Assembly: GCA_945869735.1 (NCBI GenBank)
Contig: CAMBPQ010000030.1
Span: forward strand, 1 to 34,001
DNA from: Planctomicrobium piriforme
GTDB lineage: Bacteria; Planctomycetota; Planctomycetia; Pirellulales; UBA1268
Direction of reading: 5' to 3'
Length of the DNA: 34,001 bases
Positions within the stretch are counted from its first letter, which is position 1, and each line of letters starts with the position of its first letter. The notes under the pieces were generated by a model that saw only the letters and a list, made by a program, of their open reading frames with translations, made no database searches and was not told the origin of the DNA. Shown here in pieces: positions 1 through 34,001 of this stretch. The position numbers and the translations under genes are program-made.

Positions 1-178
1 TCGCGCTTGGGGCTTCCTGACGGGAGGCAAGCTGCACGGATGATCGAACCGATTCTTGATCGTGAGGAGCATGTCACCGCCGGTGAACCAATCCGGCACC
101 GTTTCGCCCGCGACCCCACGGGCGCACTGCATGGGCAACCCCACGCCCACAAAGTTCCCCGAAGGACCTTCTTTCTTA
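1..178 (-). repeat. Degenerate copy of the intergenic mosaic repeat (R1), cut by window edge
   Basis: This gap starts inside a repeat and ends at the gntP stop codon. The core GGGGCTTC (reverse complement of GAAGCCCC) is at 9-16, followed by the CTGACGGGAG flank seen in other copies. Positions about 56-108 match pieces of the 190-bp module (GATCGTGAGGAG, then CACCGCCGGTGAACCAATCC), but the stretch between them is missing compared with the copy at 27847-28000, so this copy has an internal deletion. Read on the minus strand, the end next to gntP begins TAAGA and contains ACTTTGTGGGCGTGGGG, which loosely resembles the terminal inverted repeat of the family. No gene is supported here; the small open frames are not convincing. 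Confidence 0.6.
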
Positions 179-1492
179 GATCACTCTTGCCAGCACGAGC
201 ACGCCTGCGAGCCCTACGACCGAGACGATCGTCTCCATCACGGTCCAGCTCTTGAGCGTGTCGGTGAGGCTGACGTTGAAATACTCCTTGAAGAGCCAGA
301 AGCCCGCGTCGTTGACGTGGGAGAGGGCGAGGCTCCCGGAGCCGATCGCGAGCACCATCAGGTTGGGGTCCGCCCCGCCCTCGGCCACCAGGGGTGCGAG
401 TAGGCCGGCGGCCGTGAGCCCCGCTACCGTGGCTGAGCCCACGCACACCCGGATCGTCGCCGTCACGAGCCAGGCGAGGATGAGCGGATCGAGCGGCAGG
501 CCCTGCAGGGCCGCACCGATCTGCGTGTTGACACCGCTTTTGACGAGCACCTCCTTAAACGCTCCCGACCCGCCGATGACGAGCAGGATCGAGGCCACAT
601 CGCCGATCGCTGCGGCGAACGTGTTCATGACTGCTGCAAGCGAGCGGCCCCGCGCGAGGCCGAGCGTGACCGTCGCGAAGGCGAGCGCCGTGAGCATCAC
701 AACGTCCGGATCGGAGACAAACTTCACGAGCGCCGCAGCCTGCGAGTTGGCCGGCAGAAGGCTGCCGACGATCGTGGTGAGCAACAGCAAAACGGCCGGC
801 AGGAGGGCTGTGACAATGCTGATCGCGGCTCCTGGCAGCTGCGATTCCGGCATGGCTTTCGCTTCCATCCCGGCCAGCGGCCGGGCGGGGATCGAAGCCA
901 CCACCCTGGCAAACACCGGGCCCGCGAGCACGAGCGCCGGCACGGCGATCACGAGGCCGTAGAGCAGCGTGAGCCCGATGTTCGCATGAAAAGTCGCAAC
1001 CAGCGCCGTTGGCGCTGGGTGGGGCGGCAAGAGACCATGGGCCACGCTCAGGGCGGCAAGTGCCGGCAGCGCCACGATTAGCGGCGGCAACCGATAGCGG
1101 TCCACCACCGCGAAGATGATCGGCACCATGAGCACGAAGCCCACGCCATAGAAGAGCGGGATGCCGACGATGAACCCCGTGAGGGCCATCGCCCAGGCCA
1201 TCCGCTTCTCACCAAACCCACCCACGAGCACATCGGCGATCCGCTGGGCCGCGCCGCTCTCGACGACAAGCTTGCCGAGCATCGCCCCGCTGACAATCAC
1301 GATCGCGAGCGACCCCAGGATGTCGCCGATCCCCTTCCGCACGGCGGCCGGCACGTCGGCCAGCGGCATGCCGAGGGCGACCGCCGCCCCGGCCGAGATG
1401 AGGATGAATGCCAGAAACGGATGTACCTTCGCCCAGGCGACGAGCACCACGAGCAGCGCGATCGCGACGGCGATGATGACCAGCGGCGGCAC
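176..1492 (-). CDS. gntP: GntP-family gluconate/sugar-acid:H+ symporter
   Basis: Encodes a 438-residue, almost wholly hydrophobic inner-membrane protein with about 12 or more predicted membrane segments. This is the usual size for the GntP family, which imports gluconate or related sugar acids with protons. Recognisable family stretches include the N-terminal KVHPFLAFILISAG segment, GIPLFYGVGFVLMVPI near residue 115, and the C-terminal SGSLALSHVNDAGFWLFKEY region with the conserved H-V-N-D-x-x-F-W pattern. The start is GTG, 3 nt after the stop of the upstream broken ridA/eda gene, so the two were co-transcribed; GGAG lies about 12 nt upstream. Linkage to an eda remnant suggests a sugar acid that ends in a 2-keto-3-deoxy intermediate, but the substrate cannot be read from sequence. 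Confidence 0.93.
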   Translation of the reverse strand: MPPLVIIAVAIALLVVLVAWAKVHPFLAFILISAGAAVALGMPLADVPAAVRKGIGDILGSLAIVIVSGAMLGKLVVESGAAQRIADVLVGGFGEKRMAWAMALTGFIVGIPLFYGVGFVLMVPIIFAVVDRYRLPPLIVALPALAALSVAHGLLPPHPAPTALVATFHANIGLTLLYGLVIAVPALVLAGPVFARVVASIPARPLAGMEAKAMPESQLPGAAISIVTALLPAVLLLLTTIVGSLLPANSQAAALVKFVSDPDVVMLTALAFATVTLGLARGRSLAAVMNTFAAAIGDVASILLVIGGSGAFKEVLVKSGVNTQIGAALQGLPLDPLILAWLVTATIRVCVGSATVAGLTAAGLLAPLVAEGGADPNLMVLAIGSGSLALSHVNDAGFWLFKEYFNVSLTDTLKSWTVMETIVSVVGLAGVLVLARVI

Positions 1493-1495
1493 AGG

Positions 1496-1977
1496 CTAAA
1501 TCTCCGCGAGGATCGTCATGAGCCGACGGGTGCGTTCGGTGAGTTCCGCAAAGCGGCCCGCCTTGAGCATTTCCGCATCGATGAGGTGCGACCCCATCCC
1601 CACGCAGAACACCCCTGCGGCGAACCAGGCCTTGAGATTGGCCTCGTCGAGCGTGACGCCGCCGGAAGGCATGAGCTTGAGCCAGCCGCAGAGCCGCAGG
1701 GTCCGCGGACCCCCTTGATGAACGCGGGGCCGCCGAGGGTGGCGATCAGCGTGGAGAGCATCGTGAGCCCCACCTGCCGGGCGGCCTGCTTGCCGCCGTC
1801 GGCGTCGAGGTCGCGGCCCACGCGGCCCCGCATGAGCGTGCCGTCGGGCAGGAGCGGACCGTGGCCCGAGACGGAGAGATGCGGCCCCACGACCAGGCAC
1901 GGCTTGTAGACGCCCACGGGCTTCGGGGCCGGAGGGAGTGTGAGGGCGAGCGATACGAAACGGCCGTGCGGCGTCAT
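1496..1977 (-). pseudogene. ridA::eda chimera, frameshifted
   Basis: From the ATG at 1977 (AGGAGAGG about 10 nt upstream) the frame encodes the first ~75 residues of a RidA/YjgF-type protein, with PAPKPVGVYKP, VSGHGPLLPDGTL and GKQAARQVGL. RidA proteins deaminate reactive enamine/imine intermediates. At about 1735 it changes in frame into the C-terminal third of a KDPG/KDPGal aldolase (Eda), first GGPAFIKGVRGP, then WLKLMPSGGV and a GVFCVGMGSHL segment. These two parts lie in different frames because of an exact 8-bp tandem duplication at 1684-1699. Removing one copy gives a 157-residue continuous chimera ending at 1496. The RidA C-terminal half and the Eda N-terminal two thirds, which includes its Schiff-base region, are missing. 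The product is probably non-functional. It lies 3 nt from gntP. Confidence 0.85.
1684..1699. repeat. Exact 8-bp tandem duplication causing a frameshift
   Basis: AGCCGCAG occurs twice head to tail at 1684-1691 and 1692-1699. On the coding (minus) strand this is CTGCGGCT twice. Removing either copy restores one reading frame from 1977 to 1496 (482 minus 8 is 474 nt, 158 codons) and joins the two halves of the aldolase segment as GP-CG-WLKLMPSGG, so the duplication is most simply the event that broke the frame. Confidence 0.9.
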
Positions 1978-2194
1978 AAAAACGGCTACCTCTCCTAAAG
2001 CTGAGCATGAGTGGTTGATTCGCGGAAACGCCGCGAGTCCGAATCGTACCCCACAACGCACGTGCCGCCCAAGCGGCCCGCCCGTGGCCCGAGGCATCTC
2101 GGTGGTGAGTCGCAGCCGGTCCGCCATTGCTCCCAGATGTCGTTGATCCGGGCGAGATCCACGCGCGGGGGATCTTGTCACGGTGCGTCGTGGT

Positions 2195-2250
2195 CCGGCT
2201 TGGAAGCCGGGTTCTGTTCACGTGGGGTACCAAGCGGCTGTGTCAGCCGC
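2195..2250. terminator. Pair of GC hairpins after the isomerase gene
   Basis: Two perfect inverted repeats lie side by side: CCGGCTT-GG-AAGCCGG at 2195-2210 and GCGGCTG-TGT-CAGCCGC at 2234-2250. The second overlaps the TGA stop of the upstream minus-strand isomerase gene (2243-2245). Neither is followed by a long T run on the minus strand, so this is a possible weak or Rho-assisted terminator between the isomerase operon and the ridA/gntP unit. Only the symmetry is directly seen; the role is inferred. Confidence 0.45.
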
Positions 2251-3352
2251 GGAGGCCAAGGCCGAGCTTCGCGCGGCAGTAGGTGAGGCTACGGGCGAGC
2301 TCCGCCTCTTGAAATTCCCGGTCGCATTCCTCCCGTGGCCGCGTCGGATCGGGACGGAACGGTTCGAGCCGTCGCCCCTTTGCAGCCAGGTCGAGAAACG
2401 CCGCGAGGTCGGCGGCCCTCGCCTCGGGGTAGGCCGCCCAGAAGCCGCGGTCGCGCACCGCGAACGTCTTCGCGAAGCCGGAGATCGTTTCGATGTGGAC
2501 GGTCACGCCGGGACAATGCCGCGCGAAATGGTGGAAGAACGCAGGCAGGTCGGTGCAGCCATCCCCCATTGCCGTCCATTGCACGGCAACGCCGCCGTCG
2601 GCCTCCCAGAGCATCGAGTCGCGGAGGCTCGTCGTCACCACGTGCGGGGCGAGCCGCCTCAGTGCGTCGAGCGGATCCTCGAGGGCCCAGCAGGCGTTGC
2701 CCGAGTCGAAGTTCACGCCCACGACACCGGGCCCAGCCTCCTCGACGAGCCGCAGCAATTCCCGCGACTGCATGTCGCCGGCGTGGTTCTCCACCGCGAT
2801 CCTCACGCCGGCGTCGGCCGCCTGCGAGCTGACGGCCTGCAGCACCTTCACCGTGTCGGCGATCCGGGCGTCGATGCCGCCCGGTGTCAGCCGGTCGGCT
2901 GCGTTGCCGAGGATCACACGGAAGGCGGGCGAGCCCAAGGCCTTGGCCATGCGGATGCCGAGCGCGAGGTGCTCCTCGGCCGTGCCCCAGTCGGGTTTGA
3001 ACGTCGTCGAACTCTGGCAGATGCTCCACGAGCCGAGCACGAGGTCGATCCCGCGGTCGGCCGCGTGGCGGCGGATCTCGCCGAGCGAGTAGTCGTCCAC
3101 CTTCCCTTGAAAGGGTCCGAAATCGGTGATGAAGACCGAGTCACATTCGAGCGCGACAGCATGGTCGACGAGTTGCCGGGCATCGAGGCCGAGCCCGCGG
3201 ATGGCGAAGTTGTCGAAGCCGAGCTTGATACCGCGGCGGGGCACGGCGGCCGGTTCGACGCCGCCGGCCAGGGCCGCGGAGCCGAGCGCGGCGGCCGTTC
3301 CGAGAAAGCCGCGGCGGGAAAGGCGGGCGGCGGTGTTGGCGGATGGTCTCAT
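2243..3352 (-). CDS. Secreted sugar phosphate isomerase/epimerase-like protein (TIM barrel)
   Basis: A 369-residue protein that starts with a twin-arginine leader (LSRRGFLGTAAALGSAALAG, residues about 11-30), so export by Tat is likely. The body has xylose-isomerase-like TIM-barrel features: GFDNFAIRG at the first strand, and candidate metal ligands in RIAVENHAGD, VNFDSGNACW and VHIETISGF, matching the E-D-H/E pattern of this superfamily. Family members interconvert or cleave sugars and inositols; the substrate is unknown. It begins 10 nt after the stop of the Gfo/Idh/MocA gene, so the two form an operon, a pairing frequent in planctomycete and Bacteroidetes carbohydrate loci. No good Shine-Dalgarno sequence precedes the ATG, which fits translational coupling. 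Confidence 0.85.
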   Translation of the reverse strand: MRPSANTAARLSRRGFLGTAAALGSAALAGGVEPAAVPRRGIKLGFDNFAIRGLGLDARQLVDHAVALECDSVFITDFGPFQGKVDDYSLGEIRRHAADRGIDLVLGSWSICQSSTTFKPDWGTAEEHLALGIRMAKALGSPAFRVILGNAADRLTPGGIDARIADTVKVLQAVSSQAADAGVRIAVENHAGDMQSRELLRLVEEAGPGVVGVNFDSGNACWALEDPLDALRRLAPHVVTTSLRDSMLWEADGGVAVQWTAMGDGCTDLPAFFHHFARHCPGVTVHIETISGFAKTFAVRDRGFWAAYPEARAADLAAFLDLAAKGRRLEPFRPDPTRPREECDREFQEAELARSLTYCRAKLGLGLRG

Positions 3353-3362
3353 CGCGACGGCG

Positions 3363-4742
3363 TCAGTCTACCGTGGGCCGCACCCACGGCCCGCGGTAGG
3401 CGCGGGCCAGGAGCGCCGTCGCCTCGGCGTCGCCCGACACGCTTCGAGTGACGGGATCATAGGCCAGCGGCCGTCCGAGCTGCATCGCGACATTCGCTAG
3501 GATGCAACTCGCCGACGAGATGTGACCGTCGGCCACGTCGGCGACCGGGCGGCCGCGGCTGTCGATCGCTGCGAGGAAGTCGAGCATGTGGCGGCGGGTG
3601 GCGGGGGCCGCGTTGAGTTCGATACCCGCTTCGGTCTTGTCCTCCGGAAACTGCTCCTTCTCGTAGACGCAGGCGAACCGTAGCCGCTCCCCCTTGGGAT
3701 CGTGCGGCACGAACTCCGCCTGCATGGTGCTCCCCTTCAGCACCCCCTTCTCGCCGTGCAGGAAGAAAGCCCACGGATAGTCGGGATCGGGCGGCACGCC
3801 CCAGCTGCGGTGCTGCCACACGCACTCGAGATCGTCGTATTCGAACACGGCCGACTGCGTGTCGGCGATGGTCGACTTGCCGCCGGTCTGCACGTAGATG
3901 CCCCCCTGCGAGCTGATCCGGCGCGGCCAGCCGAGGCCGAGCATCCAGCGGACGGTGTCGAGCATGTGAACGCACATGTCGCCCATGATGCCGTTGCCGT
4001 ATTCCATGAACGTCCGCCACCAGCGGCCGTGGGGCAGACCGTCGTAGGTTCGCAGCGGCGCCGGGCCGGTCCACATCTCGTAGTCCAGGAAGTCGGGGAC
4101 CGGCTCCTCGGACGAACTGCCGTCGGCCCGCATGTGGTAGTAGCAGCACATGTCGACATGGCGCACCTTCCCCAAGAGCCCCGCCTCGACGACCTTGCGG
4201 CGGGCCTCGATAAGGTGGGGCGTGCTCCTCCGCTGCGTGCCGATCTGCACGACGCGGCCGAGCCGGCGGGCAGCGGCGAGGATCGCCTCGCCTTCGAGCA
4301 CATCGACGCTGATCGGCTTCTGGAGGTAGACATCAGCCCCCGCCTCCATGGCAGCGATCCCGTGAAGGGCGTGCCAGTGGTCGGGGGAGCCGATGAGCAC
4401 GATGTCGAACTCGTGCGCAGCGAGCATGTTCCGATAGTCGCCGTAGGTCCGCGGGGCCGTCCCCGACTTCTGTCGCTGCTTCGCGATCTCGACGGCGCTG
4501 GAAAGCTGGTTGCGATCGGGGTCGGCGATGGCCGCGATCTCGATCGGGGCCACCTGCACAAGCCGCCAGAGGTCGCTTTTGCCATACCAGCCGGCGCCGA
4601 TCAGCCCGACCCGCCGGGGCTTAGCGACGGCGGTCGCCCCAGCCTCACCGAGGAGGCCGAACGCAAGCGACCCCGCAGCCGTGCCGAGTAGCCGACGACG
4701 AGAGATCGCAAACGACGAAGGAAGCCAGGCAGTATGTGACAC
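3363..4742 (-). CDS. Gfo/Idh/MocA-family oxidoreductase with Tat signal
   Basis: NAD(P)-dependent sugar or inositol dehydrogenase-like protein, about 459 residues from the chosen GTG at 4742. That start places the Tat motif ISRRRLLGTAAGSLAFG at residues about 13-29; the frame stays open upstream to 4907, but that part is Arg/Asp-rich and lacks family character. The Rossmann fold is marked by RVGLIGAGWYGKSD. The usual E-K-P catalytic motif reads VYLQKPIS, that is QKP, a variant in exported members. The C-terminal half has the family's GNGIMGDMCVHMLDTVRW segment. It is first in an operon with the isomerase-like gene. The role is probably oxidation or rearrangement of a periplasmic sugar; the substrate is not deducible. 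The start codon is the least certain point. Confidence 0.88.
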   Translation of the reverse strand: MSHTAWLPSSFAISRRRLLGTAAGSLAFGLLGEAGATAVAKPRRVGLIGAGWYGKSDLWRLVQVAPIEIAAIADPDRNQLSSAVEIAKQRQKSGTAPRTYGDYRNMLAAHEFDIVLIGSPDHWHALHGIAAMEAGADVYLQKPISVDVLEGEAILAAARRLGRVVQIGTQRRSTPHLIEARRKVVEAGLLGKVRHVDMCCYYHMRADGSSSEEPVPDFLDYEMWTGPAPLRTYDGLPHGRWWRTFMEYGNGIMGDMCVHMLDTVRWMLGLGWPRRISSQGGIYVQTGGKSTIADTQSAVFEYDDLECVWQHRSWGVPPDPDYPWAFFLHGEKGVLKGSTMQAEFVPHDPKGERLRFACVYEKEQFPEDKTEAGIELNAAPATRRHMLDFLAAIDSRGRPVADVADGHISSASCILANVAMQLGRPLAYDPVTRSVSGDAEATALLARAYRGPWVRPTVD

Positions 4743-4888
4743 GGGAGGCTCGCGGAGCAGAGTCGTACAACAGAGATAACTGTACACGTCATCAGGCAGG
4801 TGGTCGACGTCGTCACGCTCGCGATCGACGGCCTCGGCAGCCAGCGGATCGTGTGCGAGTGTTGACGGCGGTCGAAAACGGCGGCGCG

Positions 4889-4917
4889 GGGACAGGGCAG
4901 CCGCCATCGGCTACACT
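4889..4917 (+). promoter_or_regulatory. Possible sigma-70-type promoter for the nuclease-domain gene
   Basis: GGGACA at 4889-4894 and TACACT at 4912-4917 are separated by 17 nt, about 70 nt upstream of the ATG at 4985. The match to TTGACA/TATAAT is moderate (four of six in each hexamer). The 242-bp gap 4743-4984 is otherwise without a supported gene and must also hold the divergent promoter of the oxidoreductase operon, which I cannot place. Confidence 0.3.
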
Positions 4918-4984
4918 TCAGGCATACGGGGTGCCGCAGCCGGACGGACGCGCCACCCGCCGTTCCTCGTGTGGAGTCCGGGTC

Positions 4985-5392
4985 ATGAGCGTCCAGATGG
5001 AACTCTCGCGGATCATCATCAGCGAGATTAATGACCAGCAGGTGGTCTACCTCAAGGAGGTCGAGGGCGATCGCACGTTTCCGATCCTCATTGGTCTCTT
5101 CGAGGCGACAAGCATCGATCGCCGGGTGAAGAATCACCAATCGCCCCGGCCGCTCACGCATGACCTGCTCGTGGCATCCGTCGAACTTCTCGGTGGAGAG
5201 TTTCAGGACGTCGTGATCTCGGAGCTCAAGGAACACACCTACTTCGCCGTGATTCGCGTCCTCAAGGACGGCGAGGTGGTCGAGATCGACTCCCGACCGT
5301 CCGACGCGATCGCCGTGGCGGTGACCTGCGAGCCGAACCTGCCGATCTACGTATCGGATGAGGTTTTGGAGAGCGTGCTCGGCGCCGGCTGA
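4985..5392 (+). CDS. Bifunctional nuclease (BFN/DUF151) family protein
   Basis: A 135-residue protein covering essentially one BFN (DUF151, COG1259) domain. Visible signature parts are the N-terminal MELSRIIISEINDQQVVYLKE, FPILIGLFEATSI, the PRPLTHDLLVASVELLG block and IDSRPSDAIAVAV near residue 105. The S-R-P-S-D-A-I-A motif is the strongest family marker. Members have been reported with DNase/RNase activity in plants and have a bacterial structural representative; the physiological role in bacteria is poorly defined. The ATG at 4985 is preceded by GGAG about 9 nt upstream, and the frame's upstream extension to 4736 is not family sequence. The gene converges with the aspartokinase gene and leaves only 6 nt between stops. 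Confidence 0.9.
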   Translation: MSVQMELSRIIISEINDQQVVYLKEVEGDRTFPILIGLFEATSIDRRVKNHQSPRPLTHDLLVASVELLGGEFQDVVISELKEHTYFAVIRVLKDGEVVEIDSRPSDAIAVAVTCEPNLPIYVSDEVLESVLGAG

Positions 5393-5398
5393 CTCCGT

Positions 5399-7156
5399 TC
5401 AGACTCCAAACGCCTTGCGGAGCAGTTCCAGTGACCTTGCGCCGTGCTCGGCGGCGACGATCACGTTGAGCCGCACTTCGCTGGTGCTCACGAGGTCGAG
5501 GTTGATCCCCGCATCGGCGAGTGGCTTGAAGAGCCGGTCGGCGACGCCAGCGTGGCTGCGGATACCGACGCCCGTGATCGAAAGCTTGGCCACGTGCGGC
5601 ACGTCGGCCACGCCAGCCCCCCGGGCTGCGGCGATTCTGCCGGCGATGTCGATGGCCTTTTCACGGCTCGCTGCGGGTACCGTAAACGAGATTTCCGCGC
5701 GGCCGTCCCGCGGGTTGCTCTGCACGATCATGTCGACGAGAAGGCCCGCCCTACCAATCTCCTCGAAGACATCGGCAGCCACACCGGGCGTGTCGGGCAG
5801 GTCGGTGAAGGTCAAGAGAGCCTGCGACGAGTCGAGCAGGCAGTCCTCGATCGCGAGGTCTTCCATACCCTCGAGCCTGCGAACCACGTCGAGCGGGCTC
5901 GACTTTGGCAGCGGCCCGCCCGCGGACGAGGCCGGCTCGCCATGAGCCGCTTCGAGCGCAAAGGCCCTGTGGACGGCCCGGACCGCGGCGGGGCCATCTG
6001 CGCGGCCGACGAGCACCGAGATCTTGATTTCGCTCGTCGTGATCATGTGCACGTTGATCTTCTCGGCGGAGAGCGCGGAGAACATCCGCCCCGCGACCCC
6101 CTCCTCGGCCTCCATTCCCACGCCCACAACCGATACCTTGGCCATCTCGCCGTCGTGAGACACGCCCGCGGCGCCGATGGCCTTCGCCACCCGAGTCGTC
6201 CGTTCGAGAGCCTCGGCGAGGTCCTCTTCCGGCACGGTGAACGAGATGTCGGCCCGGCCCGCCTGCCCCACGTTCTGCACGATCATGTCGACCGCGATAC
6301 CCGAATCAGCCAGTGTCGAAAAGAGTGAGTGGCTGGAGCCCGGCTGGTCGGGCGCGCCCTCCAGCGTGATGCGGGCCTCATCCTTGGCGAGTGCCACGCC
6401 GCTCACGGGCCGCCGCACCGCCTGGTCCGCGGCGAGGATCAGCGTGCCGGGCATGTCCTTGAAACTCGACCGCACCACCACCTTCACACCGAACTTCTTG
6501 GCGAACTCGATTGACCGGGGGTGCATCACGCCCGCGCCGAGGCTCGCCAGTTCTAGCATCTCGTCGTAGGAGATCGAACCCAGCCGCCGCGCGTCGGAGA
6601 GCACCCGCGGATCGGTCGTGTAGATGCCGTCGACGTCGGTATAAATCTCGCACAGATCGGCGTTGAGGACGGCGGCGAGGGCGACGGCCGTGGTGTCAGA
6701 GCCGCCACGGCCGAGCGTCGTGATGTTGCCGTTCTGATCGATCCCCTGAAAGCCAGCGGCGATGACGATCGCCCCCGTGTCGAGCAGCTGCTTGACGTTG
6801 TCGGTTGAGATCGATCTGATCCGGGCCTTGGTATGGGTCGAGTCGGTGCGAATTCCGATCTGAGACCCGGTGAGGCTCACGGCCTTGTAGCCCGCCGCCT
6901 GCACCGCTATCGCAAACAGCGCCACGCTCACCTGCTCGCCCGTGGAGAGGAGCATGTCCATCTCGCGGGCGCTGGGTCGGTCGCTGATCTGCTTGGCAAG
7001 GTCGACGAGAATGTCGGTTTGGTGGCCCATCGCGCTGACCACGACCACGACCTGGTCGCCGGCCTGATGACGCATGATCGCCTTCTGGGCGGCCGCCTTG
7101 ATCTTGGATGCGTCGGCAACGCTGGTGCCGCCGAACTTCTGCACGACGAGGGCCAT
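5399..7156 (-). CDS. lysC: Aspartokinase with four ACT domains
   Basis: Phosphorylates L-aspartate, the first step towards lysine, threonine and methionine. The kinase domain covers residues about 1-240: KFGGTS at 7-12, LLSTGEQVSVALFA, TLGRGGSDTTAVALA and IYTDVDGIYTTDPR are all present. The C-terminal half holds two successive ACT pairs, about 265-420 and 430-585. The repetition is visible: VDMIVQNVG...ADISFTVPEED in the first pair recurs as VDMIVQSNP...AEISFTVPAAS in the second. Most aspartokinases have about 400-470 residues and two ACT domains; this 585-residue layout resembles the cyanobacterial four-ACT type. It is last in the order hom, kinase, lysC, 31 nt after the kinase gene, so feedback control by threonine and/or lysine is plausible. 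Confidence 0.95.
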   Translation of the reverse strand: MALVVQKFGGTSVADASKIKAAAQKAIMRHQAGDQVVVVVSAMGHQTDILVDLAKQISDRPSAREMDMLLSTGEQVSVALFAIAVQAAGYKAVSLTGSQIGIRTDSTHTKARIRSISTDNVKQLLDTGAIVIAAGFQGIDQNGNITTLGRGGSDTTAVALAAVLNADLCEIYTDVDGIYTTDPRVLSDARRLGSISYDEMLELASLGAGVMHPRSIEFAKKFGVKVVVRSSFKDMPGTLILAADQAVRRPVSGVALAKDEARITLEGAPDQPGSSHSLFSTLADSGIAVDMIVQNVGQAGRADISFTVPEEDLAEALERTTRVAKAIGAAGVSHDGEMAKVSVVGVGMEAEEGVAGRMFSALSAEKINVHMITTSEIKISVLVGRADGPAAVRAVHRAFALEAAHGEPASSAGGPLPKSSPLDVVRRLEGMEDLAIEDCLLDSSQALLTFTDLPDTPGVAADVFEEIGRAGLLVDMIVQSNPRDGRAEISFTVPAASREKAIDIAGRIAAARGAGVADVPHVAKLSITGVGIRSHAGVADRLFKPLADAGINLDLVSTSEVRLNVIVAAEHGARSLELLRKAFGV

Positions 7157-7187
7157 CTGCTCTTCGACTCCTGCGCTTCCGCGCCGC

Positions 7188-8426
7188 TCAGGAAACCGTC
7201 TTCGACTTCGTTTTCAAAAACTCACCCATCAGCTTCCAGCCCGGCTCGATCCGCTGGCTGCTTGCGGCCGCGGCGACCTCATCGTAGGTCGCCTGTCCGG
7301 AGCGGGTGATCCCGGAGCCGGCCATCACGAAGGGCACGTGCCCGCGGGAATGCGTCTTGGTGGCGATAAAGGTCGGGTGATCGGGGCAGACGAGGATGCG
7401 ATGCTCGCCGCTTGTGGCCAGATGGGCCACGAGCGGGGCGACGATCTTCGCGTCGATCTCCTCGATTGCTTTGACCTTCGCGGCGGCGTCTCCCTCGTGG
7501 CTCGCCTCGTCCGGGGCCTCGACGTGCACGCAGACGAGATCGGCGACGGTGAACTCTGCGATCGCCGCCCTGCCCTTGGCCGCGTAGTCGGTGTCGAGAT
7601 AGCCGGTGGCGCTCGGCACCTCCAGCCGCTTCCAACCCGCGAGGGCCGCGAGGCCGCGAAGCAGGTCGACCGCGGTGATCATCGTGCCCGACATGCCGTA
7701 CTTCGCCGTGAACGGCTCGAGCGCTGGTGCCCGGCCCACGCCCCACAGCCAGACGTGCGTTGCCGGACGCACGCCGGCGGCCATGCGGGCCTTGTTGACG
7801 GGATGCCCCTCGAGCCAGGCGGCGCTTCGCGACATGATCTCGGTGAGCAACCGGCTGCCGGTGCCGCGGGGAAAATCGTCGACGACCGACTTGTCCATCA
7901 GATCGTGCGGCGGCGTCGCCCGGAGGCTATCGTCGAATGGTGCCGCAGCGGCGGTGCCCCGATAGAGGAGCAGGTTGCGGTAGCTCACGCCGGGCACGAA
8001 CGACCAGTTCGCTGCGAGCTTGGGAAAGTCGGCGGCGAGGCCCCGCTGCGCCGCGGCCAGCAGTTCCGTTGCCTCCGCTGTTGTCACGTGGCCGGCAGTG
8101 AAGTCTGCCATCGCCTGATCCGTGATCGTGACGAGGTTGCACCGCACGGCCCAGTCATCGGGCCCGAGCGTGATCCCCTGGGCGGCGGCTTCAAGTGGCG
8201 CACGCCCCGTGAAGAAGGCCAGTGGGTCGTAGCCCATCAGGCTCATGCAGGCGACTTCGGAGCCCGGCGGAAGGCTCTCCGGCACGTGATTGGTGAGCCC
8301 CACGCGGCCGCGGGCGGCAAGCGCGTCGAGCGCGGGCGTATGAGCCGCCTGGAAAGGCGTCTTGCCGCCGAGAGACGTCTGCGGGGTGTCGGCAGCGCCG
8401 TCGGGGATCACGATCAGGTATTTCAC
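7188..8426 (-). CDS. Cofactor-independent phosphoglycerate-mutase-like protein, proposed homoserine kinase
   Basis: A 412-residue member of the archaeal-type, cofactor-independent phosphoglycerate mutase family (alkaline-phosphatase superfamily). The N terminus KYLIVIPDGAAD carries the metal-binding D, followed by TPALDALAARG and PPGSEVACMSLMGYDP with the nucleophile-type serine. The C-terminal half has VHVEAPDEASHEGD and ILVCPDHPT, the remaining metal ligands. Two functions occur in this family: phosphoglycerate mutase, and a homoserine kinase replacement found next to threonine genes. Its position between homoserine dehydrogenase and aspartokinase strongly favours homoserine O-phosphorylation, but this is inference from context. 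The start is GTG with GGAGGG 7 nt upstream; the gene begins 21 nt after hom. Confidence 0.88.
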   Translation of the reverse strand: MKYLIVIPDGAADTPQTSLGGKTPFQAAHTPALDALAARGRVGLTNHVPESLPPGSEVACMSLMGYDPLAFFTGRAPLEAAAQGITLGPDDWAVRCNLVTITDQAMADFTAGHVTTAEATELLAAAQRGLAADFPKLAANWSFVPGVSYRNLLLYRGTAAAAPFDDSLRATPPHDLMDKSVVDDFPRGTGSRLLTEIMSRSAAWLEGHPVNKARMAAGVRPATHVWLWGVGRAPALEPFTAKYGMSGTMITAVDLLRGLAALAGWKRLEVPSATGYLDTDYAAKGRAAIAEFTVADLVCVHVEAPDEASHEGDAAAKVKAIEEIDAKIVAPLVAHLATSGEHRILVCPDHPTFIATKTHSRGHVPFVMAGSGITRSGQATYDEVAAAASSQRIEPGWKLMGEFLKTKSKTVS

Positions 8427-8447
8427 TCGGGGCCCTCCATGGTGCCG

Positions 8448-9758
8448 TCAGTCGTCAAGCACGCTCAGGCAGACGCTCCTGCCGGAGACGACATCCGACG
8501 CGTCGATGTGGGCGACGGCCTTCTGGATCGCCGTCGTGCCGCAGGCGTGAGTCATGATCACCAGTGGCACCACGCCGCCGGCCGCCCCGGACGGATCGTG
8601 CTGAATGACCGAGGCAATCGAGATGCCGTGCTCGCCGAGAATGCCCGTGATCCGCGAGAGCACGCCCGGCCGGTCGTTGACGCAGACCCGCAGAAAATGC
8701 TTCTCCGTCATGTCGATGCCGCTGATTCGCGCGGCCGGGCTGTCGGCGTCGAGCACGCCGGTGGTCCGGAAGGTGATCGCGGCGCGGCCCACGACGGTGT
8801 CGATGATGTCGGCGACGACGGCCGACGCGGTGGGCATCTGCCCGGCGCCCAAACCGTGGAAGAACATCCGGCCCACAGCATCGCCGACGATGCTCACGGC
8901 GTTGAAGGCGCCCCGCGTCTCTGCGAGCGGCGTGCCGATTTTTACCAGCGTTGGCGCCACCCGCATCGCGAGTTTGCCGTCGCTGCGGCTGGCCACCGCT
9001 ACCAGCCGGATGCGGTAGCCGAGCTCAGCGGCATGGCTCATCAGATCGCTGTCCACGCCCTCGATGCCGGTTCGCGGGATCTCGCCCCATGGCACCCACA
9101 CTCCGAAGGCGAGGTGCGCGAGGATCGCGAGCTTCTGGGTCGCGTCGGTGCCGTCGACGTCCATCGCGGGATCGGCCTCGGCATAGCCCTTGGCCTGCGC
9201 GAGCTGAAGAACCTCCGCGTAACCGGCCCCGTCCTCCTCCATCTTCGAAAGAATGAAGTTGCTGGTGCCATTCAGGATGCCGCGGATGCTCTCAATGCGA
9301 TTGGCCGCCAGACATTCACCGATCGCGGCCACGATCGGAATGCCGCCGGCGACGGCCGCCTCGAAGGCGATCGACCGGCCCTTGCGACGGGCGAGCTCGA
9401 AGAGTTCCGGGCCGTGCTCAGCCAAGAGCGCCTTGTTGGCGGTGACCACGTCCTTTCCGTTCTCCAGCAGTTCCACCATCATTGACCTCGCCGGCTCGAG
9501 GCCGCCGACAAGCAGCGCAGCGACCGAGATCGACGAGTCGCGGGAGACGGTGCCGATGTCGGTCGACACCCGGTCGGCCGGCAGCCGCAGGCCCCGGTCG
9601 CGGGCCGGGTCGCGGCAGACCGCCCGCTCCACAAGGATCGGCCGCCCGGCCTGGCGGGTGATGTGGTCGGCCGACTCGACGAGCAGGCGGACCACGCCCG
9701 ATCCGACGGTGCCGAGGCCGACGACACCGACGCGGACGGGCTTTGCCGAAGAAGTCAT
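8448..9758 (-). CDS. hom: Homoserine dehydrogenase with C-terminal ACT domain
   Basis: Reduces aspartate semialdehyde to homoserine with NAD(P)H. This 436-residue protein has the Rossmann nucleotide-binding motif VGVVGLGTVGSGVV at residues 9-22, VVTANKALLAEHG, the catalytic-domain signature AFEAAVAGGIPI, GILNGTSNFILSKM, and AKGYAEADPAMDVDGTDA. The C-terminal about 80 residues form an ACT domain (FLRVCVNDRPGVLSRITGIL), usual for threonine-sensitive enzymes. It is the first gene of the hom, homoserine-kinase-like, lysC operon. Its promoter should lie in 9759-9940, where I see no convincing -35/-10 pair. Confidence 0.95.
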   Translation of the reverse strand: MTSSAKPVRVGVVGLGTVGSGVVRLLVESADHITRQAGRPILVERAVCRDPARDRGLRLPADRVSTDIGTVSRDSSISVAALLVGGLEPARSMMVELLENGKDVVTANKALLAEHGPELFELARRKGRSIAFEAAVAGGIPIVAAIGECLAANRIESIRGILNGTSNFILSKMEEDGAGYAEVLQLAQAKGYAEADPAMDVDGTDATQKLAILAHLAFGVWVPWGEIPRTGIEGVDSDLMSHAAELGYRIRLVAVASRSDGKLAMRVAPTLVKIGTPLAETRGAFNAVSIVGDAVGRMFFHGLGAGQMPTASAVVADIIDTVVGRAAITFRTTGVLDADSPAARISGIDMTEKHFLRVCVNDRPGVLSRITGILGEHGISIASVIQHDPSGAAGGVVPLVIMTHACGTTAIQKAVAHIDASDVVSGRSVCLSVLDD

Positions 9759-10274
9759 GGGAAAGAATGCTTTCGCAGGTGAGAGATGAGGATCGTAATG
9801 AGCCTAGCCCACGGCGGAAAGCGAAGGTGGGCGGGCCGGCAGATCGGGGCGATTTTCGTCCCGGCGCGGCCGGCGACCTGCGGAAATGCGTGTCTTCCGC
9901 GTCGTCCTGCTCCCTCATGAATACGAGGCGTCGCGTTGCCTCAAGAAGCCCCAATCGCAAGCGCGGGGAATGCGGGCCGCCTCGATGCGGTGCCGGAATG
10001 GTTCGCCGGCGGTGACATGCTCGCCGCCGGGGGATTTTGCTACAGGATGCCCGCTTGGCCGCCGGGGCGTCGCTCGTGAGTCGCAAAGATTCCCAGGCGG
10101 CTGCGCGTGCCCCCGACCGGCTCCTCACGATCGGATGCCGCCAGGAAGCCCCAAGCGCGAGCTGGTTCTCGTACGACGGTCCCAGTTCCCGGCCGTCGCT
10201 GACGACGACCTCGATCTTGATGGTATTTTTCACGATAGTGGTGAGGCGTTTGCCATCGCGCTCGGCTCGTACCG
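9759..10274. other. 516-bp divergent intergenic region containing repeat R2
   Basis: This gap separates hom (minus) from the propeller gene (plus). Its middle, 9938-10162, is a copy of the mosaic repeat. 9759-9937 and 10163-10274 show no supported gene. On the minus strand around 10170-10260 a short open stretch reads RLTTIVKNTIKIEVVVSDGRELG, which looks protein-like but has no start, no stop context and no family I recognise; it may be a remnant. Promoters for both flanking genes must be in this region but were not identified. Confidence 0.5.
9938..10162 (+). repeat. Mosaic repeat copy R2 with two cores flanking the 190-bp module
   Basis: The GAAGCCCCAA core occurs at 9945 and again at 10145 in the same orientation. 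Between them lies the roughly 190-bp module shared with R4 and R5: GGTTCGCCGGCGGTG, GGGGGATTTTGCTAC, GCTCGTGAGTCGCAAAGATT and CCGGCTCCTCACGATCGG all recur. The module holds a hairpin, CCGGCGG (10006-10012) with CCGCCGG (10024-10030). This is the only copy that sits upstream of genes on both sides rather than behind a stop codon. Confidence 0.85.
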
Positions 10275-11729
10275 ATGAGTTCCAGAAGAGACGTTGCCCA
10301 CACCATGACCCCACGTAAACGAGCTTGCCTGCGACTGCCGCGAGTTCTCCTCATGGCCGCCGCGGTCCTGCTGGGGCCGGCGAGTGCTGGCCTTGGGCAA
10401 TCTCCGGCCGGCCACGCCGGCGCTGACTGGCCAGGATTTCTTGGTCCGCGCGGCAACGGCGTCTCCGCCGAGACCGGGCTCCTGCCGCGCTGGCCCGAAC
10501 AGGGTCCGCCTGTGCTCTGGAAGAAAAAAGTCGGCGCGGGCTACGCCGCTCCGAGCGTACTCGGTGACAGGCTTGTCATTTTCCACCGCCAGGGGGACGA
10601 GGAAGTGGTGGAATGCCTCACCCCAGATACCGGTGAAACCCGCTGGCAGTTTGCCTCCCCGACACGGTTCGCGGATCCCTACGGCTACAACGGCGGGCCG
10701 CGCTGCTCGCCCGTGCTCACGGCGACCCGGTGCTATACCTTCGGCGCTGAAGGAAAGCTCACCTGCCTCGACATCACGACTGGTGCGAAGATCTGGCAGC
10801 GCGACACGGCCAAGGACTTCGACATTCCGCAGCCCTTCTTTGGCGTCGGTTCAACGCCCGTGCTCCACGGTGACCGGCTGCTCGTGATGCTGGGCGGGCA
10901 GCCGCGGTCGGGAGTCGTGGCGTTCGACGCCGCGACCGGGAAAACACTCTGGGAAAGCGTCGGCTCCGAGGATTTTCCCGATCCGCCGGTTCGCATCCAG
11001 CGAGACCGGCCGCCTGCCAAACTGGCCAGCTATGCCTCGCCGATCCTCGCCACCATCCACGGCAAGCAGCACCTGCTCTGTTTCCTCCGGCCGGGCCTCG
11101 TCTCCCTCGATCCGGAAACGGGCTCCATCCACTTCAGTGTCTGGTTTCGCTCGACGCTCCACGACTCGGTCAATGCCGCCTGTCCGGTCGTACTCGGCGA
11201 GCGGGTTTTTCTCTCGGCGGCGTACGACACCGGCGCGATGCTGCTGAGAGTGGCCCCCGACGGACGGTCGGCCGAAGTGGCCTGGCAGGATGTCGATGCC
11301 ATGCAGACCCACTGGTCGACCGCGATCGAGCACCATGGCTACTTGTATGGGTTCAGCGGCCGCAACGAGGCCGGCGCAGATCTCCGCTGCATTCGGACGG
11401 AGGACGGGAAGGTGATGTGGCGGGCTCGCGCAGAGCCGCCTTTTTATGGCCGCGGCTCGGCGATTCTGGCAGACGGCCATCTGATCGTCATGGGGGAACG
11501 CGGGACGCTGGCACTCGTGAAAGCCGACCCGGAGTCTTTCTGCGAAATCAGCCGGGTGAAGTTTGCCGAGTTCGACCACCCATGCTGGACGGCGCCGGTG
11601 TTGTCGCGAAAGCGGCTGTTCATCACCGGGTCCCGGCAGGTTCCGGGCCCAGCGGGCCTTTCCCTCGACGAGTATCACGTCGTCTGCCTCGATCTGGTTG
11701 CAGGGCGTCGCGGCGGCCCTGTACCGTGA
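10275..11729 (+). CDS. Secreted PQQ-like beta-propeller repeat protein
   Basis: A 484-residue exported protein of the BamB/PQQ-enzyme-like propeller type that is strongly expanded in planctomycetes. A signal peptide is clear (LLMAAAVLLGPASAGLG, residues about 25-41), followed by DWPGFLGPRGNGVSAETGLLPRWP, a common N-terminal motif of this group. Blade-like repeats appear as LTPDTGETRWQF, LDITTGAKIWQR, FDAATGKTLWES, LDPETGSIHFS and IRTEDGKVMWRA, each of the form D-x-x-T-G-x-x-x-W. No PQQ-dehydrogenase catalytic residues or CxxC were recognised, so a binding or scaffold role is more likely than redox catalysis. A second ATG at 10305 would give a shorter leader; neither start has a clear Shine-Dalgarno sequence. 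Confidence 0.85.
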   Translation: MSSRRDVAHTMTPRKRACLRLPRVLLMAAAVLLGPASAGLGQSPAGHAGADWPGFLGPRGNGVSAETGLLPRWPEQGPPVLWKKKVGAGYAAPSVLGDRLVIFHRQGDEEVVECLTPDTGETRWQFASPTRFADPYGYNGGPRCSPVLTATRCYTFGAEGKLTCLDITTGAKIWQRDTAKDFDIPQPFFGVGSTPVLHGDRLLVMLGGQPRSGVVAFDAATGKTLWESVGSEDFPDPPVRIQRDRPPAKLASYASPILATIHGKQHLLCFLRPGLVSLDPETGSIHFSVWFRSTLHDSVNAACPVVLGERVFLSAAYDTGAMLLRVAPDGRSAEVAWQDVDAMQTHWSTAIEHHGYLYGFSGRNEAGADLRCIRTEDGKVMWRARAEPPFYGRGSAILADGHLIVMGERGTLALVKADPESFCEISRVKFAEFDHPCWTAPVLSRKRLFITGSRQVPGPAGLSLDEYHVVCLDLVAGRRGGPVP

Positions 11730-11765
11730 CGCCGAGCATCCGCTTGCCCTTTTGGAGTGACTGCC

Positions 11766-12827
11766 TTGGAATCCGCCGCTCGTGAGTTTCTGTTTCGCCT
11801 CCTCAAGACCCCGAGCCCCTCTGGCTACGAGCAGCCGATCCAGCACCTGGTCCGCGAGTATCTCGCCGGCTGCGCCGACACCGTCACGACCGACTCCCAC
11901 GGCAACGTCATCGGTGCGAAAAATGCCGCCGCGGCCACGCGGATGCTGCTGGCGGGCCACTGCGACCAGATCGGCCTGATCATTCAATACATCGACGCGG
12001 ACGGATTCATCTCCGTGCAGCCGATCGGCGGCTGGGATCCCATTCAACTCGTCGGCTCCCGCGTCGCCATCTGGACGGCTTCGGGCCCGGTGACGGGCGT
12101 GATGTCCCGCAAGCCGATCCATCTGCTCACGGAGGAGGAGCGGAAGGTGATCCCGAAGATGAAGGATCTGTGGATCGACATCGGGGCTGAAAACAAGGCC
12201 GACTGCGAGAGCGTGGTCCGCGTCGGCGACGCAGTGACGCTCGAACTGGAGGTGCGGCAGCTTCGTCACAACCTCGCCTGCTCGGTGGCGATGGACGACA
12301 AGGTGGGGCTGTGGGCGGTGCTCGAGGGGTTTCGCCGGGCGGTGGCCGCCGGGCCCCTGCCCTGCGCGCTCTTCGTGGCGTCGACTGTGCAGGAGGAGAT
12401 CGGCCTGCGGGGCGCACAGACGAGTTGCTACGGCGTCGACCCCCACGTGGCGATCGCCGTCGATGTCACCCATGCCACCGACTGCCCCACGATCGACAAG
12501 AAGGCGGAGGGAGACATCGCCCTGGGCAAGGGGCCGGTCATCTATCGCGGCCCCAACATGCACCCGGGCGTGGTCGATCGGCTGTTCGCCGCGGCCAAGG
12601 CCGGTGACATCCCCGTTCAAACGGGAGCCAGCGGCCGCGCCCAGCCCAACGACGCCAACGTGCTCCAGACGACTCGGGCCGGCGTGGCGACCGGGTTGGT
12701 GAGTGTGCCAAACCGCTACATGCATTCGGCAGTCGAGACGATCTCGCTCGACGACGCCGACCACACGGCTGATCTGCTGGCCGCCTTCATTCGCGGTCTG
12801 GAAGGCCCAATCTCGTGGGCGCCATGA
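11766..12827 (+). CDS. M42-family metallopeptidase (aminopeptidase/glutamyl aminopeptidase type)
   Basis: A roughly 353-residue cytoplasmic di-zinc aminopeptidase of the M42 (TET/FrvX) family. Candidate metal and catalytic residues are in order: H65 in LAGHCDQIGL, D177/D178 in AMDDKVGLWAVLEG, E210/E211 in VQEEIGLRGAQ, D in AVDVTHATD, and H320 in NRYMHSAVE. The first motif is usually H-x-D-E-x-G; here it reads HCDQIG, an E-to-Q difference next to the ligands. I chose TTG at 11766 because GGAG lies 8 nt upstream; the frame also has a GTG at 11757 that overlaps that GGAG. It starts 36 nt after the propeller gene and may be co-transcribed with it. Confidence 0.9.
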   Translation: MESAAREFLFRLLKTPSPSGYEQPIQHLVREYLAGCADTVTTDSHGNVIGAKNAAAATRMLLAGHCDQIGLIIQYIDADGFISVQPIGGWDPIQLVGSRVAIWTASGPVTGVMSRKPIHLLTEEERKVIPKMKDLWIDIGAENKADCESVVRVGDAVTLELEVRQLRHNLACSVAMDDKVGLWAVLEGFRRAVAAGPLPCALFVASTVQEEIGLRGAQTSCYGVDPHVAIAVDVTHATDCPTIDKKAEGDIALGKGPVIYRGPNMHPGVVDRLFAAAKAGDIPVQTGASGRAQPNDANVLQTTRAGVATGLVSVPNRYMHSAVETISLDDADHTADLLAAFIRGLEGPISWAP

Positions 12828-13080
12828 ACCTGGGCGGGCAGATGCGCGATTCGGCAGATTCCCGAGGAAATGGGAATAGGTTGGTAGTCCTGCCAAATCG
12901 GCACCTCCCGAAAATGTCTCCCTCGGACCGCCGCCGAAGAACTGCGGTATTCCCCTCAAAATCATAAAACCATGCCCGCGCGGCCGTTCATGGCACGCGG
13001 GTTGCTTTCCTTCCGGGCATCCCGAGGATGGGCTGCCAAACCCGTCACTTCCAACGTTCGACAGTCGAGAGGAGTCTTCC
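12828..13080 (+). promoter_or_regulatory. groEL1 leader/promoter region with short hairpins, no CIRCE seen
   Basis: This 253-bp gap precedes the chaperone cluster. I searched by eye for the HrcA operator CIRCE (TTAGCACTC-N9-GAGTGCTAA) and did not find it. Symmetries present are TTCCC-N8-GGGAA at 12859-12876, TTGGTA-GTCC-TGCCAA at 12881-12896 (one G:T pair) and CCCGCG/CGCGGG around 12975-13003. GAGAGGAG lies about 7 nt before the GTG start at 13081. A heat-shock-type promoter could not be assigned with confidence. Confidence 0.35.
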
Positions 13081-14760
13081 GTGGCCAAACAGATGGTGTT
13101 CGACGACGAGGCTCGCCAGCCGTTGCTCGCCGGCGTTTCCAAACTCGCCCGTGCCGTGAAGAGCACGCTCGGCCCCCGCGGCCGCAACGCTGTGCTCGAC
13201 AAGGGCTGGGGCTCGCCCAAGGTGACCAAGGACGGCGTCACCGTCGCCGAAGACATCGATCTCGAAGATCCGTTCGAGAATCTCGGCGCCCAACTCGTGA
13301 AGGAAGCCGCCAGCAAGACCAATGATGTCGCCGGTGACGGCACGACCACCGCCACCGTTCTTGCCGAGGCGATCTTCCGCGAGGGGATCAAGATGATCGC
13401 GGCCGGCGCCGACCCGATGGCGCTGTCGCGGGGCATCCACAAGGCTGTCGAGGCGGTCTCGAAGGCGATCCTTGCGATGGCCACCCCGATCAACGAGAAG
13501 AACAAGAAAGAGTTGATGCAGATCGCCACGATCGCGGGCAACAACGACCCGACGATCGGCAACGTCCTCTCCGAGGCCTTCCTCAAGGTCGGCAAGGATG
13601 GTGTGATCACGGTTGAGGAGGGCAAGCAGGCCGAAACGACGGTCGACGTCGTCGAGGGCATGCAGTTCGACCGCGGCTTTCTCTCGCCCCACTTCGTGAC
13701 TGATGCCGAGAGCCAGGTCTGCGAGCTCGAAAATGCCTCCATCCTCCTCTACGAGGAGAAGATTTCGAGCGCTAAGAATCTCGTGCCGCTTCTCGAGGCG
13801 ATCAGTAAGTCGGGCAAGCCACTTGTGATCATCGCCGAAGATGTCGAGGGTGAGGCGTTGGCGACGCTGGTGGTCAATAAACTCCGCGGCATCGTCCAGT
13901 CTGTGGCTGTAAAGGCTCCCGGCTATGGCGACCGCCGCAAGGCCATGCTCGGTGATATCGCCGTGCTCACTGGCGGCCAGGCGATCTTCAAAGACCTCGG
14001 CATCTCGCTCGACGGCGTGAAACTCACCGACCTCGGTCGGGCCAAGAAGGTGATCATCGACGCGGAAAACACCACCATCGTGAGCGGTGGTGGGACAAAG
14101 GTGGCGATCGACGGCCGTGTGGCACAGATCCGCGACGAGATCTCGAAGACCACCAGCGACTACGACCGTGAGAAACTCCAGGAACGGCTGGCGAAGCTCG
14201 CCGGTGGTGTGGCCCAAATCAACGTGGGCGCTGCGACCGAGACGGAGATGAAGGAGCGAAAGGCTCTCATCGACGACGCCAAGAGTGCCGTGCAGGCTGC
14301 CCTCGCCGAGGGCGTGGTCCCGGGCGGCGGCGTGGCCCTGCTCCGCAGCGAGAAGGCGATCGAGAAACTCGACCTCGAGGGAGACGAGAAGATGGGCGCG
14401 TCGATCGTGAAAAATGCCCTCAAGTATCCGCTCGAAGCGATCGCCGAGAATGCGGGCACCGATGGTTCGGTCGTGGTCAACCGCGTTCGGCACATGAAGG
14501 GGAAGAATGACGGCTACGACGCCGACAAGGGCGAGTATTGCGACCTCGTCAGCGCTGGCGTGATCGACCCGGCCAAGGTCGTGCGGACAGCTCTCCGAAA
14601 CGCCGCCAGCGTTGCGGCGCTGCTGCTCACTACCGACTCGCTCATCACCGAGATCCCCAAGGATGAGGAGCCGGCGGGTGGCGATGGCCACGATCACGGC
14701 ATGGGCGGTGGCATGGGCGGCGGCATGCCAGGCATGGGTGGCATGGGTGGCATGATGTGA
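13081..14760 (+). CDS. groEL: Chaperonin GroEL, copy 1 (with GGM tail)
   Basis: ATP-dependent 60-kDa chaperonin subunit, 559 residues. Visible GroEL features are [24 protein letters not shown] (residues about 30-53), the ATP-binding [12 protein letters not shown] (DGTTT at 86-90), [15 protein letters not shown], the hinge/apical [13 protein letters not shown], and [10 protein letters not shown]. The C terminus has a flexible Met/Gly tail ([18 protein letters not shown]) preceded by GHDHGMG. The substitution pattern [10 protein letters not shown] differs from the more canonical copy 2. The GTG start has GAGAGGAG upstream. It lies directly upstream of groES, which is followed by a second groEL, so groES is flanked by two chaperonins. 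Confidence 0.97.
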
Positions 14761-14830
14761 CGGCCCGCCTCGGTGTTTGTATGACTTCGACCAACTGACG
14801 CATTTTCAACTCGAACCGGAGACCAACGAG

Positions 14831-15136
14831 ATGGCAGCCAAGAACCTCAAGATCCGTCCGCTCGACGACCGCGTGGTGGTGGAGCCTGTGGAAGCCGAGG
14901 AGCGCACCGCCGGCGGCATCGTGCTGCCCGACTCGGCGAAGGAGAAGCCGCAACGCGGCCATGTCGTCGCTCTTGGCCCGGGCAAGCTGCTCGAGACCGG
15001 CCAGCGGGCGGCGCTGTCGGTCTCGGTTGGCGACGAGGTGATCTACGGCAAGTACTCGGGCAGCGACATCGAGGTCGACGGCCACGAGGTGAAGATCCTC
15101 CGCGAGAGTGACATCCTCGCCAAGGTGCTGAGCTAG
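14831..15136 (+). CDS. groES: Co-chaperonin GroES
   Basis: A 101-residue 10-kDa co-chaperonin that caps GroEL rings. [35 protein letters not shown] covers the N-terminal strand and mobile loop, whose I-V-L tripeptide contacts Gro[34 protein letters not shown] is the standard C-terminal part. The ATG at 14831 has GGAG 9 nt upstream; the in-frame ATG at 14777 adds 18 residues that are not family-like. It is the only groES in the cluster and could serve both GroEL copies. (Sequence strings here are family landmarks, start LDDRVVVEP, end [10 protein letters not shown].). Confidence 0.96.
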
Positions 15137-15235
15137 TTGTCGCGTGGAGCAGCCATCCAGGGCATGCTCGCCAAGTGGAATGAAGTCAACCGATCCAAAT
15201 CGAACCCGTAAACGTCTTCCGAGGAGATCCAAGTC

Positions 15236-16855
15236 GTGCCCAAGCAACTGATGTTCGACGACAGCGCCCGCGCCAAACTGCTCAAGGGCGTCGAGAAGTT
15301 GGCCGGAGCGGTGGCCGTGACCATGGGCCCGACTGGCCGCAACGTGATCATCGACAAGTCGTACGGCGGCCCGACGGTGACAAAGGACGGCGTGACGGTG
15401 AGCAAGGAAGTCGATCTCGAGGATCCGTTCGAGAATATGGGCGCCAAGCTTGTTAATGAGGTCGCTTCGAAGACCTCGGATCTTGCCGGCGACGGCACGA
15501 CGACGGCGACTGTGCTTGCCCGGGCGATCTTCCGGGAAGGCACGCGAAACGTGGCCGCTGGCTCGAACCCGACGGCCGTCCGCCGGGGGATCGAGAAGGG
15601 CGTCGCAGCCGCGGTCCAGCGGTTGATGGAGATGGCCCGCAAGGTGGAGCGTCCGGAGGAGATCGCCCAGGTTGGTGCCATCAGCGCCAACAACGACCGT
15701 GCCATCGGTGATCTGCTGTCGGAGGCTCTGCAAAAGGTGGGCAAGGACGGGGTGATCACCGTTGAAGAAGGCAAGACGACGGAGACGACCGTGCGGTTCG
15801 TCGACGGCATGCAGTTCGACAAGGGCTTCATCTCGCCCTATTTCATCAACAAGCCGGCGGAGATGGAGTGTCAACTCGACGACGCGCTCATCCTGATCCA
15901 CGAGAAGAAGATCTCGAACCTCCGCGACCTGCTTCCGCTGCTCGAAAAGGTCGCTCAGTCGGGCAAGCCGTTGCTGATCATCGCCGAGGAAGTTGATGGC
16001 GACGCGCTGACGGCGCTCGTGGTCAACAAACTCCGTGGTGTGCTCAACATCTGCGCCTCGAAGGCTCCTGGTTTCGGTGATCGTCGCAAGGCGATGCTCG
16101 GCGACATCGCCACGCTCACCGGTGGCACGCTGATCAGTGAGGACCTCGGGCTGAAACTCGAGAGCCTCGACCTCTCCCATCTCGGAAAGGCCAAGAGCAT
16201 CACCGTCGACAAGAGCGAGACCACGATTGTGCAGGGCGCCGGCAAGCAGTCGGACGTGCAGGCCCGCGTGCATCAGATCCGTACGCAGATCGAGAACACC
16301 GAGAGCGAGTACGACCGCGAGAAACTGCAGGAGCGGCTCGCGAAACTGACCGGCGGCGTCGCGATCGTCTCCGTCGGCGCTGGCACCGAGGCCGAGATGA
16401 AGCAGAAGAAGGCCCGCGTCGAGGACGCCCTTCACGCGACCCGTGCCGCCGTGGAGGAGGGAATCGTTCCGGGCGGCGGTGTGGCCCTGCTCCGCTGTCG
16501 CGAGGCGGTCGAGAAGGCCCGCGCGCAGGCCAAGGGCGACGAGAAGATCGGCGTCGACATCATCCTCCACGCCCTTGAGGCCCCGATTCGGCAGATCGCA
16601 GAAAACGGTGGGATTGACGGTGCTGTCGTGGCGGACGAAGTGTCTCAAAAAGATGTCAACATCGGCTACGACGCCAACAAAGGCGAGTATGTCGACATGA
16701 TCAAGGCTGGCATCATCGACCCGGTGAAGGTGGTCCGTGTGGCGTTGACCAATGCCGCGAGCATCGCGGGTCTCTTGCTGACGACCGAGGCGATCGTCAC
16801 CAACCTCGATAAGGACGAAGCGAAGAAGCGGAAGATCGAGGGCAGCGTTCGCTAA
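15236..16855 (+). CDS. groEL: Chaperonin GroEL, copy 2 (without GGM tail)
   Basis: A second 539-residue chaperonin. It keeps the canonical landmarks [84 protein letters not shown] (with the aspartate equivalent to the ATPase residue D398 of E. coli) and [12 protein letters not shown]. Unlike copy 1 it ends in a charged tail, [13 protein letters not shown], and lacks the Gly/Met repeat. By residue pattern it is closer to textbook GroEL than copy 1 in the ATPase region. GTG start with GAGGAG 9 nt upstream, 99 nt after groES; groES plus this gene form a conventional groESL order. Confidence 0.97.
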
Positions 16856-16929
16856 ATACTCTTCCGTCGGGCCGTCGTGGCCCCGCTAGGTTGGCGATAC
16901 AAGGCCGAGTCTCCCGCCCGGCGTTTATC

Positions 16930-16986
16930 CAACTCTGGGGGTTGAGTTGCCCCACATGGTGGATCATGGTGCCACATGGTGGATCA
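16930..16986 (+). promoter_or_regulatory. Structured dnaJ leader with duplicated start-codon segment
   Basis: CAACTC (16930-16935) and GAGTTG (16944-16949) form a perfect inverted repeat whose loop contains GGGGG; alternatively TGGGG (16936-16940) pairs with CCCCA (16950-16954). Then CCACATGGTGGATCA occurs twice, at 16952-16966 and 16972-16986. Each copy has its ATG in the loop of a CCAC/GTGG mini-hairpin. Only the second ATG (16976) is in frame with DnaJ. A role in translational control of a heat-shock gene is conceivable but unproven. Confidence 0.4.
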
Positions 16987-18133
16987 GCGGGACTACTACG
17001 AAGTGCTGGGCGTCGAACGGCGATCCACGTCGGCGCAGATCACTGACGCTTATCGCAAACTCGCGATGAAGTTTCATCCGGACAAGAATCCCGGCAACAT
17101 TGAGGCTGCGGCTCGCTTCAAAGAAGCGGCGCGGGCCTTCGAAGTGTTGTCCGACGCCGACCTCCGCTCGCGGTACGACCGCTTCGGCCACGCGGGCCTG
17201 CAAGGGGGCAGACAGCACGACTTCAACGAGATGTCCGACATCTTCGAGGCCTTCGGAGACATGTTCGGCGGCGGGATCTTCGGCGAGGCGTTTGCAGGCG
17301 GTCGCGGTCGGGCCAGCCGGGCGCGGAAGGGCCGCGATGTGTTCTGCCAGGTGTCGCTGTCGCTTGTTGAAGCGGCCCGTGGCGTTACCAAGACGGTTGA
17401 GTTCAACCGCCATGAAATGTGCGGCACGTGCGATGGCTCGGGCGCCAAGAAGGGCACGAAGCCCCTGCCCTGCGACTACTGCGGTGGAAAGGGGCAGGTG
17501 ATCCAGTCAGCCGGCGTGTTTCGCCTACAGACGACCTGCCCGGCATGCCGGGGAGCCGGTAGCGTGATCCGCGAGACATGCTCCGACTGCGGCGGCAGCG
17601 GCGTTGCCGAGGAGCACGTCGAGCGACGGGTGACGATCCCCGCCGGCGTCGACAGCGACGTCCGGGTGCGGTTGGCCGGCGAGGGGGAGCCCGGCGGCGG
17701 CGGCGGACCTCCCGGTGACTGCTACTGCGTGATCGAGATCGAGCAACACCCCTTTCTCACCCGCCATGGGCGTGATCTCCACTGCGAGGTGCCGGTCAGT
17801 TTCACGCAGGCGGCGCTCGGTGCCACCGTCGACGTGCCCACGCTCGACGGTGCGAAGCCCCTGCAGATCGCCCATGGCACACAAAGCGGCGATGTCGTCC
17901 GTGTGCGGGGTCTGGGGATGCCTGAGGTTCGAGGCCGCGGGATCGGCGATCTCCACGTGCATGTCCACGTCGAGGTGCCGAAGACGCTGTCGCCACGGGC
18001 GGAGGAACTCCTTCGCGAACTCGCCAACGAGGAAAATGCCGCCGTCAGCGCCAAACGGTCGTCGTTCTTCAGTCGGCTTGCCGAATACTTCCAGGGTGAC
18101 GAAACTCATGGGGAACACGAGGAGCAGGCATGA
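16976..18133 (+). CDS. dnaJ: Chaperone DnaJ (Hsp40, type I)
   Basis: A 385-residue J-domain co-chaperone that stimulates DnaK ATPase. J domain at residues about 5-70 with DYYEVLGV and the HPD motif at 34-36; a short Gly/Phe-rich segment follows ([14 protein letters not shown]). Four zinc motifs of the C-x-x-C-x-G-x-G type start at about residue 149: [24 protein letters not shown] and CSDCGGSG. The C-terminal substrate-binding domains end with a longer acidic tail. dnaK is not in view. grpE overlaps its stop codon by 4 nt (ATGA), implying coupled translation. The start lies in a duplicated 15-bp segment. Confidence 0.96.
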
Positions 18134-18654
18134 TGATGGGCAGTGATCATGACGAACACGCTGAACAGCCCGCCGACGGGGAGTCCGCGGCCGAGGCGGC
18201 AATGAGTGAGCCAGCCGCGGAAACGCAGGTCGGCGAACTGCAGGAGCGGCTCCTCCGGGTGCAGGCCGAACTTGAGAACTTCCGCAAGCGTTCGCGGCGG
18301 GAATACGAGGATGCCCAGCGGTATCGCGAGATCGACGTCCTTCGCGATTTGCTGCCGGTGCTCGACAACGTGCTGCGGGCGATCGAGGCCGCGGAGAAGG
18401 CGGTCGATGTTGGGAGTCTGCGGTCTGGCTTCCGGATGGCGGCCCAGCAGATCGAAAGATTACTCGCTGGCCACGGCTGCCAGACGATCGAGACCGATGG
18501 GGCTGCGTTCGACCCAGCCGTGCACGATGCGATCCTGCAACAGGAGGTGCCCGGCGTCGCGGCCGGGACGATCGTGGGCACTGCGAGCCGGGGCTACAAA
18601 CTCCACGACCGGGTGGTTCGTCCGGCCCAAGTGATCGTGGCCAAGGGAGGGTGA
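18130..18654 (+). CDS. grpE: Nucleotide exchange factor GrpE
   Basis: A 174-residue GrpE that releases ADP from DnaK. An acidic, variable N terminus (to about residue 33) leads into the dimeric helical stalk with the landmark [19 protein letters not shown], then [20 protein letters not shown], and the C-terminal beta domain with [16 protein letters not shown] and [21 protein letters not shown]. The last segment matches the family signature closely. It starts with ATGA overlapping the dnaJ stop. Three consecutive ATG codons are not all in the same frame position as alternatives; I use the first. Confidence 0.95.
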
Positions 18655-18657
18655 GCG

Positions 18658-18948
18658 ATGCCGACCTACGACTATATCTGTGACGGCTGCGGCCATGCAT
18701 TCGAGCTGTTTCAGTCGATGACCGACAGCGTGAAAAAGACCTGTCCGAAGTGCAAGAAGCCGAAGCTGCGTCGGCTGATTGGTGCCGGCGGCGCGATCGT
18801 GTTTAAGGGATCCGGCTTCTACAAGACCGACTACCGCAGCGAGTCTTACAAGAAGGGGGCCGCAGCCGACTCGGGGGGCGACGGCGGGAAGAAGTCCGGC
18901 CCTGCCGCGGACTCAGGCCCGAAAAAGTCCGGATCGGGGGAGGGCTGA
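18658..18948 (+). CDS. FmdB-family zinc ribbon protein
   Basis: A 96-residue protein with the FmdB/CxxC regulatory zinc-ribbon domain at residues 1-52: PTYDYICDGCGHAFELFQSM supplies C8 and C11, and KKTCPKCKKPKLRRLIGAGG supplies C29 and C32, followed by the family's GGAIVFKGSGFYKTDY segment. The rest is a Gly/Ser/Lys-rich low-complexity tail. The family is often called a regulator, but the biochemical role is not established. It begins 3 nt after grpE and ends 3 nt before the yacG-like gene, so it is embedded in the chaperone operon. Confidence 0.9.
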   Translation: MPTYDYICDGCGHAFELFQSMTDSVKKTCPKCKKPKLRRLIGAGGAIVFKGSGFYKTDYRSESYKKGAAADSGGDGGKKSGPAADSGPKKSGSGEG

Positions 18949-18951
18949 CGC

Positions 18952-19143
18952 ATGCCCAGTTGCCCGGTCTGTAGCTCCCATGTCGATCTGGCGACCACGC
19001 CAACGGTACCGTTTTGCTGCGATCGCTGCCGGCTGATCGACCTGGGCCGCTGGCTCGACGAGGGCTACGGAGTGCCTCAGCCGCGGAAGCCGGGGCCTGG
19101 CGAGCCCCAGCCCGATCCAGCAGACGCCGAGGACGACGGCTGA
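18952..19143 (+). CDS. yacG: YacG-type zinc protein (DNA gyrase inhibitor family)
   Basis: A 63-residue protein. The four-cysteine zinc site is visible as C4-x-x-C7 and C22-x3-C26 (an additional C23 is present), and CRLIDLGRWLDEGYGVP is the hallmark YacG segment. In E. coli YacG binds GyrB and inhibits gyrase. The spacing between cysteine pairs is one residue shorter than in E. coli YacG if C22 is used. The C-terminal tail is Pro/Asp-rich. It follows the FmdB-like gene by 3 nt; in other bacteria yacG usually sits with coaE, so this location at the end of a chaperone block is less common. Confidence 0.88.
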   Translation: MPSCPVCSSHVDLATTPTVPFCCDRCRLIDLGRWLDEGYGVPQPRKPGPGEPQPDPADAEDDG

Positions 19144-19185
19144 CGTCGCGGTTGGGCCGCGCGACGTATACTCTCGCTCCCGTCC

Positions 19186-19206
19186 GGGCCGGCACGTGTC
19201 CGGCCC
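19186..19206 (+). terminator. 7-bp GC hairpin between yacG and the membrane-protein gene
   Basis: GGGCCGG at 19186-19192 and CCGGCCC at 19200-19206 are perfectly complementary around the 7-nt loop CACGTGT. No T tract follows, and the hairpin is 23 nt before the next ATG. It could end the chaperone transcript partially or be a 5'-leader structure of the membrane-protein gene. TATACT at 19167-19172 resembles a -10 element but lacks a properly spaced -35. Confidence 0.4.
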
Positions 19207-19229
19207 CCACGCATCCGCGAGGTATCCGC

Positions 19230-20396
19230 ATGACGTCAGAGCATCATCCGTCCGGCACTATCGTTCATGAGATCCGCTGGAGCGATGCCTTTCCCTGGTG
19301 GCTGCTCTTCCGAGCTGCCGGCGTGGCCTTTTCGCCGACGGTGATCCTGCTCGCTGCACTTGGTGCGGTGGCCACGTGGGCCGGATGGTCGGCGTGCGAC
19401 TCGCTCGGGTTCGCAATCGCCGACGGGATGGCCGATAGTGGCGGCGTTGGCGGATTGGTGTTGCCGGGCGCAGCCGGTGGAGCGGTGGCAACGCCGCTCG
19501 CCCCGAGCGTCGCCGCGATGCCCTGGCTCCATGATTTGGGCCGGCGGCTGCCACGGCCCCTGGCCGAACTGGTAACGATGGTGAACGTCCCGTTCAGCCC
19601 CACCGCCACGTGGAGCCAGAGGCTCGGTGCGCTGGCTCGGATCGGCTGGTTTGTGCTTGTCTGGTCGATCTTCGGCACGGGCATCACTCGGCACGTTGCG
19701 CTGAAACTCGTCGGTGAGGAGGCACCAGGGCCGATCGGAGCGACGCTCTACGGATCCCGGAAGTGGCTGCCCTCGTTCAACTCCGTGCTGTTCGTACTCT
19801 TCGGAATCGTGGCCCTGAGCATTCCTGGTGCGTTGCTCGGCCTCGCGATGCGAACGGAGTGGGGCCTCGCATTCGCTGGGGTGGTCTGGCCGCTGGTTTT
19901 GCTCGGCGCGGTCGTGCTGGCGATCCTGGCCATCGGGGTAGTGGCCGGCTGGCCTCTGATGGTGGCGGCCGTGGGCGTCGAGCGGGGCGATAGTTTCCAG
20001 GCGATCTCGACCGCTTTTTCCTACCTCTACCAGCGGCCGCTGCACTACGCCTTCTATGCGCTCGTGGCGCTTCTCGTGGCTGTCCCAGCACTTGCAGTCG
20101 CGGGTCTCTTTGCCGATGCGACGGGCACCCTGGCGATGTGGGCGGCGAGCTTTGGGATGGGCCACGAACGCACGGCAGCGGTCCTCGATGGACTCGCCGG
20201 CACGGGAGGCGAAGCGGCGACGTGGGGCGTGAAGGCGATTTCTTTTTGGAGTCGCGGCCTCGCCACGCTGCTGTCGTCGTTTGGATGGGGTTATTTCTGG
20301 GCGATCGCGACCGCGGCCTACATGCTCCTGCGGCAGGACGTCGACGGGACGGAACTCGACGAGGTCGTCATCGACGAGCCCGGCACCGAAGGCTAG
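19230..20396 (+). CDS. Conserved multipass membrane protein, function unknown
   Basis: A 388-residue protein with about five or six hydrophobic segments: around 24-50 (FRAAGVAFSPTVILLAALGA), 130-150 (IGWFVLVWSIFG), 185-205 (FNSVLFVLFGIVALSIPGALL), 215-250 (two adjacent segments, VVWPLVLLGAVVLAILAIGVVAG), 275-295 and 350-370. Charged clusters lie between them and the C terminus is acidic. I do not recognise a catalytic domain; similar proteins are typical planctomycete hypothetical membrane proteins. The ATG at 19230 has GCGAGGT upstream; the frame is open further upstream but overlaps yacG. Its TAG stop is part of the terminal inverted repeat of element R3. Confidence 0.8.
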   Translation: MTSEHHPSGTIVHEIRWSDAFPWWLLFRAAGVAFSPTVILLAALGAVATWAGWSACDSLGFAIADGMADSGGVGGLVLPGAAGGAVATPLAPSVAAMPWLHDLGRRLPRPLAELVTMVNVPFSPTATWSQRLGALARIGWFVLVWSIFGTGITRHVALKLVGEEAPGPIGATLYGSRKWLPSFNSVLFVLFGIVALSIPGALLGLAMRTEWGLAFAGVVWPLVLLGAVVLAILAIGVVAGWPLMVAAVGVERGDSFQAISTAFSYLYQRPLHYAFYALVALLVAVPALAVAGLFADATGTLAMWAASFGMGHERTAAVLDGLAGTGGEAATWGVKAISFWSRGLATLLSSFGWGYFWAIATAAYMLLRQDVDGTELDEVVIDEPGTEG

Positions 20397-20592
20397 AGCG
20401 GATTCGACTTCCCGCATTCGATTTGCGTGGAACGCCGGCTTCGGGGGCGGCAAAAGTCTCGTCGCTGAGGGCCGCGGCGGCCCGACGCTCCTCGAGCGTT
20501 CGCCGACCCCCGTGCCTCCCGTCAGGAAGCCCCAATGGAGTGGCGGGCCGTATCCCCCGCGCCGGTGCTCCACCAAAGTCGAATGCGGTCTA
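20393..20592 (+). mobile_element. MITE-like element R3 with terminal inverted repeats containing both neighbours' stop codons
   Basis: TAGAGCGGATTCGACTT at 20394-20410 and the reverse complement of 20576-20592 (TAGACCGCATTCGACTT) match at 15 of 17 positions. A second, inner inverted copy follows, CGCATTCGATTTGCGTGG versus CGCATTCGACTTTGGTGG. Inside are a 23-bp block at 20443-20465 shared with R6, a 24-bp block at 20487-20510 shared with R5 and R6, and a GAAGCCCCAA core at 20526. There is no open frame of note. The TAG of the upstream gene (20394-20396) and the TAG of the convergent gene (20590-20592) are the tips of the repeat. The 200-bp size and lack of transposase suggest a non-autonomous element. 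Confidence 0.75.
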
Positions 20593-20961
20593 ACGGTCGG
20601 GCCCACCGCACCAGCGGGCGAGCAATGCCGGCAGGCCACCCATCACCTCGCCGCGGCTCACGGCGTCGTCGGCGCCGGCTGCGACCGCTGCGTCGAGTCG
20701 GTCCTTCCAGACATGCGGTCCGTAGGCAACCACCTTCGCGGATGTGCCGCCGAGTTCGCGGGCCCGCGTGATGTGCGCCGCGATCTCGCCTGCGAGTGAT
20801 TGGAGGTCAAGGAGCACGACGTCACACGCAGCCCCTTGAGGCGTGCCGGCCGGCGAAGCAAGTGTCTCCACGGCGGCTCCTGCCGCGTGGCCGATCCCCA
20901 CGAGCCGGCTGGTGGACATCAGGTCGGACGAGATCAGGAGTATCCGGGTCGGCTGGTTCAT
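20590..20961 (-). CDS. Small receiver-like (CheY-fold) protein
   Basis: A 123-residue protein whose hydrophobic pattern resembles a response-regulator receiver domain: beta-1 TRILLISSDLM, beta-3 CDVVLLDLQSL with an aspartate at the phospho-acceptor position, beta-4 AKVVAYGPHV, and the helix ending AAVAAGADDAVSRGEV. The acidic pair after beta-1 is reduced (SSD) and the conserved lysine after beta-5 is not obvious, so it may not be phosphorylated normally; no output domain is present. The ATG at 20961 has GAGGAG 5 nt upstream. It begins 7 nt after the PII-like gene stop, so the two are almost certainly co-translated. The assignment is from pattern only. Confidence 0.6.
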   Translation of the reverse strand: MNQPTRILLISSDLMSTSRLVGIGHAAGAAVETLASPAGTPQGAACDVVLLDLQSLAGEIAAHITRARELGGTSAKVVAYGPHVWKDRLDAAVAAGADDAVSRGEVMGGLPALLARWCGGPDR

Positions 20962-20968
20962 TGGCTCC

Positions 20969-21274
20969 TCATACTGCTTCCGGACCACGGACGGTCCGGT
21001 AGATCTGCACGGCCTCGTGCATGGGCAGCACGAACAGCCGGCTCGCCGCTTCACCGCCGGCGGTGAGCACGGCTGAGATCGAGTCGACGGTGCGTTCGAC
21101 GAAATCGTCGTTGACGGCGATCTCCATCATCACCTCCTGGGCGAGGGGATCGTCCGCGGCAAGATCGTAGCCATGCACGTCGCATACGGTCAGCCGCGTG
21201 ACCTGCAAGGCGGCGAGTGACTGCCGGACGCTTTCCACCTGGGCGGGCTTGATGACGGTGACGACCAGACGCAT
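20969..21274 (-). CDS. PII-like signalling protein lacking the T-loop
   Basis: A 101-residue protein with the ferredoxin-like PII fold: RLVVTVIKPAQVESVRQSLA at the N terminus, LQVTRLTVCDVHGYD as strand 2, MMEIAVNDDFVERTVDSISA, and FVLPMHEAVQIYRTVRG at the C terminus, which corresponds to the GlnB C-loop region. Compared with GlnB/GlnK, the T-loop with its uridylylated tyrosine is reduced to a few residues (LAADDPLAQ), and the ATP-binding B-loop G-D-G-K is replaced by GGEAASR. It is therefore a PII-like, not a classical nitrogen PII protein. AGGAGG lies 5 nt before the ATG. It sits 18 nt after a secreted metalloprotease gene and before the receiver-like gene. Confidence 0.8.
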   Translation of the reverse strand: MRLVVTVIKPAQVESVRQSLAALQVTRLTVCDVHGYDLAADDPLAQEVMMEIAVNDDFVERTVDSISAVLTAGGEAASRLFVLPMHEAVQIYRTVRGPEAV

Positions 21275-21292
21275 GGCCCCTCCTGGGTGGTC

Positions 21293-24025
21293 TCAGGGAC
21301 GTGGAAGTGCGACGCGGGCGTCGAGCACCTTCTCGATTCGGGCGCTGAGTTCCGCGAGGTGGGCCCGCGAGTAGTCGTCGAGTTTTAGATCATTCTTGGC
21401 GAGCAGCGCGTCGATCCGCGCGTCGAGGTCGCGGAGCTGCAACGCGGCAATCGCCTGGGCGTCGGGCGAGCCGCCCGACTGGCCGAGCACCAGCCCCGAC
21501 AACCGCGAGACATAGGCCCGCTGCAGGCCGCGGCGGAGGCTCGCAATCGCCGGCTTGCGGTTGGAGTAGTCGCCTGGTCCGGTCGCCTCGACCTCGCCCA
21601 TGATCGACTTCGTCAGCCGGTCGAGCAGTTCCGCTGTCGTGAAGGCGTCTTGCTCGGGGGGCACTTTGAGCTCCCCGTCGCGGATCCGTTCAAGCGTAAG
21701 TGGATCGAGGAGCCGGCCGAGCACGCGGTCCTGCCACATCAGGATCACCTCGTGGACGGGATAGTCCTCGCGATCCGCTGATTCGCTCCCCCAGTGCGAC
21801 CACCGGGTCGCCATGAGCTGGTTGTAGAGTTCCGGAGGGAACGTGAACGGCTGCGCGGCGAACATCTGCTTCTCGAGCAGTTCGAGGGCCTCCCGCTGCT
21901 TCGCCGGCGGCACGACCACGAAGGGCGGCTTTGCATTGGCATCACCCTTGTGGCTGCGGGACGTGGCCACGCCGCCGATCAGCCGCGCCGCCGTGTGCAT
22001 CGCCTGGCCGTGGGACGAAAGCAGCACACCGAAGGCCTGACGCACCCGCTCGTAGCCGGGCACGCGGCCGTCCGCCTCTTTTTGCGTCAATCGATCAGCG
22101 ATCAGCGGCATCACCTGAGCCACTAGTTCAGCCCGGGACTTCGCGAACTCGATCGGGTCGTTGCCGAGGTCAAAGCGGTTGGAGAACGGATCCGGGTCGC
22201 CCCAGTCGGTGTCCTCGTCGGTCGCGTAGGCGAGCGTTGGCTCTCCGCTCTTTGCCGCGATCTTCTCAAGCTCCGGCAACTCAGCCTCGGGCGAGCCGCC
22301 CGAGAGCGGCTTGTAGCCATACTCGATCGCCCACAGGTCATAAGGGCCAAGCTTCGCGGCGTAGTAGTCGCCCTGCGTCTTGCCCTTCGGCATGATGTTA
22401 GCGGGGATGTAATCCATCACACTGGTGCTGCCGCCCGCCTCCGAGGTCTTGGTGACGTCGTTGAAGTCGGCCAGCGACTTGAGCGAACTACCTTTGAAGT
22501 TGTGCCGCAAGCCCAGCGTGTGGCCCACTTCGTGCATCGCCACGAGTTTCAGCCCCTGGGTGACGAGCTTCTCCTTCTCAGCTTCCGAGAGGCCGCCTGG
22601 AGCGACCGCCGCCAGGGCCGTCGCGGCCAGCGCCGTCTCGCGGGCGTGCCCGTCGAACAGGCGGCAGGCCATGCAGTCGGAGTTGCAGCCAGCCAGCGTT
22701 ATGTCGCGGCCGCCCCCCTGCCCTCCTGTCAGCAGCGCCACCGACTGGGGCGTGAAGGTTTCGTATTCCCGCCGCCAGAACTGGAGGAAGTCGCCGTCGA
22801 AGATGATGTCGGCGTCGAGAATCTGGCCGGTCCGTGGGTTCACACGGGACGGCCCCATCGCGAAGCTCTGGCCCGCAGTAATCCAGCGAAAAGTGTTGTA
22901 GTTGACGTCCTCGGGATCCCAGTCCGTGACGTCGGGCTGCTGGCGGACCTCGATGGCGCTGGCAAACCCGGCCTTCTCGAAGGCCTCGTTCCAGGACTCG
23001 ATTCCCTCGCGGATTGGCTGCCGGTAGCGGAACGGCACCGTTCGCTCGATCCAGAACACGATCGGCTTCTTCGGCGGCGACACGGGGGCTGACGGGTCGG
23101 CCTTCTCCAGCTGCCAGCGATTGATGAAGCGGACGAACCGGTCCTCGTCGACCTTCTGCGAGAAGTCCTTGAGCGCGGTGACAAAATAGCCCACGCGGTC
23201 GTCGGCCAACCGCGGCTTGTAGGAGTTTTGTGGAAGCAGGCTGATCGAGTAGTGCACGTTGACTGTCGCGCCCCGCGAGTCGGGCACGGTGTCGATCTCG
23301 GTCCCACCGCCGGAGCCGTAGGTGGCGGCCACCTGGAGCTCGATGTTGTCGGGAAAGCCCTTGACGCTGGCCCACGTCGAGCGGTCCGCCGCGAATGAGA
23401 AGCCTGGGAGTGACCGGGCGATCTGCGGGAGGTCGCTGAGGAAAATCTTCGCAAGGTCGATCACCTGCCCGCCGGACGGTCCCGTCGTGACGATCGGCAG
23501 GCTGAACAGCACGCTGTCGGTGTAGGCGAGCCCGACCGCCCTCTCCTCGGGACTTCCCTTGTCGGCGAAGAAACGGACGTTCTTACGGATAACCTGGATG
23601 TTGTCGTCGACCTTGCGGAACTGCCAGATCCAGTCGTCGCCGAAGCCGATGCTCATGCCCCCGAGGATCGATCGGTCGCCGATTCCCTTGGCGATCGAGA
23701 TGAGGACGAACAGATCCTTGCCCAACAGGGAGTCGGTCAGTTCGGCGTAGACTTTGTCGTCCTTCCGCCACAACGGGATCAGCCCGTCGATCTTCTTCGC
23801 GTCTTTGAGGATGACAGCAAACGGAGGCTTGCTGGGCTTGGCATCCGCGGGCGGAGCATCTTTGGCGGGGGCCGCGGGCTGGTTCGCCGCGGCGGCTGGC
23901 TCGGCCTTCGACGCGTCGTTTTTGTCGGGCTCGTTCGCATGCGCCATCGCGGCCGAGGCGAGGACTGCCGCCACCACAAGCCACGCGTGTCGCCTGCCCC
24001 CGTTGATCGCCGCCGATCGCTGCAT
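21293..24025 (-). CDS. Secreted zinc-dependent metalloprotease (metzincin, DUF5117/DUF4953 type)
   Basis: A 910-residue exported protein. A signal peptide (HAWLVVAAVLASAAMAHA, residues about 12-29) is followed by an Ala/Pro/Lys-rich linker (about 30-65) and a DUF5117-like domain (about 70-300; PLWRKDDKVYAEL, GKDLFVLISIAKG). The metalloprotease core has the complete metzincin motif HExxHxxGxxH as HEVGHTLGLRH at 498-508 and a Met-turn-like SVMDYIP about 35 residues later. The helical C-terminal third lacks known motifs. Homologues occur in planctomycetes and Bacteroidetes. The ATG at 24025 has CAGGAG 8 nt upstream; the open frame extends to 24214 without family sequence. First gene of a likely operon with the PII-like and receiver-like genes. 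Confidence 0.88.
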   Translation of the reverse strand: MQRSAAINGGRRHAWLVVAAVLASAAMAHANEPDKNDASKAEPAAAANQPAAPAKDAPPADAKPSKPPFAVILKDAKKIDGLIPLWRKDDKVYAELTDSLLGKDLFVLISIAKGIGDRSILGGMSIGFGDDWIWQFRKVDDNIQVIRKNVRFFADKGSPEERAVGLAYTDSVLFSLPIVTTGPSGGQVIDLAKIFLSDLPQIARSLPGFSFAADRSTWASVKGFPDNIELQVAATYGSGGGTEIDTVPDSRGATVNVHYSISLLPQNSYKPRLADDRVGYFVTALKDFSQKVDEDRFVRFINRWQLEKADPSAPVSPPKKPIVFWIERTVPFRYRQPIREGIESWNEAFEKAGFASAIEVRQQPDVTDWDPEDVNYNTFRWITAGQSFAMGPSRVNPRTGQILDADIIFDGDFLQFWRREYETFTPQSVALLTGGQGGGRDITLAGCNSDCMACRLFDGHARETALAATALAAVAPGGLSEAEKEKLVTQGLKLVAMHEVGHTLGLRHNFKGSSLKSLADFNDVTKTSEAGGSTSVMDYIPANIMPKGKTQGDYYAAKLGPYDLWAIEYGYKPLSGGSPEAELPELEKIAAKSGEPTLAYATDEDTDWGDPDPFSNRFDLGNDPIEFAKSRAELVAQVMPLIADRLTQKEADGRVPGYERVRQAFGVLLSSHGQAMHTAARLIGGVATSRSHKGDANAKPPFVVVPPAKQREALELLEKQMFAAQPFTFPPELYNQLMATRWSHWGSESADREDYPVHEVILMWQDRVLGRLLDPLTLERIRDGELKVPPEQDAFTTAELLDRLTKSIMGEVEATGPGDYSNRKPAIASLRRGLQRAYVSRLSGLVLGQSGGSPDAQAIAALQLRDLDARIDALLAKNDLKLDDYSRAHLAELSARIEKVLDARVALPRP

Positions 24026-24128
24026 TATGAAACTCCTGAATGAAGCTGTGAATCCATCGACGGGACCGCGTCGGAAATCGTAGCATCGTGGAGCACGAGC
24101 CTCCAATTCCCGGTGCAACGGCCACGCG

Positions 24129-25205
24129 ATGTTCGGTTCCGAGTCCACCGAGCCCGATCTCAGCGGGGTGTGCGCCGCATGGCTCGGAGATCGCGACGTC
24201 GTGATTGAGCCCACGGTGTCGGATGGTTTCAGCGGGTCGCGTCTGTTTCAGGTGCGCTGTTCGGCGAACGCCGCCTGGATGCTCAAATCATGTGCGGCCG
24301 GGGCCGCGGACCGGATCGGCTGGGCGCACGGGCTCATGCGGCACCTCCGCGTCGCCGGCATTCGCGAGGTTCCGGCGGTGATGGCCACGCCGGATGGCCG
24401 CACGCTGGTCATCGACGGGTGGGGCACCGCCTGGGAACTCGTGGAACACATCGCCGGCGCTGCCACCGATTCTCCCAGCCCCGCACAGGCTGTTGTGGCT
24501 GCGTCATGCCTGGCGCGGATCCATCTCGCCGCCCTCTCGCTGCCGGGATGTCCGCCGCGGAACGCCGTGCCAACAGCCGTGCTTCGGCGGATCGCGAGGG
24601 CGGAGCGGTTGCGCGACAGCCCGTGGTCTGGGAGGCTCTTTCGCGAGCCGGGTGCATCCGCTGGCGGGATTCACGTCGAGGTGGTCGATCGACTCGACCG
24701 GGCCGTTGCCAGCTTCGCCGCGGCGGACGGTCCGGCCGCACTGCGTCGCATCATCGGAACCCAGGCCCCTGTCGTTTCTGTGCAGGGGGTGCTACGTGAC
24801 GTCTGGAGCGACCACGTGCTCTATTCCAGCGCACAGCCGGAGCACATCGCCGGCATCATCGACTTCCATGCCGCGGGGGTCGATACGCCAGCCACCGACA
24901 TGGCTCGACTCATTGGCAGTTGGCGACCGGAGGCCGACGCAGACACGCCGCTCCTCCACCGCTGGGCGGAGGCAGTTGCTGCTTACGAGTCCAGCAGGCC
25001 GCTTTCGATATCCGAACGGAATCTCATCCCGTGGCTGCTCGCCACGGGCGTCCTCTTCGGGCTCGACAACTGGTTTCGGTGGCTGCTGGCGGAATCTCGC
25101 GACTTTCTGCGGCCTGCGCGGGCCCTCCGGCGAATCGACCACCTCCTATCGCAATTGCCAGCGGCTGTTTGCGTCATCAACGAACGCGTTGGAAACGCAA
25201 TTTGA
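24129..25205 (+). CDS. Aminoglycoside phosphotransferase-fold (APH) protein
   Basis: A 358-residue protein of the APH/choline-kinase-like fold. N-lobe strand RLFQVRCSANAAWMLKSCAA carries a candidate ATP lysine (MLK), a hinge-like ELVEHIAG follows, and the C-lobe has VLRDVWSDHVLYSS in place of the catalytic loop and IIDFHAAGVDTPATDMARL in place of the metal-binding D-F-G-like loop. The usual HGDxxxxN is altered to R-D-x-x-x-D-H, so the catalytic aspartate is kept but the first His and last Asn differ. The substrate is unknown; antibiotic modification is not implied. It is divergent from the metalloprotease (103-bp gap) and its TGA stop overlaps the -35 of a promoter for the next gene. Confidence 0.72.
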   Translation: MFGSESTEPDLSGVCAAWLGDRDVVIEPTVSDGFSGSRLFQVRCSANAAWMLKSCAAGAADRIGWAHGLMRHLRVAGIREVPAVMATPDGRTLVIDGWGTAWELVEHIAGAATDSPSPAQAVVAASCLARIHLAALSLPGCPPRNAVPTAVLRRIARAERLRDSPWSGRLFREPGASAGGIHVEVVDRLDRAVASFAAADGPAALRRIIGTQAPVVSVQGVLRDVWSDHVLYSSAQPEHIAGIIDFHAAGVDTPATDMARLIGSWRPEADADTPLLHRWAEAVAAYESSRPLSISERNLIPWLLATGVLFGLDNWFRWLLAESRDFLRPARALRRIDHLLSQLPAAVCVINERVGNAI

Positions 25206-25231
25206 CCGTGGAAAAGTCCAGTTTGTAGACT
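25202..25231 (+). promoter_or_regulatory. Sigma-70-type promoter for the dsbD-like gene
   Basis: TTGACC at 25202-25207 and TAGACT at 25226-25231 are separated by 18 nt, a good match to TTGACA/TATAAT. The -35 overlaps the stop codon of the APH-like gene, and the ATG of the dsbD-like gene is about 88 nt downstream of the -10. The 114-bp gap 25206-25319 holds nothing else that I can identify. Confidence 0.5.
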
Positions 25232-25319
25232 CGGGCAATGGACAGATCCCAGGAAGGGGTCGCCGGCACGTCCTCCGGGTCGCCGGTGTCTGTCATCGTT
25301 ACTCTCGCCGACGGATCGC

Positions 25320-27797
25320 ATGGCTCACCTTCGCAGCACCCGGGTTCGGGCGGTCATTTCTTGGGGATTCGCGGCTGTCTTCGTGGCCTCGGCGTGCGTT
25401 CTCGATCTGGCTGGCGGCCGCGGACTTGCCGCCGAAGAAGCTGACAACCCTCTGGCCGCGGTCGCGGCGGCCCTTGGCGACCCGGTGGCGGTGACCGCTG
25501 TGATCCAGCCCGGCGACGCGGGCAAGCCCGACATCCTGGCGGTCACCGCGAAGCTCGAGGACGGCTGGCACCTCTATGCGATCTCGCAGAAGCCAGGCGG
25601 TCCGATCGCTACGAAGATCAAGGTGGATGCCGCATCGCCGCGGCAGGTGTCGGGGGCGTTTGCCCCCGATTCTGCTCCCCAGACGCGAACGGTCGACGAT
25701 GTGCCCGCTTGGAAGGGGCTCGTGATCGAGGAGCACTCCGGCACGGTCACGTGGCGGGCACCGCTCCAGGTGGGAGCGGGAGAAATACGGGGCGCCGTGA
25801 GCCTGCAACTCTGCCAGGACACCACCTGCCTGCCGCCGCAATCGATCCCGTTCACCGCTCCGGCCGTGGGGCCGCCGGCACCGGCGGCGACGCGTGCCGG
25901 TGGTGCTCCCAAGGTCATCGAGTATGAGCCGCAGCGGTCTCACGCCCGGGTACGGGCCGCCTTTCGCAGGCCGTCCGCCGCCGGATCGACGGCCTGGCCG
26001 TTGGTCGTCGAGCTTGTGCCGATGGAGGGCTGGCATTTCTACAAGCCGGCGGACTCCGCGGAGAGCAAGGTCGGGCAGGGGAAGCCCACGATCGTCTCGG
26101 CCGCGGCGGGCGAGGGTGCCACCATCGAAAAGGTGACGGTCACCAAGGTCACTCCCACGATCCATGCGGAGTTGGCCGAGTCTGGAGCGGTTGACGGTCC
26201 GGTGGTGCTCGAACTCCTCGTCAACGCGCCACCCGGTGTCGGCGGCCCGCGTACGGTGGACGCGGTCGTTGGGTTTCAGACCTGCAGCGACCAGACCTGC
26301 GACGCACCCACGGCGGTGAGGCTGAAGATCACGGCGCCGACCGACGGGCCGGCCTCGGGGGCCATCGCGTTTTTGGATGCCCGCTATGCCGAGGCGGCCA
26401 AGGCGGCTCTTCAGCTGGCTGCAGGCGACGACCCGCGCGCCGCGACCACCACGGCCGCGATCCCTGCTCTTTCAGCCGCGTCCGCCGCGGCCAGCATCCC
26501 CGACACAACTGCGGCTCCTTCCGCCGTGCCGCTCGCCCTGCCGCTCGCCCTCCTGATGGGTCTGGCCGGCGGGCTGCTGCTCAACCTGATGCCGTGCGTG
26601 CTGCCGGTGCTCGGGCTCAAGCTGATGTCGTTCGCGCAGCAGTCGGGCCGCGACCGCCGCGACGTGTTTCAGATGAACCTCTGGTATTGCGCGGGTGTGT
26701 TTGCCGTGTTCTTTGCGCTGGCCACGGCGAGCGTGGCGGCCAATATCGGTCTCGGCAAGGCAAACCTCGCCTGGGGCGAACAGTTCACCTCTGCCGGCTT
26801 CAATATCGCCATGATCGGCATCGTGTTCGCCTTCGCGCTGTCGTTTCTCGGGATCTGGGAACTGCCGATTCCGGGCTTCATCGGTGAGAAAGCGGGCCAC
26901 GTGCAATCGCAGGAGGGGCCCGCGGGTGCGTTCCTCAAAGGCGTCTTGAGCACCGTGCTGGCCACGCCCTGCAGCGGCCCCTTTCTCGGACCGGTGTTCG
27001 GCTTCACGCTCTCGCAGTCGACGGCCGTGACCTACGCCGTCTTTGGTGCCATCGCGACGGGAATGTGCCTGCCGTACGTCCTCGTCGGCCTCGTGCCCGG
27101 ACTGGTGAAGTTCCTTCCGAAGCCCGGTGCCTGGATGGCCACGTTCAAGGAGGTGCTGGGGTTTGTCATGCTCGGCACGGTTGTCTATCTCTTCACCTTT
27201 CTCCACCACGACTGGTTCGTGCCCACGTTGGCGCTCTTGATCGGTATCTGGGCGGCCTGCTGGTGGGTCGGCCGCGAGCAGGAGACGACCGGCGTGGTCG
27301 GCTTCGGCCGCTGGGTGCAGGCCGCGTCGGCGGCAGCGCTGATCGGTTGGGGCGCCTTCATGCTGCTCGGCCCCGGGGAATCGGTGATCGAGTGGCAGCA
27401 GCCCTTCTCTCGTGACCGGATCACCGAACTCCGCAAGAGCGGCGCCACGGTGATGGTCGACTTCTCCGCCGACTGGTGCCCGACCTGCAAGTTCAACCTC
27501 GCTTATGCGATCGAGACCGATAAGGTGCGGGCCACGCTCGAAAAAAACCGTGTGGTTCCTGTGCTTGCCGACTGGACCGACGGCTCTCCCGAGATCAAGG
27601 CAGCGCTCGAGGGTCTGCAGAGCCGCTCCATTCCGGTGCTGGCGATCTATCCTGCGGCGCAGCCCGGCGAGAAGCCTTTGGAGCCGATTGTGCTTCGCGA
27701 CCTGATCACGGAGTCACAGGTGCTCGAGGCCCTCGAGAAGGCGGGGCCCTCGCTCTTGGAAGCCGACGCAGTTCGCTCCGCATCGACCGGGCGGTAG
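25320..27797 (+). CDS. dsbD: DsbD-type thiol:disulfide interchange protein with two N-terminal DsbD-alpha-like domains
   Basis: An 825-residue envelope protein that would carry electrons from cytoplasmic thioredoxin to periplasmic acceptors. Signal segment at about 10-38. Two tandem DsbD-alpha-like domains follow, each with a cysteine pair: C165/C170 in LCQDTTCLPP and C322/C327 in TCSDQTCDAP. The membrane domain (about 405-690) has the redox cysteines in NLMPCVLPVLG (C426) and ATPCSGPFLGP (C551), spaced as in E. coli DsbD. The C-terminal thioredoxin-like domain has DWCPTCK (C720/C723). Usual DsbD has about 570 residues and one alpha domain, so the duplication explains the greater length. No strong Shine-Dalgarno sequence precedes the ATG. 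Confidence 0.9.
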   Translation: MAHLRSTRVRAVISWGFAAVFVASACVLDLAGGRGLAAEEADNPLAAVAAALGDPVAVTAVIQPGDAGKPDILAVTAKLEDGWHLYAISQKPGGPIATKIKVDAASPRQVSGAFAPDSAPQTRTVDDVPAWKGLVIEEHSGTVTWRAPLQVGAGEIRGAVSLQLCQDTTCLPPQSIPFTAPAVGPPAPAATRAGGAPKVIEYEPQRSHARVRAAFRRPSAAGSTAWPLVVELVPMEGWHFYKPADSAESKVGQGKPTIVSAAAGEGATIEKVTVTKVTPTIHAELAESGAVDGPVVLELLVNAPPGVGGPRTVDAVVGFQTCSDQTCDAPTAVRLKITAPTDGPASGAIAFLDARYAEAAKAALQLAAGDDPRAATTTAAIPALSAASAAASIPDTTAAPSAVPLALPLALLMGLAGGLLLNLMPCVLPVLGLKLMSFAQQSGRDRRDVFQMNLWYCAGVFAVFFALATASVAANIGLGKANLAWGEQFTSAGFNIAMIGIVFAFALSFLGIWELPIPGFIGEKAGHVQSQEGPAGAFLKGVLSTVLATPCSGPFLGPVFGFTLSQSTAVTYAVFGAIATGMCLPYVLVGLVPGLVKFLPKPGAWMATFKEVLGFVMLGTVVYLFTFLHHDWFVPTLALLIGIWAACWWVGREQETTGVVGFGRWVQAASAAALIGWGAFMLLGPGESVIEWQQPFSRDRITELRKSGATVMVDFSADWCPTCKFNLAYAIETDKVRATLEKNRVVPVLADWTDGSPEIKAALEGLQSRSIPVLAIYPAAQPGEKPLEPIVLRDLITESQVLEALEKAGPSLLEADAVRSASTGR

Positions 27798-28140
27798 GCG
27801 GATTAGCGCAGTGGAGTAGTGGCGTAGGTCGGGGCAGACCCTCGCCGTCTCCCGATCGTGAGGAGCCGGGGGTGACACGCGCAGAAGTCGGGGAATCTTT
27901 GCGACTCACGAGCAGTGCCCAGTCGGCCAGCAGAGCATCCTGTAGCAAAATCCCCCGGCGCCGAGCATGCCACCGCCGGCGAACCAATCCGGCACCGTCT
28001 CGATGCGACCCGTATTCCCCGCGCTCGCGCTTGGGGCTTCCTGACCGGAGACAGCGGGCACGGGCCACCCAACGTCGGTTCGAAGCCACGCGTATTCCCC
28101 GCGGTCGCGCTTGGGGCTTCCTGACGGGAGGCCTCGACTA
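27795..28140 (-). repeat. Mosaic repeat copy R4 between convergent genes
   Basis: Fills the gap between the dsbD-like and purM stops. On the minus strand it carries a GAAGCCCCAA core at 28120 and again at 28040 (80 bp apart), then the 190-bp module ending near 27847, nearly collinear with R2 and R5. Its hairpin is CCGGCG (27955-27960) with CGCCGG (27974-27979). The left edge reads TAGGCGGATTAG, similar to the R3 tip TAGAGCGGATTCG, and its TAG is the dsbD-like stop codon; the right edge abuts the purM TAG. No gene is supported in 27798-28137. Confidence 0.8.
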
Positions 28141-29208
28141 CCGGAGGACGACGCGGGCCTCAGCGGCGGTCGCCGCGGCCACGGTGCCGATCCGGAAGTT
28201 GTCGTGGCCGAGGTCGGCGAGCTGTTTCTGGATGCTCTCGGCGAAATGGGGCGACACGACCAGCACCATGCCGATGCCCATATTGAAGACCCGCTCCATC
28301 TCGTCGGCCGCGATGGTGCCGAGGCCCTGCACCCACGGAAACACGGCAGGTACCGTCCATGATCCCCGCTCGAGGACGACCTGCACGGAGTCGGGCACGA
28401 TGCGGCCGAGGTTTTCAACGAGCCCGCCGCCGGTGATGTGCGCGATCCCGTGCACCACCTGCTTCACTCGGTAGTGACCGAGGACCGTCTTCACCGGCTT
28501 GGCGTAGAGCCGCGTGGGCGTGAGCAGCAGGTCGCCCACCGTGCGGTCGCCGATCGCAGGCACGCGGTCGGCGGCGGCGAGGCCGCCCATCTCGAAGACC
28601 GCCTTTCGCACGAGGCTGTAGCCATTGGAATGAAAGCCACTCGACGCCATGCCAATCGCCACGTCGCCAGGCTGAATCTGCCGGCCGTCCACGAGCCGCT
28701 TCCGCTCCACGACGCCCACGCAGAAGCCCGCGAGGTCGTACTCGCCGGGGTGATACATGTCGGGTAGGATCGCGGTCTCGCCACCGACGAGGGCGCATCC
28801 GCTTTCCACGCAGGCGTCAGCGATGCCGCGGACAATCTGCTCGAGGAGGGCGGGATCGTCCTTCGCCATCGCCACATAGTCGAGAAAAAACAGCGGCTCG
28901 GCGCCGGTGCACAGCGCGTCGTTGACGCTCATCGCCACGAGATCGATTCCGACCGTGTGGTGGACGCCCGTCTCGATGGCAACTTTGAGTTTCGTGCCCA
29001 CGCCGTCGGTGCAGCTGACGAGCAGCGGATCCTCGTAGCCGCGGGCGAAGAGTCCCTTGAAGTCGAGGGCGAAGAGGGCCGCGAACCCGCCCTCCTGGCT
29101 CATCACCCGCGGGCACTGCGTCCGCCGCATGTGCGCGGGGAGACGCGCCATCCCCTCGCGGTAGAGTTCGAGGTTCACGCCGGCACTGGAATACGTCGCA
29201 CCGCTCAC
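28138..29208 (-). CDS. purM: Phosphoribosylformylglycinamidine cyclo-ligase (AIR synthetase)
   Basis: Converts FGAM to AIR in de novo purine synthesis with ATP. 356 residues, close to the family's usual 345. Landmarks are TYSSAGVNLELYREG at the N terminus, LVSCTDGVGTKLKVA, HHTVGIDLVAMSVNDALCTG, FFLDYVA, ALVGGETAILPDMY, GMASSGFHSNGYSLVRK, HITGGGLVENLGRI and the C-terminal FNMGIGMVLVV. The GTG at 29208 has GGAG about 11 nt upstream; the open frame continues to 29361 but without family sequence. Divergent from glgX with a 109-bp gap. The stop abuts repeat R4. Confidence 0.95.
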   Translation of the reverse strand: MSGATYSSAGVNLELYREGMARLPAHMRRTQCPRVMSQEGGFAALFALDFKGLFARGYEDPLLVSCTDGVGTKLKVAIETGVHHTVGIDLVAMSVNDALCTGAEPLFFLDYVAMAKDDPALLEQIVRGIADACVESGCALVGGETAILPDMYHPGEYDLAGFCVGVVERKRLVDGRQIQPGDVAIGMASSGFHSNGYSLVRKAVFEMGGLAAADRVPAIGDRTVGDLLLTPTRLYAKPVKTVLGHYRVKQVVHGIAHITGGGLVENLGRIVPDSVQVVLERGSWTVPAVFPWVQGLGTIAADEMERVFNMGIGMVLVVSPHFAESIQKQLADLGHDNFRIGTVAAATAAEARVVLR

Positions 29209-29244
29209 GCCGGTATCATCTCCGCCCGCACGGGTGCCGCAAGC

Positions 29245-29301
29245 CCCCGACACGCCCCCCGCGGCGCCGTGGCGATCGCCGATACGGCAACCGTGTCGGG
29301 G
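29245..29301. promoter_or_regulatory. 9-bp inverted repeat in the purM/glgX divergent region
   Basis: CCCCGACAC at 29245-29253 and GTGTCGGGG at 29293-29301 are perfect inverted copies separated by 39 nt. Inside lies a second near-symmetry, GATACGG-CAA-CCGTGTC (29281-29297). The right arm ends 16 nt before the glgX ATG, so it could be a two-site operator or a leader structure. Function is inferred from position only. Confidence 0.35.
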
Positions 29302-29317
29302 TGGTATCATTCTTGCC

Positions 29318-31519
29318 ATGTCGCCGCGGAAGCCGATCGCGTCCAGACGCACCCACGCCAAGAAACTGCTGCCGCCCCTGCAGTTCAGCCAGCCGCTGCC
29401 CTACGGCGCCGTGCTGCACGACAAGGGGGTGCAGTTCGTGGTGTACAGCCGCTCGGCGACGGCCATGCGTGTGCTCCTCTACGCGGGTGTCGACGCCGCC
29501 GAGCCCGACGAGGTGATCGAACTGGACCCGACCAGCGATCGCTGGGGAGACATTTGGAGCATCTATGTGCCGGGCGTGAAGCCTGGTCAGCTCTACCATT
29601 TCCAGGCCGACGGCCCGTTCGATCCGGAGCACGGCCAGCGGTTTGACGGCTCCGCCCGGCTCCTCGATCCCTATGCTCGGGCGCTCGCTGGTGAGTTTTC
29701 GATCGGGCCTGACGGTCTGCTGCGGCCCCCGAAATGCGTCGTCGTCGATGATGCCTTCGACTGGCAGGGCGACCGTCACCTCCGCCGCGGCCTCGCCGAC
29801 ACCGTGATCTACGAGATGCATGTCCGGGGCTTCACCAACAGCCCTACGAGCGGCGTTGCCCATCCCGGCACCTATCTCGGGGTCATCGAAAAGATTCCCT
29901 ACCTCCAATCGCTGGGTGTGACCGCCGTCGAGCTGATGCCCATTCACGACTTCGCGGCCGCGCTGCCGGGGGCCGACGGCACGGTTCGCGGCAACTACTG
30001 GGGCTACGATCCGATCGCCTTTTTCGCGCCCCATCGGGGTTACGCGTCCGGCACCGAGCCAGGCTGCCAGGTTCGGGAGTTCAAGGAGATGGTGCGGGCG
30101 CTGCACGCCGCCGGGATCGAGGTGATTCTCGACGTGGTCTTCAACCACACCGCTGAGGGCAACCACCTCGGCCCCACGCTCTCCTTCAAGGGGTTGGAAA
30201 ACCGCGTCTACTACATGCTCGGCGACGGTGGCTCGACCTACAAGAACTACACCGGCTGCGGCAACACGATCAACGGTAACCATCCGATCGTTCGCGAGCT
30301 GATCTTTCTCTGTCTGCGGCACTGGGTGCACAACTACCACGTCGACGGCTTCCGGTTTGATCTTGCGAGCGTGCTCAGCCGCGACCGCAACGGCGACATT
30401 CTTCCCAACCCGCCGATCGTCGAGCTCATCACGGAAGACCCGATGCTCGCCGACACCAAGATCATCGCCGAGGCCTGGGACGCGGCCGGCGCCTATCAGG
30501 TGGGCTCCTTCGCCGAGATGCGCTGGGCCGAGTGGAACGGCCGCTACCGTGACGACGTGCGGAGGTTCTGGCGGGGAGATTTCGCGCAGACGGGCCACCT
30601 CGCCACGCGGCTGGCCGGGTCGAGCGACCTGTACGGTAACGACGGCCGCCAGCCCTGCCACAGCATCAACTTCTTCACCTCACACGATGGTTTCACGCTC
30701 GCTGATCTCGTGAGTTACCGCGAGAAACACAACGAGGCCAATGGAGAGGGCAATCGCGACGGCGACAACAACAACTTCTCGGAAAACTATGGCGTCGAGG
30801 GGCCGACACGACGGCCTGAGGTGAATGAGCTGCGGTCGCGGCAGATCCGTAACATGCTCGCCACGCTGCTCGTGAGTCAGGGTGTGCCGATGATGCTCTC
30901 TGGCGACGAGTGCCGCCGCACGCAGGGGGGCAACAACAACGCGTGGTGCCAGGACAACGCGGTCTCGTGGTTCGACTGGAGCCTCGTGGAAACAAACGCC
31001 GATATCGGCAGATTCGCTCGGGAGTTGATCCGATTTCGGCGTGGCAACCCCACGCTCCGCCGGCGCTCGTTTCTGGAGGGGGGCTCGAGCGCAGCGGGCG
31101 TCCTTCCCGACGTGGAATGGTTCTCGCCCGATGGCGTCCACATTGACTGGTACACAGCCGACGGTGGGCTGACCTGTTTCTTCGCCGCGCCGTCGCCGGA
31201 GAAACTGCGACAGGGCCCAGACCCCGCTGCGGGGGGCATCGAGGGCGTGCCGCGTCACGTGCTGATCTTCGCCCATGCGGGCGGCGGTCCGCGGACGTTT
31301 GCGATGCCCCAGCCGAAGGCGGTGCGAACGCTGCCGTGGCGGCTGTTCGTGCACACGAGTCAGTCTCCGCCCAACGATATTTTTGCCGATGGCCGCGGGC
31401 CGGTGATCAACGTAGAGAAGCCTCTCCTGCTGCCAGAGCGATCGCTCGTCGTCATGGTGGCAGATACAGAACTGTCGCCGCGCAAGGCCGCTCGTGGAGT
31501 GGGTAGCCGTCCGGAGTGA
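29318..31519 (+). CDS. glgX: Glycogen debranching enzyme GlgX (isoamylase type)
   Basis: Hydrolyses alpha-1,6 branches of glycogen. 733 residues: an N-terminal carbohydrate-binding (CBM48) domain (about 20-120; PLPYGAVLHDKGVQFVVYSR, LYHFQADGPFDPEHG) followed by a GH13 catalytic barrel. The four GH13 regions are DVVFNHTAEG, HVDGFRFDLAS with nucleophile D348, IIAEAWDAAG with acid/base E385, and FFTSHDGFTL with D457. Isoamylase-type NYWGYDPIAFFAPHRGY and SGDECRRTQGGNNNAWCQD are also present, the latter typical of GlgX. The ATG at 29318 was chosen because MSPRK... leads directly into the domain; the Shine-Dalgarno sequence is weak. It is not accompanied by other glycogen genes here. Confidence 0.95.
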   Translation: MSPRKPIASRRTHAKKLLPPLQFSQPLPYGAVLHDKGVQFVVYSRSATAMRVLLYAGVDAAEPDEVIELDPTSDRWGDIWSIYVPGVKPGQLYHFQADGPFDPEHGQRFDGSARLLDPYARALAGEFSIGPDGLLRPPKCVVVDDAFDWQGDRHLRRGLADTVIYEMHVRGFTNSPTSGVAHPGTYLGVIEKIPYLQSLGVTAVELMPIHDFAAALPGADGTVRGNYWGYDPIAFFAPHRGYASGTEPGCQVREFKEMVRALHAAGIEVILDVVFNHTAEGNHLGPTLSFKGLENRVYYMLGDGGSTYKNYTGCGNTINGNHPIVRELIFLCLRHWVHNYHVDGFRFDLASVLSRDRNGDILPNPPIVELITEDPMLADTKIIAEAWDAAGAYQVGSFAEMRWAEWNGRYRDDVRRFWRGDFAQTGHLATRLAGSSDLYGNDGRQPCHSINFFTSHDGFTLADLVSYREKHNEANGEGNRDGDNNNFSENYGVEGPTRRPEVNELRSRQIRNMLATLLVSQGVPMMLSGDECRRTQGGNNNAWCQDNAVSWFDWSLVETNADIGRFARELIRFRRGNPTLRRRSFLEGGSSAAGVLPDVEWFSPDGVHIDWYTADGGLTCFFAAPSPEKLRQGPDPAAGGIEGVPRHVLIFAHAGGGPRTFAMPQPKAVRTLPWRLFVHTSQSPPNDIFADGRGPVINVEKPLLLPERSLVVMVADTELSPRKAARGVGSRPE

Positions 31520-31540
31520 TGGACAGGCCACGGCGCAGCC

Positions 31541-31907
31541 GAGACCGAGTTTGGTGTCATGAAGCGGCTCAGGCGCTCCTCGAGCGTTCGCCGACCCCCT
31601 TGCCTCCCGTCAGGAAGCCCCAAGCGCGAGCGCGGGGAATGCGGACGGCATTGAGACGGGTTCCGGATCGGTTCGCCGGCGGTGGCATGCTCACCGCCGG
31701 GGGATTTTGCTACGGGATACTCACGTGGCCGATGTGACGTCGCTCGTGAGTCGCAAAGATTCCCCGGCGTCTGCGCGTGCCACCCCCGGCTCCTCACGAT
31801 CGGGAGCGTATGCCGCCCGACAGGAAGCCCCAAGCGCGAGCGCGGGGAATGCGGGTAGCAATCCCGCCCCGCTCCACCAAAGGCAAATGCGTTCGAGCCC
31901 TCTTAGG
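31541..31907 (+). repeat. Mosaic repeat copy R5, most complete composite
   Basis: Most of the 491-bp gap 31520-32010 is repeat. In order: a weak left end (GAGACCGAGTTTGGTGTCAT), the 24-bp block at 31575-31598 shared with R3 and R6, core GAAGCCCCAA at 31614, the 190-bp module, a second core at 31824, and a right inverted end whose reverse complement begins CTAAGAG and continues CGCATTTGCCTTTGGTGGAG. The module's hairpin is perfect here: CCGGCGGTG (31676-31684), 7-nt loop, CACCGCCGG (31692-31700), then GGGGATTTTG. 31908-32010 holds the leader of the lipoprotein gene, with GGAG 8 nt before its ATG. Confidence 0.85.
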
Positions 31908-32010
31908 CCCCGTAGACATCCCACCGGGCACCGCGGATAATCTTTTTCTCTCCGGAGCTGACGCCGGGCTTGTTCAAGACGTTTTACCACCGCCGATTTG
32001 GAGCCTCCCC

Positions 32011-32514
32011 ATGATTGCGTGTGGCACGCCCATAAAAATCCTGTTGCTTTCGGTAGCCTGCTACCTCGGCGGCGCCGCGGGGTGTGCCCCCGCGACCACC
32101 AAGGCCCCAGCGGCCAAGCCGGCCACGGTGAGCCACGACCACGGACATGATCACGATAATGACGAGCCCGAGTCGTTTGCCGTGGGCATCGAGAAGCTCG
32201 AATCGCTGGCGGAAGATCTCACCAAAAAACTCGCCGACAATGCCGGCGAAGCGGCTGACGACGCGGTCCACGACCTGGGCCATCTCCTTGAGGAGGTCCG
32301 TGAGTTCGCCACGAAGGAAAACTTCGAAGGCGACGTGGCCGCAGCCGTCAGCAGCGCCCTCGACGAACTCGAGGAGTGCTTTGGCAAGGTCGACGAGGCG
32401 TTTCATTCCGGTGATGAAAAAGCCGATCCGGCGAAAGTGCTAGGGACGGTCAAGGAGCGAATCGAGGCGGCATTCACGTCGCTGAAGGCGAAAGTTTCCG
32501 GGGAGAAGAAGTGA
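32011..32514 (+). CDS. Small predicted lipoprotein with His/Asp-rich motif
   Basis: A 167-residue protein. The leader IKILLLSVACYLGGAAGC ends in a lipobox-like A-A-G-C, which would put the lipidated cysteine at residue 25. A short Ala/Pro/Lys linker leads to SHDHGHDHDNDE (residues 41-52), a likely divalent-metal-binding stretch. The rest (about 55-167) is acidic and helical, probably coiled coil, with a single cysteine in LDELEECFGKVDEAF. I do not recognise a family. The ATG has GGAG 8 nt upstream. The next gene starts within its stop codon (TGATG), so the two are translationally coupled. Metal handling in the envelope is an inference from composition. Confidence 0.75.
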   Translation: MIACGTPIKILLLSVACYLGGAAGCAPATTKAPAAKPATVSHDHGHDHDNDEPESFAVGIEKLESLAEDLTKKLADNAGEAADDAVHDLGHLLEEVREFATKENFEGDVAAAVSSALDELEECFGKVDEAFHSGDEKADPAKVLGTVKERIEAAFTSLKAKVSGEKK

Positions 32515-33047
32515 TGATCAGCTGCTTGCGACGCAGGTTTAGAGGGATAATGGCGGTGATGGCGCTGTGCTCGTTGACGGGCGTGGAGGCACGCGCCGAG
32601 GTCGATGTGAACGCCGTCCGTGGCTCGCTCCTGCTCGCCGAGGAGCCCGCCGGTGCGGTCACGCTTGCGGCAGCGAAGGCAAAGCTCACGCCCGCGCCGC
32701 AGCCCATCCTGGTGGCCGGTAGGATCGGGGGCCGGGGCACGGAACCCTTTGGCAGGAACGAAGCGACGTTCTCCATGCTCGAGATCCCCACCGACGACCA
32801 CGCGAAGAAGCCCGGCCACAAGCCGGACGATTGCCCGTTTTGCAAGAAGCGCAACGCCAACTCGCCGATCGCGGCCGTGACGTTCGTGGGTGCCGACGGC
32901 AAGGTGATTCCGCTGGACGCGCAGAAGCTCCTCGGGCTCACCGAAGGCCAGGACGTCGTCGTCCGCGGCACCGGTTTTTTTGACCCAAAGCTCGGTATCC
33001 CTGTGATCCAAATCACCGGCGACGGCCTCTTCCTCCGCAAGCCCTAA
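32514..33047 (+). CDS. Secreted CxxC protein, possible OB-fold, unknown function
   Basis: A 177-residue exported protein with a signal peptide (RRRFRGIMAVMALCSLTGVEARA, residues about 6-28; here split across an n-region and an h-region). The mature part has two recognisable segments: PILVAGRIGGRG...ATFSMLEIP and, near the end, GLTEGQDVVVRGTGFFDP followed by VIQITGDGLFLRKP. This beta-rich pattern resembles a small OB-like barrel. A C-x-x-C motif lies in DDCPFCKKR (C107/C110), close to His-containing DDHAKKPGHKPDD, so a metal or redox site is plausible. No named family is claimed. Start ATG overlaps the lipoprotein stop. Its TAA is the tip of repeat R6. Confidence 0.7.
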   Translation: MISCLRRRFRGIMAVMALCSLTGVEARAEVDVNAVRGSLLLAEEPAGAVTLAAAKAKLTPAPQPILVAGRIGGRGTEPFGRNEATFSMLEIPTDDHAKKPGHKPDDCPFCKKRNANSPIAAVTFVGADGKVIPLDAQKLLGLTEGQDVVVRGTGFFDPKLGIPVIQITGDGLFLRKP

Positions 33048-33175
33048 GAGATCGCGCATTCGACTCTGGTGCATCGCCGGCTCGGGGGCGGCAAAAGTCT
33101 CGTCGCCGGGGTGATGATACGCCCAAGGCTCCTCGAGCGTTCGCCGACCCCCTCGCCTCCCTCACCCGGTGCACC
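33044..33175 (+). repeat. Mosaic repeat copy R6 starting at a stop codon
   Basis: Begins CTAAGAG at 33044, the same tip as the right end of R5, then CGCATTCGACTCTGGTG. It contains the 23-bp block at 33084-33106 and the 24-bp block at 33128-33151, both identical to those in R3. The far end (TTGGTGCACCGGG, minus strand, near 33155-33175) is a shortened inverted end. It has no core or 190-bp module. The TAA of the preceding gene is positions 33045-33047, inside the tip. The gap 33048-33233 holds nothing else except GGAG about 6 nt before the next ATG. Confidence 0.75.
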
Positions 33176-33233
33176 AACCCGTCGCTCCATCCATCCCGGA
33201 CGCGATCTCAATGAGCCCCGTTCTGGAGAGACG

Positions 33234-33761
33234 ATGACCGAGCCGATGTCGAAGCCGATACGTGCCGCTTTCAAGGAATGGGCCGTAATCTGCCGGGCTC
33301 TCGCCTCCGGCAGGCAGGACGTGATCCTGCGGAAAGGCGGGATCGTGGAACCAGGGGGTGAGTTTCACGCTGACCACATCGAGTTTCTCCTGTTGCCGAC
33401 GTTCCTCCACCAGTCGCCTGAAAGCATCGTGCCCGAGGCCCGCGACCTCCTCGTCGACATCGACGCCGACCGGCCACCCGAGGGGACAATCGTCTTTCGG
33501 CATCTGGCACGGGTCCGCGAGTCGCTCCGAGTGCGGTCGCTCGATGAACTGGCGGCTTTCCGTAACCGTCACGTCTGGTCCGACGCAGTGGTCGCCGAGC
33601 GGTTCCACCGCTGGAAAGACGAGCTCCACGTCTTGGTGGTCGATGTGGCCCCCCTGGCCTCACCCGTCACTGTGCCGTGGCACGAGTCTTACGGCGGATG
33701 CAAGTCGTGGGTCGAGCTTCAGGACGACGTGCCGCTGAACCTCACGATGAGCGCGTCGTAG
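33234..33761 (+). CDS. DUF1802 family protein
   Basis: A 175-residue protein that matches the DUF1802 pattern: FKEWAVICRALASGRQDVIL with the following RKGGIVEPGG, then HADHIEFLLLPTFLHQSPE, the characteristic F-L-L-x-P-T-x-x-H-Q block, and a C-terminal VVDVAPLASPVTVPWHESYGG. The function of this family is unknown; it is cytoplasmic by appearance. The ATG at 33234 has GGAG about 6 nt upstream; the upstream open frame runs through repeat R6 and is not coding. Its 3' end overlaps the convergent cytochrome P450 gene by 43 nt. Confidence 0.88.
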   Translation: MTEPMSKPIRAAFKEWAVICRALASGRQDVILRKGGIVEPGGEFHADHIEFLLLPTFLHQSPESIVPEARDLLVDIDADRPPEGTIVFRHLARVRESLRVRSLDELAAFRNRHVWSDAVVAERFHRWKDELHVLVVDVAPLASPVTVPWHESYGGCKSWVELQDDVPLNLTMSAS

Positions 33762-34001
33762 CCAAGCGGGCGGTCGTAGGCGGTGGTGTGTTCCACGCGG
33801 GGCGTCGCCTCGACGAGGTCGATCCGGCGCACGCGTTCGCAGAGCACGTTGAGTAGTCCGCGGACGATGGCCCGCGAGTGGGCCGCTCCGAGGCACAGAT
33901 GCGCGCCAAATCCGAAGGCCACGTGGGGATTCGGCCGACGGTCGAGCCGGACCTCGCGGGGGCATGCAAATGCCGTCTCGTCGAGGTTGGCCGAGGCCCA
34001 G
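33719..34001 (-). CDS. Cytochrome P450, C-terminal part (runs off window)
   Basis: The last 93 residues of a P450. ASANLDETAFACPREVRLDR and PNPHVAFGFGAHLCLGAAHS are diagnostic: the heme-thiolate loop F-G-x-G-x-H-x-C-L-G-A-A is complete, with the cysteine ligand in HLCLG, followed by the L helix and a C-terminal ending YDALIVRFSGTSS. The N-terminal about 300 residues lie beyond 34001. Bacterial soluble P450 type (CYP class with ferredoxin partners) is likely; the substrate is unknown. The stop at 33719 lies inside the 3' end of the convergent DUF1802 gene. Confidence 0.93.
   Translation of the reverse strand, partial: WASANLDETAFACPREVRLDRRPNPHVAFGFGAHLCLGAAHSRAIVRGLLNVLCERVRRIDLVEATPRVEHTTAYDRPLGYDALIVRFSGTSS

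Follow-up and report, generated by a model that had tools for sequence, protein, structure and literature searches.

Two convergent genes and the R3 element

The window, that is, the whole stretch of DNA analysed in this work, comprises 34,001 nucleotides of a Pirellulales genome of 3.17 Mb in 128 contigs (G000). Two convergent genes meet in it at a short repeat, R3, and the features of this locus are listed below.

19014..20396, + strand: membrane-protein gene ending at the left tip of R3; no Pfam match; the start given by our simple gene caller is 19230
20590..21054, - strand: receiver-like gene ending at the right tip of R3; no Pfam match; the convergent neighbour, kept in the family
20396..20590: R3 element proper, 195 bp, a copy of an IS630-type MITE with an extra partial tip on the left
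20394..20395: left TA of the target duplication, which is the TA of the TAG stop of the + strand gene
20591..20592: right TA of the target duplication, which is the TA of the TAG stop of the - strand gene
20394..20410, + strand: left tip of R3, TAGAGCGGATTCGACTT, 15/17 identical to the right tip
20576..20592, - strand: right tip of R3, TAGACCGCATTCGACTT, 15/17 identical to the left tip
20437..20512, + strand: conserved core, CCGGCT..GGGGGCGGCAAAAGTCTCGTCGC..CTCCTCGAGCGTTCGCCGACCCCC, with approximate ends; 92% conserved over 63 copies

The first-pass annotation had described 17-bp inverted-repeat tips with 15 of 17 positions identical, and this was borne out by a direct check, the identity being counted with the TA included. 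It had also assigned both gene ends correctly: the TAG at 20394-20396 closes the + strand open reading frame 19014-20396 of the membrane protein, and the CTA at 20590-20592 closes the - strand frame 20590-21054 of the receiver-like protein. The start proposed for R3, 20393, is one base early, since this position is the C that precedes the stop; the left TAG itself lies at 20394-20396. The window has 491 TA...TA pairs with a spacing of 120-260 bp, and no pair other than R3 has tips complementary at 13/15 positions or more. Its length of 195 bp compares with about 156 bp in the canonical copy; the right arm is of a variant form that includes a REP-like segment, and the left side carries the extra partial tip.

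When the 195 bp and one TA were removed in silico, the joined flanks read ...GAAGGC-TA-ACGGTC..., where the membrane-protein gene ends with GGC TAA and the receiver-like gene with CGT TAG, as overlapping convergent stops, and the proteins remained unchanged at 460 and 154 amino acids, respectively. We infer that the empty site of R3 would already have held both stops as an overlapping convergent pair. The same convergent pair is found without an R3-type element in most of the relatives examined, and the C termini read DEPGSES* in the element-free pair of G009 and DEPGTAG* in the G007 orthologue, compared with DEPGTEG* at R3. The orthologous stops of G009, however, are TGA and lie 3 bp apart, which counts against the empty site proposed for R3. 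A second double-stop copy was found at minus-strand coordinates 8743-8924 of stretch L168 (G000 C3), between convergent genes with the stops TAA and TAG, and its ancestral site is TTAA.

Copies of the family and an IS630-type element

A search with a 20-nt core motif, allowing up to 3 mismatches, retrieved 177 matches in the genome of the window and none with the reversed control. Genomes were sampled as 20-kb stretches, and the family was present in 32 of the 60 genomes searched, restricted to the genus and the family of the window; it was absent from all 23 genomes that represent other families of the same order. The canonical copy is about 156 bp long, (CTA)GAGCGCATTCGACTT...GATGCGCTC(TAG), and the copies, which range from 156 to 195 bp, contain no transposase gene, so that they are short, numerous and without their own transposase, as MITEs are. 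The congener G014 has 24 matches to one near-identical left-tip version, and, to judge from this near identity, its copies are a recent burst. We also observed the same insertions, with identical flanking bases, in two species (L271 of G010 and L276 of G004; L270 and L274), and some copies therefore appear to have been inherited across speciation.

The genome that carries the burst also contains a 1013-bp TA-flanked element with a transposase gene (L096, positions 1014-2026). Its tips, GATCGCGTCTGA and GATCGCGTCCCGTCTACGTGTAGCGG (..CTACGTGTAGCGG at the far end), match those of the MITE, GAGCGCGTCTGA and GAGCGCATCTCCGCTACGTGTAGCGA. The two-frame transposase scores 143 bits with the NCBIfam model transpos_IS630 (cut-off 100) and 112 bits with Pfam DDE_3. 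The shared tips indicate that an IS630 transposase of this kind probably moves the MITE. Related IS630 copies occur in G001, G011 and G019, and the transposase copies found in the genome of the window are broken. The larger IS630 copies lie mostly off stop codons, L206 in G003 being the sole exception among those checked. In L096 the transposase gene occupies two frames that meet at a stretch of eight A, which suggests programmed frameshifting.

The family thus has the traits of an IS630-type MITE, namely a TA duplication (18/18 recent copies, and R3), terminal inverted repeats in common with an IS630 element and a preference for CTAG (13/18). Two other classes were considered. REP/BIME repeats, with RAYT, a Y1 transposase, and no TA duplication, do not correspond to R3, which has a TA duplication and IS630 tips; integron attC sites were set aside, given that R3 lies between convergent genes and the copies are dispersed singly.

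Target site, stop codons and the proposed mechanism

The target was analysed in the 18 near-identical 156-bp copies of G014 for which both flanks were available. TA is present on both sides in all 18, and the empty sites are CTAG (13), CTAA (3) and TTAG (2); the base before TA is always C or T and the base after it A or G, which makes every site YTAR. A 4-bp duplication of CTAG was rejected because the left and right flanking 4-mers differ in 5 of the 18 copies, and the duplicated unit is therefore TA. The dinucleotide TA is rare in the window (0.35 of expectation). CTAG is very rare in the coding DNA of G014, with 7 sites in about 300 kb (stretches L143-L162), and most CTAG stop codons of these sampled stretches belong to element tips. 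One G014 stretch is identical to record JAFMIU010000092.1, a Pirellulales MAG.

Gene ends were called with a simple program written for this analysis. Among the 18 recent insertions, 13 have a tip whose TA coincides exactly with that of a called stop, the other 5 are intergenic and no gene is interrupted. Of the YTAR sites without an element in these 346 kb of G014, 5 are at stops, 33 are intergenic and 18 are coding. The comparison of stop and intergenic sites gave an odds ratio of 17 (p=2e-5), and of 7.3 (p=0.009) when divergent regions were left out. In the genome of the window, an exact coincidence of tip and stop is seen in 15 of 63 older copies; tip-to-stop offsets peak at 0, with 17 tips, and no other offset within 60 nt has more than 3. 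Together with the exact coincidences in G014, this peak supports the proposal, made in the first-pass annotation, that the elements target stop codons. When TA decay is taken into account, tips at stops in G000 are not clearly more frequent than the motif predicts: in old copies selection keeps the TAs of stops while other TAs decay, and counting TA-bearing tips alone inflates the figure. Pooled over G028, G001, G007, G016 and G018, 15 of 26 TA tips are at stops; other genomes gave 1/11 (G010), 2/6 (G004) and 2/4 (G012).

Removal of the element restores a stop in 13 of 13 G014 stop cases, all TAG or TAA. A YTAR site with its TA in frame was TAA or TAG before the insertion. Within the genus, the length differences to the element-free orthologues (n=12) are -1, 0, 0, 0, 0, 1, 8, 0, 0, 0, -4 and -2, so that the ends differ by at most 1 residue in 9 of the 12 and never by more than 8; at the one empty site predicted to be TAA, the closest orthologue does carry TAA at that position. 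Gene ends are not replaced: the element goes into a TAR stop that is already there and turns it into TAG.

The tips, the TA duplication, the YTAR target, the coincidence with stops, the unchanged C termini and the presence in a sister genome of a transposase gene whose element has matching tips were all observed directly. On this basis R3 is very probably a non-autonomous MITE moved in trans by an IS630-family transposase, whose entry at YTAR regenerates the stops and leaves both proteins intact, insertions in coding sequence being removed. According to this model, an IS630-family (Tc1/mariner) transposase would insert the element at the TA within YTAR and duplicate the TA. An in-frame TA of YTAR belongs by definition to a TAA or TAG stop. 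Both ends of the element start with G, and both site and tips are palindromic, so that on either strand an insertion turns the stop TAR into TA+G, that is TAG, a step which the sequences themselves show. Convergent genes with stops overlapping at CTAA, CTAG or TTAA would both be served, as at R3. Insertions that are neutral for both proteins would persist and those in coding sequence would be removed by selection; the excess at stops would then come from selection and the target motif, perhaps with some extra targeting.

Whether the motif and selection alone are sufficient appears to us evenly balanced. YTAR would be required, and stops would be the only in-frame YTAR sites surviving selection, with no added targeting. 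This agrees with the fact that YTAR covers TAA and TAG, with the 0/18 insertions in coding sequence, with the rarity of TA in the window and with the weak excess over the motif in G000. Convergent contexts also prevail, with 11/18 in G014 and 30/63 in G000 compared with 62/317 gene pairs; convergent ends are the least disturbed gene ends, which makes selection a candidate cause of the stop frequency. The young burst of G014, however, fills stops far above free intergenic YTAR sites, even without divergent regions (odds ratio 7, compared with 17 overall).

These same odds ratios are what a further preference of the transposition complex would produce, if it also favoured the 3' ends of genes, such as convergent or weakly transcribed DNA or DNA close to a terminator. 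In addition, 9 of the 13 stop insertions of G014 are convergent, compared with an expectation of about 35% (p=0.013). The same pattern would result, though, if selection acted against the disturbance of genes downstream, and the other genomes are weaker, so that we hold such a preference only as a tentative possibility.

The core of the element raises a separate question. In G000 it is 92% conserved, compared with 52-74% for the tips (63 copies). A core more conserved than the terminal repeats is the reverse of the usual MITE pattern. Nine G028 copies share an 80-nt core without mismatch and have widely different arms; although these copies were retrieved through core similarity, copies that diverged without constraint would not have kept their cores identical when their arms differ so much. 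This identity may be due to homogenisation between copies or to a host function. We also noticed that a hairpin inside the core is swapped between copies, with the versions GGGCCGCGGCGGCCC, GTGGCCGCGGCGGCCAC and GGGCGAGGATACGCCC (window 20437-20512; L064-L072). RNAalifold on 16 cores gave an invariant outer stem with no compensatory pairs, and did not resolve the variable hairpin. That the family is a stop-codon-homing MITE, with a transposase favouring gene 3' ends beyond YTAR and a core of about 76 nt now maintained by the host as a structured element, is a combination that we consider rather unlikely.

It is improbable that R3 is a non-mobile bidirectional terminator or regulatory hairpin of the host. 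The folding is strong on both strands (z -4.0 and -4.9), and the conservation of the core and the position at gene ends would suit such a role, but the TA duplications, the near-identical dispersed copies and the IS630 partner indicate mobility. No intrinsic-terminator pattern (GC-rich hairpin followed by a T run) was found in R3, and a promoter scan likewise gave nothing there; co-option of the core could still have taken place. The window as a whole has no match to Rfam RNA families at gathering score.

The first-pass annotation had offered, as its other option, that elements replaced or truncated gene ends and now supply stops from their own tip, for which it can be said that the tip carries the G of TAG, and an in-frame TA in front of the element will always read TAG, but this is hardly credible given that all 18 recent copies have a YTAR empty site in which an in-frame TA was already a stop, that the 13 empty stops are all TAG or TAA, and that the orthologues end at the same residue.

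Known systems and other repeats of the window

Insertion at TA with TA duplication is the established mechanism of IS630/Tc1/mariner elements and has been described for ISY100, and IS630 favours TA in CTAG (PMC2170065, referring to Tenzen and Ohtsubo 1991). The R3 family shares these properties and differs from IS630 and ISY100 in that they are autonomous; stop-codon occupancy is not discussed in the cited part of that report (PMC2170065). The closest parallels among small repeats come from Streptococcus pneumoniae. RUP is a 107-bp MITE thought to be moved by IS630-Spn1, with IS630-like tips, a TA target and an enrichment between convergent genes, as in the R3 family; its sequence is different, its density peaks 50-150 bp from genes and not at the stop codon, and the cited sections report no stop-regenerating logic (PMC2229807, PMC3049150). 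BOX encodes the stop codon of 36 genes without evidence of truncation, a stop-codon overlap that resembles the one seen here, but it is a composite repeat (boxA/B/C) with a link to ISSpn2, and no YTAR target or TA duplication is described for it in the cited sections (PMC3049150). The Correia elements of Neisseria are similarly MITE-like, 100-160 bp long and present in many copies; they have other sequences, and according to the cited section a 107-bp form is fused into many reading frames (PMC2229807). QMITE2 of Coxiella (150-190 bp) lies mainly in 3' untranslated and intergenic regions, and differs by direct repeats of 7-11 nt and by one case that lengthens a C terminus (PMC5896051). Beyond the systems cited here, we found no literature on insertion elements that target stop codons.

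The TA duplication and CTAG preference (IS630) and the stop overlap without truncation (BOX) are thus already known, and the regeneration of stops on both strands through YTAR, together with the high stop occupancy in a young burst, looks new. It offers a testable account of a harmless niche for a transposon in a gene-dense genome, as insertion at a gene end costs the protein nothing, and the same logic explains repeats that abut stop codons without protein truncation, as reported for BOX. It also calls for caution, since these genomes have stop codons and 3' regions that are in part the work of transposons (TAA to TAG). The unusually conserved core raises the question of its present use by cells.

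Two further repeats of the window contain parts of the family.

about 33048..33207, + strand: R6, a decayed copy of the R3 family near the TAA of the open reading frame 32511-33047
31564..31899, + strand: R5, a composite repeat with the second core segment of the family and a degenerate right tip, GGCAAATGCGTTCGAG

For R6, said earlier to start at the TAA of a CxxC protein, the membership in the family stood, but the copy is decayed, the TAA lies 0-5 nt outside the tip and there is no clean right TA. The extension of the pattern of stops at tips to R1 and R4 failed: similarity to genomic copies begins at 27837 for R4, 40 nt after the TAG of the dsbD-like gene (27795-27797) at which it was thought to start, and family tips are absent; for R1 it runs to 173, falling three nt short of the gntP TAA (176-178) that was taken as its end, and both a family tip and a TA duplication are absent. 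R1, R2, R4 and most of R5 (window 1-106, 9941-10162, 27837-28133 and 31602-31854) represent a second repeat type, in which a REP-like palindrome, GGAAGCCCCAAGCGCGAGCGCGGGGAATGCGG, and a companion segment of about 126 bp form a mosaic with the MITE. Finally, 13081-14760 and 15236-16855 are adjacent tandem paralogous genes on the + strand, with stretches 74-80% identical, probably groEL.
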